A stretch of 64,000 bases of DNA from Gemmata sp. (GTDB taxonomy: Bacteria; Planctomycetota; Planctomycetia; Gemmatales; Gemmataceae): NCBI GenBank assembly GCA_025055115.1, contig JANWYJ010000021.1, positions 1-64,000 of the forward strand. The letters run 5' to 3'. The notes beneath the pieces are model-generated. The model searched no databases and was not told the origin of the DNA. It saw nothing but the letters and a program-made list of their open reading frames with translations. Position numbers and translations under genes: made by a program. Below, piece by piece: positions 1 through 64,000 of this stretch (position 1 is the stretch's first letter; the number at the start of each line of letters is the position of its first letter).

Positions 1-3000
1 GGCGGTGATGGTCGAATCCGGGCTGCGATTGAAGAGATAAAGCCGCCGTTCCGTGATTCGGCCGGCGTCGTTGCCCCACAGTACCCCGAGATCGCCACGA
101 ACCCGCAGACCGGTCGTGGCTTTGGCGAGATCCAACTGGGCTAGCGGTATGATGGCTTCGCACAGGTAGCCGTTGTCCGTCGGTTTGAACACGACCTTGG
201 CCTCGGGCATTTCATAAACGTCGTCGAAAGCAACTTTGCGAACCGGCGATTGATAGAGCTGCTTGCTGCCTCGTGTCCTGCCGGTTTGGACCTGCCGGTA
301 GGCGATGACTTTGGGTTTGGTCGGGCTGGGAACTAGGAGAACGCGGAGATCTCCGGTGATCGGCATGGAGCGATCAGGAGTGCGCGGTCCGATGCACAGA
401 TCAATCGCATCGCCAGTCTTGAAAGCGTTGCTAATGTCGTCGAGTTGGTTCCGCAGCGGCGAGGAATCGGTCACTTCGGCCAGAATCCAGAGATAGTCGG
501 CATCATAGGCTAAGGCGACTTGGGCCAGAACCTTGTCGTCCTGCTTGATGGCCTGACGGGGGATGTCAGCCCACTCGGCCGGATCACCGTTGCAGCGAAA
601 CGCCGGCTCCCGATTGCCGATGAACGGCACGTTGAGGCTGCGTTCCAGAGTGATCGGAGTGACCTTGGCGTTCGTGGCTCCGCCTTGTGGGCCGCTCATG
701 CGAACCGTGATCGGCTTGATGCGAGTGACCTTGTCCAGCCCCTCAATGCGGGTGACGAGAGCCGCCGTATTGCCGAAGAGATACCGGTGAACGCCGTCCG
801 ATTGTCGACCGAACCACCCGTTGAACGGTTCCTCATGAAGGGTGATGTTGGTCCAGTCGGCCCCTTTGATTTCGCGATCACCGCGGCCTTGTGGTTCTTC
901 GCGAACATCCCGGAAGAGGGTGCTGACGAACAGGCCATCCTCGCTGAAAATAAATGCCTGTCCTTTGTTGCCTTGCACAGCGATGACGTGGCCGATCTCG
1001 CCCCCGCTGTCGGCGATGCCGGCCCAGAGTAGCTCACCGATGGTCCGGCCAGTCTGACCCGGTGTGTACAAGGTGGAGCGATGCGAGCCTTGCACGCCCG
1101 GCCAGTTACAGCGGTAGCGAGCTAGCACCTTGCCGCTGAGGTCCGAGAACTGGTAGCGACCCGCAAAATAATATCCCGCCTCGGCTGATTCCCATGGGCC
1201 ATGCTGGTACGAGACCAAATGGTTGCCGACGCGAAGGTAATTGTTGTTCCCAGCTTGAAGTTTTTTGGCTTTGGTCACATCGTACACGGGCACGCCCCGA
1301 TCCGTGAACTTCTGTGGTACCAACTCGAGACCGCCCACGCACCAGACGAGATCGTGCGGCGCGGGGTAGTTCCATCCGTTCCAATGGTGAAGCCTAATGT
1401 TCTCCCCGGGAATCAGTTGAAATTCCTCCGGCTGACATTTGCCGTCGCCGTTCAGGTCGGACCACAGATGCGTGGCATTGGTGACGCCCGGCACTTCGGG
1501 AAAGATTTTGTTCTTGGACGGATTGCCGATTGCCATGATCGGGCGGTAGTAGCCGCTTGTGTCGGCCTGAAACAGCACGGGATAGCCGCTTCCCAGCAGG
1601 ATGTATTCGCGTTCCTGGCCGCTGACCTTGGAGCGGAACAGGCGTTGGGCGTAGAAGCCGATGTCGGGAGCGTTACTGTACATACCGAAAGCGTCGCGAG
1701 AGTAGGGTTCAAAGACGTAGCGCCACGGCCGCCAGGCACCGAGTTTGCTGGGGTCGACCCGATAAAGCACGCCGTGGGCGTAGGCCAGCGTCGGGTCCTG
1801 ATCGTGCAGGGCGGTGCAGGACGAGCCATACCAGGTCGTGCCAATGAAATCGCGGACGAACTCCCCCTTGGCGTTCCAGACGGCGATCCGGCGAACGAAA
1901 CCAGCGCCGGTATTGTCGGTGGCACCGCTTTCGGCCGCCCACAATTGGCCGTCGTCGTCGAATGAGATGGCCTCGACGCCGTGCAAGGCGGCAGGGTCGT
2001 ACTCGATGCGTCGGCCTTGGCCCCCCTTGGTGCCGATTTCCCGCAGGAGTTTGCCTTCGGGGCTGAACACTTTGACGCGATAATCGGCTCCGGCATCCAT
2101 GACGCCGAGATTGCCGTCCGGGTCGAGAGCCAGGGCACTAGGTTTGTCCACCCACGATAGACGAGTCAGGGTCAACGGATTGGCCGCCGCGTCAACCCGG
2201 TATAAGCCATCGACGGCCGACAGATACAGAGTGGATCCGTCCTTGGAGAAGGCCAAGCCATTGCTGCGGGTGGGCTTCGGCAGATCCAAAATGACGCGAT
2301 TTTCGCCACTATCACAGTCGAATACCACGAGCCGATCTGGAATCTGGGGATTGTCACGGTGATTCAGAAGCACCGCGCCGCGTTTGCCATGGATGGTAAT
2401 GGCCGCGATGTCGGCTGCGAAAAGCAGGTCGTTGACCTTACCGGTGGGTGTCTCGAAGGGGACCGGGGTGCCGGTATGCAATTGGACGCGGTGCAGGGCT
2501 TTGTTGTTCATCCCGACGCTGATCCAAAGATAGCCATTCGCGACAGCCAAGGCCCGCGGTCCGGCCCCGAGTCGGCCAAAGGTGAAGACTTTCCGATGCT
2601 CGGCGTTCAGTACGAAACCCGCATCTCCCCCTTCGGCGATCTCCCCGCCAATGGCCACGCGCCACTTGGCTTCGGGTTTGTTGCCATGACCCCGGATACA
2701 GGCCACCGCGTTGGGGAAAGCGTGGGGTCCACCCCAAGCACTCATCGGGTAATGCTCCCAAGGCGGTGTGCCCGGATTGTAGAAGCTGTAGTCGTAGGTG
2801 ACTTTCAGACCTGGCAGCGAGCAGCCGTGAACCCGGTAGTTGCCGTCCGGCACCGGTTGCCCCCAATCGTCCAGGCCGTTCCATTCGACGACCAGAGATT
2901 GCGGTTGGCCACTCTTGGGATCACCGCCGAGCCGTTCCACCGCGACGTGATCGAGCAAATTGCGGACACGAATGCCATCCAGCGTATCAACCACAACGGT

Positions 3001-3405
3001 AACGAACCGATGCCCAGCCGGTACTTCGAGCCGGAACGTGATACGGCGTTGCTGGTCCTTGGGCGGATCAACCCAGGCGAAATCGTGGCCTCTCCAGATT
3101 CCGAGTTTCTGATTATCGGGCAGAAGGGCGGCCGGCCCCGGAGGCTGCGGCGGCTGTGGTTCCCGCTGAGGCCGTGGCGGCGGCGCGGGCGAATCCTTCT
3201 TCGGAGTGGACGATGAAGAGGGGGACTTCGGCGTGTTGTTGGTGTCCTGCCCGACCGAGGTATGAAAACTCTTCGATTGCAAAACCCATACTCCCATGCC
3301 CACGCTGAACACGAGCACGACGAAGAGTCCAACCAGCAGCAGGAGATGGGAGCGAGACGACGTCGGGTTCGCCGCTGACTTTCGCTGAGTCGGGTTACTA
3401 GCCAT
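1..3405 (-). CDS. Large membrane-anchored secreted protein with propeller-like and CBM9-like domains (3' end outside window)
   Basis: The frame stays open from the ATG at 3405 to the window edge (1135 codons), so the C-terminus is missing. An AAAGGAAAG ribosome-binding site lies 6 bases before the start. A short basic N-terminus is followed by one membrane segment at about residues 18-40, then a Ser/Pro-rich linker (about 50-85). Residues about 95-170 resemble a FlgD-type Ig fold (WNGLDDWGQPVPDGNYRV). The middle looks like a beta-propeller (LALDPDGNLGV and similar strands), followed by an EF-hand/dockerin-like LNGDGKCQPEEF. From about residue 925 the sequence resembles a CBM9/DOMON-type sugar-binding fold (GDPAEWADIP, AYDADYLWILAEV). 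It is probably exported and anchored at the cytoplasmic membrane with the bulk outside. Substrate and function are unknown. The domain names come from motif reading only. Confidence 0.8.
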   Translation of the reverse strand, partial: MASNPTQRKSAANPTSSRSHLLLLVGLFVVLVFSVGMGVWVLQSKSFHTSVGQDTNNTPKSPSSSSTPKKDSPAPPPRPQREPQPPQPPGPAALLPDNQKLGIWRGHDFAWVDPPKDQQRRITFRLEVPAGHRFVTVVVDTLDGIRVRNLLDHVAVERLGGDPKSGQPQSLVVEWNGLDDWGQPVPDGNYRVHGCSLPGLKVTYDYSFYNPGTPPWEHYPMSAWGGPHAFPNAVACIRGHGNKPEAKWRVAIGGEIAEGGDAGFVLNAEHRKVFTFGRLGAGPRALAVANGYLWISVGMNNKALHRVQLHTGTPVPFETPTGKVNDLLFAADIAAITIHGKRGAVLLNHRDNPQIPDRLVVFDCDSGENRVILDLPKPTRSNGLAFSKDGSTLYLSAVDGLYRVDAAANPLTLTRLSWVDKPSALALDPDGNLGVMDAGADYRVKVFSPEGKLLREIGTKGGQGRRIEYDPAALHGVEAISFDDDGQLWAAESGATDNTGAGFVRRIAVWNAKGEFVRDFIGTTWYGSSCTALHDQDPTLAYAHGVLYRVDPSKLGAWRPWRYVFEPYSRDAFGMYSNAPDIGFYAQRLFRSKVSGQEREYILLGSGYPVLFQADTSGYYRPIMAIGNPSKNKIFPEVPGVTNATHLWSDLNGDGKCQPEEFQLIPGENIRLHHWNGWNYPAPHDLVWCVGGLELVPQKFTDRGVPVYDVTKAKKLQAGNNNYLRVGNHLVSYQHGPWESAEAGYYFAGRYQFSDLSGKVLARYRCNWPGVQGSHRSTLYTPGQTGRTIGELLWAGIADSGGEIGHVIAVQGNKGQAFIFSEDGLFVSTLFRDVREEPQGRGDREIKGADWTNITLHEEPFNGWFGRQSDGVHRYLFGNTAALVTRIEGLDKVTRIKPITVRMSGPQGGATNAKVTPITLERSLNVPFIGNREPAFRCNGDPAEWADIPRQAIKQDDKVLAQVALAYDADYLWILAEVTDSSPLRNQLDDISNAFKTGDAIDLCIGPRTPDRSMPITGDLRVLLVPSPTKPKVIAYRQVQTGRTRGSKQLYQSPVRKVAFDDVYEMPEAKVVFKPTDNGYLCEAIIPLAQLDLAKATTGLRVRGDLGVLWGNDAGRITERRLYLFNRSPDSTITA

Positions 3406-3604
3406 AAACGACTTTCCTTTCTCAAAGAAGAGCGGTGAGCACCTTTTGATGGGTCTGCCGAAGAAATCAATTATATAGGACCGGTTACTTGACACGCAAT
3501 TTGCCGAGCCATGCAGTTAAGACCCCAAGACAGTGCTGTTCATCGTTGGGCGGCAGGCGGTAGACCGTGCCCAGCCGCGTCGCCCGGTGGTCCGCACCTG
3601 CGAC

Positions 3605-4000
3605 TCAATGAGCCGCTGTTCCGGAGCGTGTCGCGGATCTCCTCGTGCTCGCGGTTCGACCACAGCAGCCTGCGGTTGATCGGCCAGAAGGGCATCGCGA
3701 CTTGTCGCCGTGCTGCCGCCAATGGTGGAGTACTTCGAGCAAGCGTTGTCGCTGCTGCACTTCCCGCAGACTGCCGGCCGGATGGAATCCACTGATGAGG
3801 TAGGAGGTCGATCCGTCCCGCCCAGCGTCCCAAATGCGCAGGACATTCGGGTGAGTCACGCGAGCCAGCGTGGCAGTTTCATTAAGTTGCTTGGCTGCCC
3901 GACCATGACCTGTCACCTTGATTGCCGTGGCACAACCCAGGTCCGGGTGCGAATAACGATAGACGTGCGTATTGGGACCAGTGTGCAGGAGGTCATCGCG
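3605..4000 (-). pseudogene. Remnant of a Ser/Thr protein kinase N-lobe
   Basis: On the minus strand this reads as the N-lobe of a Hanks-type kinase: a degenerate glycine loop (LLHTGPNTHVYRYSHPDLG), the beta-3 lysine motif ATAIKV, an alpha-C region (QLNETATLARVTHPNVLRI) and the start of the hinge (YLISGFHPAGSLREV). After that the reading shifts frame and neither the HRD catalytic loop nor DLG/DFG can be found. The N-terminal side ends abruptly at about 4000, where transposase-like sequence begins. This is best read as a kinase gene broken by insertion and later decay. No ribosome-binding site or intact start is visible. Confidence 0.65.
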
Positions 4001-4640
4001 AGGTAATGAGAGATGACGTGTCGCAAGTGATCTGCTCCGAAAGAAGATGAAATGGTCCAGCCACTCCTGGCAGTGGACCTGGAAAAATCACTCTGCTTGG
4101 GTATTCAGGTGCGGAAAACAGGGGACGATTCGCTTCACCTTGGCTCCCCTTTGCCACGAGGATGGTGTCGAAACCGGGAGTATATTGGGTGTCGTGGTTG
4201 CTGATCACCTAGGTGATTCCAAGCCTCTGTATCCAGTCACGTCGTGAAGTTGCGTACCTGCTGCATCAACGCATTGGCGGTTCGACGGCGTGTTGATGCC
4301 GGCTGGTCGACCCGACACGCGCTGGGGTGCAGGAAGAGCAACAGGTATCTGGCGACTACGCCGTCAAGTGACACCGTCTTGACGCTGAGGAAATCCCTGT
4401 ACCACAGGGTGGCGGCATGGCATATGAAGAAGTCGTGCCAGGAACCTGGGCCAGGCTCCGGTCCCGGCTCCGGCTGTGATCGCCTAGGATCGTGGCCACC
4501 ATCGAGTGGGCAGGTCCCCGGATGCCAAGTTTCTTCAGTTCGTCAAGGATATGGGTCGTGCCGCAATAGTTCTCGCGTGTCAAGCGGATGACCAGGTCGA
4601 TAGCCTCCACCACATAGGGTGACACCAAGAGACAAGCCGC
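4001..4640 (-). pseudogene. Decayed rve-type (integrase core) transposase
   Basis: Fragments in three minus-strand frames line up, in order, with an integrase-core transposase. They are TRENYCGTTHILDELKKLGI (HTH and linker region, about 4520-4580), then after a shift GSWHDFFICHAATLWYRDFL (about 4405-4460, around the first catalytic Asp), then SNHDTQYTPGFD (about 4170-4205, around the second Asp), then EWLDHFIFFRS (about 4030-4065, around the catalytic Glu in related enzymes). Several frameshifts and at least one stop separate them, so no active enzyme can be made. No terminal inverted repeats or target-site duplication were recognised. The fragment abuts the kinase remnant, suggesting it inserted there. 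Confidence 0.65.
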
Positions 4641-4699
4641 GGTCGGGTGGATGGGATGCAGCCCAACAACGAGACTGCAATGACGGCGGGCACGGGTCG

Positions 4700-5043
4700 A
4701 GGGCGGCCTGAACGACTGCGCCCGGCAGCGGACGAGCGAACTGGCCAACAATGTCGACCTCTGCATGAACCCGCCACGGATGGAGGCGGCTCCATCGGTC
4801 GGCGGGGAAGCCCCGCCGCTGCGGGTGCTGGAGTTCCAGGCCGACGATTGCCTGCCGCCGCCCGGCACGGTCATCACGCGCCGCTACAAGGGCGAGGTGC
4901 TGCAGGTCTGGGTGCGGTCGGACGGGTTCGAGTACGAGGAGAAGGTCTACGGCTCGTTCAGCGTCGTGGCCAAGGCGCTCACCGGCCAGCACTGCAACGG
5001 CTTCCACTTCTCCCGCATCGGCGGCCACGGAGGTGACGTGTGA
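4700..5043 (+). pseudogene. DUF2924-like protein fragment, partner of a serine recombinase
   Basis: The plus-strand frame contains RQRTSELANNVDLCMNPP and then PPPGTVITRRYKGEVLQVWV, SDGFEYEEKVYGSFSVVAKA and LTGQHCNGFHFSRIGG. This resembles the C-terminal half of DUF2924 proteins, small proteins often encoded directly upstream of a large serine recombinase in mobile elements. Here it overlaps the recombinase remnant by four bases, as in intact elements. The N-terminal half is missing and upstream sequence belongs to the opposite-strand transposase remnant, so this is called a truncated gene. Assignment rests on motif memory. Confidence 0.55.
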
Positions 5044-5810
5044 AACGCAACGGCAAGAACAACGCGCCCGCGACGCTCGCCCTGGTTGGGTGCGCGATCC
5101 ACACGCGAAAGAGTACCGAGGAAGGCCTGGTGCAGGCGTTCAACTCGCTGGACGCCCAACGCGAGTCGGGGAGGCGTTCGTCAAGAGCCAAGCCAGCGAA
5201 GGTTGGATTGGATCGTGCCAGCCCGACCGCTCCGACTCTTCGCCCGCAGTGCCCTGTAGTTGCGTTATAATAATTACTAGAACATATAAAAATAATAATT
5301 GCTTGATATACTGAAAATGGAACAGAACGCTACCACTACTGTGCCTGCTCGAGTGCCCAGAAGAAGGGCTGGCACACCTCTCCGTCCAAGACGATCCCCG
5401 CTAGCGCGATCGAGCGGTTCGTCGTCGAGTCGATCAAGAGCACTGTCTCGACTCAACGTTGCTCCAAGAGCACTGTCTCGACCCAACGTTGCTCAACGAG
5501 ACCCTCGCCCCAGCCGCAGCCTGGAGGTCGGCTCAGGCTGCGGCCAGGGAAGCCGAGCGTCGGGGCCTGGAACGGGACGTGCAGAAATGGAACGGCGCGG
5601 TCGGAAAGCTCGCCAGCGACCTCGGTATGTCCGCCGTTTCTCACTCGGCCGACCACTAGGAGTGGATTCACAGTAGCGAGGGCCAGGCCACCGCGATCCG
5701 CGAGCAAGGTCATTGCCCTGAATTGCGAGGTTGTCGACAAGTGCAAGGTCGCGCTGGCCTTGTCCGTCTTCGACGCGGTTTCAACATTTTTCACGACTAC
5801 GGACATGGTT
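5040..5810 (+). pseudogene. Frameshifted and internally deleted large serine recombinase
   Basis: The start keeps the resolvase N-terminus: CAIHTRKSTEEGLVQAFNSL then DAQRESG. The frame shifts right after DAQRESG and continues elsewhere as GEAFVKSQASEGW. The catalytic domain then ends in an AT-rich stretch (about 5260-5315). C-terminal pieces follow in different frames: SKTIPASAIERFVVESI (about 5375-5425), DPTLLNETLAPAAA with EAERRGLERDVQKWNGAV (5480-5610), and CEVVDKCKVALALSVFDAVS (5728-5790). These match the C-terminal coiled region of the family. Most of the central recombinase domain is gone. The start overlaps the DUF2924 fragment, the usual arrangement. It is clearly non-functional. Confidence 0.65.
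5434..5493 (+). repeat. 30-bp tandem duplication inside the recombinase remnant
   Basis: Two 29-base copies (5435-5463 and 5465-5493) sharing the core CAAGAGCACTGTCTCGAC differ at one position and have a period of 30. The unit length is a multiple of three. Confidence 0.9.
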
Positions 5811-5899
5811 TTGGTCGAACATGCGTGGTGGAATGGGAAAAAGGTTGGATGGAATGGGAGGAAGAACTGACCGGGCGAGGAATACAACCCCAAAGCCTC

Positions 5900-5998
5900 T
5901 TGTGGCGATCGGAGGTGTGTTGTGAGGAACACACTCTGACCGGTCCGGTCCCAATCTTTCCTAAAGTCCGTTGTGGCGATCGGAGGTGTGTTGTGAGG
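5900..5998. repeat. 28-bp direct repeat, period 71
   Basis: Copies at 5900-5927 and 5971-5998 share TTGTGGCGATCGGAGGTGTG and the following TTGTGAGG without a mismatch. 43 bases lie between them. Confidence 0.9.
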
Positions 5999-6095
5999 GG
6001 GGCGTTGTGGTAATGCCGAAAAAGCCAGCCGCAGAATTTCATTTTCGGGAAAGGTCTACAACGTGCTAAGTTGCGACAGGATTGTCCTTGGAGAA

Positions 6096-6112
6096 TTCAA
6101 GTGTAACTTGAA
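6096..6112. promoter_or_regulatory. Palindrome TTCAAG-N5-CTTGAA upstream of the HEAT-like gene
   Basis: Perfect 6-5-6 inverted repeat, 41 bases upstream of the candidate -35 element. The half-site spacing of 11 bases suits a dimeric regulator. The half-site differs from the TGTTCA operator described further along the window. Confidence 0.4.
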
Positions 6113-6152
6113 AGTTCAAAGAAACAGACGAAGGATAGTCTTGCTACTGGGC

Positions 6153-6181
6153 TTGACTTCTTGCGGAATTACGTTAATAAC
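6153..6181 (+). promoter_or_regulatory. Candidate sigma-70-type promoter
   Basis: TTGACT at 6153-6158, a 17-base spacer, and AATAAC at 6176-6181 (four of six matches to the -10 consensus). It lies about 100 bases before the start at 6280. This is inference from consensus only. Confidence 0.4.
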
Positions 6182-6279
6182 AGAATAATTTATGTTAGAT
6201 TGAATTGCCATGAAGCTATACATCGTGGACTGAAAAGAGATCGACCCAATGAGTCGAGGGCAAAATGGGAGGTAGAAAC

Positions 6280-7095
6280 ATGATTCGCCCACTGATGTTT
6301 TTGCTCGGCGTTATGCTCCTGGGCTGCCTTTCAACGGTGCAGGCGCAGGATCAGCCGAAAATCGACCCCGAGATCGACAAACTGATCAAAGCCCTCCGCG
6401 ATAAGAGTGTTGAGGTCAGTTCGAAACTCAGAGCCCTGAAGCTACTCCGGGAGAAGGGCGAGACCGCGGCCGACGCCGCAACAGCCATCTGCGATGCGAT
6501 GCTCGACCGCTCTCTCCAAGTTGCCAAAGCAGCTTTAGAAACTTTGGAAAAAGTCCGCCCTGATCTTTATACGCATGTTTCGGTGCTGGTATTGGATCAA
6601 GATTATGGCAAACGACTTAAAGCAATACGAGAATTGGGTTTACTCGGTGAACGAGCTTTACCTGTGACCAATCTTTTGCTAGCTCGTCTACGCTCAGAAC
6701 TAGCAAAAGATGATTATTCACAATTTGCATCGGCATACTTTTCTGCCTTGCGTCAGATTAAGCCTGATAGTGAGGAAACTATCAAGTTGTACAAGACTAT
6801 TGCAAGTTCTACAAGTTACCGCGATGGGTACTACGGAAAATCTCCTCGTTTGGAAGCGATTGAATTTCTTGTCGAATGGGCCGGTGAAGAGACATCTAGG
6901 CGGAAGCAGCTACTGCCATTGTTGAAGTCGGCGCTGAATGATCGAAGATGTGTTATACCTTGTATTAGAATTATTGGTGATTATGGAGATTTGGCAAAAG
7001 ATTTTATACCGATTCTCAAAAAATTTAAATTCTCAAGTGATGAAGAGGTTCGAAAGGCTGCCGGTGAAGCGCTCGATAAACTCGAGAACCGCTGA
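6280..7095 (+). CDS. Exported HEAT-repeat-like protein
   Basis: 271 residues. The ATG at 6280 is preferred over the in-frame ATG at 6265 because GGGAGG lies at 6267-6272, seven bases before it. The N-terminus is a signal peptide (IRPLMFLLGVMLLGCLSTV). It could be cut at the lipobox-like LLGC or after VQA, so lipoprotein or soluble secreted forms are both possible. The rest is a series of paired helices of HEAT/armadillo type (for example SSKLRALKLLREKGETAADA, LKAIRELGLLGERALPVTNL, VRKAAGEALDKLENR). Such domains usually bind proteins; no catalytic motif is visible. The second half is visibly richer in A and T than the neighbours, and the gene sits beside decayed mobile DNA, so recent acquisition is possible. 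Confidence 0.8.
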   Translation: MIRPLMFLLGVMLLGCLSTVQAQDQPKIDPEIDKLIKALRDKSVEVSSKLRALKLLREKGETAADAATAICDAMLDRSLQVAKAALETLEKVRPDLYTHVSVLVLDQDYGKRLKAIRELGLLGERALPVTNLLLARLRSELAKDDYSQFASAYFSALRQIKPDSEETIKLYKTIASSTSYRDGYYGKSPRLEAIEFLVEWAGEETSRRKQLLPLLKSALNDRRCVIPCIRIIGDYGDLAKDFIPILKKFKFSSDEEVRKAAGEALDKLENR

Positions 7096-7253
7096 TTGAA
7101 TAGGAGAGCGTAAAACTGTTTCCAAACACCGACGATGCAGCCGAAAGTCTCTCGTTGTCCTGTAATTTTCGGTTTTGGAATGGCTTTTAAACTTAAACGG
7201 CCTTCAAGATTACGTTAGAGACGTTGAATATTGTTATTATTCCTCAACGACAT

Positions 7254-9446
7254 TTATTTAGAAACGGGGGCATATACAACGCGGAAGCCGACGTGATCGA
7301 GTTGTTCGCGGGGGCGGGCGGCGAAGCGCGCCGCCGACCGCGCCGCCGAAGCCGGCTCGCGGAACGATCCGCCACGATAAACCCGCCGTTCACCCTCCAG
7401 CGGGCCGGTCGGGTTATCCGCAGCACTGTCGGTGTAGGTGTCGGCCCGGTACCAATCCTGACACCACTCCGCGACGTTGCCGTGCATGTCGTAGAGGCCA
7501 AAGTTATTGGGTTTCGTCCGGCCGACCGGTTGGCCGAAGCGGGGCGGTTTGCTGGCATCGCCACCGATTTCGTAAGGGTCGTCGTCCGTAGGACGAAACA
7601 ACGCCTGCTTTTCGTATTCGAGATGTTGGCCAAACGCGGTGGCCGTATTGGTGCCGGCGCGGCAGGCATATTCCCATTCGGCTTCGGTCGGCAAGCGATA
7701 TGCCCAGCCGGGCCGCATCCACGGTTGCCCCTTCTCCGCGGTGGTCAATTTCTGGCAGAATTCCGTCGCATCGAACCACGACACCGATTCAACGGGCAAG
7801 TTGTCAGGACTGGCGGCGATCTTGGCAGCACGGGCCGGGTTGACGCCCATCAACTGAATATATTGGGCATTCGTAACCTCCATCGCCGACATGAAAAAAG
7901 GGCCGCGGATCGTCACTTCCCGAAGCGGACCTTCATCTGGGCGGCGCATCAGTTCATCCTCGGGGGAACCCATCGTGAACCGGCCACCTTCGAGCTTGAC
8001 CATCTTCATTCCCAGCGAATTGGTGAAGGGTTCTGGTATCGCGGAGGGTTGCTTCAGGAAGATGATGGTCGTTGCGACCGCCAAGACACACAGAACGAAC
8101 ACCGTGCCTAGACCGATGAGAATCAGACTGGTGGGGAAATGATTAGTACTGCGGCGGCGAATGGGGTCGTCGCTGTTGGTTTGGGGTGGCAACCGAAAGA
8201 TTTGGCTATTGGAGGTTGGAGCGGCGACGGCGGGGGGATACAGGGGAGCTTGAGGAAAGGCCGGTGCCACGCTGGGAGCGTGCAAAAGCGGTTGGGGATA
8301 AGCCGGCAGCGGGGCCACCGGAGCCGGAGCGGCTGGGGCCGGAGGGTACACAGGCAAGACGGGATGGGGCGCCGAACCGGCCGAGGGCGGGTAGCCCGCG
8401 GTCGGCGCGGGGCAGAACGGTTGGAGAGCGATCGCCAGTTGCAAGGGTGTTTGGGGCCGTTCGTCAGGATTCTTGGCCATACACCATTCGAGCAAAGACT
8501 GCAGTTGGGGGGGGGCTTCGGGTCGGTATTGCAGCAGATTGGGGGGGGGATCAGTGCAGTGTTTCAGTAGCTTTTCGGTGGGCGTAGCGCCTTCGTAAGG
8601 CACTCGCCCGGTGAGCAGATAGTAGAGTGTGCCCCCCAACGAGTAGATATCAGCGCGAATATCAACCGTCATCGGGTTGCGCGCTTGTTCAGGGGCCAGG
8701 AAGTCGGGGGTGCCGATAACGAAACCTTCTTGGGTGATACGGCCGGCGTCTGGTCCGCCGGGGGGGGCATCGATAATGCGGGCCAAACCGAGGTCTACCA
8801 GCTTCACGGTGCCGCTCTGACGTGTCACCAAGATGTTGGACGGTTTGATGTCCCGGTGAACCAGACCTGTTTCAAAGGCGTGTTGTAAACCCAAAGCCGC
8901 TTGTCGGATGATGTCGCAGGCCGTTGGAATCGGCAAGGGGCCGTGGTCCCGCACGATCTTGGTTAAATCCGTTCCATCAATCAGTTCCATCACACAATAG
9001 TGATCGTCACCAATTTGATCGGCGATGAACACTTCGACTACGTTGGGATGCTTTGTCATCCGGGACAAGGCTTGAATTTCCAGCTCAAAGCGGTTGGCCG
9101 TGGCCGGGTGTGTCAGCTTTTCGCGGCGGATCACTTTGATGGCCACGTCGCGGTCCAAGCGTGGATCGCGGGCTTTGTAGACGCGCCCCATACCGCCTTC
9201 GCCAAGAATATCCTGCAAGATATAGCGGTTGGCCAGCCGTAGCGACGCGCCACGCCCCCGGGCGATTTCCTTGATCTGAAATTGTGTCAGCCATCCGCGG
9301 CGATGCACTTCTTGGGCCAGGGTCTTCAAGTCTGGCTTCGTTTGCACCATCCACGACTGCAGTTCGGCCAACTGTTCGTCGCTGAGCAACGCGCTGGCTT
9401 TTAGATACTGAAATAACGTCGACGCTGGGTCCGGCACACTACTCAT
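7254..9446 (-). CDS. Transmembrane Ser/Thr protein kinase with extracytoplasmic formylglycine-enzyme-like domain
   Basis: 730 residues from ATG 9446; upstream in-frame codons lack a good ribosome-binding site. Order: N-terminal helical region typical of planctomycete kinases, kinase domain (glycine loop LGEGGMGRVYKA, VAIKVI lysine, catalytic loop VHRDIKPSNIL, VDLGLA in place of DFG, APEQ), a Pro/Ala-rich linker, one membrane segment (SLILIGLGTVFVLCVLAV), then a SUMF1/FGE-type domain (GGRFTMGSPEDE, LPTEAEWEYACRAGT, GLYDMHGNVAEWCQDWY, RGGSF). The two cysteines that make FGE an enzyme, just after RGGS, are absent (REPASAARS follows). The domain is therefore probably a ligand-binding sensor rather than a sulfatase activator. 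The kinase should face the cytoplasm. It is divergently arranged with the thiS-thiG gene. Confidence 0.93.
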   Translation of the reverse strand: MSSVPDPASTLFQYLKASALLSDEQLAELQSWMVQTKPDLKTLAQEVHRRGWLTQFQIKEIARGRGASLRLANRYILQDILGEGGMGRVYKARDPRLDRDVAIKVIRREKLTHPATANRFELEIQALSRMTKHPNVVEVFIADQIGDDHYCVMELIDGTDLTKIVRDHGPLPIPTACDIIRQAALGLQHAFETGLVHRDIKPSNILVTRQSGTVKLVDLGLARIIDAPPGGPDAGRITQEGFVIGTPDFLAPEQARNPMTVDIRADIYSLGGTLYYLLTGRVPYEGATPTEKLLKHCTDPPPNLLQYRPEAPPQLQSLLEWCMAKNPDERPQTPLQLAIALQPFCPAPTAGYPPSAGSAPHPVLPVYPPAPAAPAPVAPLPAYPQPLLHAPSVAPAFPQAPLYPPAVAAPTSNSQIFRLPPQTNSDDPIRRRSTNHFPTSLILIGLGTVFVLCVLAVATTIIFLKQPSAIPEPFTNSLGMKMVKLEGGRFTMGSPEDELMRRPDEGPLREVTIRGPFFMSAMEVTNAQYIQLMGVNPARAAKIAASPDNLPVESVSWFDATEFCQKLTTAEKGQPWMRPGWAYRLPTEAEWEYACRAGTNTATAFGQHLEYEKQALFRPTDDDPYEIGGDASKPPRFGQPVGRTKPNNFGLYDMHGNVAEWCQDWYRADTYTDSAADNPTGPLEGERRVYRGGSFREPASAARSAARFAARPREQLDHVGFRVVYAPVSK

Positions 9447-9580
9447 CAAACACCTGTTGAAACTCACAGGGTGGCGGCACAAGTAGTTGTACCGCCGAAC
9501 CAAACCGGCGGTAACCGCGACGCTCTTCGTTCTCCGACCCTCTTCCGGTATGCTGACCTCAGCGACATTGGAGGAGCATC

Positions 9581-10624
9581 ATGCCAACCATTACGATCAA
9601 TGGCCAGTCGAAGACGTTTCCTACAACGCTGACGGTCGCCGATCTCTTAAAGCTATTCGGGAAAGACGCGAACAAATTAGCGGTGGAAGTCAATGGCGAA
9701 CTGATCAGCCGTTCCCACCATGCTACCCATACCCTTCAGGACGGCGACACGGTGGAGATCGTCACCTTGGTCGGGGGTGGTTCGCAGCCGCCCTCAATGG
9801 CTTTGGATCAACCCCTCCGGGTAGGCCCATTCACCTTCCGCAGCCGTCTTTTCACCGGAACCGGCAAATACAGCAGCTACGAATTGATGCAGCAGTGCTT
9901 GCAAGCCAGCGGTTGCGAAGTGACCACGGTGGCCGTTCGTCGTGATCGGCTCATCGACCGCGACGGCAAGAACATTCTCGATTACCTGGACTTGAAGCGA
10001 TTGACGATTTTGCCCAACACCGCAGGTTGCTTCAGCGCCGAAGAGGCGATTCGCCATGCCCGCCTGGCCCGGGAACTGCTTTCCAACCTCGGCAACCCCG
10101 GAGCCGATTGGGTCAAGCTCGAGTGCTTGGCCGATAAACGGACCCTCTTACCCGACCCGATCGACACCCTCAAGGCGACCGAGCAATTGGTGAAAGAGGG
10201 CTTTACGGTACTAGTGTACACAAGTGATGACCCGGTGTTGGCCAAACGGCTCAAAGAAGCCGGGGCGACCAGCGTCATGCCTGCCGGCAGCCCCATCGGC
10301 AGCGGGCAGGGGATTCTCAACCCCAACAACATTCGCATCTGCTTGGAGTATCTCAAAGAAAATGATCCGGATTACCCCGTGATTGTCGATGCCGGCGTCG
10401 GCACGGCCAGCGATGTCAGCGCCGCCTTCGAACTCGGCTGCGATGGGGTACTCCTCAATACCGCCATTGCGGCCGCACGCGATCCGTTACGCATGGCCTG
10501 GGCCATGCGCTACGCCGCCGAGGCTGGACGGCTTGCCTATCTTGCCGGTCGCATTCCCAAACGACTTTACGCCAATGCCAGTAGCCCTACCGAAGGACTC
10601 ATCGCCCCTCTGGCACGCACGTAG
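9581..10624 (+). CDS. thiG: Fused sulfur carrier ThiS and thiazole synthase ThiG
   Basis: 347 residues, start ATG 9581 with GGAGGAG six bases upstream. Residues 1-67 are ThiS ([35 protein letters not shown]). From about residue 76 it is ThiG, a TIM-barrel enzyme making the thiazole part of thiamine from deoxyxylulose phosphate, dehydroglycine and the ThiS thiocarboxylate. The Schiff-base lysine is in [12 protein letters not shown] (about K179). Phosphate-binding and later barrel motifs are [19 protein letters not shown] and LNTAIA. Free ThiS must end in Gly-Gly to be thiocarboxylated; here GGG at 65-67 runs straight into a short linker, so the chain would need processing or another chemistry. 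No other thiamine gene is adjacent. Confidence 0.93.
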
Positions 10625-10860
10625 CCATCCTACCCACAAGGGTCAGTGAGGGCGAAGACGATGCGGAGGCCCACGCCATGACTCGCTCTCCTCGAGAAAC
10701 CCCTCGGCATGCGCCAGCCACTGCGACCGCGATATGCAACTTCACGAAAAAAAAGTGGTGCGTCTCGCCGTCGAATGAATCCCTCCGCGGGTCACCGGTG
10801 TGGTAGGAATGAACCCTTCGGAGTCAGCCCGCAAGGGCGCTGCTACACCCGGGCCACAGG

Positions 10861-11745
10861 TCAGCCATTGACCGATGGGACGTAATCCAAGCCGATATCC
10901 AAGGCCGGCGCGGAGTGCGTCAGAGCACCAACGCTGATACGGTCGACCCCGGTTGCCGCGATGGCGCGGACTGTCTGCAGATTCACCCCCCCGGAGGCTT
11001 CGAGTAACACCTTGGGGGCTATGGCATTGCGTCGCGCCACCGCGAGCCGCAGTTGTTCCAGCGACATGTTATCGAGCAGAACAATGTCCGCGGCGGCCAG
11101 AAGCGCGATTTCGAGTTGTTCGAGGTTGTCGACCTCAATCTCCACCGGCAGATGGCGATTGCCCGGGTAGTTGCGAGCCGCTGTGATAGCCTGGCGAATG
11201 TCACCGCCCAAGCCGGCGAGGTGGTTGTCTTTGATGAGAATCCCGTCGAATAGACCCAGCCGGTGATTGGTTCCCCCCCCGGCACGAACGGCGTACTTTT
11301 CCAACAAGCGCCAACCGGGTGTGGTTTTTCGCGTGTCCAAAATCTGAACCATGTAACCCTGCACCGCGTCGACAAATTGTCGCGTCAGGCTGGCGATACC
11401 GCTGAGGCGCTGGAGGAAGTTCAGCGCGGTGCGTTCAGCGGCCAGAATCGCCCGCAGTGGCCCCGACACCTGAGCCAGCACCAAACCGCGATAGCTCGCG
11501 GTACCATCCGACACCAGGGCGGTGAACTGCAAATCGCGGCAGACCGCGGTACAAACACGTTGGGCGATTGGCAGACCGGCGACCACACCGGCGCTGCGGG
11601 CCACGAAGGCCGCGGTGGCGTGGGCCGTCTCGGGAATGGTCGCCAGACTGGTACGGTCACCCATCGCGCCGAGGTCTTCGTCGAGTGCCAGGCGGATGAG
11701 CGTATCCGCAGCAGTCATTTCGGCGGGGTTGAGTACGGTTGACAT
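10861..11745 (-). CDS. nadC: Nicotinate-nucleotide pyrophosphorylase (carboxylating)
   Basis: 294 residues from ATG 11745; the frame extends further upstream but the family starts here. The enzyme converts quinolinate and phosphoribosyl pyrophosphate to nicotinate mononucleotide in de novo NAD synthesis. Visible family motifs are ERTALNFLQRLSGIAS, the active-site TRKTTPGWRLLEKYAVRAGG, NHRLGLFDGILIKDNH, VEIEVDNLEQ, LLDNMS and LEASGGVNL. Length is normal. The ribosome-binding site is weak (AAGAG). The next gene on the same strand, the S41 protease, is upstream and ends with its own terminator, so nadC is probably transcribed alone. Confidence 0.95.
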   Translation of the reverse strand: MSTVLNPAEMTAADTLIRLALDEDLGAMGDRTSLATIPETAHATAAFVARSAGVVAGLPIAQRVCTAVCRDLQFTALVSDGTASYRGLVLAQVSGPLRAILAAERTALNFLQRLSGIASLTRQFVDAVQGYMVQILDTRKTTPGWRLLEKYAVRAGGGTNHRLGLFDGILIKDNHLAGLGGDIRQAITAARNYPGNRHLPVEIEVDNLEQLEIALLAAADIVLLDNMSLEQLRLAVARRNAIAPKVLLEASGGVNLQTVRAIAATGVDRISVGALTHSAPALDIGLDYVPSVNG

Positions 11746-11920
11746 GCTCTTACGGTAGCAGAGTTCGGTAGCGGAAGCGAGGGTGAAGCCACTTGACAGC
11801 GTTTGTTCAACGTCACTGTGGATGGCCGGGCCAGTGGTCAACCCACTGGCTGATCCAACCCGATGGGACAAGCCAAGATGTTCAAGTGTCCTTGGGGGAG
11901 CAGAGTCGTTGTGTAGAACG

Positions 11921-11951
11921 AACGCGCCCGCGATAGGGTCACGGGCGCGTT
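11921..11951 (-). terminator. Stem-loop after the S41 protease gene
   Basis: Perfect 10-base stem AACGCGCCCG / CGGGCGCGTT with an 11-base loop, starting 17 bases past the protease stop codon. The following T-run is weak. Confidence 0.55.
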
Positions 11952-11967
11952 GTGGGAGAGAGGAGAA

Positions 11968-13620
11968 TCAGGGATTCATCGGCAATAGCGGCGGCATCGG
12001 CATCATCGTGCTGCCGATTTTTTCAATTGCGGTTTTGGTCGCTACTTCGATTTGCAGTGTCGGGTTCGATTCCACAATATCGGGAATGACTCCCAGACCG
12101 CTGATAGGTCCACTGGTGGGGGCGATGAGCTTGGCAATGGTCAGGCGGACCGTGCCGGTTTTGGGTCGTTTTTGGCCGGTGGTGGGGTCCACGTCGTCGA
12201 GCGTTACGAGCCGCAGCGGATATTGGATGGTTCCTTTGCCAAAACTGGGCATACCGACGATTTCCGCCCGGTCGTTGTCTTTGAGGGCAGCCGCCAGCAC
12301 TTCTGCGGCTGAAGCGGTTTCGGTGTCAATGAGAAGAACCAAGGGGATGTCGTGGGCGCTCATCCCGCTGGTGGAGGTGAAGACCTGATTGGCAATATCA
12401 CTCACCTGTCCTTGGGTTGAAACGATCACACCAGCCGGGAGCAGACGCCGGGCGGTTTCCACCGCGGCCAGGAACGAGCCGCCATGGTTGCCGCGGAGGT
12501 CGATGATGATTGCCCGGGCTTCACTGGCTTTGAGGGTGGCGATCGCATCATCGAGTTCGGCCGGTGTGGAGTTGAGGAAAGTACCGATGCGGATATAACC
12601 CACGGGCGTGCCGGGCATCATGCGGATACCGTAGACGGAGGGAATCGAGATCGGGATCACCACTGTCATTTCTCCAGTACTGGTGGTGACCTCGAGTTGA
12701 TGCATTCCGCGGCTAGGGTGGCGAAGCGCCGCGAGGGCTTCGGAAAGCCCAGCCCCGGTCATGGTGCGACCGTTGAGCAGGAGGATACGCTGACCGCGTT
12801 TCAATTCGGGGTAGTTCAACGCCACCCATGAATGGGGGGCGATGTAGTCGATGATGAGTTGGTCGTGTTCGATGGCCAGATGCAGGCCGGCCGCGGTGAG
12901 GTCCACGGCGGGTGGGATATCGGTGGGGCTGGTGGGGGTGAGAAATACCGTGTATTCATCCAATCCGCTACACGCTCCGCAAGCGGCTTCCACCGCCAAT
13001 GCTGCGGGAACTCGTACGGCGAGTTGGTCTTGCGCGGTAGCGATCAACTGACGCAGGGTACTGCGGGCTTCGCGATGATCCCGAATGGGTCGTTTCGCCC
13101 AATCGGATCGCAAGGAATCGCGGAATTCATTGAGTTTGTGACCCGTGGGCGAATTCACAAATGATTTCGTGAACGTCGCATGACCCAGCGCCCGGTCGAG
13201 TTCTTCCACCGCGAACTGCCAGAGGTTTTGTGGTGTGGCCTTCTCCTTGTCTGCGTAGACACTCGGAACTCGTTGGATGACTTCGGCAAACAGGTCAAGG
13301 CCATTGGGCAAGGTCAGGCCGGCGACGAATTGCTGAAAACTCGGGTCGCGGTGACGGCGGATTTGCTGGACACGCCGCAACACCGTGTGGAGTTTTTCAC
13401 GCAGGGCTGGGGACGTTCGATCCGCAACGTAGAGGTGACAGTAGGCGGTGAACGCCGCTTCCCAATCGCCGTTGCGTTCGTGCTTTTCGGCTTGTTGCCG
13501 CAGTTGGGCCAATTCGGCAGCCGAGGCTTTCGCGGGTTGGGCCAACACCGATGCCGGCCATAAACTCACCAGCGCCAGCAGGAGAATTCCTCGGCAAGGA
13601 ATCGGCAACGGCGTTCGCAC
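11968..13620 (-). CDS. Exported S41-family C-terminal processing peptidase
   Basis: 550 residues if started at GTG 13620, which has GGGAG about six bases upstream. A TTG at 13668 lies inside a palindrome and is less likely. The N-terminus is a signal peptide ending at VLAQ. A helical region follows, then a PDZ-like segment (YPELKRGQRILLLNGRTMTGAG), then the S41 protease core (VGYIRIGTF, IIDLRGNHGGSF). The Ser-Lys dyad is visible in TETASAAEVLA (Ser) and PSFGKGTIQ (Lys). Such proteases trim or degrade periplasmic and membrane proteins. The order of domains fits the CtpA/tail-specific protease family; the substrate is not known. Confidence 0.9.
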   Translation of the reverse strand: MRTPLPIPCRGILLLALVSLWPASVLAQPAKASAAELAQLRQQAEKHERNGDWEAAFTAYCHLYVADRTSPALREKLHTVLRRVQQIRRHRDPSFQQFVAGLTLPNGLDLFAEVIQRVPSVYADKEKATPQNLWQFAVEELDRALGHATFTKSFVNSPTGHKLNEFRDSLRSDWAKRPIRDHREARSTLRQLIATAQDQLAVRVPAALAVEAACGACSGLDEYTVFLTPTSPTDIPPAVDLTAAGLHLAIEHDQLIIDYIAPHSWVALNYPELKRGQRILLLNGRTMTGAGLSEALAALRHPSRGMHQLEVTTSTGEMTVVIPISIPSVYGIRMMPGTPVGYIRIGTFLNSTPAELDDAIATLKASEARAIIIDLRGNHGGSFLAAVETARRLLPAGVIVSTQGQVSDIANQVFTSTSGMSAHDIPLVLLIDTETASAAEVLAAALKDNDRAEIVGMPSFGKGTIQYPLRLVTLDDVDPTTGQKRPKTGTVRLTIAKLIAPTSGPISGLGVIPDIVESNPTLQIEVATKTAIEKIGSTMMPMPPLLPMNP

Positions 13621-13652
13621 ACAAGTCTCCCGATTCAGGAGAGCGCCAAAAG

Positions 13653-13689
13653 ATAGCCGGGTGGACAAAAATTGTCCACCTCTGGCTAT
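13653..13689. promoter_or_regulatory. Long inverted repeat between the S41 protease and proB
   Basis: Arms ATAGCC-GG-GTGGACAA and TTGTCCAC-CTCT-GGCTAT around a three-base AAA centre; the inner eight bases on each side are perfect (GTGGACAA / TTGTCCAC). It lies between two divergent genes, 33 bases from the protease start, so an operator or cruciform is likelier than a terminator. Confidence 0.5.
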
Positions 13690-13796
13690 GATACTACTTA
13701 CTAAAGACGGGGGACGTCAAACAAAAGTTTTCCCAAAAGTTACATTCCGTGACGCCCCGACAACGGATGCACTTCCGCCTAGGAGACGGTGCGGCG

Positions 13797-14945
13797 ATGG
13801 AGTCTATGGTCATGGTTGATCCTCTGCGGTACGAAGTGGTGAACCAAGCCCACACGGTGGTGGTGAAGGTCGGTACGAATGTGCTCGCCGATAGTCGTGG
13901 GCAGCTGGATCGGAGGCGGATTCAGTTATTGGCCGACCAATTGGTTCGGATTCGTTCCGCGGGGCGGAAGGTGGTTTTGGTCACTTCGGGGGCGATCGGG
14001 GCGGGGGTGGGGCGACTGGGCTTGGGCAAGCGGCCGGCCGATTTAGCCCATCTCCAAGCTTGTGCGGCTGTGGGTCAGGCGGCTTTGATGCAGCTTTATC
14101 AGGAAAGTTTGAACCCCCACGGCCTGCTCACGGCGCAAATTTTGCTCACAGCCAGCGACTTCGATAACCGCGCCCGCTATTTGAACGTTCGCAATACCAT
14201 TCACACCCTCTTCGAATACGGTGCCCTGCCCATCATCAATGAAAACGACACGGTTTCCGTGGCCGAAATCAAATTCGGCGACAACGATCACTTGGCCGCG
14301 ATGGTGACCAATCTCCTCCGCGCACCGCTTCTGGTGTTGCTCACCAATGTCGATGGTCTCTATTCCGACGATCCGCGAACCAACCCCCAGGCGCAGTTAG
14401 TGGCCACTGTGCCGGTGATCGATCCCACCATCACCCGCTTGGCGGCAACCAGTAAAAGTGTTTTGGGCGTGGGGGGAATGACCAGCAAACTCAAGGCGGC
14501 GCGACTGGTGACGGCCGCTGGGGAGGCGGTCATCATGGCCAATGGTTCCATCGACGGCATTTTGGATCGCATTTTTGCAGCCGAAAGCGTCGGAACGCTG
14601 TTTCTTCCGCACGGGCAAGATGTTCCGTCGCGGAAACGGTGGCTGGGTCTCACCGCTCGGCCCAAGGGCATCCTCCGGCTCGACGCGGGGGCACGCCAGG
14701 CCGTTTTGCAAGGCAAAAGCCTTCTGCCGATTGGAGTTACGGCCATCGAAGGCGAGTTTCGCAAAGGCGATGTCGTGTCCCTGCGCGATGCCAGCGATGT
14801 CGAGGTGGCACGGGGTCTGATCAATTATGCGGTGGCCGATGCTCACAAGATTCGCGGACTGCGCACCGAAGCCATCGCCGCGGTTTTGGGTAGCGTTCCG
14901 TATGAGGAATTGGTTCACCGCGACAATTTGATGATTACCGGTTAG
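13797..14945 (+). CDS. proB: Glutamate 5-kinase with PUA domain
   Basis: 382 residues; ATG 13797 chosen because AGGAGA lies 10 bases upstream, though ATGs at 13806 and 13812 are possible. It phosphorylates glutamate to gamma-glutamyl phosphate, the first step of proline synthesis. The amino-acid kinase domain shows VVVKVGTNVL, VLVTSGAIGAGVGRLGL, INENDTVSVAEIKFGDNDHL, LLTNVDGLY and GVGGMTSKLKAA. A PUA domain follows (from about residue 285: KGILRLDAGA, GVTAIEGEFRKGDVV). Length matches ProB with PUA. proA, the usual partner, is not in the window. Confidence 0.95.
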   Translation: MESMVMVDPLRYEVVNQAHTVVVKVGTNVLADSRGQLDRRRIQLLADQLVRIRSAGRKVVLVTSGAIGAGVGRLGLGKRPADLAHLQACAAVGQAALMQLYQESLNPHGLLTAQILLTASDFDNRARYLNVRNTIHTLFEYGALPIINENDTVSVAEIKFGDNDHLAAMVTNLLRAPLLVLLTNVDGLYSDDPRTNPQAQLVATVPVIDPTITRLAATSKSVLGVGGMTSKLKAARLVTAAGEAVIMANGSIDGILDRIFAAESVGTLFLPHGQDVPSRKRWLGLTARPKGILRLDAGARQAVLQGKSLLPIGVTAIEGEFRKGDVVSLRDASDVEVARGLINYAVADAHKIRGLRTEAIAAVLGSVPYEELVHRDNLMITG

Positions 14946-15013
14946 GATAGCAAGGGAAGGTCGTCGTATTTGCGATGACCGCTGTCTGACTTACGCGGTT
15001 AAAATTTCAGACG

Positions 15014-15616
15014 ATGCCGAAGGGCGCCGATCAACCTCTGAACCCGGGCGACGGCTCCGGCTGTCGGGCGGAACGCCGGGCGGAGTTTGAGACGCTCTAC
15101 GAACTTTATAGCCGTGACGTGTGGGCTTTAGCCTATGCCCGGTGGATGGATGCGGACTTAGCCCTGGATATCACGCAGGAAACGTTCCTGCGGTTATGGA
15201 AACAATGGGAAGCCGGGGAAGTTATTCAAAATCCCCGTGCCTGGTTGTTGCGGGTGGCTCGGAATTTAGCCGAAGATTACGCCAAAAGTGCCTTCCGCCG
15301 CAACGGCACGCAGCCCCCGGAAATGCTCAGCAGTGTGCGAGCCGCCCAACCGCTACCGGCTGAGGAACTCGAACGGCAGGAACAGTTTGCCCAATTGCGA
15401 GCTGTCCTTGAAGAACTCGCACCCGCGGATCGTGAGATTCTCACGCTCCGCTATGGGTTGGATTACGACGCCCAGACGATTGCGGAACGCTTGGGTGTGG
15501 CGGTGACGGCCGTCCACATGCGCCTCAGCCGTGCTCGCCAACGTCTCGCGGAACGGCTCTCGTACCATACCGACTTTCCTGCCGGTCAACCGGCCAGTGA
15601 GACACAACGATCATGA
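15014..15616 (+). CDS. ECF-type RNA polymerase sigma factor
   Basis: 200 residues. Region 2 is clear (FETLYELYSRDVWALAYARW, DITQETFLRLWKQW, NPRAWLLRVARNLAEDYAKS), then an acidic linker, then region 4 (LEELAPADREILTLRYGLDY, IAERLGVAVTAVHMRLSRAR). It should redirect RNA polymerase to promoters of a stress or envelope regulon. The gene overlaps the next one by four bases (ATGA). That gene encodes a single-pass membrane protein, the classic layout of an ECF sigma factor and its anti-sigma partner. No good ribosome-binding site is visible at 15014. Confidence 0.92.
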   Translation: MPKGADQPLNPGDGSGCRAERRAEFETLYELYSRDVWALAYARWMDADLALDITQETFLRLWKQWEAGEVIQNPRAWLLRVARNLAEDYAKSAFRRNGTQPPEMLSSVRAAQPLPAEELERQEQFAQLRAVLEELAPADREILTLRYGLDYDAQTIAERLGVAVTAVHMRLSRARQRLAERLSYHTDFPAGQPASETQRS

Positions 15617-16050
15617 ATCCTCGACCTCCCCATCGGCCCAACCCGGACCCGCTTGATCGGCTCCTGTCCGACTTCTTCAAAGCGCAAATGAAACAACCGT
15701 GGCCCCAAGCCCCGTTGCCACCAGCCACGGTTCCTCTCATACCCTCGGAGCTGGCAACCCCGCCGACCATCGACGCACGGTCGCGACCGGTTCGGTCCCC
15801 CGCCGATGCCACGGCCCGTGCTCGCTTCACCCTGGCCGCTTCGGTCGCGCTGGCCTTGGGCGCAGCATGGCTCTTCACAAACCACTACGAAGCCAGTCAC
15901 ACGGCTACTGCGCCCCCTCAAGTGGGTATCTCCGATTACCTCCAACGCGGTACAGCCAGCGGGGAAAACCACCCATTGTTGAAGGAAATCCCCAAAACCC
16001 ACAACAAAGCGGAAGTTCCTCCTCCGAAGATTACCATCGACGATCTCTAG
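15613..16050 (+). CDS. Single-pass membrane protein, candidate anti-sigma partner
   Basis: 145 residues. Start ATG 15613 overlaps the sigma-factor stop by four bases, which implies translational coupling. The N-terminal half is Pro-rich and hydrophilic with a short helical stretch (DPLDRLLSDFFKAQ). One membrane segment follows at about residues 73-90 (FTLAASVALALGAAWLF). The C-terminal tail (about 55 residues) would lie outside the membrane. No zinc-binding HxxxCxxC anti-sigma motif is present, so the anti-sigma role is inferred from position and topology only. Confidence 0.75.
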   Translation: MNPRPPHRPNPDPLDRLLSDFFKAQMKQPWPQAPLPPATVPLIPSELATPPTIDARSRPVRSPADATARARFTLAASVALALGAAWLFTNHYEASHTATAPPQVGISDYLQRGTASGENHPLLKEIPKTHNKAEVPPPKITIDDL

Positions 16051-16072
16051 CCCATTCCCCCCTCGACTCAGA

Positions 16073-16186
16073 GCTTCTCCCAAACCTACCCGGTGCCTGG
16101 CTGCTGGCACTGCGATGGGAGTCATGGAAGAGGACAAGCCCTACGTTTGCTTCTCCCAAACCTACCCGGTGCCTGGCTGCTGGCAC
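16073..16186. repeat. 38-bp direct repeat separated by 38 bp
   Basis: Perfect copies at 16073-16110 and 16149-16186, both starting GCTTCTCCCAAACCTACCCG, offset by exactly 76 bases. They lie after the candidate anti-sigma gene. Confidence 0.95.
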
Positions 16187-16304
16187 CGGGTGTACTCATG
16201 GCAAATCCCATAGACACATCCAACCGCGAGAATTTATCATGTTGGAGATGGTAAACTTTCCTACCAGTGACGCTTCGTAACGTCCCCATGTATACAATGG
16301 ATTG

Positions 16305-18008
16305 ATGGAGACTGTGTTGAATTCCCAGCCTAACGGGAGTGAACGAATCTTTCCCGAAATGGAACCCACCCCGACTGTCGACGAACTCACCTCCCACCGC
16401 CCACCGGCGGACGCACCCCCGCCGACTCGTAGCGAACTGACACTTCCAGAATCTCCTGCGTTGTTGGCGCTGCCGCCTGTCGAAACATCGACCCGACCTG
16501 TGCCCGCAATCGACCTACCGGTGGCTGAACCGACCGGTATGACGGCCGACGACTTCGCCCAAGTGGGTGTGCCCGCAATCGACCTACCGGCGGCTGAAAC
16601 GACGGCCCCGGGGGGACAAGAATCCCCAAATACCCAACCCTCGCTCGCGGAGACCTCTTGCGCGTCCGCCGCACCGCCCGAAACCAATCCCACCCGCACC
16701 TTCGCCGAATTGCAATTGATGCGGCCACTGCTGGAAGCCATCGCCTACGCCGGCTACCAACACCCCACCCCGATTCAAGAGGCCGTCATCCCTCCCGCCT
16801 TGCGGGGCCACGACGTAATCGGCCAAGCCCAAACAGGCACCGGTAAAACGGCAGCCTTCCTCCTGCCATTCCTCCACCGCTGGCGGCCCCACCAGCTCCG
16901 TGGACCCATCGGCCTGGTCATGACGCCGACGCGGGAATTGGCCCTGCAAATTACGACTGAAGCCGAAAAACTGGCCCCCAGTCGGCGATTCCGCTGTGTC
17001 GCGGTGTACGGCGGAACCGGCCTGCAGCGGCAACGGCTGGCTTTGGCCCAAGGGTGCGATCTGGTGGTGGGGACCCCGGGGCGTGTTCTCGATTTACTCC
17101 AACGCGGCTCACTCACCTTGGCTCATGTCCGTTATGTCGTTCTCGATGAAGCCGACCGCATGCTCGACATCGGCTTCCGCGACGACATCGAACGGATTCT
17201 CCGCCGTTGCCCCCCGCAACGGCAGACCCTTCTGATGTCCGCCACCGTTCCCGAGCCGATCAAACGTCTTGTTCACCGCTACATGAAGAATCCGGTGCAC
17301 TTGCACATGACACCGGAGAAACTCACGGTCGATAAGATCCGCCAAAGTTATTTCACCGTTGACCCCGACAAGAAATTCGAGCTTCTCCAGCGGGTGATCG
17401 AACGGGAACAACCACGGCAATGCCTCATCTTTGTCGAGCGCAAACGCTGGGCCGATAATCTGTACCGTGATCTGAAGCGTGTCGTCGCCAAAACCGCGGT
17501 CATTCATGGTGATCTGCCGCAATCGCAGCGGGAGAAGATCATGGCCGCCTTCCGCAGCGGTCAGATTCAGTATCTCATCGCCACCGATGTGATGAGCCGT
17601 GGCATTGATGTTTCCAATCTGTCCCACGTCATCAATTATGATCTGCCGACCGATATCGAGAATTATGTTCACCGGATTGGCCGGACGGGTCGCATCGGTA
17701 AAGATGGGATCGCTATTTCCTTCGTGACCCCCGATCAGGGCGAATTATTAACCAATATCGAACGGATGATCAACCGGCTCATTGAAGAAGACCATATCGA
17801 AGGTTTCGTGGCCGTGGAACCTCGGAAACCATCCCCGGCCTCGGATGTCCAGGTTTTGTTCACCCCGGAACAACTGGCGGAACTCAGCCATACCGATGAT
17901 GGTTGGGGTTGGGACGACGACAATCCGGCCGCGGAACCATTGGCGGCCGAAACCGAGCGCAAACCCGTCTTCGGTCGTCCGAAGAAACGCTACAGCCAAC
18001 GGTTATAA
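16305..18008 (+). CDS. DEAD-box RNA helicase
   Basis: 567 residues from ATG 16305. The first 120 or so residues are Pro/Ala-rich, probably disordered, and contain the repeat VPAIDLP[VA]AE twice. The helicase core has all expected motifs: TPIQ (Q motif), AQTGTGKT, PTRELA, GG, TPGR, DEAD, SAT, then IFVERK, HGDLPQ, ATDVMSRGID and HRIGRTGR. These enzymes unwind RNA in ribosome assembly, mRNA decay or cold adaptation. The tail is short and acidic, then basic (GRPKKRYSQRL), so this is not the long-tailed DeaD/CsdA type. No clear ribosome-binding site is seen. It stands alone. Confidence 0.95.
   Translation: METVLNSQPNGSERIFPEMEPTPTVDELTSHRPPADAPPPTRSELTLPESPALLALPPVETSTRPVPAIDLPVAEPTGMTADDFAQVGVPAIDLPAAETTAPGGQESPNTQPSLAETSCASAAPPETNPTRTFAELQLMRPLLEAIAYAGYQHPTPIQEAVIPPALRGHDVIGQAQTGTGKTAAFLLPFLHRWRPHQLRGPIGLVMTPTRELALQITTEAEKLAPSRRFRCVAVYGGTGLQRQRLALAQGCDLVVGTPGRVLDLLQRGSLTLAHVRYVVLDEADRMLDIGFRDDIERILRRCPPQRQTLLMSATVPEPIKRLVHRYMKNPVHLHMTPEKLTVDKIRQSYFTVDPDKKFELLQRVIEREQPRQCLIFVERKRWADNLYRDLKRVVAKTAVIHGDLPQSQREKIMAAFRSGQIQYLIATDVMSRGIDVSNLSHVINYDLPTDIENYVHRIGRTGRIGKDGIAISFVTPDQGELLTNIERMINRLIEEDHIEGFVAVEPRKPSPASDVQVLFTPEQLAELSHTDDGWGWDDDNPAAEPLAAETERKPVFGRPKKRYSQRL
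16500..16598 (+). repeat. In-frame 30-bp repeat inside the helicase gene
   Basis: Copies at 16500-16529 and 16569-16598 (GTGCCCGCAATCGACCTACC then GG, one base changed, GGCTGAA) are offset by 69 bases, that is 23 codons, so the frame is kept. Confidence 0.9.
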
Positions 18009-18060
18009 CGTCGGTCGGGATAACAGCCACCGGCTGGCCCGACAACGGTACCCTCTCCAG

Positions 18061-18156
18061 TACTCCACCGCCACGCCAGTGGGCGGCACCGGTATACCAC
18101 CGCCACGCCAGTGGGCGACACCGGTACTCCACCGCCACGCCAGTGGGCGGCACTGT
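18061..18156. repeat. Three tandem 32-bp units
   Basis: Units at 18061, 18093 and 18125 share CACCGCCACGCCAGTGGGCG with few mismatches. Each contains the self-complementary GCCAC / GTGGGC. There are no spacers, so it is not a CRISPR array. Confidence 0.95.
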
Positions 18157-18241
18157 CCTTTCGGCAGGGCAAGCCCCCCGATGACCTCAACGGGACGGAG
18201 GCCATGCCCGAGGCACGCGCACTCCGCCACCGCTCGTCGCT

Positions 18242-18290
18242 TCTTCTGAGTTAAACTGGTAACTCGTCTTCTAAGTTAAACTGGTAACTC
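18242..18290. repeat. 25-bp duplication of the purB 3' end
   Basis: Copies at 18242-18265 and 18267-18290 (AGTTAAACTGGTAACTC core, one mismatch). The second copy contains the last codons and stop of purB; the first is an extra copy just beyond it. Confidence 0.9.
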
Positions 18291-19757
18291 TGCGACCTGG
18301 CCAAGCACGTTCTGATAGCGCTTACGGATAGGAGCAACATATTCTTCGAGAAATTCCTCCACTTGTTGGGGGCAGCGGCCAATGAACTGGCGGGGGTCTA
18401 AGACCGCGGCGAAGTCGACGTTGCGAAAAACCGGTTCTTGTCGGAGCCGATCGAACAACTCGGTGGGCGAGCCTTGACCCGCTTTGACTTGGGCCGTGAC
18501 GGCGTGGCTGTGCTTCCGGACCACGTCATGAACCACTTGCCGATCCTCACCGGCTTGAACCGCGGCCATCATCAGGTTTTCGGTGGCGATGTACGGCAGA
18601 TATTCGCGCACAGAACGGGCCACAACGGTCTGATTGACGATCAATCCGCGTTGTTCTCCGCCGCTTGGTTGCGTCAGCAGGTTCAAGGCGATACGGAGAA
18701 CTGCGTCGGTGCCCAGAAACGCTTGGGGGATGTACAAGCGGCGGCCTGCGCTGTCGTCGAGAGTGCGTTCGAGCCATTGGGTGGCGGCGGTGGTGGCGGC
18801 CATGGCGGGTAGTCCCATGACAAAACGGGCAATGCTGCACATTCGCTCGGAACGCATGGGGTTACGTTTGTATGCCATGGCACTCGAACCGACTTGTTCG
18901 GCTTCAAATGGTTCGTCGATTTCTTGCCGGTGTGCTAACAAGCGGAGGTCCGTGCCCATTTTGTGGGCACTTTGAGCCACGCCGCTCAGTGCATCGAGCA
19001 CTTCCGCATCAATCTTGCGGGGATACGTTTGCCCGCAGACCGGCACCACGCGCGTGAAGTGGTTTTTGCGGGCGACGAGTTGATCGAGTTGCTTGACTTT
19101 TTCCGAATCGCCGTGAAACAGGGCCAGGAAGCTGGCCTGGCTCCCAGTGGTACCTTTGGCCCCACGGAAGGGCAGTTCGTCGCGGCGGCGTTCCAGTTCG
19201 TGCAAATCGCGCACAAAGTCGTACAGCCACAGGCTCGCACGTTTGCCGACCGTGGTCAGTTGCGCCGGTTGGAAGTGGGTGAAGCCGAGAGTCGGTTCGT
19301 TTTTCCACTGGTCAGCGAATTGCGCTAATGCATCAATGACGCAAGCCAACGACTCGCACAGATGCTGGAGACTTTCGCGGATGAGGATCAGATCGGTATT
19401 ATCGGTCACATAGCAAGAGGTTGCGCCGAGATGGAGAATGTCGCCGCAACCAGGGGCCACTTCTTTGAGGGTAGCGATATGAGCCATCACGTCGTGCCGC
19501 AGCCGTTTTTCGTGTTCCGCGGCACGCTCCAAGTCGATGTCGTCCAAATGCGCTCGCAGTTCCTCCAATTGAGCGGGGGTGATACGCGGTTGGCCGTTGT
19601 CCCCCATCAGCCCCAATTCGGCTTGAGCCTCGGCCAATGCGAGCCATAACCTTCGCCATGTCCGGAACTTACGTAGCGGACTCCACCGCTGGGCCATTTC
19701 CCGGGAAGCGTAGCGGCCAATGAGGGGATTATCGTAGACATCGTGCGGTATGGTCAT
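18276..19757 (-). CDS. purB: Adenylosuccinate lyase
   Basis: 493 residues from ATG 19757. The enzyme cleaves SAICAR and adenylosuccinate, releasing fumarate, in purine synthesis. Visible motifs are NPLIGRYASREM, DILHLGATSCYVTDNTDL, GFTHFQPAQLTTVGKRASLW, GAKGTTGSQASF and the flexible catalytic signature GSSAMAYKRNPMRSERM (the usual Pro is Ala). The length and the KRNPMRSER form resemble the longer, eukaryote-like subfamily. A tandem duplication lies immediately before the start, so an upstream TTG start (19784) in the repeated DNA cannot be excluded. Confidence 0.95.
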   Translation of the reverse strand: MTIPHDVYDNPLIGRYASREMAQRWSPLRKFRTWRRLWLALAEAQAELGLMGDNGQPRITPAQLEELRAHLDDIDLERAAEHEKRLRHDVMAHIATLKEVAPGCGDILHLGATSCYVTDNTDLILIRESLQHLCESLACVIDALAQFADQWKNEPTLGFTHFQPAQLTTVGKRASLWLYDFVRDLHELERRRDELPFRGAKGTTGSQASFLALFHGDSEKVKQLDQLVARKNHFTRVVPVCGQTYPRKIDAEVLDALSGVAQSAHKMGTDLRLLAHRQEIDEPFEAEQVGSSAMAYKRNPMRSERMCSIARFVMGLPAMAATTAATQWLERTLDDSAGRRLYIPQAFLGTDAVLRIALNLLTQPSGGEQRGLIVNQTVVARSVREYLPYIATENLMMAAVQAGEDRQVVHDVVRKHSHAVTAQVKAGQGSPTELFDRLRQEPVFRNVDFAAVLDPRQFIGRCPQQVEEFLEEYVAPIRKRYQNVLGQVAELPV

Positions 19758-19758
19758 C

Positions 19759-19810
19759 ACTGAAGAAAATCCTGTCCTTTCCAAACTGAAGAAAATCCTG
19801 TCCTTTCCAA
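19759..19810. repeat. 26-bp perfect tandem duplication at the purB start
   Basis: Identical copies at 19759-19784 and 19785-19810, starting ACTGAAGAAAATCCTGTCCT. On the purB strand each copy carries GGAAAGGACAGGA, a possible ribosome-binding sequence, so the duplication may affect the leader. Confidence 0.95.
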
Positions 19811-20013
19811 CGCCATTTTTTCACAAGTCGCTGGAGAATTGAGTGTTTTTCACTTTCTCCCCCCAAGCGATATAAGATTGCCGTTGTTGTAGGATTTTTG
19901 CACGGGGTGTTCTGCGGCCGACCGACGTGATCGCCACATGTCGGGTATACTGGTAGTCAGGAGGTTGAGTTGCCAAGATTGGCTGTCGAACGATCGTCAC
20001 AGGAGGACGAACT

Positions 20014-20322
20014 ATGCTCCGGAAGTGGGCCTTGCGGTTGGGTGTGGCAGTTTTCGCGTTGGTTGTCTGGGCCGGTTCGACACCATCGCTTTACGCGCAG
20101 GAGCCGCCGCTGCCGCGGTTTTACTATTACCCGTACTACTACTTCCCCCACAGTTATTGGCCCCAGAATTCACCCACCTGGCCGGAACCGAAGGGGCATC
20201 CCTATGTCCGCCCCCCCGCGTACATGGCCTATCCCCCCTTCAAAGAACCGGGCTGGCGCTATGAACTGTGGACCCCCATGCGTTACTATCGTGGGAATCA
20301 TTTCTGGCTCGACCAATTCTAG
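20014..20322 (+). CDS. Small exported Tyr/Pro/Trp-rich protein
   Basis: 102 residues; ATG 20014 follows AGGAGGA by seven bases. A signal peptide (ALRLGVAVFALVVWAGSTP, cut after YAQ) leads a mature part of about 73 residues, very rich in Tyr, Pro and Trp (FYYYPYYYFPHSYWP, PPAYMAYPPFKEPGW, YYRGNHFWLDQF). No enzyme motif is seen. Composition suggests an envelope or extracellular structural role. I do not recognise a named family with confidence. Confidence 0.8.
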   Translation: MLRKWALRLGVAVFALVVWAGSTPSLYAQEPPLPRFYYYPYYYFPHSYWPQNSPTWPEPKGHPYVRPPAYMAYPPFKEPGWRYELWTPMRYYRGNHFWLDQF

Positions 20323-20397
20323 TGCCGGGTGCTGAACTTCGCATGTCACCCGATGGTACCGTTGCCCGAATTTTGTACAGGCCAGGCTTTATGCCCC

Positions 20398-20426
20398 CAA
20401 CACCCCGGTGAATGGTGCCGGGGTTG
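20398..20426 (+). terminator. Stem-loop after the Tyr-rich protein gene
   Basis: CCCCGG and CCGGGG arms flanked by CAAC and GTTG around a nine-base loop; the T-run after it is weak. Confidence 0.4.
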
Positions 20427-20519
20427 ATTATTGGGGTAGTCGTGGTGGTATCTTGTGGCTGCGGGCTTCGTCGGGGATAATCGGGACACGTCGTACCGCC
20501 GATTCCGGAGTACTGCACC

Positions 20520-22085
20520 ATGCGATGGCTTCATCGCTCTGTGCCAGTTGGGGTCTGGATAGCCTTTGCGGTGGTGGCCGCTGCGCCGCGAACGGCCGCC
20601 GCGTCGGAAAAGCCGAATATCATCGTGATCCTGGCAGATGATTTAGGGACTGGGGATGTGAAGGCGTACAACCCCAACTGCCAGATTCCCACTCCACACT
20701 TCGATGCCCTGGCGCAAGAAGGAACACGCTTCACCGATGCTCATTCACCCAGTGCCGTGTGCACGCCCACACGCTATGGGCTATTGACCGGGCGTTATGC
20801 GTGGCGTTCCCAGCTGAAAAACGGCGTTCTCGGTGGGCTTTCGCCACGCCTGATCGAAGCTCAACGCTACACCCTGCCGCAGATGCTCAAGGACCACGGC
20901 TACCATACTGCTTGCATCGGGAAGTGGCACTTGGGCATGGATTGGACAATCAAGCCCGGTCGGACGGTCAACGAATTGGGGATCGAGACGCGTGAGCAGG
21001 TTTTCAACGTGGCATACGATCAGCCGATCAAAAACGGCCCCCCTTCGGTCGGTTTCGACTACTACTTTGGCATCGCGGCCTCATTGGATATGGTGCCGTA
21101 CACCTTCATCGAGAACGACCGGGTGACAGCAAACCCCACGGAGGATCGCGATTTTCCCTTGCGCCTGGGCAATGAGAAGGGCCGCTGCCGCAAAGGACCA
21201 GCCGCCCCAGGGTTTGAAGTCGAAAATGTGCTGCCTGAGTTGACGAAAAAAGCGGTGCAGTACCTTCGCCAACGGGCGAAAAGCGATCAACCGTTTTTCC
21301 TGTACTGGCCGCTGACCGCTCCTCACACACCCATCGCCCCAACGCCACCGTGGCAAAAGAAAAGCGGCTTCGAGAACGCTCCGTATCTGGATTTCGTCAT
21401 GCAAACCGATGCCGCGGTGGGAGAATTGCTCGCTGAGCTGAAAAAACAGCACATGGATGAGAATACTCTCATCATTTTCACCAGCGACAACGGTTGTTCT
21501 CCTCAAGCCGACTTCCCCACGCTGTACAAACTGGGCCACAATCCGAACTACCTGTACCGCGGCCACAAAGCCGACATTTATGAAGGCGGTCACCGTGTGC
21601 CCTTCATCGTTCGTTGGCCTAAGAAGGTGAAAGCCAACGCCCAAAGCGAGGCTCTGGTGGTACTCACCGACGTGATGGCCACCTGCGCTGAAATCCTCGG
21701 GGTGAAATTACCGCCCGATGCGGGGGAAGATAGCATCAGCTTTCTGCCAGCCCTGGGGCTGAGCCGCGGACCGATTCGCGAAAATGCCATTCTCCACTCG
21801 ATCAATGGCTCGTTTGCCATGCGCGATGGCCACTGGAAGTTGTGCGTCTGCCCTGGTTCGGGGGGGTGGAGCCAGCCGCGGCCCGGGCAGGAACCCGCTG
21901 ACGCACCGGATGTGCAACTCTTTGACCTGTCGAAAGATATTGCCGAAAAGAACAATCTGCAGGCGATGCACACCGAACGGGTGGCGCAGATGATGAAACT
22001 TTTGCAACAGCAGGTCGAGGATGGCCGGAGTACTCCTGGTCCTCGGCAAAAGAACACCACCCCCGTCATTATTCGCAAGAAGTGA
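20520..22085 (+). CDS. Exported arylsulfatase (type I, formylglycine)
   Basis: 521 residues with a signal peptide ending near AAASEKPN. The family signature is intact: C81-T-P-T-R followed by YGLLTGRYAW, so Cys81 should become formylglycine. Metal ligands are visible in VILADDLGTGD and in FTSDNGCSP; a substrate-pocket GKWHLG is present. It should remove sulfate esters from polysaccharides or related compounds outside the cytoplasm, common in planctomycetes. GGAG lies nine bases before the ATG. No FGE or transporter is adjacent. Confidence 0.95.
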   Translation: MRWLHRSVPVGVWIAFAVVAAAPRTAAASEKPNIIVILADDLGTGDVKAYNPNCQIPTPHFDALAQEGTRFTDAHSPSAVCTPTRYGLLTGRYAWRSQLKNGVLGGLSPRLIEAQRYTLPQMLKDHGYHTACIGKWHLGMDWTIKPGRTVNELGIETREQVFNVAYDQPIKNGPPSVGFDYYFGIAASLDMVPYTFIENDRVTANPTEDRDFPLRLGNEKGRCRKGPAAPGFEVENVLPELTKKAVQYLRQRAKSDQPFFLYWPLTAPHTPIAPTPPWQKKSGFENAPYLDFVMQTDAAVGELLAELKKQHMDENTLIIFTSDNGCSPQADFPTLYKLGHNPNYLYRGHKADIYEGGHRVPFIVRWPKKVKANAQSEALVVLTDVMATCAEILGVKLPPDAGEDSISFLPALGLSRGPIRENAILHSINGSFAMRDGHWKLCVCPGSGGWSQPRPGQEPADAPDVQLFDLSKDIAEKNNLQAMHTERVAQMMKLLQQQVEDGRSTPGPRQKNTTPVIIRKK

Positions 22086-22498
22086 TCGCGTCTGCGGCGT
22101 TGTTGCTGTTGGCCGGATAGCGCCGGAAAGAGCGATTCCCCCACGGGGCTTATCCCCCTTCAGGGCGTATCCCCACATCGGGGCGTATTCGCGGCTGCAA
22201 CCATCCGCATCAGGTTTTGAATTCGATCTAAGCCTTCAGGGCATATCCCCACATCGGGGCGTATCCGCGGAGCTTGTCTGCGCGAACGGATCGCATGCTC
22301 AACGGATTGCATGCGCGATGAGCGGCAAAAATCCTCGAACAGTCGCCTGAATGATCGGCGGTACTGACGCACCTCCGACCAGTGGCTTCTTGCGTTAATA
22401 CTCGTGCTTTGCTACGGTTTTTGTGTGTAAGACTCAGCAGTGCCGCCTGGTATCGCGAAGACGGACAGGCATCGTTCCTTACTCGTGCGAGACACGGT
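22086..22498. other. Gene-free stretch with spaced repeats
   Basis: No supported gene. It holds a 38-bp repeat pair (22157-22270) and, after it, the likely leader of the oxidoreductase gene. No terminator with a T-run was recognised. Confidence 0.6.
22157..22270. repeat. 38-bp direct repeat separated by 38 bp
   Basis: Copies at 22157-22194 and 22233-22270 (core CCCCACATCGGGGCGTAT; two mismatches) are offset by exactly 76 bases, the same geometry as the repeat at 16073. Each copy contains the short palindrome CCCCACATCGGGG. Confidence 0.95.
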
Positions 22499-23785
22499 AT
22501 GACGGCATCTCCAGAAGTGGTGGTGATCGGTGGTGGCCCGGCGGGTTCGACCGCTTCCACCCTCATTGCGCAAAAGGGTCACTCGGTTCGCCTCTTTGAG
22601 CGGGAAAAGTTCCCCCGCTTCCACATTGGCGAATCCTTCATGCCCGACACATACTTTCCCCTGCGTCGGCTCGGCATGCTCGACAAGATGAAAGCCTCGG
22701 CGTTCGTCAAGAAATACTCGGTTCAATTCGCGAACGATCAGGGCAAAGAGTCGCAACCGTTTTACTTTTTTGAGAATAACCCCCACGAGTGCACGCAAAC
22801 CTGGCAAGTGCTTCGCAGCGAATTCGACCATATGCTGCTCAATAACGCCCGCGAACACGGCGTCGATGTTCACGAGGAGTCCCGCGTTCTGGATGTATTT
22901 TTTGAGGGCGACAAGCAAACCGGCCTCCGGGTGCAGTACAAAGACGGCCGCGAAGAAACCCTCCATCCCAAAGTGATCGTGGACGCCAGCGGCCAAAGCT
23001 CCATCATCAGCAACCGACTGAAGATCAAAAATTGGGAACCCAAACTGAAAAAAGCCGCGGTGTGGTCCTACTTCCGCGGTGCCAAACGTGAACCCGGCCC
23101 CCTCGACGAAGGAGCCACCCTCGTTTTGCAACTGAAAGAAAAGAAAGGCTGGTTCTGGTACATCCCGCAGCACAACAATATCGTCAGCGTCGGGGTGGTG
23201 GCCGACCTGACCTATCTGTTCGATAAGCCCGCCCCCGAAGGAGTCGATCAACAGGCCCGGTTGGAAGAAATCTTCTGGCGGGAGGTGGAGAACTGCCCCG
23301 CCGTCAAACGGCGTATCGAAGGCTCCGAACGCTGCGACATCTACCGGACGCAAAAAGAATACTCTTACCGCTCGTCGCGGGTGGCCGGGGATGGCTGGGT
23401 TCTGGTGGGCGACGCCTTCGGCTTCCTCGACCCGATCTACTCCTCCGGCTTGCAACTGGCCTTCTCCTCCGGCATGTTTGCCGCCGATTGCATCACCGAA
23501 GGGCTGGCCAAAAACGACCTCAGCGCTGAACAACTCGGCAAATGGGGTCCGGAATTCATCAAGGGTATGGATCGGCTCAAGAAGTTCGTCTGCATTTACT
23601 ACGATGGCTTCAACTTTGGCTATTTCGTCCGCAAGTATCCGCAGATGAAACGGCATGTGACCGATCTACTCATCGGCAATGTGTTCAAAGACTCGCTCGA
23701 TGAAGTTTGGGAACCGCTATACGAGGTCCAACGCGAACTCATCGAGAAAAAACTCGAACCGATGCCGATGGCCACCGCGGGTTGA
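22499..23785 (+). CDS. FAD-dependent oxidoreductase of the flavin-dependent halogenase type
   Basis: 428 residues from ATG 22499. FAD-binding GGGPAG is at 11-16, with the acidic end of the Rossmann fold at LFERE. GES at 44-46, a VKKYSVQF segment (Lys71/72), WFWYIP at 218-223 and GDAFGFLDPIYSSG at 304-317 all match flavin-dependent halogenases. W-x-W-x-I-P and F-x-x-P-x-x-S-x-G are the diagnostic motifs, and the lysine segment resembles that of phenol-type halogenases. Related reductases such as geranylgeranyl reductases share the FAD motifs but not normally WxWxIP. Substrate unknown. No carrier protein or other biosynthetic gene is next to it. Location: cytoplasm. Confidence 0.85.
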   Translation: MTASPEVVVIGGGPAGSTASTLIAQKGHSVRLFEREKFPRFHIGESFMPDTYFPLRRLGMLDKMKASAFVKKYSVQFANDQGKESQPFYFFENNPHECTQTWQVLRSEFDHMLLNNAREHGVDVHEESRVLDVFFEGDKQTGLRVQYKDGREETLHPKVIVDASGQSSIISNRLKIKNWEPKLKKAAVWSYFRGAKREPGPLDEGATLVLQLKEKKGWFWYIPQHNNIVSVGVVADLTYLFDKPAPEGVDQQARLEEIFWREVENCPAVKRRIEGSERCDIYRTQKEYSYRSSRVAGDGWVLVGDAFGFLDPIYSSGLQLAFSSGMFAADCITEGLAKNDLSAEQLGKWGPEFIKGMDRLKKFVCIYYDGFNFGYFVRKYPQMKRHVTDLLIGNVFKDSLDEVWEPLYEVQRELIEKKLEPMPMATAG

Positions 23786-23877
23786 CTTGAACCGATCTTT
23801 CTCGCACTGATCCCACTTGGGCGACCGGGCTGACTCTGCCACCAGCTCGGTCGCCCACCGCGAGTTCTACTCCGTTC

Positions 23878-24573
23878 ATGCGTCGAAAATTCCTCACGGC
23901 TCATTGGCGTCATCTCCTTCTGGCGAACTTCGTTGTACCGGAGGAACTGCTTCGCCCCTATCTGCCACCGGATACCGACTTCGATCGACGCGAGGGCGTG
24001 TGTTGGGCCAGCCTGGTCGCCTTCCAATTCCTCAATACCCGTGTGGGGGGGATTGGCTGGCCGGGGTTTCGCCACTTTCCGGAGTGGAATCTGCGCTTCT
24101 ATGTGGTCCATCGCGGGCAACGGGGGGTCTGTTTTGTGCGGGAATGGGTGCCACAATGGACCGTCGCGACCATCGCCCGGGTGGTCTATAACGAGCCGTA
24201 TCGCGCTGCACCCATGACGATGGACGTGCGCGAAACGCCGGACACCGTCACCGCGACCTATCGCGTGCGCTGGGGGAGGCGGAATCATACGTTGCGGGCT
24301 GTCGGGAGCCGACCCGCGTTCTATCCCTCATCAGATAGCTGTGAGCATTGGTTCAAGGAGCATTCCTGGGGATTTGGGACATCGCGCGGCGGACGGTTGA
24401 TCCGCTATCAGGTCGAACATCCGCTGTGGGCGGTTTACCCACTGCGGGACTTTACCATGGATGTGGATTGGGGACAGTTGTATGGCCCCGCGTGGCAGCG
24501 GATGAATGGTATCGCTCCCGCGAGTGTCGTTTTCGCGGTGGGTAGCGCGGTGAGCGTTTATCCGAAAGGGTAA
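23878..24573 (+). CDS. DUF2071 (YqjF-like) family protein
   Basis: 231 residues. The pattern fits DUF2071: LTAHWRHLLLANFVVPEELL, PYLPPDTDFD, WASLVAFQF, FPEWNLRFYVV, GVCFVREWVPQ, then TATYRVRW and FLKEHSWGFG-like KEHSWGFGTSRGG. The family is distantly related to acetoacetate decarboxylase folds; its reaction is not established. It follows the halogenase-like gene by 92 bases on the same strand. No ribosome-binding site is visible before ATG 23878. Confidence 0.85.
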   Translation: MRRKFLTAHWRHLLLANFVVPEELLRPYLPPDTDFDRREGVCWASLVAFQFLNTRVGGIGWPGFRHFPEWNLRFYVVHRGQRGVCFVREWVPQWTVATIARVVYNEPYRAAPMTMDVRETPDTVTATYRVRWGRRNHTLRAVGSRPAFYPSSDSCEHWFKEHSWGFGTSRGGRLIRYQVEHPLWAVYPLRDFTMDVDWGQLYGPAWQRMNGIAPASVVFAVGSAVSVYPKG

Positions 24574-24642
24574 GGTCTACCGGGGGCATCTCCCATCGGG
24601 TAAACTCGTTCCACGATGGGGCAACCGTTGGGAGGGGGCGTC

Positions 24643-25905
24643 ATGGTCCGGCGATGGTTTTGGGTGGCGGTGTTTTTCGGAAGTTCTTGTGGCGTCGTAT
24701 TTTCGGCTGATTGGCCGCAGTTTCGTGGCCCTGGCGGGCAGGGGATCAGCCCCGCGAAGGGCTTGCCCATCCAGTGGGATGCGAAAAAGGGGATCGCCTG
24801 GAAAACCGAACTTCCTGGCCCGGGGGCGTCCAGTCCGGTGTTGTTCGGGGAACGAATCTTCCTGACCTGCTACTCGGGTTACAACGTGCCTGGGCGGCCA
24901 GTCGGCCGGCCGGAAGACCTTCGCCGCCATCTGGTCTGCCTCGACCGGAAAACCGGACGAATTCTGTGGGATAAAGCCGTTGCTGCCAAGCTTCCCGAAC
25001 AAGAGCGTATCCGCGACGAGCACGGCTACGCTTCGAGTACCCCCGCGGTGGATGGCGAGCGCGTCTATTGTTTCTTTGGCAAATCCGGGGTTTTGGCCTT
25101 CGATCACACGGGCCAACAGCTCTGGCAGGCCGATGTTGGCGATCGAGTGCACAGTTGGGGTTCGGCGGCATCGCCGGTGTTGGTCGGTGATGATGTCATT
25201 GTGAATGCCAGTGTCGAGAGCGAAACACTGTATGCACTCGATAAGAAAAGCGGGCAAATCCGGTGGAAGGTAAGCGGTATTCGCGAAGCGTGGAACACCC
25301 CCGTGGTCGTGCGCAACACGGCCGGGAAGGATGAATTGATCGTCGCTATTCAAGGCCAGCTGTTGAGTTTCGACCCGTCAACCGGACAACGGTTCTGGAA
25401 TTGTGATACCGATATCCGTTGGTACATGGTGCCCAGTGTCGTCGCTTCGGAAGGGATTGTCTATGCGCTCGGTGGGCGTAGTGGGACCGCGGCGCTGGCC
25501 GTGAAAACCGCAGGCCGCGGGGATGTGACCCGCACGCACCGGCTGTGGACGAGTAGCAAAGGATCAAATGTCTCCTCACCGGTTTATCACGACAAGCACC
25601 TGTACTTTGTCAGCGATTCCCACGGCATAGCCTATTGTGTGGAAGCGCCGACGGGCAAAGTGGTCTACGAGGAACGGTTGCCACGGGCTGGGCAGTTCTA
25701 CGCCTCGGCACTGTTAGCCGATGGGAAGATATACTATCTGACGCGCACCGGGCGGGTGTATGTCGTGGCGGCGCAGCCGAAATTTGAGCTGCTCGCCACC
25801 AATGACTTCAACGACCCCAGCCTCTTCCATGCAACCCCGGTGGCTGCGGAGGGGCGGCTGTTCATCCGCTCCGACAAATACCTCTACTGTGTTGCGAAAG
25901 AATGA
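24643..25905 (+). CDS. Exported PQQ-type beta-propeller protein
   Basis: 420 residues from ATG 24643, which follows GGGAGGGGG; the frame opens 27 bases earlier without such a site. A signal peptide ends near VVFSADWPQF. The mature start WPQFRGPGGQGIS is typical of planctomycete PQQ-like propeller proteins. Repeats with the W-motif docking pattern follow (VCLDRKTGRILW, LAFDHTGQQLW, YALDKKSGQIRW, LSFDPSTGQRFW, YCVEAPTGKVVY), indicating an 8-bladed-like propeller of the BamB/quinoprotein superfamily. Quinone-binding and catalytic residues of true PQQ dehydrogenases were not identified, so a binding or scaffolding role is more likely. It ends in a duplicated 3' tail. Confidence 0.88.
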   Translation: MVRRWFWVAVFFGSSCGVVFSADWPQFRGPGGQGISPAKGLPIQWDAKKGIAWKTELPGPGASSPVLFGERIFLTCYSGYNVPGRPVGRPEDLRRHLVCLDRKTGRILWDKAVAAKLPEQERIRDEHGYASSTPAVDGERVYCFFGKSGVLAFDHTGQQLWQADVGDRVHSWGSAASPVLVGDDVIVNASVESETLYALDKKSGQIRWKVSGIREAWNTPVVVRNTAGKDELIVAIQGQLLSFDPSTGQRFWNCDTDIRWYMVPSVVASEGIVYALGGRSGTAALAVKTAGRGDVTRTHRLWTSSKGSNVSSPVYHDKHLYFVSDSHGIAYCVEAPTGKVVYEERLPRAGQFYASALLADGKIYYLTRTGRVYVVAAQPKFELLATNDFNDPSLFHATPVAAEGRLFIRSDKYLYCVAKE

Positions 25906-25939
25906 AAGAGCTTTACTGTATTGGGAAAGAATGAGAGAG
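25883..25939. repeat. 28-bp duplication spanning the propeller gene stop codon
   Basis: Copies at 25883-25910 and 25912-25939 (shared cores TACTGT and GAAAGAATGA), period 29, four mismatches. The first copy contains the stop codon at 25903-25905; the second repeats GAATGA beyond it. Confidence 0.85.
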
Positions 25940-25961
25940 GCTCGGAAAACGTCGGGGCCAA

Positions 25962-26018
25962 AAGCCGTTGTCTTCCCCATGACGAGAAAACAACGGCTTA
26001 TAAAAACAACGGCTTATA
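25962..26018. terminator. Bidirectional stem-loop with a duplicated arm between convergent genes
   Basis: AAGCCGTTGT (25962-25971) pairs with ACAACGGCTT at 25990-25999 or with a second copy at 26006-26015. The right arm is part of a 16-base tandem duplication (AAAACAACGGCTTATA, 25987-26018). It sits between two converging genes. Confidence 0.55.
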
Positions 26019-26031
26019 AACACCCTTGGCA

Positions 26032-29000
26032 TCACCGATCCGCGCGGAATTGCAAAATCCCCATCCCCTCGGGACGCGGTTCCTTCTCCGCGGGGCTGCT
26101 CCAAGATAAGACGCCCTCACCGGGCACCACACGACTGACATTTACCGCCCAACTCTTGCCGTGCGCGGGCCGATCACCGGTTAGCTCATCGAGGGGGATA
26201 GCGATTTCCGCCATCCACTCCGTCGCAGTGGAGTGAAAGGCGACATGGTATTTCGGGTTCCAACGGGCGTCGCCCCAACAGTCTTCTGCCAAACAACCGC
26301 GATGGTCGATTTGGAAGCGGTAGTAGGTTTGGTAGTCACGGTCGATATCCAGAAGAATGTCGATACGATCGTGGCCGCGTAAGTCGGCATCGCGGAAGCG
26401 TTTGGCGACCGGCGGGACATTCTGCCCAGCGGGATGCGCACAGTGAACCGCGATGTACAAATATTGGGCATCGTAACTGAAGTAACTGGTCGTCGGAAAG
26501 CGTGTGCGGAAGCTTTCGGCATCCTCGGGTTTCTCGAAGGCCGCGGCGTGGGGCTTCAGCTGCAAGGGTTTGGCGTTCTGCCAACAGGCATCGTCGAGCC
26601 GGCCATCGAGGGTAGGGCGGTTCTGGGTCGCTTGACAGATGGCGATTGGCTTGGGCGGAAGGGGAATGACGTGGGGGTTCACCAGCCAGTATTCCATCGC
26701 CAGGCAATCGCGCCACGGGTCCATGCCCGGCGGCAGTTCGGCCGCTCCCGGGTTGTGCTTGAAATAATCCGCGAGGAATTTGTCGGCTTCCGCATGTTGG
26801 CCAATCTGCCGTCGGGCAGTGAGGAAGCACAGCCAGGCGGCCGGGTCGCGGCTGTAGACCGGGCCGAGACTGGCAAGTTTGGGTTCCAATTCCAAACAGG
26901 CCGCATGCCATTTGAAGATGGTATCGGGGCTGTGGAATTGGTAGCGATCTTCGGTCATGCGTGGACTGCCGATGGTGGCGGTGCCCCCGGTCGGTGGCAG
27001 CGTGCGGCTGTTGGGGGCTTCTAATGTGATCGACTGATACAAGAGTTTCTGCTGAATTTCATTGCGACGGCGGGCTTCGGAACTGGCATGATAGCGAGCC
27101 AGCCAGCGGAAGGCTTCCGCGGCCAGAGGATGGCCGGGGTAATGGATGGCGATCAGACCAAAGACTTCGCGGGCTTCACTCCATTGCCCTTCGTGGACCA
27201 GTTGCGTTGCGATCGTGAAGGTGGTTCGGGCTGCGACATCGTCGGGCATTTTCTGAATTTCCTGAGATAATGCGGCGATCACTTTGTCGGCACCGGCCAA
27301 TTCGGGGTCTTTGAGGGCCGCCAAGGCTTCGAGATTGCGCCGTTGCTCGACTGCGCGGCGTTTTTCGTTCACCCCATCCGGATCGTGGTAGGGGGCGGGG
27401 GTGATTCGGCGGGCGGTGCCCCCAGGGGCGAGCGTCGGGAGGCCTTCGAGCAATTGGGTATGTCGCTCGGCCCCTGGCAGCCGGTGGGCAATGAGAACCA
27501 AGCCGCGACGGTCGGGCCGTGGGGCGGTCCCGATCAGCAGGCGGCTGGCGTTTTCGGCGAAGTTTTTCGGCGAATCGTGCAGTTTGGGATGGAAGCTACA
27601 GTGGTCGAGCGGGATGGAGGCACGAGTTGATTCGGGACTGAGTGCGTAGAGTTTCTTGGGTTCCCACACTTTCAATCCCAACAGGTGCAGTTGTTCGGGG
27701 AAGGCATTCGGATCGGCAGCGTGTTTGAAGGCCTCTTTGGCCACATTGACGGCCAGTGCCTCGGCGGACGAAACCTGGGGTGAAAACAGATCGGTGATGA
27801 CGACGTCCGGTTGCCAGATACGAATCGCCAACACGGCTTGTCGCAACAACTGTTCCGCAGCTTTGCCGTTGTGAGCGCGATTCCAGGACGCAAGCAATCG
27901 CCGCGGTGGCAATTCCGCTGTGGCGGGTGCGAGCGGAAAACCCCAGCTGCTTTCAGAACTTGCGCCACCAGCGTGGCGCAAGGCGTTGCGGAGACGGAGA
28001 TCATCCGCAGCCCGCTTCGGTTGAGCGGTAGCCGGATCGGCACTCATTAAGGTCACGGCGGTGCAGAGGTAGCCGTCGGCCGCCCCGAGAGCCGCGACCA
28101 GATCCAACGGCACGCTGTGGGTGTTGGCCTGAAGAAAGAGGATCGCCGCTCGTTGGCCGCCGGATTTCTGCACTTTCCAGGTTTTTCCGCCGTCGGTGGT
28201 GCCGAGGATCGTCCCCAAGTCTCCCACCAGCCAGCCGGTGTTTTCGTCGATAAATTGCAGGGCGTGAATAGGTACGTTGATGCCAGTCTTGAGGATTTCC
28301 CACGTTTTGCCGAGGTCAGGGCTGTGCAGAACGATGCTGCCGGGCCGCCCGGCGACCCAAACGTGTTGGCCATAGCTGGCGATGCAGCGGAAATCGCAAG
28401 CCGCCAGTACCGCGGCGGGGAAGGGGAGATGGACGTAACCCCACGATTTCCCGCCATCGGAGCTGATCAGAACTGCGCCGCCATCGCCGGCGGCGAAGCA
28501 CCACGGTTGGCCCTGGGGGGTCTTGGTCGTACCACAGGTCACGGCATGCAGGCTTCGGCCGCCCAGGGGATCGAGTTCGGCGGTGCGATAGGTGCTGGGG
28601 AAGCGTGTCCCGCCGGCGTGGTGCGGCAGTGTCAGCGTGCCCAGTTCGCCCCAAGCCCCACTGATGAGTGCGGCCGATCGCTGGGGAAGTAGGGCAGCAC
28701 TCCGGCTCGAAGCTAGCCGCGGCCCGCGGACGGCTTCCCATTTCACCCCGCCATCGGTCGTGACGAAAAGGCCCGTAGGAAAGGCATCGGAGCTATCACC
28801 GCCAACAATGCCCGTGTTCTCGTCGACAAACTTCACCGCGGACAACCCGGGCATGATGTTGGTACCGACTTCTTCCCAGTTCCACCCTCCGTTGGTTGTC
28901 TTCAGCAAGACGCCCACCGAACTACCCCCGGGGGTGTCGAGCCGACCAACGGCCCAGCCCACATTCATATTGAGGAAATGGATACCCCGCAGACTCGCCC

Positions 29001-29211
29001 GAGTTCCGGATTTCATTCGTTCCCAGGACTGGCCGCCGTTGATCGTGTGCCAAATGGCTCCATCGTCGCCACAGGCCCACCCCTCGCGAGCGTCGAGGAA
29101 GTGAACCGCGTGCAATCCGGCATCGTCGAAGGCTATGGGGGGGTGGGCTGTGGCGGACAGTGCGATGACCGCCAGTACCAGCCACGCGACCAAAAACCGA
29201 GTGTGTGTCAT
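26032..29211 (-). CDS. Large exported protein: YCF48-like propeller, degenerate PIG-L-like region, CBM9-like domain
   Basis: 1059 residues with a signal peptide (FLVAWLVLAVIALSATAH). Residues about 28-360 carry BNR/YCF48-type repeats (VHFLDAREGWACGDDGAIWH, TTNGGWNWEEVG, SSDGGKSWGYV, FIDENTGWLVGDLGTI, TTDGGKTWKVQ). Residues about 365-600 resemble a PIG-L/LmbE deacetylase in layout (AAILFLQAN, LRLRNALRHAGG, WQPDVVITDLF, AFKHAADPNAFPEQ, GLKVWEPKKLY). The zinc-binding HPDDE is missing, so it is probably inactive. A helical, TPR-like part follows (about 640-870). The C-terminus (about 885-1055) resembles a CBM9-like domain (PTLDGRLDDACWQNAKP, FSYDAQYLYIAVHC, DRIDILLDID). Likely an envelope or extracellular binding protein. 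Confidence 0.85.
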   Translation of the reverse strand: MTHTRFLVAWLVLAVIALSATAHPPIAFDDAGLHAVHFLDAREGWACGDDGAIWHTINGGQSWERMKSGTRASLRGIHFLNMNVGWAVGRLDTPGGSSVGVLLKTTNGGWNWEEVGTNIMPGLSAVKFVDENTGIVGGDSSDAFPTGLFVTTDGGVKWEAVRGPRLASSRSAALLPQRSAALISGAWGELGTLTLPHHAGGTRFPSTYRTAELDPLGGRSLHAVTCGTTKTPQGQPWCFAAGDGGAVLISSDGGKSWGYVHLPFPAAVLAACDFRCIASYGQHVWVAGRPGSIVLHSPDLGKTWEILKTGINVPIHALQFIDENTGWLVGDLGTILGTTDGGKTWKVQKSGGQRAAILFLQANTHSVPLDLVAALGAADGYLCTAVTLMSADPATAQPKRAADDLRLRNALRHAGGASSESSWGFPLAPATAELPPRRLLASWNRAHNGKAAEQLLRQAVLAIRIWQPDVVITDLFSPQVSSAEALAVNVAKEAFKHAADPNAFPEQLHLLGLKVWEPKKLYALSPESTRASIPLDHCSFHPKLHDSPKNFAENASRLLIGTAPRPDRRGLVLIAHRLPGAERHTQLLEGLPTLAPGGTARRITPAPYHDPDGVNEKRRAVEQRRNLEALAALKDPELAGADKVIAALSQEIQKMPDDVAARTTFTIATQLVHEGQWSEAREVFGLIAIHYPGHPLAAEAFRWLARYHASSEARRRNEIQQKLLYQSITLEAPNSRTLPPTGGTATIGSPRMTEDRYQFHSPDTIFKWHAACLELEPKLASLGPVYSRDPAAWLCFLTARRQIGQHAEADKFLADYFKHNPGAAELPPGMDPWRDCLAMEYWLVNPHVIPLPPKPIAICQATQNRPTLDGRLDDACWQNAKPLQLKPHAAAFEKPEDAESFRTRFPTTSYFSYDAQYLYIAVHCAHPAGQNVPPVAKRFRDADLRGHDRIDILLDIDRDYQTYYRFQIDHRGCLAEDCWGDARWNPKYHVAFHSTATEWMAEIAIPLDELTGDRPAHGKSWAVNVSRVVPGEGVLSWSSPAEKEPRPEGMGILQFRADR

Positions 29212-29272
29212 GCTCGCATCCTCCCAGCACGCCAGCGGATGCGCCGCTCATAAGGAATGCGATGGAAAGAAG

Positions 29273-29446
29273 CTAGAGGAGTTTTTGGGGAGCGGGGAAA
29301 ACGCCCCGCAGGGACGGGCGCGGGGCGGCCTGAGAGCGGATCAAATGAATGCAACCCAAGACGACGACTACGGTTACGACCAAAGACATCGAAATGCGGG
29401 ACGGCCTGGGAGTGGGGCGAGTGCATGCAACCGTCGCGTCGGTCAT
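29273..29446 (-). CDS. Small single-pass membrane protein
   Basis: 57 residues. ATG 29446 follows GGGGAG by four bases. A polar N-terminus (TDATVACTRPTPRPSRI) precedes one membrane segment (MSLVVTVVVVLGCIHLI) and a short basic tail. It is 61 bases upstream of the large YCF48-like gene on the same strand, so the two may be co-transcribed. No family recognised; small size keeps confidence moderate. Confidence 0.5.
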   Translation of the reverse strand: MTDATVACTRPTPRPSRISMSLVVTVVVVLGCIHLIRSQAAPRPSLRGVFPAPQKLL

Positions 29447-29959
29447 AAGGCTCCCCGGTAAGGTCGCGAGGCCGCCTTGGAGCAACTGGAGTTGCGCGGA
29501 AAAGAGTTGGGTGGCAACAGGTTTGGCCGTTGAGGGGAGGGGGGCGAACGGCGGGCCTGTAAGGTCAAAGGTGGGTGGAAAACCTCCTAGCGCAACAAGG
29601 CGCGGGTCGGGGTTGCCCGATCGCGGCTCTTAGCACCTACTGTTGCGGAGGCGAAACCTTCTCGCGCAGAAAGATCGCGCAGAAAGTCGCTGGCCGGAGA
29701 GAACTTTCTCCATCGGGTGTTCCGCGCCTCGGACGGGACGGGGCGAAACCTTCTCGCGCCAGTAGTCGTTGGCCGGGGTTCGGGGGAACTGTCTGTCCGC
29801 GCCGCGGCCAGGGTGCCCCATCGGGAGCTACTTCTGGGAGCTCCTTCTTTGTGGTTGACCGCTTGAACGACGCCGATAGTCACCCCCACCGGACGGCGCG
29901 GGGACCTCCTTCTTTGGGGGGACCTCCTTCTTTGGGGTTGGCCGCGTTGCAGGACCTCG

Positions 29960-30034
29960 GCCCGCCGCATGGGGACCGTATCCGATCTGAAACTCGTGCC
30001 CGCCACATGGGGACCGTATCCGATCTGAAACTCG
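29960..30034. repeat. 38-bp tandem duplication
   Basis: Copies at 29960-29996 and 29998-30034 (core GGGGACCGTATCCGATCTGA), period 38, one mismatch. Confidence 0.95.
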
Positions 30035-30082
30035 ATGAAAAGGTCGAGAACTCTCGGAAAAATCAGACATTCCGGACGGAAT

Positions 30083-30106
30083 CCCCCACGATCAGAATCG
30101 TGGGGG
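30083..30106 (-). terminator. Strong stem-loop after the small basic protein gene
   Basis: Perfect 10-base stem CCCCCACGAT / ATCGTGGGGG with loop CAGA, about 35 bases past the stop of the 80-residue gene. The right arm plus GCTAGGC is copied again at 30123-30138. Confidence 0.6.
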
Positions 30107-30140
30107 CTAGGCGCTGATTCTGATCGTGGGGGCTAGGCAA

Positions 30141-30383
30141 TCACGAAAGCAAGGCTTTGACTTGCTCTTCCTTCACTTGGCGAAACGGCACGCCAAGTTG
30201 GCAGCTGATCCAGCTTTGAACGGCCGGGGTGTACGGAAATTGGCCAGCGGCGATGAGTTTTTTCATCCGGGCGTCGCGGTTGGCGCGTTCTTTACGTTTC
30301 CGGTGCCCGTTGGCTGTTCGCGACAGGGCGAAGTTATCCCGCATCCGGTCGTAGCGAATGCGTGTGGACATCCGTTTGGCCAT
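30141..30383 (-). CDS. Small basic protein of unknown function
   Basis: 80 residues, very basic (KRMSTRIRYDRMRDNFALSR, ANGHRKRKERANRDARMKKL) with a more hydrophobic C-terminal third (FPYTPAVQSWISCQLGVPF). No signal peptide or membrane segment. Composition resembles nucleic-acid-binding or ribosome-associated small proteins, but no named domain is recognised. It lies 85 bases downstream of the WD40 gene on the same strand and is followed by a stem-loop. Confidence 0.65.
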   Translation of the reverse strand: MAKRMSTRIRYDRMRDNFALSRTANGHRKRKERANRDARMKKLIAAGQFPYTPAVQSWISCQLGVPFRQVKEEQVKALLS

Positions 30384-30468
30384 GATCCGATTCCCTCGTC
30401 TACCTGTGTTTCAACTTGATGGAAGAATGATGAGAATATGACTTCACCGACGGGGTGGCCAGAGGGCC

Positions 30469-33400
30469 TCAGGGCAACTCCAGCACATACGCGGTGCCAT
30501 CGGCATTCGCGGTGATGAACAATTTGCCATCGGGGGAGAAGGTGGCGTTATTCACCGTCACCGGCAATTCCCACGTCCGCAAAAGCTTCAATTGGCCATC
30601 GGGGAAGTCGGTCAACGACCACGCTTTGACCTCACGATCGTTACTGACCGTGCAGAAGACATTGTTGGTCGGCGAAACGAAGAGGGCACGCACCCCACCG
30701 CGGTGGGCCGATCCTTCCGCGATCTTTTCGCGTTTATCAGTGGAAGCCACTTTCACGGTGCCGGTCACATCGGCAGCGACGATGTACTTTTTATCACCGC
30801 TGATGCCCAGATCGGCAAAACTTTGGGGGAAGAAGGCCCAATCGCCGCCGAGGCGCTGTTTGTTCGCCACATCCCAAATCCGTAGTGTGCCATTTTCATC
30901 GCCGGCAATGGCCCACGTGCAATCCGCACTGAAGGTTGCGGAACGGATGTTGCGACCTTGGTCCGTCACACTACTTATGAGAGTGCCTTGGGCATCATAC
31001 AATTCGTAGGCGTTGTTTTTCACGGCATCGCCAACGGCCGGTCGCGCCGCCCACGCCGCGAACTTGGAGCCGTCTTTGGTTGCCACAAGGGTGTACACTT
31101 CGCCGGTCGCTACCGTTTTGATGGCCTTCACGGGATTGATGGCCCACAGGTGCAGCCGGCCGGAATCGGCGGTGGGTGTACGCCCACCCATGACCACGGT
31201 GGAGTTGTTCGTGAATGCGATGGCAAAGGGAGTATCGGCATTGCCGATGAGTGTGGCCACTTCTTTGCCGGTTTCGATATCCCAGATTTTGATGGTTTGG
31301 TCGATGCTGGCGGTGGCCACCCACTTGCCATCCGGGCTAACCGCCACCGCGTTGACCGCCAGGGAGTGTCCGCCGCTGCCGCTGCTGCTGTCGAGCAGCG
31401 ACAGCTCGAAAAGCCGCAAACGGTTGTCTTTCTCTGCGGCGACGGAAGCCAAGGTGCGGCCATTGGGGCTGAAGGCGATGGACGTGATCCAATCGGTATG
31501 CCCGCGCAGAGTCCGGACTTCGCTTTTGGTTTGGATGTCCCAGATACGCACGACGCTATCGGCGCCGGCGGCGGCGACAAATCGGCCATCAGGGCTGAAG
31601 GCGACCGTTGAGAGGGGAGCCGTGGACGTTGTGCCGGGGGCCGTTGGGCTGTCGAACTTCACTAATGGCGTGAGAGTGCCGTTGTCGTTGATCGTCCAGA
31701 TGCGGATGGCCCCATCTCCCCCGACGCTGGCCAAGCGCGTGCCGTCGTGGCTGTGAGCCACGGCCGCAACTCCTGCGACATGCGCGACTTGCGAGGCCAT
31801 TTCCTTGGGCGTCGAGCCGCTCACATCGACGGTGAACAGGGTGCCATCGGCCAGGCCGACGGCCAAGTGGGTATTGCCCTTCCGCAGGCTGACGGCGCAA
31901 GCCGCTTTGCGGGAATTCCACTTCCACAGTTGCTGGCCGGTAGCTGGGTTATAGCCGCGAACCGTGGCATCCGCGGAGCCGGCGACCACGAGTTTGCCAT
32001 CGTCGCTGGCGGCGATCGCCAAAACGGCCAATTCCGGGCCGGTCATTTCTTGAACCACTTTCTTCTGGGCAATGTCCCAGAGCTGGATTTTGCGATCACC
32101 GCCACCGGCGACCAATCGGTTATTGTCGGGGAGGAATGCCAACGATGTCAGAGCGGCTTCGGCGGTGAGTGTGGCTTCGAGTTTGCCCGAATCAGGATTG
32201 TAAACCCGGATGGTCTTATCAGCTCCCGCGGTGGCCAGCCGTTGGCCATCGGGGCTGAAGGCGACGGCCCACAAGGAGTCTTTCGCATCGCTGATGACCC
32301 GATGGTCGTCGCTGGTGCTGAGGTCCCAGATGCGGATCGCGCCATCTTCGGAGCCAGAAGCCAACTGCCGGCCGTCGGGACGGATGGTAACCGTCGAGAC
32401 TTTCGCCATATGCCCCTGGAACGAGCGGATGGGTTTGGCACTTTTCACGTCCCAGACCCGCACTGTTTTGTCTTCCCCACCGGTCACCAACAGACTGCTA
32501 TCGGCGGTGACGGCCAGGCTTGTGACCGCCCCACTGTGGCCGATGAATTCGCGAATCTTGGTAGACGTGTTGGGGGCATTGCCGCCATCGGGGGTGGGGC
32601 CGGCAGTCAACCGGGCTTTGCCATCGCGACCACAGCTAAACACACTGGCGTTATCCGCGCTATAAGCAACACCCAAAACCTCGGGAATGTCCGATCCTTG
32701 AATGCTCATGGCCAACTTGTTCCCCGCCCCTTCGGGGACATACACCGCGATTTGCCCGGTACTATCGCCGACAACCACCAATTTGCCGTTGGGGCTGAAG
32801 GCGACCTGCTCAATACGAGCATTGCGGGAGGGGCTGGTGTAAATCTCTTTGCCACTATCGCTTTCGATGACCCGGAGAATGCCATCGTCGGCCCCCACAG
32901 CCAGTTTCTTGCCATCTGTGGAAAAGGCGATCGACTTGATAGGCCGGTCGGTTTTGCCGATGTTCAAAACTGTCTGGAGCTTCTTCCCGGTGGTGGCGTC
33001 CCAACTGTGGATTTGGTTGCCTGCTGAGGAGAAAATCCGCTTCGGATCCGTGGGGTGGAAGGCGACATCGGTTACACCCAAGACATCGGTGCCTTTCTTG
33101 GTCGTGTCGTCCGGCTGGTCGAGATGTCCGCGATACGTTATCACTTCACGGCCGTTGTCGAGGTCCCAGACTTTCACAGTGCCGTCGCGACAGGCACTGG
33201 CCAGCCAGCGGCCATCCGGGCTGTACGACAGCGCGTTGATCCGGGTGGCCTGCCGCATCCGCGATTGGCCCAGCACGCGCGTCACATGCTCGGGCAATCC
33301 GGCCGGCAGGTAGGGTAATTGCCAGCGGGCTTCGCGCCAGTAACGCAGGGCCGCGTTGAGATTGTTGGCCTTGGCGGCGGCTTCGGCACGTTGTGCCAAA

Positions 33401-33585
33401 TCATCAGCTTTCTGGAAGGATTCGCGGGGGAATTTGGCCTTCACCGCTTGTTCGCGCTCAAGGAGAAACTTCTCACGAAAGCCGGCAACGTCTTTTTCTG
33501 CCGGCCCCTCAGTCGGTTGAGCGGCGGCACCAGCCACCAGAACGCAACCAACCAGAAGCCCGAGCCAACGCTTCAGTAAGTCCAT
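30469..33585 (-). CDS. Exported WD40-repeat protein
   Basis: 1038 residues from ATG 33585, preceded by GAGGGT; the frame runs on upstream without coding character. A signal peptide (WLGLLVGCVLVAGAAAQ) is followed by a helical segment (FLLEREQAVKAKFPRESFQK). At least a dozen WD40 repeats come next, many with good endings (GTVKVWDLDNG, KTVRVWDVKSA, GAIRIWDLSTS, KTIRVYNPDSG, RKIQLWDIAQK, SVVRIWDIQTK, QTIKIWDIETG, GTLRIWDVANK), enough for two propellers. WD40 proteins outside the cytoplasm are common in planctomycetes and act as protein-binding platforms. A near-consensus TGTACA-N5-TGAACA site lies 96 bases upstream. Confidence 0.93.
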   Translation of the reverse strand: MDLLKRWLGLLVGCVLVAGAAAQPTEGPAEKDVAGFREKFLLEREQAVKAKFPRESFQKADDLAQRAEAAAKANNLNAALRYWREARWQLPYLPAGLPEHVTRVLGQSRMRQATRINALSYSPDGRWLASACRDGTVKVWDLDNGREVITYRGHLDQPDDTTKKGTDVLGVTDVAFHPTDPKRIFSSAGNQIHSWDATTGKKLQTVLNIGKTDRPIKSIAFSTDGKKLAVGADDGILRVIESDSGKEIYTSPSRNARIEQVAFSPNGKLVVVGDSTGQIAVYVPEGAGNKLAMSIQGSDIPEVLGVAYSADNASVFSCGRDGKARLTAGPTPDGGNAPNTSTKIREFIGHSGAVTSLAVTADSSLLVTGGEDKTVRVWDVKSAKPIRSFQGHMAKVSTVTIRPDGRQLASGSEDGAIRIWDLSTSDDHRVISDAKDSLWAVAFSPDGQRLATAGADKTIRVYNPDSGKLEATLTAEAALTSLAFLPDNNRLVAGGGDRKIQLWDIAQKKVVQEMTGPELAVLAIAASDDGKLVVAGSADATVRGYNPATGQQLWKWNSRKAACAVSLRKGNTHLAVGLADGTLFTVDVSGSTPKEMASQVAHVAGVAAVAHSHDGTRLASVGGDGAIRIWTINDNGTLTPLVKFDSPTAPGTTSTAPLSTVAFSPDGRFVAAAGADSVVRIWDIQTKSEVRTLRGHTDWITSIAFSPNGRTLASVAAEKDNRLRLFELSLLDSSSGSGGHSLAVNAVAVSPDGKWVATASIDQTIKIWDIETGKEVATLIGNADTPFAIAFTNNSTVVMGGRTPTADSGRLHLWAINPVKAIKTVATGEVYTLVATKDGSKFAAWAARPAVGDAVKNNAYELYDAQGTLISSVTDQGRNIRSATFSADCTWAIAGDENGTLRIWDVANKQRLGGDWAFFPQSFADLGISGDKKYIVAADVTGTVKVASTDKREKIAEGSAHRGGVRALFVSPTNNVFCTVSNDREVKAWSLTDFPDGQLKLLRTWELPVTVNNATFSPDGKLFITANADGTAYVLELP

Positions 33586-33680
33586 GACCACCCTCACCCT
33601 TCCACGGACGCGATTGCAAACAACACCCCGCAGACTGTCAGTATACACAGACGCTCGGACCGAGCGAACGTAACAACAAA

Positions 33681-33697
33681 TGTACAAAAAGTGAACA
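33681..33697. promoter_or_regulatory. Near-match TGTACA-N5-TGAACA upstream of the WD40 gene
   Basis: One mismatch in the left half compared with the perfect TGTTCA-N5-TGAACA sites; same spacing; 96 bases before the WD40 start. Confidence 0.4.
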
Positions 33698-33799
33698 GGC
33701 TCCCGGGATGGTCGGACATTCTCCCTCGCGGTACGAGGGTAGGGTGGGCGGCCGTCTTCGGTTCTCGAAGCGTCATCAGAGACTGACACCGTGGCCGCC

Positions 33800-33904
33800 A
33801 CGGGCAGAAGGACCGGTTCGGAGCAATGGTTCCTTATGGGCCGACCCCGCCAATTCCACTTCACGCGGAAACGGGCAGAAGGGCCGGTTCGAAGCAATGG
33901 TTCC
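33800..33904. repeat. 34-bp direct repeat, period 71
   Basis: Copies at 33800-33833 and 33871-33904 (ACGGGCAGAAGG...GAGCAATGGTTCC type) with two mismatches. Confidence 0.9.
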
Positions 33905-33931
33905 CGGGCCTACGAATCGCGATGTGGAAGA

Positions 33932-33984
33932 GTGAGCGGGGGATTCCATTCCACTGTGGTGAGCGGGGGATTCCTTCCACTGTG
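33932..33984. repeat. 27-bp tandem duplication
   Basis: Copies at 33932-33958 and 33959-33984 share GTGAGCGGGGGATTCC and TTCCACTGTG; the second lacks one base. Confidence 0.9.
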
Positions 33985-34023
33985 GGCCGAATCCCCCGCG
34001 TGCCGGGTGTGTCGTGCGGGCTT

Positions 34024-36141
34024 CTATAACACGGTCACGAATTGCATGTCGCTATTCACATTGCCGGCGTTGTCGGTCACAATCGCGTGGACGGTGTAAG
34101 GCCCCCCCGAGGGCACGGCCAGTGTCCACGTCGCAAAATCGTCGTTGGTTAGCACATCGAGGAAGATTTCCTCAGCACTATCGAACTGGGCGGATGTACT
34201 GAGGTAGTTCGTTCCATTGAAGACACTGACGCGGACCGTGGCAACACCGCTGCGGTCGTCGCTTGCGGTACCTTCGATGACGCCGGGCGTTGAGGAAGTC
34301 TCTTCGATCACCACGGTTGGCAGGGTGGTATCCAGTGTTACCGTTTGCTGGATGATGTTTTCGTTGCCGGCGCGGTCGGTGATTTTGGCCCGAACGGTAT
34401 AGGTGCCTTCGATCGGCAGGTTGAAATTCCAAGTGGCAAAGTCGTCGGTCGTCGCGACGGGGAGGAACGTTTCTGCGGCTGTGCTGAAACCGTCCCCCGG
34501 ACCGGTGTAGTAATTGCCGTTGGCGTCGCGAATACTGATAACGACGTTTTCGACGCCGGCGACTTGTACGGTGCCATCGTCGCTGGTGCCGGTGATGGTG
34601 GTTTGCCCGAAGGGGTTGATCGTGCCGGTGGGCGGTGTGGTGTCGTAGATGATGGTGAAGCTATCGGGTTCGTTCGGATTGCCAACGGCGTCGAGGGCCA
34701 CCGCCGCGGGAATGCTAACCGTCACATGACCATCGAGTTGGGGGAAGATTTCGATGGTGTAGGTACGGCCGTCGATGGCCTGGAAGTCGCCCTTAGTACC
34801 ATTCCCAACGGCGATCGCGGCGGCGGTGAAATTCGTCACATTCTCGCTGAACAAGATGGTGACGATGACGGTACCGGAATTGGTGATGGCAGCCGGTGAC
34901 GCGCTGAAACTGATCGTGGGTGGCGTGGCATCGATGACCAAACCGCCGCTGAGGGTCGTCGAGGCGGTATTGCCCGCCGGATCGGTGGCGCTGGCGCTCA
35001 CCGCGTAGGTGCCGTCGATCAGAGGGGTGGTCAGTGTGGCCGACCAAGTCGTGCCCGTAACGGTGGCAAGCAGGGTTTGACTATTCACCGTCACTTCCAC
35101 CGTTGCGGTCGGATCATTGACCGTACCGGTGATGGTCGGCGTGGTATCGTTAGTCGCCAACGGATTGATGGTGATCGAGGGCGCGACCGAATCGAACGTT
35201 CGCGAAATGGTGTTGGAGGCAATGTTGGGGTTACCGAAGATATCGAAGGCACTACCGGCTTGTACACTGACGGTAACCACGCCTTGGCTGAGCGGTAGGA
35301 CCTGGAAGGTATAAGTTCGCGCATCCAATTGGAGGAAACTCGACACAGTACCGTTGGTCAGCAGGATACCGCTGGCATCGAAGCCGGTCACGTCTTTGTC
35401 GAAGTTGACCGCAAAGGTGAGAGGGGCGATCCGTGTTGGGTCAGGGGCGGTGGTGGTAAGAGTCGGCACCGGGGCCGCGGAGACCACCGGACCCGGCGGC
35501 GGTGGAACCGCGGGTGGTTGCAGGGTGACATTGAACCCTTGCCCAATGAAGTTCGGACGCAGAATCGTCGAAGCGATATTCTCGAAGGTGTCGTTGCCAC
35601 CTGGATTATGCATCATCAAATCGCGGACACCCACCCGATTGGCGATCACCCGGTCGTTACCAAAACCTGTGTTGATGAAGACCGCACGGCGAAACGCGGA
35701 ACTATCCAGCACAATCGTGTCGTCACCACTAGCAGTCTCGATCACCGTTTCGCGGCGATGCCCCGCATCCGACACCGATACGAAATTGTTCCCCTCCCCC
35801 ATGCCAATGTCGAGCTGGCCGTTAGTTCGCGTGCCACTGATGATTAACACATCGTCGCCACCATACATGCGGATGTAATAACCCCGAGTGATACCCTTCA
35901 CAAACAGTGGCTCAGTCTGCCCATTGATCGTGGTGGTTCCATCCAGTGAGCGAATCACCACAGTGCGAGTGCCAGCCCCGGTAATCGAAATGCGGTTGTC
36001 CTGATCATCACCGGCGACATAGAGAATGCCATCGCCAACCACGACCTGCACATTGCCCGCCGGCACGGTGCGATCTTCCAACGACTCCATCTGTGGGGCG
36101 AAACGAAACGGCCTTGCTGCTGCATCACGACCTTTGCTCAT
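34024..36141 (-). CDS. Secreted Ig-like repeat protein with planctomycete LEDR-type N-terminus
   Basis: 705 residues if started at ATG 36141; an in-frame ATG at 36243 is also possible. The start gives MSKGRDAAARPFRFAPQ and then LEDRTVPAG, a motif found near the N-terminus of many planctomycete surface proteins. A beta-rich region with repeated GDD/GND turns follows (GGDDVLIISG, GFGNDRVIANR). Ig-like domains come next (VNFDKDVTGFDASGILLTNG with FDIFGNPN; PTITGTVNDPTATVEVTVN; SFSASPAAITNSGTVIV; then two copies ending TDNAGN or TDRAGN). This build fits an extracellular or cell-surface adhesin-like protein. No catalytic domain is seen. Confidence 0.85.
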   Translation of the reverse strand: MSKGRDAAARPFRFAPQMESLEDRTVPAGNVQVVVGDGILYVAGDDQDNRISITGAGTRTVVIRSLDGTTTINGQTEPLFVKGITRGYYIRMYGGDDVLIISGTRTNGQLDIGMGEGNNFVSVSDAGHRRETVIETASGDDTIVLDSSAFRRAVFINTGFGNDRVIANRVGVRDLMMHNPGGNDTFENIASTILRPNFIGQGFNVTLQPPAVPPPPGPVVSAAPVPTLTTTAPDPTRIAPLTFAVNFDKDVTGFDASGILLTNGTVSSFLQLDARTYTFQVLPLSQGVVTVSVQAGSAFDIFGNPNIASNTISRTFDSVAPSITINPLATNDTTPTITGTVNDPTATVEVTVNSQTLLATVTGTTWSATLTTPLIDGTYAVSASATDPAGNTASTTLSGGLVIDATPPTISFSASPAAITNSGTVIVTILFSENVTNFTAAAIAVGNGTKGDFQAIDGRTYTIEIFPQLDGHVTVSIPAAVALDAVGNPNEPDSFTIIYDTTPPTGTINPFGQTTITGTSDDGTVQVAGVENVVISIRDANGNYYTGPGDGFSTAAETFLPVATTDDFATWNFNLPIEGTYTVRAKITDRAGNENIIQQTVTLDTTLPTVVIEETSSTPGVIEGTASDDRSGVATVRVSVFNGTNYLSTSAQFDSAEEIFLDVLTNDDFATWTLAVPSGGPYTVHAIVTDNAGNVNSDMQFVTVL

Positions 36142-36678
36142 AAACTGCACAGCCTCACTGTTGGTGGGAGCGAGCGACTCAGACAATTCTGCGTTGGATA
36201 CGAAATCCCTTGGCAGCCGGTTCGTACCCACACCATCAACCATTCAACATTCAGTCTCGGTGAACAGTTTCGCCCCAAACGATGAGAATTGCCGGGATTT
36301 CGCGGATTCAGCCCCCGCGCAAGTCGAGTTGTTCTATCTGTTCAATAAGAGACCAACGGCGACGTCCGATCGACAACGTTCGGCGGTTACCATCCGAACT
36401 GTTGTTGTCGTCAGAAGAGGATCGTCTGTTCAGTATCTGAACAGGCACTTCACGCCCTGGAGTGAACCGCCGACGGCGTGCCCGGCTCTCTACCGCTAGG
36501 GCAACTTCACCCGCGCGGGTGCCTGACTGAGAAATCGATGAAAGCCGTCGCATCACGGCGCGTCGGCCGTTTGTCTAAAGGCCCCAGTTAAGCGAAAAAT
36601 CGTGAATCGTCGTGTAAGGTGGAGGCTCCAGTTGCGAAATACTTATTAAACGAACGGATTCGAGACAGGAGCGAAACG
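36142..36678. other. Intergenic region between divergent genes with a perfect operator-like palindrome
   Basis: No gene seen. It holds the TGTTCA palindrome at 36427 and must carry promoters for the Ig-like gene (minus) and the small membrane protein gene (plus). Confidence 0.6.
36427..36443. promoter_or_regulatory. Palindrome TGTTCA-GTATC-TGAACA
   Basis: Perfect 6-5-6 inverted repeat, flanked by C and G that extend the symmetry by one base. 236 bases before the Pmp3-like gene and 286 bases before the Ig-like gene. Same sequence and spacing as the sites at 37121 and 53201. Confidence 0.6.
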
Positions 36679-36897
36679 ATGTTATCGGTTCTATCAATCA
36701 TCTGTCCGCCCCTGGCGGTACTTTGGGCTTCCAACTCTTGGGAAGCACTCAAAAATCTTGGTTTGACCTTGTTGTTCTACATTCCAGGCGTTATCCATGC
36801 GCACGCGGTCGTTGAACGTTATCAGGCTAACCGACAGTACGACACGCTGATGCGATTGCTGGAATCCCGCAAGGCCCTTCGCTCACACCCCCTGTAA
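36679..36897 (+). CDS. YqaE/Pmp3 family membrane protein
   Basis: 72 residues from ATG 36679, seven bases after AGGAG. Two membrane segments: SVLSIICPPLAVLWAS and LGLTLLFYIPGVIHAHAVV. The signature ICPPLAV and LLFYIPGVIHA matches the Pmp3/YqaE (UPF0057) family, small proteolipids linked to membrane potential and salt or cold stress. The C-terminal cytoplasmic tail (about 25 residues, basic) is longer than usual. A strong terminator follows directly, so it is a single-gene unit. Confidence 0.88.
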   Translation: MLSVLSIICPPLAVLWASNSWEALKNLGLTLLFYIPGVIHAHAVVERYQANRQYDTLMRLLESRKALRSHPL

Positions 36898-36914
36898 CCA
36901 CGGATTCCATCCTC

Positions 36915-36951
36915 CCTCAACGGCGTTCCATGTGCCGTTGAGGAATTTTTT
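36915..36951 (+). terminator. Rho-independent terminator after the Pmp3-like gene
   Basis: Stem CCTCAACGGC / GCCGTTGAGG with a nine-base loop, then AATTTTTT. The clearest terminator in the window. Confidence 0.9.
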
Positions 36952-37120
36952 CCATTGACCGGCGTTTCCTCTCCCATCCACTTCTTCTCGATTCTCTCCC
37001 ACCTCCACTCTTGCTCCTCGCGATTCGTCCGGTTATTGCACCCTATGCAACCTAGCGGGTCGGTCTGCCCTCGGTGGGCATGCGGCCAAAGTCTTTTTGC
37101 GAGCAGAGATTGTGGTTGTT

Positions 37121-37137
37121 TGTTCAAATTTTGAACA
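37121..37137. promoter_or_regulatory. Palindrome TGTTCA-AATTT-TGAACA upstream of the respiratory cluster
   Basis: Perfect 6-5-6 inverted repeat, 257 bases before the first gene of the actA-led cluster. The centre also pairs, giving GTTCAAA-T-TTTGAAC. Confidence 0.6.
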
Positions 37138-37149
37138 CTTCTTCGACCG

Positions 37150-37195
37150 GTCTGTGCTTGTCTGCTGCCTTAGTCTGTGCTTATCTGCTGCCTTA
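37150..37195. repeat. 23-bp tandem duplication
   Basis: Copies at 37150-37172 and 37173-37195 (GTCTGTGCTT then G or A, then TCTGCTGCCTTA), one mismatch. It starts 13 bases after the palindrome at 37121. Confidence 0.9.
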
Positions 37196-37393
37196 ATTGG
37201 CGTTTGTGCTCCAGGATTGGGCAATTCTCCGCCGACTTTGTGAAAATTCCGGCAAAGTTGGCTGGACACTCTTGGCCGTGTGTTGTAATCACACATTATT
37301 GCCGGAAATTCCGGTTGCCCGGAAGTTTCGCCGACTCGGATCGTGCCCGCAACGTTCGCCTAGCGATTGTCGCTGTCGGAAGGAGTCTTTCCC

Positions 37394-37717
37394 GTGGATC
37401 AACCATCGGTTACGGCGGCCAAGCCGCGTTCGCCGAACGACTCGTACATCGCCCGGGGCATGGCGGGGGCTTCGGTAGGGCTGGGGTTTTTCAGTGTCTG
37501 CGTATTTTGGTGGACGCCGTTTGCCGGTATCCTGGCCACGGTCGGCTTCCTGTTGGGTCTCATCTCGTTGATTCGCGGCGTCAAAGGCGGTTTACGAGGT
37601 GAAAACTATGCCCTGGTGGGCACGCTGTTGTGTGCCACGTCCTTGACAATCGCCCTGACGCTCAACCAAGTGCTGCGTTACCTGCAGTGGGACGAGTTGC
37701 CGATGTATCCGCTGTGA
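37394..37717 (+). CDS. Small membrane protein preceding the act cluster
   Basis: 107 residues from GTG 37394, eight bases after GGAAGGAG. After a polar N-terminus (DQPSVTAAKPRSPNDSY), three hydrophobic stretches are visible (GAGASVGLGFFSVCVFWW-like, ILATVGFLLGLISLI, LVGTLLCATSLTIALTL), similar in style to DUF4190-type proteins. It is 116 bases upstream of actA on the same strand and may share its promoter. Function unknown. Confidence 0.75.
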   Translation: MDQPSVTAAKPRSPNDSYIARGMAGASVGLGFFSVCVFWWTPFAGILATVGFLLGLISLIRGVKGGLRGENYALVGTLLCATSLTIALTLNQVLRYLQWDELPMYPL

Positions 37718-37742
37718 ACGAAGTTATCCGCTGTGAACGAAG
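37706..37742. repeat. 18-bp duplication spanning a stop codon
   Basis: Copies TATCCGCTGTGAACGAAG at 37706-37723 and 37725-37742, perfect, period 19. The first includes the stop codon (37715-37717) of the small membrane protein gene. Confidence 0.9.
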
Positions 37743-37833
37743 CGCGGGTTTGGCTCCACAGCGTGTTCGGTAAGGTGTGATACGGCTACGGCACACGCTC
37801 GCGTGCCGACTTCCTGCAGAAGGCGGTTCTCCT

Positions 37834-38532
37834 ATGCCCCAAATTTTTCCCAAAGCGCTGAACCCCATCGCCAAGATGATCGTTCTTGGGCTGCCGCTTT
37901 TCGCCGGAGCCGCGGGGCTGACCGGGGCGGCCTTCTACCGTTCAAGTTACGCGACGGGCGTCAACGAAACGGTTCCCCAGCCGGTGGCTTTCAGCCATGC
38001 GCACCATGTGGGGCAGTTAGGGATTCACTGCGTTTACTGTCATACCAGCGTTGAGCGGGCGGGATCGGCGAATATCCCCCCCACGAAAACCTGTATGAAC
38101 TGCCACCAGCAGATCTGGCAAGGCTCCGACATGCTCGAACCGGTGCGCGATAGCTACCGCGACGACAAATCCATCGAATGGATTCGTGTTCACAATCTAC
38201 CGCACTACGCTTACTTCAATCACTCGATTCATGTGGCTAAAGGCGTAGGCTGTGCCACTTGTCATGGCCGCATCGATCAAATGAACCTGACCATGCAGCA
38301 CAGCACGCTTCTGATGGAATGGTGCATTGCCTGCCACCGCACACCCGAGAAGTACCTGCGTCCGAAGGAACACATCTTCAACATGCAATACGATCCGGCC
38401 AATGCCGGCATCGATCCGGTCACCGGCCAACCGTATCCGACCGATCAAAAGGAACTCGGCTTGCTGTTGAAAGAACGGTATCGTGTCCGCGATGCTGTCA
38501 CTCTCACCAACTGTTCGATGTGTCACCGTTGA
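37834..38532 (+). CDS. actA: Alternative complex III pentaheme cytochrome c subunit
   Basis: 232 residues from ATG 37834. One membrane segment at about residues 14-32 (MIVLGLPLFAGAAGLTGAAF) anchors it; the rest faces the periplasm. Five CXXCH heme c sites are visible: CVYCH, CMNCH, CATCH, CIACH and CSMCH, the number known for ActA. It carries electrons within alternative complex III, a quinol to cytochrome c oxidoreductase that replaces the bc1 complex. It is followed after 58 bases by actB. The TGA at the end overlaps a near-consensus operator (38530-38546). Confidence 0.95.
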   Translation: MPQIFPKALNPIAKMIVLGLPLFAGAAGLTGAAFYRSSYATGVNETVPQPVAFSHAHHVGQLGIHCVYCHTSVERAGSANIPPTKTCMNCHQQIWQGSDMLEPVRDSYRDDKSIEWIRVHNLPHYAYFNHSIHVAKGVGCATCHGRIDQMNLTMQHSTLLMEWCIACHRTPEKYLRPKEHIFNMQYDPANAGIDPVTGQPYPTDQKELGLLLKERYRVRDAVTLTNCSMCHR

Positions 38533-38546
38533 TCAACAATTGAACA
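38530..38546. promoter_or_regulatory. Near-match TGATCA-N5-TGAACA between actA and actB
   Basis: One mismatch in the left half from the perfect sites; same spacing; 45 bases before the actB start and overlapping the actA stop codon. Confidence 0.35.
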
Positions 38547-38590
38547 CCCTCGGCGTTTTCCTGGAGCGGCCACCCCACGCGGAGAGATCG

Positions 38591-41500
38591 ATGACATTCC
38601 CCACTACCGACCCCGCCGCGATGCGTGCAAAATCCCTGCCGTTGCTCGAAGAATCGGCTGCCATCGCGGACTACCAGCGCGACGATGAGTTTCCCGAAGG
38701 GGTCATGGAATTCACCGATGAGCCAAGCCGACGGCGGTTTTTGACCCTCATGGGGGCCTCGTTGGCCCTAGCCGGTGCCACCGGGTGTAATATTCGCCCC
38801 GCATCGCAGCGGACGATCATGCCCTACGCCCGGGAAGTGCCCGCGGAAATGCTGCCTGGGGTACCGCTGTACTTCGCCACGGCTGCTCCTTTTGCCGGAT
38901 ATGGCCAAGGGGTTCTGGTGCGCAGCAACGACGGACGACCGACCAAAGTGGAAGGCAACCCCGATCATCCGTCGAGCCTGGGCGGGGCCGGCATCCATGC
39001 CCTGGCCTCTATTCTCGATCTTTACGACCCCGATCGCTCACGCACGGCAACCCACATCGGCAATCCCTCGAGCTTTGAACTGGCCGTTTCCGCCTTACGT
39101 GGCAAGCTTTTCACCGAATCGGTCCCCAATGCGGGCGTGCGCCTGCGCCTGCTGACCGGCACTATCACCTCGCCCACGTTGGCACGCCAGATCACGCAAA
39201 TACTGAACCAGTATACAGATGCGAAATGGGTTCAGTACGACGCGATCAGCACCGAAAACGCCCGCAACGGGGTCGCCAAAGCCTTCGGTAAGCCCTTGCA
39301 CGTCACCTACGATTTTGCGAAAGCGGACGTGGTGGTGTCGTTGGAGGCAGACTTCCTGTGCGTCGGTCCTGCGGCCGTGCGCTACAGCCGCGACTTCGCC
39401 GATCGCCGCAAAATCCGCGCAGACGGCAAAACCCGGGCCGAAATCGATGCGGGGCGTCAACCCGGCCAACCGTTCAAAGAGGGGGTGAAGTTCGATCCTC
39501 AGGCCAAGATGGAAGAGGCTCTGGTCAATCGTCTTTATGCGATTGAGTGCATGCCCACGAACACAGGGGCGGTGGCCGATCATCGCCTGGCTCTGACCAC
39601 CACGCAAATGGGGCTTTTTGCCCGCAGCCTGGCTGCCGCCATAGGCGTTCCGGGCATCACTCCGGCGGGCGATTGGACGCCAGCGCAACAACAATGGCTG
39701 GCGGAAGTGGCCAAAGACCTATTGGCCAAGAAAGGCCGTAGCATCGTCATCGCCGGCGACCATCTTCCGGCCTGGGTCCATACCGTGGTCGCGGCCATCA
39801 ACGTTCAACTGGGGAACATCGGCAAAACCGTGCTTCTGTCCGCCCCGATCGAGGCCAGCGTGCCCGGCAAGATGAGCGACCTCAAGACGCTCGTCGAGGA
39901 GATGAAGGAGAAAAAGGTCGATGTGCTACTGATTTTCGGGGGTGTTAACCCCGTCTACAGCGCCCCGGCCGATCTCGACTTCGCCGCGGCCTTGAAGAAC
40001 GTGCCATTCACCTTCCACATGGGCACGCACCAAGATGAAACCGCCGTCTTGTGCGAATGGCATGTGCCCGAATCGCACTATCTGGAATCGTGGGGCGACA
40101 TCCGCGGTCACGACGGAACCGCTTCCATTCAACAACCCCTCATCGCGCCGTTGCATGGCAGCAAATCGGCGATCGAAGTTCTGGCCGCGATTTTGAAATC
40201 GAATGAACCCGGCGTTCCCCCCACTCCGCGGGACCCGCTCGAAATCGTGAAGGCCACTTGGGCGAACTTCGAAGAAATCCGCAAAGCGTTTCCGAATTTC
40301 CAAAAACCGGCGGTCTTTGAAATCTTCTGGCAGCAATGTGTGCGCGCCGGCGTCAGTCCCGGCACCGCGTCCCCCCCCGACCCCACCACCCAACTGGCCG
40401 AGAACTGGAACGCCGACATCCCGGCTCCGGCACCTCTGGGCGGGGATTACGAACTCAACTTCCGGGCCTGCCCCGTGCTGTACGATGGCCGCTACGCCAA
40501 TAACGGTTGGCTCCAAGAATTGCCCAAACCGTTGACCAAGATCGCCTGGGACAACGCCGCCTTCATGAGCCTCACCACGGCCAAAAAGTTCGGCGTTCTC
40601 ACGAACTTCGATTGGATCAGCTTCCACGAACCCAAGCGGGGCAGTGGCGGTCAACATGGTCGTGCCAAAGTCGGCGTGATCGAACTGGATGTGGCTGGTA
40701 AGAAGCTGAAAGTGCCGGTGTGGGTGCTGCCGGGCCATGCCGACGGTGCTATCACGGTCCATCTGGGTCATGGCCGCGAGCGGGCCGGCCGGGTGGGCAA
40801 TGCGGCCGGTTCAGCGAATATTAACACCGAGGGGAAACAAGCCCGCGGGTTCAATGCCTTCCGCCTCCGGACGCTGTCCCATCTGTGGACCGTCGGGGCC
40901 AAAGCCGTAGCCACCAACCAAACCTATGTCCTGGCGTGTACGCAAGGGCATTGGTCGATGGCCGAGCGCGATCCATTCTCCGGCGAGCTGCTCGACCGCA
41001 AACCGGTGCGGCATGGCACCCTGGCGGAATATCGGCAAAACCCGATGTTTGCCAAAATTCCACCCAGCGCGACAGGCGAAACACTGCTGATCAACGAAAA
41101 CATTCCGCAACCTGTCAAACCCGGCCAGCCAGTTCCCAGTGCGAATGTTGAACACCCCCACGCGCACGATCCCAGCCATAAGCGGATCACCCCGCTGAAC
41201 ATGTATAACCCTGCGGAAGTCCTCACGCCCGACTTGCGCGACGCCCAGCGCCGCCGTTGGGCGATGGCTGTCGACCTGTCGGCCTGCACCGGCTGTTCGG
41301 CCTGTGTGATTGCCTGCCAAAGCGAAAATAACATCCCGGTGGTCGGCAAAGAGCAGGTCAACTGTGGCCGCTTGATGCACTGGATCAACATCGACCGCTA
41401 CTACCCCGGCACCCAGTACGAACCCAGCGCTGCCGCCACCTACTTCCAACCGCGGATGTGCGTACAGTGCGAAAACGCTCCCTGTGAGGTGGTCTGCCCC

Positions 41501-41980
41501 GTGGGGGCCACGGTTCACTCGTCCGATGGTTTGAACGACATGGCTTACAACCGCTGTGTGGGGACGCGCTATTGCTCCAACAACTGCCCGTACAAGGTGC
41601 GTCGGTTCAACTTCCTGACCTTCCAGGATTGGAGCACCGATACGATCAAGCTCAGCCGCAACCCGGATGTGTCGGTCCGGAGCCGCGGGGTGATGGAAAA
41701 ATGCACCTTCTGCGTCCAGCGGATTCGCAATGCCGAAATTGTCGCGGAGCGTGAAGGCCGGGCCATTAAGGATGGGGAAATTCTCACCGCGTGCCAAGCG
41801 GCCTGCCCCTCCGGGGCGATCGTCTTCGGCGACATCAATCAACCCGACTCGATGGTGTCGAAGTGGAAAAACGAGCCGCAGACCTACGGGCTGTTGGCCG
41901 AACTGAATACCCGGCCCCGCCTGACACATATGGCGGTGATTCGAAATCCGAATCCCAACATGCCCAAAGAAATCAACTGA
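38591..41980 (+). CDS. actB: Alternative complex III molybdopterin-like and iron-sulfur fusion subunit
   Basis: 1129 residues; ATG 38591 with GGAGAG close upstream. A twin-arginine signal with lipobox (SRRRFLTLMGASLALAGATGC) indicates Tat export and lipid anchoring. The N-terminal 750 or so residues resemble the molybdopterin oxidoreductase large subunit (YFATAAPFAGYGQGVLVRSN, KVEGNPDHPSSLGG) but carry no Cys cluster there; in known ActB this part has no cofactor. The C-terminal part is a ferredoxin-like subunit with four cysteine groups: CTGCSACVIAC, CVQCENAPCEVVCP, CVGTRYCSNNCP, and CTFC with CQAACP. Known ActB holds three 4Fe-4S and one 3Fe-4S cluster. Confidence 0.95.
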   Translation: MTFPTTDPAAMRAKSLPLLEESAAIADYQRDDEFPEGVMEFTDEPSRRRFLTLMGASLALAGATGCNIRPASQRTIMPYAREVPAEMLPGVPLYFATAAPFAGYGQGVLVRSNDGRPTKVEGNPDHPSSLGGAGIHALASILDLYDPDRSRTATHIGNPSSFELAVSALRGKLFTESVPNAGVRLRLLTGTITSPTLARQITQILNQYTDAKWVQYDAISTENARNGVAKAFGKPLHVTYDFAKADVVVSLEADFLCVGPAAVRYSRDFADRRKIRADGKTRAEIDAGRQPGQPFKEGVKFDPQAKMEEALVNRLYAIECMPTNTGAVADHRLALTTTQMGLFARSLAAAIGVPGITPAGDWTPAQQQWLAEVAKDLLAKKGRSIVIAGDHLPAWVHTVVAAINVQLGNIGKTVLLSAPIEASVPGKMSDLKTLVEEMKEKKVDVLLIFGGVNPVYSAPADLDFAAALKNVPFTFHMGTHQDETAVLCEWHVPESHYLESWGDIRGHDGTASIQQPLIAPLHGSKSAIEVLAAILKSNEPGVPPTPRDPLEIVKATWANFEEIRKAFPNFQKPAVFEIFWQQCVRAGVSPGTASPPDPTTQLAENWNADIPAPAPLGGDYELNFRACPVLYDGRYANNGWLQELPKPLTKIAWDNAAFMSLTTAKKFGVLTNFDWISFHEPKRGSGGQHGRAKVGVIELDVAGKKLKVPVWVLPGHADGAITVHLGHGRERAGRVGNAAGSANINTEGKQARGFNAFRLRTLSHLWTVGAKAVATNQTYVLACTQGHWSMAERDPFSGELLDRKPVRHGTLAEYRQNPMFAKIPPSATGETLLINENIPQPVKPGQPVPSANVEHPHAHDPSHKRITPLNMYNPAEVLTPDLRDAQRRRWAMAVDLSACTGCSACVIACQSENNIPVVGKEQVNCGRLMHWINIDRYYPGTQYEPSAAATYFQPRMCVQCENAPCEVVCPVGATVHSSDGLNDMAYNRCVGTRYCSNNCPYKVRRFNFLTFQDWSTDTIKLSRNPDVSVRSRGVMEKCTFCVQRIRNAEIVAEREGRAIKDGEILTACQAACPSGAIVFGDINQPDSMVSKWKNEPQTYGLLAELNTRPRLTHMAVIRNPNPNMPKEIN

Positions 41981-42051
41981 AGTATCCATCGGCCGGCACA
42001 TGCGCATGTGCCACCAGACCCATGACAGCCAACGGTTAAGGGGAACTCAAC

Positions 42052-43491
42052 GTGGCGACAGTGGAACTCCCGCCGCCCCGCTCCACAGAGCTGCCGCTGG
42101 AACCGGAGATGCATCCGCTCATCAAGAGCCAGCATACCGGCCAGCCGCACGATCTGGTTTCGGTCGGCGATGCGATTGGCGAAGTGGTTCTCAAGGGTGA
42201 GCATCCACGCGGCTGGTGGATCGGCTTTCTGGCCGGCTTTTTCCTGCTGCAGGTGCTGGGCGTAGCCGTCGCGTGGTTGTTCTACCTCGGCGTCGGCATC
42301 TGGGGTATCAACGTTCCGGTGGCCTGGGGCTTTGCCATCGTCAACTTTGTCTGGTGGATTGGCATCGGCCACGCCGGTACCCTCATCTCGGCGATTTTGC
42401 TCTTGATGCACCAACGCTGGCGCACCAGCATCAACCGTTTCTCCGAGGCGATGACCATCTTCGCGGTCATGTGCGCTGGTATGTTCCCGCTGCTGCACAT
42501 GGGTCGCCCATGGTTCTTCTACTGGCTGTATCCCTTCCCCAACGTGGCCGGCGTTTACCCACAATTTCGCTCGCCGCTGACCTGGGACGTGTTTGCCGTC
42601 ACGACGTACTTCACGGTATCGTTGGTGTTCTGGTATCTGGGATTGGTCCCCGACCTGGCCGCCCTGCGCGATCAGGCCCGCAAGAAGTGGCAACAAATCG
42701 TTTACGGGATTCTGGCTTTGGGTTGGCGCGGCAGTGCCATCCACTGGCGGCGTTATGAGAAGGTGTACTTGATCCTGGGCGGTATCAGTACACCCCTGGT
42801 GTTGTCGGTGCATACCGTTGTGTCCTTCGACTTCGCCGTCTCGATCGTGCCGCTGTGGCACGCGACGATCTTCCCGCCGTTCTTCGTGGCTGGGGCGATC
42901 TACTCGGGTTTTGCGATGGTGGTGGCCATCGCGATTCCTGTCCGCAAATGGTACAAACTCGAAGACTTTTTCACCGATCACCACCTCGACCTGATGGGCA
43001 AGGTGATGCTCGCGACCGGGTTTCTCGTCACCTACGGCTACTTCAGCGAGGCGTGGATGGCCTGGTACGGGCACGGCTTGTACGAATGGGGCACGACCTT
43101 GGAACGGATGTTCGGCCCCTATGGCTGGACGTATTGGGCGCTCATTATCACCAACTGCGCTTTCCCACTGACGTTTTTGTGGTCCAAACGCGTGCGCACC
43201 AGTCCCTTGTGGATGGAGTTAGTTTCTATCTCCGTGCTCATCGGGATGTGGTTCGAACGCTATGTCATCGTGATCACGCTGACCCGCGAATATCTCCCGT
43301 CGCAATGGGGCGACTACACCCCCACGATCTGGGACTTCGCCACGATGTTCGGTTCGTTGGGTCTGTTCCTATTCTTGTTCTTCCTCTTCCTCCGCTATCT
43401 GCCGATGATCTCGATCACCGAGATGCGTGAGCTTCTGCCGAAGAAGCAAGGCGGCGGCGGCGGGCACTCGATCATGGAGAACGCCCCATGA
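42052..43491 (+). CDS. actC: Alternative complex III NrfD-like quinol-site subunit
   Basis: 479 residues from GTG 42052 with AAGGGGA upstream. A polar N-terminus (about 50 residues) precedes around ten membrane segments (for example WIGFLAGFFLLQVLGVAVAW, FAIVNFVWWIGIGHAGTLIS, MTIFAVMCAGMFPLLHMGRP). The GHAGTLISA and HMGRPW patterns fit the NrfD/PsrC family. In alternative complex III, ActC binds the quinol. A His-rich segment near the fourth helix (LLHMGRPWFFYWL) is conserved in the family. It overlaps actD by four bases. Confidence 0.95.
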   Translation: MATVELPPPRSTELPLEPEMHPLIKSQHTGQPHDLVSVGDAIGEVVLKGEHPRGWWIGFLAGFFLLQVLGVAVAWLFYLGVGIWGINVPVAWGFAIVNFVWWIGIGHAGTLISAILLLMHQRWRTSINRFSEAMTIFAVMCAGMFPLLHMGRPWFFYWLYPFPNVAGVYPQFRSPLTWDVFAVTTYFTVSLVFWYLGLVPDLAALRDQARKKWQQIVYGILALGWRGSAIHWRRYEKVYLILGGISTPLVLSVHTVVSFDFAVSIVPLWHATIFPPFFVAGAIYSGFAMVVAIAIPVRKWYKLEDFFTDHHLDLMGKVMLATGFLVTYGYFSEAWMAWYGHGLYEWGTTLERMFGPYGWTYWALIITNCAFPLTFLWSKRVRTSPLWMELVSISVLIGMWFERYVIVITLTREYLPSQWGDYTPTIWDFATMFGSLGLFLFLFFLFLRYLPMISITEMRELLPKKQGGGGGHSIMENAP

Positions 43492-44087
43492 GCACAACCG
43501 TGACCCCGGGCACCGGCTACGATCCGGGCCATGCCGAACACGGTGCCGACCCGACCGCGCCGGTCACCTACGGGCTACTGGCCGAATTTGCCACCAGCGA
43601 CGACATGGTGCAGGCCCTGCGGAAAGCCACCGCCGCCGGTTACACCCACCTCGATGGTTATAGCCCCTACCCGGTGGGAGAGGCCGCCGATGCCCTCGGC
43701 TTCCCGAAATCGGAAATGGGGCCGGTGATGTTTCTGGGCGGCCTGACCGGAGCCTGTGCCGGCTTCATCATGCAATACTGGTCCGGCACCTGGGGCTATT
43801 CGCTCAATGTCGGCGGCCGGCCATACTTCAGCTGGCCCTCCTTCGTGCCCATCACCTTCGAAATGATGGTTCTGACCACCGCGCTGACCGGGCTGTTTGG
43901 CCTGCTGGCGATCTGCGGCTTGCCACGCTATCACCACCCGCTGTTTGGTGCCAAAAGCTTCGATCGAGCCACCAAAGATCGCTTTTTCGTGTGCATTGAG
44001 GCCAGCGATCCGAAGTTTCAGCTCGACGAAACCCGCGCCTTTCTCAACAGCCTCAACCCGCTGTCCGTCGAGGAGGTGATGGAATGA
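43488..44087 (+). CDS. actD: Alternative complex III subunit, DUF3341 family
   Basis: 199 residues. Start overlaps the actC stop (ATGA) and its end overlaps actE the same way. N-terminal domain TYGLLAEFATSDDMVQALRK and YTHLDGYSPYPV fits DUF3341. Two membrane segments follow (PVMFLGGLTGACAGFIMQYW and FEMMVLTTALTGLFGLLAIC). ActD has no cofactor and joins the membrane part of the complex. Confidence 0.95.
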   Translation: MSTTVTPGTGYDPGHAEHGADPTAPVTYGLLAEFATSDDMVQALRKATAAGYTHLDGYSPYPVGEAADALGFPKSEMGPVMFLGGLTGACAGFIMQYWSGTWGYSLNVGGRPYFSWPSFVPITFEMMVLTTALTGLFGLLAICGLPRYHHPLFGAKSFDRATKDRFFVCIEASDPKFQLDETRAFLNSLNPLSVEEVME

Positions 44088-44947
44088 CACGGCCCGACCA
44101 CACCCGGACCTCAGACCCCACAATGGACACCGCGGCCCACCCTGTGCGAGTCCGTTGGCTGCTACTCCTTGGGGTGATCGCTCTCAGTGCCACCCCCGGA
44201 TGCCGCCAGCGGATGGCCGATCAACCCTACTATCGGGCGTTGGAATACGCGGAATTCTTCGCCGATGGTCGGGCCAGCCGCCCCCTGGAACGGGGCGTGA
44301 TCCATCGCGGCCAGCACCTCGAAACCGATCCCCTGGTCACCGGATTGACGCCGGAAGAGTGGCTGCGGGCTTACGAATACCAGGTTCCCGCCAATCCCGA
44401 GACGATGGTGGTTCTCGACGATGCCGAAAAGCGGAAACGGGCCATCGGTGCCCCCCGCTTTGACCAGCGCCTGCCCGGTCCCAAAGCGTATGTGGAAGAA
44501 TTTCCCTTCCCCATCACCCAGGACGATCTCCACCGCGGCCAACAGCGCTACACCATCTTCTGCGCGGTCTGCCACGGTACGCTGGGCAATGGGCAAGGGA
44601 AAATCTGGGAACGCGGCTACCTGATCCCCACCTCCTTCCACACCACGAAGGTTTCCCCCAAAGAGGCGGATGTATCGAAGATCAACCCGCAAGGGTTAGG
44701 GAAATCGCGCGGCTACTGGATGTGGGGTATCGATATGCCCATGGACCAAGCCCCGGTGGGCTACTACTTCGAGGTCATCACCAAAGGTTACGGTGGGATG
44801 CCTAGCTACAACGCCCAGATTCCCCCGGACGACCGTTGGAGGATCATCGCGTATATCCGTGTGCTGCAAATGAGCCAAAACGCCGACCCCACCAAACTGC
44901 CTGCGGAAATTCAGAAACTCCTTGCCAGCGCAGGAGGTCAACCATGA
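44084..44947 (+). CDS. actE: Alternative complex III monoheme cytochrome c lipoprotein
   Basis: 287 residues. The start overlaps the actD stop by four bases; an in-frame ATG at 44123 (MDTAAHP) is a possible alternative. A signal with lipobox (LLLLGVIALSATPGC) shows it is a lipoprotein. One heme c site CAVCH, with the later Met ligand likely in GYGGMPSY. It fits ActE, the exit point toward the oxidase or cytochrome c. It overlaps actF by four bases. Confidence 0.95.
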   Translation: MTRPDHTRTSDPTMDTAAHPVRVRWLLLLGVIALSATPGCRQRMADQPYYRALEYAEFFADGRASRPLERGVIHRGQHLETDPLVTGLTPEEWLRAYEYQVPANPETMVVLDDAEKRKRAIGAPRFDQRLPGPKAYVEEFPFPITQDDLHRGQQRYTIFCAVCHGTLGNGQGKIWERGYLIPTSFHTTKVSPKEADVSKINPQGLGKSRGYWMWGIDMPMDQAPVGYYFEVITKGYGGMPSYNAQIPPDDRWRIIAYIRVLQMSQNADPTKLPAEIQKLLASAGGQP

Positions 44948-46407
44948 GTACCGAATCCGCTCCTGCGAATGGCTCTGGGGCCAATGGCCACGGTACACCG
45001 CCATCGCATACCGATCAGCCCCATTGGGCCAGCTACAACCGCGTCGCGGTCATCGCTGCCATCGCAGGCTGGACACTCTTCGTGGTCGCAGGTGTACTCA
45101 ATTTGAGGGGTGCCGAAGATGCCCACGCCCAACACGACGCCATCGCCCGGTTGATGGTGGGCTATCTCTCCGGTTACATTTACTGGGCCAGCCTGCCCCT
45201 GGGAGCGATGGCGCTATTGATGATCCGATATTTGGCCAAAACCTCGTGGGGACTACTGCTGACGCGGCCGCTGGAAGCCGCCACCCGCACCTTGCCACTG
45301 ACAGTGCTGCTTTTCATTCCCCTGGCCGTCTCCGTGGCCCTCATCGACCCGGACACGCACGAAGCCAAATATTCGCCCTATTGGTGGTCCCGACCGCACC
45401 ATACGGAACCCCACGACTTAGACCCCACCGCACTACAAGCGGAAAACAAGCGTGACCTGGCTGAACTCAAAGGCAAGGAGATGGCCAATCGGGCCATTGC
45501 CTTCCAGCGCGCCATCGACGAAGCCCACGCTGCGGAAATGGAACGGATCAATGCCGGCCGGAATCACTTCCTGTCAGCTCCCGCGTTCATCGGGGTCGGG
45601 GCGGTGCTGTTTATTATCTGGGGCATCATGATCTACTGCCTCAATGCCTGGGGTCGAGCGGCATCGGATTCCCACGATCCCCGCGTGGTCGATCGTTACT
45701 TGGAGAAGCTCTCGAACATCAGCGGTCCGGGCCTGATCATTTATGCGATCACTACCACCGCCGCGGCCACACAGTGGGTGATGTCGACGGAGCCGGGCTG
45801 GGCCTCGACGATGTTCCCTGTCATTTATGCCGTTAACCAATTTTTGACAGCCTATGCGTTCTGCTTGGCGCTGTTTTTGCTCTGGACACAACGCCCCCCC
45901 TTCGCGGGATTCATGCGCCCCAAATTCCAGCTCGACATGGGGACACTGCTATTGGCCTTTACCCTGCTGTGGTCCTATACCTCCTTCTCGCAGTTCATGC
46001 TGGTGTGGATTGGTAACCTCCCCGAAGAGATCCCCTTCTACCTGAAGCGTTCGAACAGTGAAGGGCATCGGACCTTCTGGTGGGGGGTCTCAGCGGCCCT
46101 GATTGCCCTACACTTTGCTTTGCCGTTCCTGCTATTGCTGTTCCGCGACATCAAGCTCCACCCCGCCCGGCTGCGAGCCGTCGCGATCTACCTGGTGCTG
46201 ATCTGCATGATCGACGTGATCTGGTGGATTGCACCCAGCGCACCCGAATACAGCCACTTCCCCGCCTGGCTCATCGATGTCGGGGCGGTCTTCGGCATCG
46301 GTGGCCTTTGGGGGTTGTACTTCATCTACCAACTGCGGCAACGACCGCTGTTCCCGGACAATCAAGCATTCTTGCTGCCGGAGGGGCACCATCATGAGCC
46401 GCACTAA
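44944..46407 (+). CDS. actF: Alternative complex III NrfD-like subunit ActF
   Basis: 487 residues from ATG 44944, in ATGA overlap with actE. About ten membrane segments (VAVIAAIAGWTLFVVAGVLN, LMVGYLSGYIYWASLPLGAM, FIGVGAVLFIIWGIMIYCLN). Between segments three and four there is a hydrophilic stretch of about 70 residues (from about 135 to 205), including a charged helix (LQAENKRDLAELKGKEMANR). ActF is structurally like ActC but is thought not to be the quinol site. It overlaps the next gene by 14 bases. Confidence 0.93.
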   Translation: MSTESAPANGSGANGHGTPPSHTDQPHWASYNRVAVIAAIAGWTLFVVAGVLNLRGAEDAHAQHDAIARLMVGYLSGYIYWASLPLGAMALLMIRYLAKTSWGLLLTRPLEAATRTLPLTVLLFIPLAVSVALIDPDTHEAKYSPYWWSRPHHTEPHDLDPTALQAENKRDLAELKGKEMANRAIAFQRAIDEAHAAEMERINAGRNHFLSAPAFIGVGAVLFIIWGIMIYCLNAWGRAASDSHDPRVVDRYLEKLSNISGPGLIIYAITTTAAATQWVMSTEPGWASTMFPVIYAVNQFLTAYAFCLALFLLWTQRPPFAGFMRPKFQLDMGTLLLAFTLLWSYTSFSQFMLVWIGNLPEEIPFYLKRSNSEGHRTFWWGVSAALIALHFALPFLLLLFRDIKLHPARLRAVAIYLVLICMIDVIWWIAPSAPEYSHFPAWLIDVGAVFGIGGLWGLYFIYQLRQRPLFPDNQAFLLPEGHHHEPH

Positions 46408-47068
46408 CACTGGCCATCACCATGCGGACGACACCGGTGGCATCGGGATGCCCGCGCCGGAGGTCATCGCCCGCGGCTACGAACCCGATACCTACGACAC
46501 CCGCACCGTGCTGAGCGTGCCGCTTCTGGTGGTGCTGTTCTTTGTTCTGGCGTTCATCACGGTGACGATCTTGTTTTCGTTCATTGCCTACCCCGATCCG
46601 GACCCGATGGCCCATCCGGGACGGGTGGCTAAAAATCAACAGCCGCTCAATGACCGCTTGATGCAGAACTATCGCGGTCCGAAAAATGGTACGGGGCAAC
46701 CGCGGCTGGAGCCTCTGAAGCTCCGCACAGGTGATCCGCGGGCGATTTCGACCACAGAATTACCCGTCGAGGCGGGGAATTCGCCCGAATATCACCCTGA
46801 GGACTTGATCCCGACCAAAGAGCGTTACCCAGAATTGTTCCAAACCGGCCCTGGGAAGATCGGCTTGGATGTCATGATGACGCTCAGCAACGACACTCTC
46901 AAACAGCTGTTCCCGACCCAAGCGACCCCGAGCCAACCGGCCAGCTCCCAGAATCGGCCAACTGGCTCCAACGCTGGCCGCGGCGCTGGAGAAAGCACCG
47001 CCATCCTGCCGCCTGCGCCCTCCTTGCCGGTACCCCCGGCGCCCCAACCCCGTGGAGGTCGGCCATGA
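46394..47068 (+). CDS. Single-pass membrane protein between actF and SCO, unknown
   Basis: 224 residues from ATG 46394 with GAGGGG upstream. The N-terminus is His-rich (MSRTNTGHHHADDTGG). One membrane segment (VPLLVVLFFVLAFITVTILF) follows, then a periplasmic tail with FSFIAYPDPDP and NDRLMQNYRGP, ending in a Pro/Gln/Ser-rich stretch. No heme or metal motif. Because it overlaps actF and the SCO gene, it is probably made with them as an assembly factor or extra subunit of alternative complex III or the oxidase. This is inferred from position only. Confidence 0.85.
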   Translation: MSRTNTGHHHADDTGGIGMPAPEVIARGYEPDTYDTRTVLSVPLLVVLFFVLAFITVTILFSFIAYPDPDPMAHPGRVAKNQQPLNDRLMQNYRGPKNGTGQPRLEPLKLRTGDPRAISTTELPVEAGNSPEYHPEDLIPTKERYPELFQTGPGKIGLDVMMTLSNDTLKQLFPTQATPSQPASSQNRPTGSNAGRGAGESTAILPPAPSLPVPPAPQPRGGRP

Positions 47069-48039
47069 CCGTTGGCTCTCCCATCCGCCAGGGGCTACTG
47101 TTCGGCCTCGCCGTCCTGGTGGCGTTGCCCGCACTGGCACGCGCAGGCAACGACGGTGTTGTGCCCCGCCACACGCCCCCCGAACCCCCCGGGTACCGTC
47201 CCAATGCGGGTGTTGACGAAAAGATCGGCGCCCAACTGCCGCTCGACCTCACCTTCCGCGATGAAGAGGAGCAACCAATCACCCTCCGCGAGGCGATCAA
47301 CAACAAGCCCACGATTCTCGTCCCGGTGTATTACCGTTGCCCCATGCTGTGCAATGAAATTCTCAACGGCCTGCTGACTGCCATCCGGCAGATGCCCCGC
47401 AGCTACTCCGTGGGTGAGCAATTCAGCATCGTGACCATCAGCATGGACCCCAAGGAACACGGGGACCTCGCCAAGGCGAAAAAGAAAGCCTACCTGAGCG
47501 AATATGGCCGCCCCGGCGCTGAGCGTGGCTGGCGATTTCTCACCGGAACGAAGGACAACATTGGCGCACTGCTCGACGCCGTCGGCTACCGGTTCGAATT
47601 CGACAAGATGCTCAAAGAGTACAACCACCCCAGTGCTCTGATTATCGTTTCGCCCCAGGGGAAGGTCACACGCTACTTCTACGGTCTGAAATACGATGGG
47701 GAGTTTGAACTCGATGCCGACGTATCCACCGATCGTCAGGGTCAGGTGACCCGGCCCACCACCACGTTGCGGCTATCGCTCATTGAAGCCAACGACGGCC
47801 AAGGTGGTTCGTTGCTCGATAAAATCACACTCCTCTGTTACCGCTACGACGCTCTCCACAAAGGTTACGCTCTGAATGTGCTGTGGGCGGTCCGCATCGG
47901 TGGCATCATCACACTTCTGGCGGTGGTGATCGGTGTTATCGTCGCGTTCCGCCGCGAGTGGCGGCACGGAACCGTAACCACTGCCCAGACGCCCGCCACA
48001 ACCACGCTCCCCACACCGGAGCTGGGAGGCCAATTATGA
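47065..48039 (+). CDS. SCO family copper chaperone with C-terminal membrane anchor
   Basis: 324 residues. A signal peptide (FGLAVLVALPALARAG) leads a thioredoxin-fold SCO1/SenC domain. The copper ligands are CPMLC (CxxxC) and the distal His in EYNHPSALI. A C-terminal membrane segment (VRIGGIITLLAVVIGVIVAF) anchors it. SCO proteins deliver copper to CuA of cytochrome oxidase subunit II, which is the next gene, overlapping by four bases. The second SCO in this window (55488) has an N-terminal lipobox instead. Confidence 0.93.
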   Translation: MTVGSPIRQGLLFGLAVLVALPALARAGNDGVVPRHTPPEPPGYRPNAGVDEKIGAQLPLDLTFRDEEEQPITLREAINNKPTILVPVYYRCPMLCNEILNGLLTAIRQMPRSYSVGEQFSIVTISMDPKEHGDLAKAKKKAYLSEYGRPGAERGWRFLTGTKDNIGALLDAVGYRFEFDKMLKEYNHPSALIIVSPQGKVTRYFYGLKYDGEFELDADVSTDRQGQVTRPTTTLRLSLIEANDGQGGSLLDKITLLCYRYDALHKGYALNVLWAVRIGGIITLLAVVIGVIVAFRREWRHGTVTTAQTPATTTLPTPELGGQL

Positions 48040-49121
48040 ATCTGACGCCGTTTATTCCGGAAATTGCCTCGACCCAGGCGTATCAGTTTGAACTTCTCTT
48101 CTGGTACATTGCCATCACGACCGGCTTGGTGGGGGGGGCGGTGTACGCGGCACTGGCGTACTTCTGCATCAAGTACCGTCGTGGCAACACCACCGGCAGT
48201 ACGCCACGGATACTGGGATCGCATCGGCTCGAATTGGCCTGGACGGTGATGCCGCTTTTCGTCTTCATGTCCTATTTTGCCGGCGGTGTGATCGTGTACA
48301 ACAACGCCGCTCACCCCCCCGAAGACGCGATGGAGATTTTCGTCATCGGCAAGCAGTGGATGTGGAAAGCGCAATACCCCACCGGCCAGCGGATTATCAT
48401 CGGCGGCAATCCGCGGAACATGACGGAAGCGGAACGAGAATCCATCGGCAAACTGATCCTGCCGGTGGGCCGCCCCGTGAAAATCACCATCACCTCCGAG
48501 GACGTGATCCACGATTTTGGAATCCCCGCGTTTCGCTCCAAGATGGACGCGGTCCCGGGTCGCTACACCCAGGTGTGGTATCATCCCACGCGCACCGGGG
48601 AATATCACATTTTCTGTGATCAGTATTGCGGAACATGGCACTCCTTGATGGTGGGGAAAGTCAAAGTTGTCGAACAGAAAGAATTCGACGACTGGCTCAT
48701 GGGCCATACGCCCCTCCAAGGCAGTCGCAACGCCGTCGATGGTTCACTGGCTCACGAAGGCCGGCAGTTGTTCCTCAAGCTCAACTGCATCTCGTGCCAC
48801 AGTTCCACCCCCAATGGCAAAGCCCCGGTTCTGGAAGGGCTTTATGGCAGCCGAGTACCACTGCGGGGCGGAGGGGCGGAGATTGCGGACGAGGAGTACA
48901 TCATCAAGTCGATCCGTCGCCCGCGTCTGGCTGTGGTCGATGGGTGGGAATCGATCATGCCAGCCTATGATGAAACGCAAGTCACCAAAGAGCAGATGGA
49001 TGCTCTGGTGGCATACATTCGCAGTCTCAAGAAGGGGCAAACCCCCGACCGGACCGAATATTTCCCCGCTCCCAACGGAGCGCCAACCTACCCGCGGACG
49101 CAATCGCCGGAGAAGAAGTAA
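48036..49121 (+). CDS. ctaC: Cytochrome c oxidase subunit II with fused cytochrome c (caa3 type)
   Basis: 361 residues from ATG 48036 (ATGA overlap). Two membrane segments ([40 protein letters not shown]), then a cupredoxin domain with the CuA motif [12 protein letters not shown] and the first ligand His in [11 protein letters not shown] cytochrome c domain follows with CISCH and the Met in SIMPAYDE. So the subunit accepts electrons through its own heme c. It overlaps coxA by one base (TAATG). Confidence 0.96.
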
Positions 49122-50881
49122 TGAGCATCGCCATTGGACAACAAGGCCCCATCGCGGCACCGCCGCCACCGGAACCCGATCCGCTGCCGGTGAACTATCT
49201 CAATAATGGCTATTCCATCTGGTCGTGGCTGTTTACCGTCGACCACAAACGGATCGGCATTCTCTATTTGGTGTCGATCTCGATCTTCTTTGTGGCCGGA
49301 GGAATCGCCGCCGGTGTGGTCCGGCTGAACCTCCTGCAACCCGATGGCGCGATTGTCACCGAAGATGCCTACAACCGGGCCTTCACCGCGCACGGGGTGA
49401 TGATGTTGTTCTTCTTCCTCATCCCCGCGGTGCCCGCGGTGTTCGGGAACTTCTTTATCCCGATGATGATCGGGGCCAAAGACCTGGCCTTCCCCAAATT
49501 GAACCTGGCCAGCTGGTATGTGTTCATGCTGGGAGCAATTCTGGCCATTTGGTCGGTGCTGGCCGGCGGGATTGATACCGGCTGGACGCTCTATCCGCCC
49601 TATAGCACCCGCGCCAGTCAGTCGCATGTCATCCCGGGGGTGGTCGGGGTGTTCATCTCGGGTTTCAGCTCGATCATGACCGGGCTGAACATCATGGTGA
49701 CCATCCATAAGATGCGTGCCCCCGGGATGACGTGGGGCCGCTTGCCCCTGTTCGTCTGGGCCTTGTACGCCACCAGTCTCATTCAGTTATTGGCGACACC
49801 GGTGGTGGCCATTACGCTTCTGCTCATTGTCGTTGAGCGGATGATGGGGGTGGGGATTTTCGACCCCACCATCGGGGGTGACCCCATCTTGTTCCAGCAT
49901 ATGTTCTGGTTCTACTCACACCCGGCCGTGTACATCATGATTCTGCCAGGGATGGGAGTGATTTCTGAAGTATTAACCTGCTTCAGCCGTAAAAACATCT
50001 TCGGCTACCATGCTGTGGCGTGGTCGAGTGTTGGTATCGCCGTGGTGGGCTTTTTGCTGTGGGCTCACCATATGTTCGTCGCCGGTATCAGCTTCTATGC
50101 GGCCCTGCTTTTCAGCCTTCTGAGTATGCTGGTCGCGGTTCCCAGCGCTATCAAGGTGTTCAACTGGACGGCCACGCTCTATCGCGGCTCGATCAGCTTC
50201 CACGCCCCGATGCTCTTTTCTCTGGGGTTTGTGGTGCTGTTCATCATCGGTGGGCTGACGGGGCTTTTCCTGGCGACCCTGGGTACCGACATTCACCTCC
50301 ACGACACCTACTTCGTGGTGGCCCACTTCCACTTCGTGATGGTGGGCGGCATGGTGATGGGCTATTTTGCCGGTTTGCATTACTGGTGGCCGAAGATGAC
50401 GGGGCGGATGTATTCCGATTGGTGGAGCCGCGTGGCCGCGATCATCATCATCGTCGGCTTCTTCTTCACCTTCATCCCGCAGTTCTATATCGGCTACCAC
50501 GGCATGCCGCGACGCTATCCGAACTACCCCCACGAGTTCCAAATCTTCAACGTGATGTCCACCGCTGGGGCGAGTATTCTGGGCATTGGCTATCTGATGC
50601 CAGCGGTGTATCTGACGCTGTCCCTCTTCTACGGCCCGAAAGCTCCGGCGAATCCCTGGAGTGCTACTGGCTTGGAGTGGCAATGCCCCAGCCCCCCGTC
50701 GGTCCATAACTTCGACAAAACCCCGGTGGTCGTGTGTGGCCCGTATGAATATGCGATTGGTGTGGACCAGATGGGTCGTGGCTTGCCCGAACCCCCCGGT
50801 GTGGACGATAACCCGGCCCGCCGCAGTGGCATCACCGGACCCGCAGGCCCCATGAATAAGGAGACCGAAGTTGTCGGCTAG
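49121..50881 (+). CDS. ctaD: Cytochrome c oxidase subunit I, A2 type
   Basis: 586 residues with about twelve membrane segments. Heme and copper ligands are visible: FTAHGVMM (heme a His), [15 protein letters not shown] (CuB His and cross-linked Tyr), AHHMF (CuB His pair) and [11 protein letters not shown] (heme a3 and a His). The YSHP form, without the Glu of XGHPEV, places it in the A2 type of heme-copper oxidases, which use a Tyr-Ser pair in the D channel. It reduces oxygen to water and pumps protons. The C-terminal tail is polar. Confidence 0.97.
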
Positions 50882-51554
50882 CACCCATTCCCCGGTGCTG
50901 AAGCACCACTTCGAAGACTTGGGTCAGCAGCACGCCTGCGAGCGGCTGGGCATTTGGATGTTCCTGGCCACCGAGATCCTCTTCTTCGGCGGTCTCTTCG
51001 GCGCCTATGCCATGTATCGCATTTGGTATCCGCACGAGTTCGAGCTGGCCAGCTCGCACCTCAACCGGACCCTGGCGACTATCAACACAATCTTCCTGAT
51101 CACCAGCAGTCTGACCATGACACTGGCCATCCGCTCGGCCAAACTCGGCCAGCGAGGGGCTTTGATCGGCAACTTGCTGATCACCGCCGCTTTGGCGACC
51201 GCGTTTATGGTCGTCAAAGGCTTCGAATATGCTGAAGATTTCCACGAACAACTCGTCCCTGGCCCCGGCTTCGGGACACACTATCACCAAGAAGCGGTTA
51301 GCCGCGGACTGGACCCCGCCAAAATCCAGCTATTCCTGTGCTTCTACTACGTAATGACCGGCATCCACGGCATTCACATTCTCGTGGGCATCGGCTGCAT
51401 CTTGTGGGTGACATGGGAAGCCTGGCGGGGAACGATTCCTCCCGAAAACTACTCCACCGTGGAAATCGTCAGCCTCTACTGGCACTTGGTCGATGCCATC
51501 TGGCTGTTCCTCATGCCCCTGCTGTACCTGGCGGGGGCAGGCATGAAGCACTAA
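50871..51554 (+). CDS. ctaE: Cytochrome c oxidase subunit III
   Basis: 227 residues. The start is TTG 50871, seven bases after AAGGAGA and 11 bases inside coxA; no ATG is available near the family start. Five or more membrane segments ([58 protein letters not shown]). Family motifs WMFLATE, TGIHGIH and YWHLVD are present. A hairpin and 74 bases follow before coxD. Confidence 0.95.
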
Positions 51555-51561
51555 CCACCGC

Positions 51562-51591
51562 CGCGGGTGGCCGACCTTGTAACCACCCGCG
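51562..51591 (+). promoter_or_regulatory. Stem-loop between coxC and coxD
   Basis: Perfect nine-base stem CGCGGGTGG / CCACCCGCG with a 12-base loop and no T-run, directly after coxC. It may stabilise the upstream mRNA or reduce read-through, rather than end transcription. Confidence 0.45.
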
Positions 51592-51628
51592 CTAACGCTG
51601 CGGTAACCAACACACCAACGAGACCCAT

Positions 51629-51967
51629 ATGGCTGAACCCAACACCACCACCGCTCCCGACGATCCCCACGGCATTCGTCAAGATGTCGACAATCCCGGA
51701 ACGTTGATTCTGGTGTTCGTCGTCCTGATTGGCTTAGCCTTGGCGAATATTGGTATCTCGGGAGCCATGGGGCCAACCAAGTTCACGCTCCCGCTGCAAC
51801 TGGCCATTGCCTCGGTGCAAGCGGGACTGGTCGCCTACTACTTCATGCACCTGCGGCAAGGTGATAAAGTGGTGGTCCTCACCGCCCTATCGTCGCTCTT
51901 CTGGATGGCGATTCTGTTCGTCTTATTCCTGGCCGATTACCTGACCCGGCATATGGTTGTGGGTTGA
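51629..51967 (+). CDS. Cytochrome c oxidase subunit IV-like protein
   Basis: 112 residues with three membrane segments (LILVFVVLIGLALANIGI, LPLQLAIASVQAGLVAYYFM, LSSLFWMAILFVLFLADYL). The motif AGLVAYYFMHLRQ matches the prokaryotic subunit IV (CtaF/COX4_pro) family, a small helper subunit of caa3 oxidases. It is preceded by a polar N-terminus of about 24 residues. Confidence 0.92.
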   Translation: MAEPNTTTAPDDPHGIRQDVDNPGTLILVFVVLIGLALANIGISGAMGPTKFTLPLQLAIASVQAGLVAYYFMHLRQGDKVVVLTALSSLFWMAILFVLFLADYLTRHMVVG

Positions 51968-51980
51968 TCGAGTGAAAGGA

Positions 51981-53150
51981 ATGTGCAGGCACAGACTCCC
52001 TCCGGCTCGGCCTTCCGCGATGATCCTCGTGGTTGCTGCTGCGCTGTTGGCGGCTGTGCCGATCGGGACGGGGTGTGGCACCCCAGCTGCAAACTACCCG
52101 GCCCAGCTCGTCTTTCCGCCACGCAGCGATCGGCTCGTCCTGCAGTTGCCAATGCAACCGCCGCCCAAGGAAAACACTGCGGGGCGGCTTGATGAGGAAA
52201 TTGCTGCCCTCGATGCCTACGGCGGACGGACCGTCGAACCCCGCTCCCTAGCAGAAACCGCTCGGAATGCGCTGGATCAGTTTCTCACCGAGACCTTCGG
52301 CACACCCGCGGAACCCCGAACGATCTCTGCAACCCTCAAACTCACCCGCGAGCATCTGCTCGAAGGGGGGCGGCTCTATAAAACCAAATGCTTCGACTGC
52401 CACAACCTGACCGGTGATGGCCGCGGTGCGAAATCCGGTCAATTTGTGGTTCCCTTCCCGCGTGATTATCGCCAAGGAGCCTTCAAGTTTGTCACAAGTG
52501 GCGCAGGCCTGAAACCCCGACGGGCCGACCTTCTTCGTACCATCCACAACGGCCTGCCTGGGACGGCCATGCCGCCGTTTTCGCTGCTGCAACCTGGGGA
52601 ACGCGACCTTTTGGCGGGTTATGTCATGTTTCTGTCGATCCGGGGGCAGATCGAGTTTGAAGGGCTTTGCGCGATCGCCGAAGGTCGGTCATTCCAGCCT
52701 GCCGAACGCCTCGCCGCTTTAGTCCGCGAATGGGAAGCGGCCGACGCGGCACCACCGCTGCCGTCCCCGCCCGACGATGGCGACTACGAATCGCCTACCT
52801 ACCACGAGGCTGTTCGCCGCGGCTACCAGCTTTTTACGGCCAAAAGAGAAAATTCCTGCATCAGTTGTCATGAGGATTTCGGCCGCAAGCCTGTTTTGCG
52901 GTATGAAGTCTGGGGAACTGTGGCCAAACCAGCCAACTTCACCGAAACAACACTCAAAGGGGGGAAAGAACCACACGATGTCTATGCCCGGATTCGGTTC
53001 GGCATTGCTCCCGTGGGCATGCCGGCACATCCGCCGTCGCAGTACACCGAGCGTGAAGTGTGGGATTTGGTGCGATTTGTCACTTCGATTCCCTACCCGG
53101 TCCGATTGCCCCCAGACGTTCGCGATGCCATCTACCCCAACCCCGAGTGA
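51981..53150 (+). CDS. Diheme cytochrome c lipoprotein
   Basis: 389 residues from ATG 51981; an in-frame TTG at 51957 and ATG at 52020 are alternatives. The N-terminus is a lipoprotein signal (VVAAALLAAVPIGTGC). Two cytochrome c domains: the first with CFDCH and GTAMPPFS, the second with CISCH and PVGMPAHP. It starts 13 bases after coxD and is likely co-transcribed. It probably shuttles electrons between alternative complex III and the caa3 oxidase, or serves as an extra subunit. Confidence 0.9.
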   Translation: MCRHRLPPARPSAMILVVAAALLAAVPIGTGCGTPAANYPAQLVFPPRSDRLVLQLPMQPPPKENTAGRLDEEIAALDAYGGRTVEPRSLAETARNALDQFLTETFGTPAEPRTISATLKLTREHLLEGGRLYKTKCFDCHNLTGDGRGAKSGQFVVPFPRDYRQGAFKFVTSGAGLKPRRADLLRTIHNGLPGTAMPPFSLLQPGERDLLAGYVMFLSIRGQIEFEGLCAIAEGRSFQPAERLAALVREWEAADAAPPLPSPPDDGDYESPTYHEAVRRGYQLFTAKRENSCISCHEDFGRKPVLRYEVWGTVAKPANFTETTLKGGKEPHDVYARIRFGIAPVGMPAHPPSQYTEREVWDLVRFVTSIPYPVRLPPDVRDAIYPNPE

Positions 53151-53200
53151 AGCTTACTGCCAGAAAACGGTTCTATTGGTGAGCCATTGGGTGAGACATT

Positions 53201-53217
53201 TGTTCACAAACTGAACA
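53201..53217. promoter_or_regulatory. Palindrome TGTTCA-CAAAC-TGAACA upstream of ctaA
   Basis: Perfect 6-5-6 inverted repeat, 85 bases before the heme A synthase start. Same sequence and spacing as at 36427 and 37121. A 12-base near-copy, GTGAACAACCAC, is repeated at 53239 and 53252 just downstream. Confidence 0.6.
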
Positions 53218-53301
53218 GACCGGAAATCTGCCTCTGTTGTGAACAACCACAGTGAACAACCATACCCGAACCTTCGTATTGTTCTGATCCGCAACGTATC
53301 T

Positions 53302-54492
53302 ATGAATTCACCATCCTCTCGGCCGACCCCCCGTTGGTTGCACATCTGGGCCATCATTTGCGTGGCTGTGACGTTCCTGTTGCTGGTGATTGGTCAATTT
53401 GTGACCAGTTTTGGGGCGGGAATGGCTGATCCGGTCTGGCCCACGGAACCGTGGTATGTCTTCCACAGTGCGACTGAAACCGAGAAAGCGAAATTCCGCG
53501 AGCAATTCGGCTTTTTCATCGAGCATACGCACCGGATTGTGGGGTGGGCCGTCGGTGGGTTGGTGACGGTCTTGGCGTTCGGAGCGTTATGGACGGAAAC
53601 CTATAGAATACTGAGGGTTGTGGCGATTTTGGGGGCTGTGGTTGTTTTGGCCGGCTACGGAGACTTCCACCGGGCGATGATGGCGCAACGCGACAGTCTG
53701 GCCGCGGAAGTCATTTGGCCGGCCCGGGAGGCGACCACCACCTTCGTGGGGCTGGGGTTGCTCTTTGTGGCCATCCTGACGGGTTGGCTTGTCGGATCGC
53801 GCGGGGCCGGGTTGCGGCTGTGTGCGGCTCTGGCGCTGGTCGCCGTGATGGTTCAAGGTTTACTGGGTGGCTTCCGAGTGAAGTTGAATGAGCTGGTCGG
53901 GACCGATCTGGCGGCCTTTCATGGGATTTTCGCCCAAGTCGTGTTGGGTTGGTTAGTGACCCTGGCGGTGCTGACCGCGCGGCCGGCATCACAAGAACGA
54001 ACCGAGTCGGTCCGCCGATGGGCCGGTTGGAGCGCGCTCTTTGCGGCCGTGATCTTCCTCCAAATCATGCTTGGAGCGTGGGTTCGCCACTTCCCCACCC
54101 CTCTGCCCCAGCGACTGCACTTCCTGACGGCTTTTCTGGCGACTGCTGTGGCCGTGTGGTTGCTGGTGGCGGTTTTTGCCGATGCCGCGGCACGCTCCCG
54201 CGCTGGGTGGGTCGCGTGGGCTTTGACCGGATTGCTGGTTCTCCAACTGTATTTAGGTGTGGAAGCGTGGATGACACGCTTTGGGCAATACACACTTCCC
54301 GAGTTGGTACCCGTTACACCCGCCGGTGGGGCCATCCGAAGCTTGCATGCCCTGATCGGCAGTGCCGTGTGGGCGGCGGCGCTAGCTCTGACACTGCGGT
54401 TGTGGCGGACGGTGCCGGAACCGGTTGATACATTGAATGATGTCACGGAACAGTGGCGGGAATCGCCAGACCCTGTGGTGCAATCCGTCTGA
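53302..54492 (+). CDS. ctaA: Heme A synthase (CtaA/COX15)
   Basis: 396 residues from ATG 53302 (no clear ribosome-binding site; an in-frame GTG at 53239 is possible). Multiple membrane segments. Histidines that can bind heme are seen in EHTHRIVGW, AAFHGIFAQ, RLHFLTAF and SLHALIGS. The enzyme oxidises heme O to heme A for the cytochrome oxidase. It is followed after 33 bases by ctaB. A promoter may lie in the 151-base gap that holds the operator-like site. Confidence 0.93.
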   Translation: MNSPSSRPTPRWLHIWAIICVAVTFLLLVIGQFVTSFGAGMADPVWPTEPWYVFHSATETEKAKFREQFGFFIEHTHRIVGWAVGGLVTVLAFGALWTETYRILRVVAILGAVVVLAGYGDFHRAMMAQRDSLAAEVIWPAREATTTFVGLGLLFVAILTGWLVGSRGAGLRLCAALALVAVMVQGLLGGFRVKLNELVGTDLAAFHGIFAQVVLGWLVTLAVLTARPASQERTESVRRWAGWSALFAAVIFLQIMLGAWVRHFPTPLPQRLHFLTAFLATAVAVWLLVAVFADAAARSRAGWVAWALTGLLVLQLYLGVEAWMTRFGQYTLPELVPVTPAGGAIRSLHALIGSAVWAAALALTLRLWRTVPEPVDTLNDVTEQWRESPDPVVQSV

Positions 54493-54525
54493 AAACCACC
54501 TTGTGAGCTGCTGTGGAGCCGCGGA

Positions 54526-55491
54526 ATGATGAAGGCGACGCTTCGCGCCGAAACCGATTCACTGCCGCCGATGGCCGCGGCGACAGCGTCCGTGGTGGCT
54601 CCGCGGACGTTAGCTCCCAGTCGTTGCGCCGATTACCTCGAATTGACCAAACCGCGCATCGCGCTGATGGCACTTTTTACGGTGGCTGCGGGATATCTGT
54701 TGGCGGCAGGAAACCAGCCCGATCTGCGGATTCTGTTGCATACACTTGTCGGCGCGGGGTTGGTGGCGGCTGGAGGTAGTGCCCTCAACCAATTGTTCGA
54801 ACGCAAGATCGATGCCCGGATGCGCCGAACCATGAAGCGACCGCTTCCGGCCGGTCGCATCTCCCCCGAAGAAGCGGCGATGTTCGGTTCCGCCCTCGCT
54901 GGTGCCGGTGTGGCCTATCTTGCTGCCACGGTGCCCCTGCCCGCAACGATCGCCGCGGCTCTCACCTTCGTTCTTTACGCCTTCGTTTATACCCCCCTGA
55001 AAACACGGACAGCGTGGAATACACTGGTGGGGGCCGTACCGGGAGCCTTACCTCCTGTGATTGGATGGTATGCCGCGAAGGGTTGGTCCGGGGCTGCCGG
55101 ATGGGAAGGGGCCGCCATCCTCTTTGCGATCCTGTTTTTCTGGCAAATTCCGCACTTTTTAGCGATTGCATGGATGTACCGCCGCGACTATGCCGACGGT
55201 GGCCTCATCATGCTGCCCGGCTGCGATCCAAGTGGTCGGCAGACCGCCGGCGTGATGGTTCTTGCGGCCGCGGCTCTGATTCCGCTGGGGTTTGTAGCGC
55301 TGGCCGTGGGCTTGGGCGGCTGGTTATTCGCCCTCGGTGGGGCGGGGCTGAGCCTGTTGTTCACCCGCCGCGCCGTCGAGTTTGCCCGCTGTCGGACCGA
55401 TCAGAACGCCCGCCGCGTTCTGCTGGCGTCCCTGCTGCACCTGCCTGGTGTATTGGCCTTGTTCATGATGGACGTTCTTCTCGTGAGATGA
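54526..55491 (+). CDS. ctaB: Heme O synthase (protoheme IX farnesyltransferase)
   Basis: 321 residues. A UbiA-family prenyltransferase with several membrane segments. First Asp-rich region is NQLFERKIDARMRRTMKRPL, the second is YRRDYADGG. It adds a farnesyl group to heme B, giving heme O, the substrate of CtaA. It overlaps the following SCO gene by four bases. Confidence 0.95.
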   Translation: MMKATLRAETDSLPPMAAATASVVAPRTLAPSRCADYLELTKPRIALMALFTVAAGYLLAAGNQPDLRILLHTLVGAGLVAAGGSALNQLFERKIDARMRRTMKRPLPAGRISPEEAAMFGSALAGAGVAYLAATVPLPATIAAALTFVLYAFVYTPLKTRTAWNTLVGAVPGALPPVIGWYAAKGWSGAAGWEGAAILFAILFFWQIPHFLAIAWMYRRDYADGGLIMLPGCDPSGRQTAGVMVLAAAALIPLGFVALAVGLGGWLFALGGAGLSLLFTRRAVEFARCRTDQNARRVLLASLLHLPGVLALFMMDVLLVR

Positions 55492-56141
55492 ACATGAAGC
55501 GATGGCTTGTGCCGTTGGTGATAGTCGGTATCGCCGGATGTGGATGGTTCCCCGCCCCCACGACTCCTGCGCCGACTGACCCGCCCCCTCTCGACCTCGA
55601 CTTTCCCGTCGGTCAATTCTCCCTCATTGAACGCAGCGGTAAAACCATCACTGAGAAAGACCTTTTGGGGAAAGTCTGGATCGCCTCGTTCATCTTCACC
55701 CGCTGTAATGGGCCATGCCCCGCCGTAACCAACACCATGGCCCGGCTTCAGCGCGAACTCCACAACGAACTGGCCAGCGGGCAACTGAAATTGGTCACCT
55801 TCACCGTTGATCCGCAACGGGATGACCTCACCGCCCTCAACATTTACGCCAGAAACCGCCAAGCCGACCCCAACTATTGGCTGTTCCTCACCGGCGATGA
55901 ACAGACCATCCACCAACTCATCCGCGAACAATTCAAGCAGACGGTCATCGTGGAAACGGGACCCGATGTCAAAGAAGGGTTTGAATACGACCACAGCACA
56001 CGTCTGAGCCTGGTCGATAAAAACGGCATCATCCGGGCGACCTACGAAGGCCTGCCCAACGAAAACCGCCCCGATGGCCACGAACGCTTCGAAAAAGGCC
56101 TCCAGCACCTCCAAGCCCGCGTACGCGAGTTGCTGAAATAG
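55488..56141 (+). CDS. SCO1/SenC family lipoprotein
   Basis: 217 residues from ATG 55488, in ATGA overlap with ctaB. The lipobox is VIVGIAGC. The thioredoxin-fold domain has FTRCNGPCP (CxxxC copper site) and the distal His in YDHSTRLSL. It probably delivers copper to CuA or CuB or acts as a thiol reductase in oxidase assembly. It closes the respiratory cluster. The gap after it is almost wholly a 38-bp duplication. Confidence 0.93.
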   Translation: MNMKRWLVPLVIVGIAGCGWFPAPTTPAPTDPPPLDLDFPVGQFSLIERSGKTITEKDLLGKVWIASFIFTRCNGPCPAVTNTMARLQRELHNELASGQLKLVTFTVDPQRDDLTALNIYARNRQADPNYWLFLTGDEQTIHQLIREQFKQTVIVETGPDVKEGFEYDHSTRLSLVDKNGIIRATYEGLPNENRPDGHERFEKGLQHLQARVRELLK

Positions 56142-56145
56142 CCTT

Positions 56146-56222
56146 GGCCATTGCGTGCTGCGCATCCTGTGGTTTCAATGAAGGGCCATTGCGTGCTGCG
56201 CATCCTGCGGTTTCAATGAAGG
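56146..56222. repeat. 38-bp tandem duplication filling the gap before hutI
   Basis: Copies start at 56146 and 56184 (GGCCATTGCGTGCTGCGCAT core), period 38, one mismatch. They cover nearly all of the 82 bases between the SCO stop and the hutI start, and the second ends just before the ATG. Confidence 0.95.
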
Positions 56223-56223
56223 T

Positions 56224-57468
56224 ATGCGGCTTTGCGCGTTCGATCAGGTATGGACCCATGCGCGGATCGCCACCTTCGATCCCCGCATTCCAGCACCGTA
56301 TGGGCTGTTGGAAAACCACGCCCTCGCCGTTCAAGGCGATGCCATCGCGGCAATCGTGCCCGACGATGCCCCCGAGCTGCGGCGATGCACTGGTACCGTC
56401 ACCGATTGCCGCGGCCGGTTGATAACACCCGGTTTGATCGATTGCCACACCCATCTGATCTGGGGTGGTTCGCGGGCCGCCGAGTGGGAAGCCCGCCTGG
56501 CTGGAGTACCCTATAGCGAGATTGCGCGTCGTGGTGGCGGGATTCTCGCCACGGTTCAAGCCACGCGCGCTTGGAGTGAAGACGAACTGCTGAAAGCGGC
56601 CATTCCCCGGCTGCGCGCGTTAGTCGCCGAGGGTGTGACATGCCTGGAGATCAAATCGGGCTATGGCCTTACCCTCGACGACGAACTGAAGCTGCTGCGC
56701 GTTGCCCAGCGGCTTCGCGACGCCGATCCATCGCTTCGCATCGACATTTCTCCCACACTGCTGGCTGCACATGCGGTGCCCCCGGAATTCGCCGGCCGTG
56801 CGGACGACTACGTTTCCTTCATCAACGACGCCATCATCCCCGCGGTGGCCAACCACCGGCTGGCTGAAGCGGTCGATGTCTTTTGTGAAGCGATCGCCTT
56901 CAGCCGCGCCCAGTGCGACCGCATCTTCGCTACTGCCAAGCGGCACCATCTGGCCATCAAAGGCCATGTCGAGCAACTGACGAATTCGCATGGGGCCGAA
57001 TTGGTGGCCCAGTATGGGGGTTGGTCGGCGGATCATCTCGAATACCTCGATGAGGCGGGCATCGAGGCGATGGCGAAAGCCGGAACGGTTGCGGTGCTTC
57101 TACCCGGGGCGTACTACTTCCTCCGCGCAACGCACAAGCCCCCCGTGGCCCAGCTCCGCGCCGCCGGTGTGCCGCTGGCCGTAGCCAGCGACTTCAACCC
57201 CGGCACCAGCCCCTTTGCCTCGCTGCGCTTGGCAATGAACATGGCCTGCGTGCTGTACGGTCTTTCGCCCGAAGAAGCTCTCGCGGGAGCGACACGCGAA
57301 GCCGCCAAAGCGCTGGGCCGCGGGGCCATCTGCGGAACCCTGGCCGTCGGCCAGCGCGCGGATTTCCTCCTTTGGGATGTGTCTCATCCCGCCGAAATCG
57401 TTTGTAGCCTCGGCACCCATCCGCTGGTGCAGCGTGTGGTGGCCGGAATCCCCGATCCGCCATTGTGA
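56224..57468 (+). CDS. hutI: Imidazolonepropionase
   Basis: 414 residues. An amidohydrolase that opens 4-imidazolone-5-propanoate to formiminoglutamate, third step of histidine breakdown. Metal motif DCHTHLIWGG, then GGGILATVQATR, LEIKSGYGLTL, KGHVEQLTNSHG, SADHLEYLDEAG and SDFNPGTSP match HutI. ATG 56224 fits the family; GAAGG lies only one base before it, so initiation may be weak or coupled. It overlaps hutG if that gene starts at GTG 57465. Confidence 0.95.
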   Translation: MRLCAFDQVWTHARIATFDPRIPAPYGLLENHALAVQGDAIAAIVPDDAPELRRCTGTVTDCRGRLITPGLIDCHTHLIWGGSRAAEWEARLAGVPYSEIARRGGGILATVQATRAWSEDELLKAAIPRLRALVAEGVTCLEIKSGYGLTLDDELKLLRVAQRLRDADPSLRIDISPTLLAAHAVPPEFAGRADDYVSFINDAIIPAVANHRLAEAVDVFCEAIAFSRAQCDRIFATAKRHHLAIKGHVEQLTNSHGAELVAQYGGWSADHLEYLDEAGIEAMAKAGTVAVLLPGAYYFLRATHKPPVAQLRAAGVPLAVASDFNPGTSPFASLRLAMNMACVLYGLSPEEALAGATREAAKALGRGAICGTLAVGQRADFLLWDVSHPAEIVCSLGTHPLVQRVVAGIPDPPL

Positions 57469-57491
57469 GATTCGCCTGGGAACCGACGGCG

Positions 57492-58442
57492 ATGTTGCAA
57501 GCCGATAGGAGCGTGTGGACCGGTCGTGTGGATGCCGCCGATGGCCCCACGGCCCTACGCTGGCATCAGCAGGTGCAGCCGTGGGCACCGGAGGCACCCC
57601 CGGGCTTGGTGCTGATCGGTTTTGCGTGCGATGAAGGCGTTCGCCGCAACGGCGGCCGTGTCGGTGCTCAGGACGGCCCGCGCGCCATTCGCGCCATGCT
57701 TGCCAATTGCGCCTGGCATCAAACGGATCCGGTGTATGATGCCGGCGACGTCCGCTGTGACGATGGTCAGTTGGAAATCGCCCAAGAGGAACTGGCCCAA
57801 CGCGTTGCTACAATCCTCCGCGGCGGACACCGGCCGCTTGTCCTGGGCGGTGGGCATGAAACCGCATGGGGTACGTTCCAAGGAATCATCACCGCGCAGC
57901 CTGGGGGGCGTGTGAGTGTGTTGAATATCGACGCTCATCTCGACCTGCGCGCGGATCTACCGGGCCACTCTGGGACGCCGTTTTCTCAGATCGCGCGATG
58001 GTGCAAGGAGCAGGAACAGCCCTTCCGGTACTTGTGCGTCGGCGTAGCTCAACCGTCGAACACCCAGGCCCTCTATCAGCGGCTGGCCGAATGGGGCGGG
58101 CGATACATTCCCGATACGGACTTTCGACCACTTCCCTCGGCTGAAACGCTCGCGACCATCGCCGACTTCGTGGGCCGCGCAGAAGCCATTCACCTGAGTA
58201 TCGACCTCGACGTTCTTTCCGGGGCGATCATGCCGGCGGTCAGCGCTCCGGCCGCGCGCGGCTTGGCACTGGAAGCCGTTGAGCTGGTGGTCGAGCGGGT
58301 GATGGCGTCGCCCAACGTGAGGGCGGTCGATGTGGTCGAATTGAATCCCCGATTCGACATCGACCACCGCGGCAGCCGTGTCGCGGCCCGGTTAGCGTGG
58401 GCAATTGCTCACGCGTGGCAAGGTCCGGAGAATCGCACATGA
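57492..58442 (+). CDS. hutG: Formimidoylglutamase (arginase family)
   Basis: 316 residues from ATG 57492; an in-frame GTG at 57465 would overlap the hutI stop by four bases and is an equal alternative. Manganese ligands of the ureohydrolase family are visible: [18 protein letters not shown] and SIDLDVLSG. The text [20 protein letters not shown] is typical of HutG N-termini. It splits formiminoglutamate to glutamate and formamide. It overlaps hutU by four bases. Confidence 0.93.
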
Positions 58443-60115
58443 ACTTCACCCGCAATGATCCCACCCGCATTATCCGTGCCCCCCGGGGAACCACGCTGCG
58501 CTGCAAAAGTTGGCTCACCGAGGCCGCTTTGCGCATGCTTATGAACAATCTTGATCCGGAAGTCGCCGAGCGGCCCGCGGAACTGGTGGTGTATGGGGGT
58601 GTGGGGCGAGCCGCCCGGAATTGGGAGTGCTTCGACACCATAGTGAAAGTCCTGGAGCGGCTCGAGAACCACCAAACGCTCTTGGTCCAATCGGGAAAAC
58701 CTGTCGGCGTGTTTGAAACGCATTCCGATGCCCCGCGTGTGCTGATCGCCAACTCCAACCTCGTGCCCCGCTGGGCGACGTGGGAACACTTCCAGGAACT
58801 CGACCGCCGCGGGCTGATGATGTACGGTCAGATGACCGCTGGCAGTTGGATTTACATTGGTTCACAAGGTATCGTTCAAGGAACCTACGAGACGTTCGCG
58901 AGTGTAGCGCGACAACACTTTGGCGGTCACGCGACCGGGAAGTGGATTCTCACGGGTGGCTTGGGAGGCATGGGGGGAGCGCAACCGCTGGCGGCCACGC
59001 TGGCTGGCTTTGCCATGCTCGCGGTGGAGTGCGACGAAAGCCGCATCGATTTCCGCTTGCGAACCCGCTATTTGGACCGGAAAACGCATTCCCTCGACGA
59101 GGCCCTGGCTTGGGTTCGCCAAGGCCGGCCCGTATCCGTGGGGTTGGTCGGCAATGCGGCCGATGTGTGCGCGGAGCTGGTGGCCCGCGGCATCACACCG
59201 GATGTTGTGACCGATCAGACCGGCGCCCACGATCCGCTGCATGGTTACTTGCCGCAAGGTTGGACGTTGGCACAATGGCGTGCGAAAGCCCAAACCGCGC
59301 CTCAGGAGGTGATCGCGGCGGCCAAGCGGTCGATGGCCGTTCATGTGCGTGCCATGCTCACCTTACAACAACGAGGAGCCGCAACTTTCGACTATGGCAA
59401 TAACATTCGTCAAATGGCCCGCGATGAAGGCGTGGCCAACGCCTTCGACATCCCAGGGTTTGTGCCCGCCTACATTCGCCCACTCTTTTGTGAGGGGATC
59501 GGGCCGTTCCGCTGGGTGGCACTCTCCGGCGAACCCGACGACATCTACCGCACCGATGCGAAAGTCAAAGAATTGGTCGCGGATGCCCATTTACATCGGT
59601 GGTTGGAGATGGCCCAAGAGCGGATCGCCTTTCAGGGATTACCCGCACGCATCTGTTGGTTGGGGTTGAAAGATCGCGCCCGGGTGGGCCTGGCCTTCAA
59701 TGAGATGGTGGCCCGCGGCGAACTGCGCGCGCCCATTGTGATTGGCCGCGATCATCTCGACAGCGGTTCGGTCGCTAGTCCCAATCGCGAAACCGAAGCC
59801 CTGCGCGATGGCTCGGACGCCGTCTCCGATTGGCCCCTGCTCAATGCCTTGTTGAATACCGCCAGCGGAGCGACCTGGGTCTCGTTCCACCATGGCGGTG
59901 GGGTGGGCATGGGCTTCAGTCAGCATGCCGGGATGGTGATCGTCTGCGATGGCACGCCAGAAGCGGCGAAACGCATCGCCCGTGTCCTCCGCAACGATCC
60001 TGGCACCGGGGTGATGCGCCATGCCGACGCCGGCTACGCCACCGCCATCCGCTGCGCCCACGAAAACGGCCTCGATTTGCCAATGGTGCCCTCGCTTTGC
60101 CCAACAACTCTCTAG
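58439..60115 (+). CDS. hutU: Urocanate hydratase
   Basis: 558 residues, start in ATGA overlap with hutG. NAD-dependent enzyme converting urocanate to imidazolone propionate. Family signatures are [79 protein letters not shown] and [15 protein letters not shown]. Length is normal. Last gene of the hut unit; hutH (histidine ammonia-lyase) is not in the window. Confidence 0.97.
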
Positions 60116-60161
60116 TATTCATGGAGAACCGGTGAGAAGTATTCATGGCGAACCAGTGAGA
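60114..60161. repeat. 24-bp tandem duplication spanning the hutU stop codon
   Basis: Copies at 60114-60137 and 60138-60161 (AGTATTCATGG core) with two mismatches. The first begins within the stop codon. Confidence 0.9.
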
Positions 60162-60192
60162 ACCGGTTCGCCGGAAATCAGGAGATGAACTC

Positions 60193-61224
60193 GTGACGCG
60201 ATCCTTCCTCGTCACTCTGGGGCTGCATCTGGCGCTGGTGATGGTGCTTCCGTCACAGGAGAAGTCGCCACGGGAATTGCGCGTTGTCGAAGAACCGGAC
60301 CGCATCCGCATTATCACGGATGCCCTCGAAGCCAGTATCAAGAAAAAGGGTTACGTCAGCGGGGTCGAAGGTGGCAGCCTGCGGGACAAGAAAACTGGCG
60401 CCCGCGATCTGGGCTTCGGCCTCGATATCGTCGATTGGATCATGGAACCCGGCAGCGACGAAGCCTACCGCGATCAGCTCCCCGGCGATTTACCCTACGA
60501 ATTCAACAATCTGGTCCATGGTAAACGGGCCAAGCGATCTATCGAGGGACCTCAAATTTGTACACAGGCCAAAGAACTTCAGCCCAGAGTCATTCGCGGT
60601 GACGATTTCATCGCCATCCAACAAGAATTCACCTACACGCTGGCCGCTCCCGGAAAGAAGCCCGGTTCCCAGTGGCAACAAACGATCGTCTTCCCGGCCG
60701 GTCAGCGCTACTTCTTCTCCGCCGACCGCATCACCGCCAAAAACGCCAGCGACGCTATGTTCCTCCGCATCGACCTGCCCGGCCATATCAAACACAAAAA
60801 CGGTGATACCTTCTCGGAAATCTATTTAAGTTATTATGGCAAAATACCTTCCGACAAATTCACCAAAGACTTCGCGCCGGATGAACAGTTTCTGTACACC
60901 CGCAACGAGACCCAAATTCCCCAACGCATGATCCGAGCCTACCGGATTCGCGATCCCCAAACCGGGCGACTTGGGCCGTGGTTGGCCGGTATGACCCTCG
61001 ACCCTGCTGTGGTTTACGAGGCCTGGTGCCACCAACGCGGCTATGTCTGCATGATTCAAGAAATCGGGGGCCGTCGCATCCAACCGGGCGACCGTTTCGG
61101 CGCGGCGTACATCATTGGCTATTTCGACTCCATTGAAGAGATGGAGAAAGTGTACGATCAATACGTCGGCCATCAGGGTTTGGAAGTCAGCGCCAAGGGC
61201 TGGAAGTTGACGGCAAAACCGTAA
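60193..61224 (+). CDS. Exported planctomycete protein of unknown function
   Basis: 343 residues from GTG 60193, eight bases after AGGAG. A signal peptide (SFLVTLGLHLALVMVLPSQ) is followed by a beta-rich protein without recognised enzyme motifs (RIITDALEASIKKKGYVSGV, LGFGLDIVDWIMEPGSDE, QEFTYTLAAPGKKPGS, IYLSYYGKIPSDKF, MIQEIGGRRIQPGDRFGAAY). The build looks like a carbohydrate-processing beta-sandwich, but that is a guess. It stands between hutU and an enolase-superfamily gene. Confidence 0.8.
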   Translation: MTRSFLVTLGLHLALVMVLPSQEKSPRELRVVEEPDRIRIITDALEASIKKKGYVSGVEGGSLRDKKTGARDLGFGLDIVDWIMEPGSDEAYRDQLPGDLPYEFNNLVHGKRAKRSIEGPQICTQAKELQPRVIRGDDFIAIQQEFTYTLAAPGKKPGSQWQQTIVFPAGQRYFFSADRITAKNASDAMFLRIDLPGHIKHKNGDTFSEIYLSYYGKIPSDKFTKDFAPDEQFLYTRNETQIPQRMIRAYRIRDPQTGRLGPWLAGMTLDPAVVYEAWCHQRGYVCMIQEIGGRRIQPGDRFGAAYIIGYFDSIEEMEKVYDQYVGHQGLEVSAKGWKLTAKP

Positions 61225-61258
61225 GGTAATCTCCGTTGTTTGTGGCACAGGGGGCGGG

Positions 61259-62437
61259 ATGGCGATGCGGGTGGTGGAACTGGAGGCGCGGCAGGTGCGC
61301 GTGGCCTTGCGGCGGAAGATCACCCACGCGAGCCATGTTCGTACCGAAACCGATAACCTCGTGGTCCGCTGCAAACTCACCGATGGCAGTACCGGGTATG
61401 GGGAAGGGGTTCCGCGCGATTACGTCACCGGAGAGACGATCGACTTTTCCATCGACTTGTTGAAACAATCCCGACTCCCCGAACAACTCGAAGCCGGCGC
61501 GTCCGACTTCCTAGAGGCCGTGCATCTGGCCGAGAAAATCCGCCTGGCGAACTGCCCGAGCGACGATCGCGGCATTCGGGGCCACGCCGCCCGTTGTGCC
61601 GTCGAACTGGCCCTTCTGGACGCCTTCGGTCGGGCGTTTGGCGAACCGCTGACCCGGGTCACGGAGTTGGTAGCCCCCGAGTTGTATGAGTTTCAGCCCG
61701 AGGTCTGGTATAGCGGTGTCATTGGCGATCCACGCGGTTGGAAGAAACGCGTCTACCCGCTGGTGTATTGGCTGGGCGGCTTCAAGCAGGTGAAACTGAA
61801 AGTGGGCATCGCTGGTCAGGACGATGTCCAACGAACGAAGCTCATTCGCCGTTGGCTCGGACGGGCCATCGATTTACGGGTGGATGCCAACGAAGCCTGG
61901 TCGCCCGCGGAAGTCGTCCAGCGGATTCGCGAATTGGAGCCATTTGGCATCAGCTGTGTCGAACAACCGGTCCGGCATGAGGACGTAGCTTGTCTGGCCG
62001 AGGTCCGCCGGCAGGTCCAAACCCCGATTATGCTCGACGAATCGCTCTGTGGCCGTATCGACGCGGAGCGGGCCGTGCAAGGGGGGTGGTGCGATCTGTT
62101 CAATATCCGGCTTTCCAAATGCGGCGGCTTCATTCCGAGTTTACGCTTGGCCCAATTCGCCCAACGACATCATCTGGGCTATCAGTTGGGCTGCCAAGTG
62201 GGCGAAACCGCGATTCTTTCAGCAGCCGGGCGCCATTTTGCCACCAGTGTCACGGGAATACGCTATCGGGAAGGTAGCTACGACCGGCATTTGGTGTGGG
62301 AACCCCTTTCGGTCGAAGACCTGACGTTCGGGCGCGGGGGGCGCGCCCGCGCCCTCGTCGGCAGCGGACTGGGGTTCACCCTCGACCCAGCCCGGCTCGA
62401 CTGGCTGACAGTCCGCAAAGAAACCCTTCTGGAATGA
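61259..62437 (+). CDS. Enolase-superfamily enzyme (dipeptide epimerase / muconate-lactonizing type)
   Basis: 392 residues. Barrel residues of the MLE subgroup are clear: the KxK lysines in VKLKVGIAG, metal ligands D in VDANEAWS, E in CVEQPV and D in MLDESL, and the second catalytic Lys in RLSKCGGF. The N-terminal capping domain ends near GYGEGVPRDYVTGE. The subgroup covers dipeptide epimerases, o-succinylbenzoate synthase and muconate cycloisomerase; the substrate cannot be told from sequence alone. No menaquinone or muramyl-peptide gene is adjacent. ATG 61265 is an alternative start. Confidence 0.88.
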   Translation: MAMRVVELEARQVRVALRRKITHASHVRTETDNLVVRCKLTDGSTGYGEGVPRDYVTGETIDFSIDLLKQSRLPEQLEAGASDFLEAVHLAEKIRLANCPSDDRGIRGHAARCAVELALLDAFGRAFGEPLTRVTELVAPELYEFQPEVWYSGVIGDPRGWKKRVYPLVYWLGGFKQVKLKVGIAGQDDVQRTKLIRRWLGRAIDLRVDANEAWSPAEVVQRIRELEPFGISCVEQPVRHEDVACLAEVRRQVQTPIMLDESLCGRIDAERAVQGGWCDLFNIRLSKCGGFIPSLRLAQFAQRHHLGYQLGCQVGETAILSAAGRHFATSVTGIRYREGSYDRHLVWEPLSVEDLTFGRGGRARALVGSGLGFTLDPARLDWLTVRKETLLE

Positions 62438-62560
62438 CCCAACGACCCCCCCTCTGGAATGATCACAGCCAACAACCAATATTCTCCCGTGAGCTGATAA
62501 TTTCGGCCTCACCTGAAAGACTGAGACCGTCTCCGCCCTCACCGCGACACACTCCTCACC

Positions 62561-63394
62561 ATGCCGGTATTGGCCCAGTTTCGTGCGTCCGATGGCTATC
62601 GGTTCTACTACCGCCACTATCCGGCGGATGGTCGGCCGAAGGCGCGGTTGGTCTTCATCCATGGGATTCGCAGCCACGGCGAGTGGTATACCCGTTCGTG
62701 TGAAAAGTTCGCTCACGCGGGTTACGAGGTCGATTTTCTGGATCGCCGGGGGGCCGGCCTGAACACAGCATATCGGGGGGATACCCCAGCTTTTCGTCGC
62801 CTACTCGATGATATCGCTGAGTTCATTCAGCAGCGACGGGCCGAACGCGGTTGGTTGCCGATGTTTGTGGGCGGCATCTCGTGGGGGGGGAAGCTGGCCG
62901 TCGGGTTGCCCTATCGCCGACCGAATCTTGTGGACGGTCTGATTCTGCTGTGCCCGGGCTTGGTGCCGCGAATCGCCCCGCCATGGGGCCGGCGGATGCG
63001 GATTGCGTTAGCTCGTGTGTTACGGCCGTGGAAGTTTTTTCCCATTCCGCTCAATGAACCCGAGCTATTCACCGCCTCCGATGTGTGGCAGCGGTATATC
63101 GCTGACGATGTGCGCGGGCTGCGCGAGGCCACCGCCCGGTTTCTCTTCAGCAGTTTTGCTCTGGATATTTATCTGCAACGAGCTGCTCGACGTGTCACCG
63201 TGCCAACACTGTTGCTGTTGGCTGAAGAGGATCGCATTATCGATAATTCTCAAACGGCCGCATTTGTGCAGCGATTTCCCGGCCCGGTGCACATCTGCAC
63301 CTATCCCAACGCCCATCACACCCTGGAATTCGAAGATGCCCAACACCCGTGGTTGGCTGATACCTTGAACTGGTTGGAAAGCCAATTGGCCTAA
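62561..63394 (+). CDS. Alpha/beta hydrolase, lysophospholipase-like
   Basis: 277 residues without signal peptide. Oxyanion region VFIHGIRSHGEWY, nucleophile elbow GISWGGKLA (Ser), acid in LAEEDRIIDN and His in NAHHTLEFED form a complete catalytic triad. The fold and length fit the monoacylglycerol lipase/lysophospholipase group (Hydrolase_4). Substrate unknown. The 123 bases between this and the previous gene hold a short repeat (TCTGGAATGA, at 62428 and 62453) at the stop of that gene. Confidence 0.9.
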   Translation: MPVLAQFRASDGYRFYYRHYPADGRPKARLVFIHGIRSHGEWYTRSCEKFAHAGYEVDFLDRRGAGLNTAYRGDTPAFRRLLDDIAEFIQQRRAERGWLPMFVGGISWGGKLAVGLPYRRPNLVDGLILLCPGLVPRIAPPWGRRMRIALARVLRPWKFFPIPLNEPELFTASDVWQRYIADDVRGLREATARFLFSSFALDIYLQRAARRVTVPTLLLLAEEDRIIDNSQTAAFVQRFPGPVHICTYPNAHHTLEFEDAQHPWLADTLNWLESQLA

Positions 63395-63565
63395 CATTCC
63401 GAGGCTGATTGGCTCAATACGAGTGAGAAACAACGCCGCGCCGATAGCTCGGGGTGCGGAAACCGTAGCGACAGCTCAGCCACCAACGCGCGTGCCTCAG
63501 CATCCACCAAGACCAGAAGCCGACGGCTCGGCGTGCAAAAACCGCGGCGGCAGGGGCATGCGTGA

Positions 63566-63742
63566 CTACCGGAAGGAAATCGTGAGAATGCCAGCGGCGA
63601 TCACTATCAAGCCGGCAATCAGGAACCACAGAGGTAACAGCGACCGTTGCTGCCGGGCAGCTTCGCGGGCGTGAACTTGTAATTCGTGCTTGTGCTTTTT
63701 GCGTGCTAACTCATGGTGCTGTTTTTTGGCACTGTGGTTCAT
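63566..63742 (-). CDS. Small single-pass membrane protein
   Basis: 58 residues from ATG 63742, six bases after GGAGG. A very basic, His-rich N-terminus (NHSAKKQHHELARKKHKHEL) precedes one membrane segment (LLPLWFLIAGLIVIAAGILT). No family recognised. It converges with the hydrolase gene. Confidence 0.7.
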   Translation of the reverse strand: MNHSAKKQHHELARKKHKHELQVHAREAARQQRSLLPLWFLIAGLIVIAAGILTISFR

Positions 63743-63879
63743 GGCAACCTCCACGATAAGCCGCTGCGCGTGCCGGTGGGGAGGAAGTGAGCACGACGCG
63801 GTGAGCGGCCCAGAAGGTAAATCCAATCTACCGCAAGTCTTGGCCGATTCCCAGCTTCAATTCTCTGGGCTTTGGGGAC

Positions 63880-63940
63880 TACGGCGGGGGAATCCCCAAG
63901 CCGATCGGTTAAGAGCCACGGCGGGGGAATTCCCAAGCCG
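63880..63940. repeat. Spaced duplication near the window end
   Basis: ACGGCGGGGGAATCCCCAAG (from 63881) recurs at 63918 with one change (ATTCCC), period 37. The 258 bases from 63743 to the window end hold no supported gene. Confidence 0.8.
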
Positions 63941-64000
63941 AGTGGCCACGACACTCAGCCCCAAGGGATGCTATCCTAGAGGCTATCGCCACGGCCGCGT

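Follow-up and report, generated by a model that had tools for sequence, protein, structure and literature searches.

What role can a gene of flavin-dependent halogenase type play when no biosynthetic cluster surrounds it? Flavin halogenases are known chiefly from sporadic secondary-metabolite clusters, and the gene considered here is found on a contig of Gemmata sp. (JANWYJ010000021.1), of which a stretch of 64,000 nucleotides, referred to as the window, was analysed. An earlier note on this DNA regarded it as an isolated gene whose product may act on a free small molecule. The data described below point elsewhere: the enzyme appears to belong to a planctomycete pathway that has not been described, its gene lying detached from the others, and this pathway probably starts from 4-hydroxybenzoate. 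We consider the chances slightly better than even that it is a halogenase-type enzyme dedicated to tailoring in a conserved planctomycetal pathway, the other genes of which lie mostly on other contigs.

The reading frame (Table 1) is free of internal stops in translation. An alternative, longer frame starts at GTG 22382, upstream of ATG 22499; judged from the sequence, the ATG start would place the FAD motif as N-terminal as it is in solved halogenases. The antisense ORF at 22412-23656 (minus strand) was taken as an overlap. The closest genes of the window, the rest of which was partly inspected by eye, encode a sulfatase, a DUF2071 protein and a PQQ-propeller protein. Neighbourhoods were compared for 73 loci and the window (74 in total, some genomes being present twice, as L041, which equals L093); gene calls within the loci were mechanical, and many clusters were named from a single representative. 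The DUF2071-type gene (23878-24573) lies immediately 3' of the enzyme gene, as it does in 5 of the 74 neighbourhoods (the window, L033, L034, L035 and L038), which are close kin only. The PQQ-propeller gene, also located 3' in the window, clustered with PQQ proteins of the pathway described below; it was left uncounted as a pathway link because such proteins are common. In 14 of the 74 neighbourhoods the gene immediately upstream encodes a regulator of the MarR family (one member was classified), in 13 of them co-directional, which gives a hint of regulation by an aromatic ligand. In its own genome the enzyme gene is present once, and the single further match is faint and reductase-like.

Table 1. 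Features of the enzyme gene, its partner and the associated gene sets.
Feature	Location	Strand	Details
Flavin-dependent-halogenase-type enzyme gene	22499..23785	+	428 aa
GGGPAG, FAD-binding GxGxxG, residues 11-16	22529..22546	+	G11, G13, P14, G16 invariant in the 62-row alignment
K72, in register of the catalytic lysine of known halogenases	22712..22714	+	65/66 family rows
WFWYIP, WxWxIP, residues 218-223	23150..23167	+	W218, W220, I222, P223 in 66/66 rows
FLDPIYSSG, FxxPxxSxG, residues 309-317	23423..23449	+	F309 in 65/66; D311, P312, S315, G317 in 66/66
Partner gene of own genome	G000 C48:44148-44663
L041 block, first part			HemN-like radical SAM, GcvH-like, ferredoxin, second radical SAM, squalene-hopene-cyclase-like
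L041 block, middle			DUF116-polyprenyl synthetase, partner, halogenase-type enzyme, GT4
L041 block, end			4HBT thioesterase, prenyltransferase-toroid protein, ABC ATPase, permease
Own genome, pathway genes	C95		Aldehyde dehydrogenase, iron alcohol dehydrogenase, PQQ-propeller, HemN-like, GcvH-like, ferredoxin, cyclase-like
Own genome, pathway genes	C48, near contig end		DUF116-polyprenyl synthetase and partner
Own genome, pathway genes	C57		GT4, 4HBT, toroid, ABC genes; permease truncated by contig end
Loci with MarR-type gene upstream	L054, L058, L063, L094, L096-L099, L101-L105, L108

The family to which the enzyme belongs is indicated by several comparisons. The Pfam Trp_halogenase model matches with 91.4 bits (cut-off 21), PDB 8zop matches at E 2.5e-63, and the best sequence matches in the PDB are halogenases and the uncharacterised 3nix. 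Together with a homologue in genome G017 that is 98% identical, these matches argue that the motif-bearing gene is not a product of chance. Two NCBIfam models stayed below their cut-offs, namely the CmlS equivalog NF033113 (221 bits; cut-off 900) and the geranylgeranyl-reductase superfamily TIGR02032, GG-red-SF (134.2 bits; cut-off 158.8). A structure model built from a 62-row alignment (pLDDT 93.6, pTM 0.92) was compared with solved structures by VIA, in which the top ten entries (Z 37-46) were nine halogenases or FasV, plus 3nix. The scores were 45.9 for FasV, 44.9 for PltA, 44.8 for ChlB4, 44.5 for both Mpy16 and Bmp2, 44.2 for 3nix, 41.4 for RadH, 41.1 for CndH and 37.4 for CmlS; outside the halogenases, PqsL, the best oxygenase, reached 33.5, PHBH 33.1 and the geranylgeranyl-reductase (GGR)-like 3oz2 32.7. 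The predicted fold is thus closer to solved flavin-dependent halogenases than to oxygenases or the geranylgeranyl-reductase relative. Among the 50 VIA matches listed there was no entry for a tryptophan halogenase, PltM or CtcP; Foldseek placed PltM and CtcP at TM 0.68-0.75. PltM, a halogenase of free phenols, is a weaker match (20% identity, TM 0.71, 108 bits), and the phenol substrate suggested below therefore rests on gene context, not on closeness to this enzyme.

The conserved residues agree with the family call of the earlier note, which is also supported by the Pfam match and the predicted fold. The WxWxIP motif stands where the note had placed it, and the FxxPxxSxG motif, given there as 310-317, begins one residue earlier (Table 1). 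Both are also present in the uncharacterised homologue 3nix. The lysine segment, which had been likened to that of phenol-type halogenases, holds up in the alignment, where K72 matches the putative catalytic position: it aligns with the lysine of all seven PDB references (FasV, PltA, CndH, Mpy16, ChlB4, CmlS and 3nix). If the enzyme served the same pathway by geranylgeranyl-reductase-type reduction of prenyl or other double bonds, the TIGR02032 match and the occurrence of DUF116-polyprenyl synthetase and cyclase-like genes in the pathway set would find an explanation. However, that match lies below the cut-off, WFWYIP stands in place of YxWxFP, the motif of geranylgeranyl reductases, and 3oz2 scores well below the halogenases. 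L209, a reductase-like protein of the same genome, has in the alignment neither the lysine nor either halogenase motif. On these four points the identity as a geranylgeranyl reductase was rejected, and we regard reduction of this type as very improbable.

A quick ML tree of 95 rows was used to place the enzyme among its relatives; the root was put on L209, a very long row and the sole, distant, reductase-like sequence included. The 66 rows of the enzyme family group as a single clade (SH-aLRT 99), and when six long or odd rows were taken out, the remaining 89 again had the family on one side of a branch (SH-aLRT 100). In this phylogeny, of the kind that the earlier note had called for, the family is a clade of its own among halogenase clades; it did not fall with L209, which as a single row makes a thin test of a placement among reductases. 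In this sample, the clade consists of planctomycete sequences and includes no characterised enzyme, and we know of no activity for any of its members. Just outside it stand FasV, CndH, and homologues from plasmids and from planctomycetes. Since other phyla were sampled by one peptide-pattern scan and a plasmid search, the term planctomycete clade is valid for this sample. The scan, which detects close relatives only, returned 33 loci, all labelled as Planctomycetota; the plasmid collection gave no match at 60% identity, the best among the best 40 of 90 matches being 37%. Two halogenase-type genes at 37% identity are located on plasmids, one next to genes for a ketosynthase and a cyclase-family protein on a small plasmid of Staphylococcus haemolyticus (NZ_CP120084.1, L214) and the other beside fatty-acid-synthase-like genes on a plasmid of Azospirillum ramasamyi (NZ_CP029832.1, L213). 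The latter genes resemble, we presume, an aryl polyene cluster.

The distribution of the gene was followed in two sets: 59 related genomes, including the enzyme's own, of which 49 are at least 90% complete, and a phylum sample of 244 genomes. With E 1.5e-113 or better taken as a strong match, 49 of the 59 related genomes carry a homologue, and none carries more than one strong copy, split pieces aside. In the phylum sample, 74 of 244 genomes hold one at E 1e-77 or better, a threshold set after the list was viewed. Some genomes of this sample, e.g., G288, G104 and G097, have two copies. At one G288 locus (L108, about 9959-9961; also L080) there is an in-frame TGA at the second tryptophan of WxWxIP; for the second copy (L129), which adjoins a chorismate-lyase-like gene, no stop was reported. 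Presence in 49 of 59 genomes was judged unusual for a halogenase, and it could suit a flavin oxygenase or oxidase of halogenase descent, hydroxylating or oxidising, without halogen, a 4-hydroxybenzoate-derived or terpenoid intermediate of the same pathway. PHBH and squalene epoxidase share the fold (Z 32-33), and two residues set the family apart, Q76 (in none of 18 reference rows) and W102 (among the references, in 3nix only). Yet WxWxIP, FxxPxxSxG and K72 are retained in 65-66 of the 66 family rows, and the halogenases score Z 37.4-45.9 as compared to at most 33.5 for oxygenases (CmlS lies 3.9 above that value, the remaining ones about 8-12). An oxygenase or oxidase is therefore, in our judgement, unlikely, even if it is the rival to be taken most seriously. 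Motifs and fold are no proof of halogenation, to which we give reasonable, though not high, credence as the activity of the enzyme.

The second element of the proposed reading is a family of about 185 aa, the gene of which is located directly upstream of the enzyme gene and co-directional with it in 16 of the 74 neighbourhoods; it is called the partner below. A profile of 13 members matched the DUF98 structure 2nwi (E 6e-5). The model of the own-genome partner (pLDDT 92.4) resembles DUF98 AF1396 (2nwi) at Z 16.4 and E. coli chorismate lyase (1g81) at Z 12.2 over 142 residues with rmsd 2.8, while UTRA ligand-binding domains match it at Z ~12, level with UbiC. An hhalign comparison with UbiC gave a probability of 85.8 and E 5.4e-6, the match ending before the glutamate. 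All 26 rows compared keep R82 and E181, which align with the arginine and glutamate of UbiC, the glutamate by MAFFT only; we take these two to be the UbiC catalytic pair. The arginine following the AG of UbiC is not conserved in the partner. With Pfam Chor_lyase, the own-genome partner gave no family match and one of 13 members matched at E 0.33. It is likely that the partner is a chorismate-lyase-like enzyme producing 4-hydroxybenzoate.

Two other destinations of the partner's product were considered and rejected. The first is methanopterin, the partner feeding H4MPT synthesis. The H4MPT marker MCH is present in 57 of the 59 related genomes, including all four f3 genomes that have neither partner nor enzyme; it is absent from G052, in which both are missing as well. 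The marker is not wholly neutral: counts for enzyme and MCH (both, enzyme only, MCH only, neither) are 49, 0, 8 and 2 in all 59 genomes (p 0.026) and 43, 0, 5 and 1 in the 49 that are at least 90% complete (p 0.12). The second is ubiquinone: a table row of a 2014 survey can be read as giving menaquinone, the futalosine genes and no UbiC for five planctomycetes (PMC3914697). The UbiC profile of that survey might, however, overlook the chorismate-lyase-like partner.

Partner and enzyme are inherited together. The partner is present in 51 of the 59 related genomes; among the 49 that are at least 90% complete, 42 have both genes, one the enzyme only, none the partner only and six neither (p 5e-7). 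In all 59, the respective numbers are 47, two (G020 and G034), four and six, and the four genomes with the partner and no strong enzyme homologue are 82-87% complete. In the phylum sample both genes are found in 57 genomes, the enzyme only in 17, the partner only in none and neither in 170 (Fisher p 9e-41, a value that ignores kinship, the counts not being independent events); thus, 17 of the 74 genomes with a strong homologue are without the partner. In 27 of the 57 genomes with both, the partner lies immediately 5' of the enzyme gene on the same strand, with gaps of up to about 460 bases. The DUF116-polyprenyl synthetase, found in 46 of 59 genomes, gave counts with the enzyme of 37, 6, 1 and 5 (both, enzyme only, synthetase only, neither) in the set at least 90% complete.

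Other members of the putative pathway are seen in loci where the genes lie together. In L041, and similarly in its kin, they form one co-directional block (Table 1), with a single reverse-strand ORF between the enzyme and GT4. Several loci outside the class have a variant with AMP-ligases, aldehyde dehydrogenase, HemN-like proteins, a PQQ-propeller and a transporter. In the window the enzyme gene is unlinked to these genes, and most of the set is found on three other contigs of the same genome; for the second radical SAM there was no match in the two own-genome stretches compared (L227 and L228). The break between C95 and C48 is probably technical, since the counterparts of these two parts are contiguous in G017. 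In that genome the enzyme gene is on the same contig as the synthetase, ~170 kb away (C3:226529 vs. C3:53439). A fusion of DUF116 and polyprenyl synthetase was noted at L162:10320-12119 and L163:7740-9539, in L163 near squalene-hopene-cyclase-like and HemN-like radical-SAM genes.

How do these data bear on the idea of a lone gene with a free small molecule as substrate? In the window and at many other loci the enzyme gene does stand by itself locally, and the MarR-type regulator upstream in some neighbourhoods could suit a scavenging or detoxifying role of a stand-alone halogenase. However, the joint inheritance with the chorismate-lyase-like gene, the adjacency of the two in 27 of the 57 genomes that have both, presence in most related genomes and the pathway genes on other contigs of the same genome speak against this proposal of the earlier note, and we now consider it improbable.

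In the preferred reading, a tailoring halogenase of a pathway from 4-hydroxybenzoate, the reaction would follow the general course of flavin-dependent halogenation, in which FADH2, O2, a C4a-hydroperoxyflavin, HOX and a lysine take part. FADH2 would be delivered to the two-component enzyme by a separate flavin reductase. The search for such a reductase, suggested in the earlier note, found a PF01613 gene elsewhere in the own genome; PF01613 genes also occur in 13 of 14 control genomes. O2 would then give the C4a-hydroperoxyflavin beside WxWxIP, chloride or bromide near FxxPxxSxG would be oxidised to HOX, and HOX would reach K72, which may position or carry the halogen. The chorismate-lyase-like partner would supply 4-hydroxybenzoate as the phenol precursor, and the halogen would be delivered ortho to the hydroxyl of the phenol derived from it. 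That the substrate derives from 4-hydroxybenzoate we hold to be moderately probable. The ring may, more doubtfully, be carrier-tethered as a thioester, as the closest solved halogenases act on carriers and the set contains a 4HBT thioesterase and a GcvH-like carrier.

That 49 of 59 related genomes carry a halogenase-type gene, inherited along with a chorismate-lyase-like gene and a set of cyclase, polyprenyl and radical-SAM genes, points to an unnoticed core pathway. In a broader and rather speculative version, most Planctomycetia would share a core pathway that joins 4-hydroxybenzoate to a terpenoid or acyl chain, the product being halogenated by this enzyme, glycosylated and exported; the DUF116-polyprenyl synthetase, the squalene-hopene-cyclase-like and radical-SAM proteins and the GcvH-like carrier would take part. 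We think this version unlikely as a whole. If it is correct, then a halogenated aryl lipid would occur throughout the class, and 4-hydroxybenzoate esters similar to alichondrichlorin may be its earliest known representatives. In any case, the gene set provides candidates for halogenated 4-hydroxybenzoate products of planctomycetes, and the gene pair yields a directly testable substrate hypothesis.

Among known compounds, planctomycete 3,5-dibromo-p-anisic acid, for which candidate genes have been postulated, and a chlorinated fatty acid are cited in a 2025 review (PMC12078418). Alichondrichlorin is described there as an ester of 4-hydroxybenzoate and a chlorinated fatty acid, with genes that the review calls unknown (PMC12078418), and is cited elsewhere as a chlorohydrin (PMC12864880). 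The two chemistries predicted for the gene pair have a likeness, by description, in a phenolic acid with two bromines and in 4-hydroxybenzoate esterified with a chlorinated fatty acid. In the portions seen of the literature on planctomycete halogenases, gene clusters and chorismate lyase, no description of this pathway was found.

Among known enzymes, FasV (8zop) is the best structural match, with 33% identity and all three motifs, although it belongs to a separate clade. FasV is a polyketide tailoring enzyme. PltA, Mpy16, ChlB4 and Bmp2 (5dbj, 5buk, 7fco and 5bva), which act on pyrrolyl, carrier-bound substrates, have a similar fold over nearly the full length (Z 44.5-44.9), and the first three have WxWxIP, FxxPxxSxG and the lysine in common with the enzyme; however, identity to the four is 28-31%, and PltA, Mpy16 and ChlB4 form a separate clade. 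CndH, CmlS and the Streptomyces globisporus C-1027 halogenase (L210, presumably SgcC3) have the same motifs and lysine at 30-33% identity but differ in their longer chains and separate clades. The uncharacterised Cytophaga hutchinsonii flavoprotein 3nix (Z 44.2) resembles the enzyme in the lysine, both motifs and W102, although it stands on a separate long branch.
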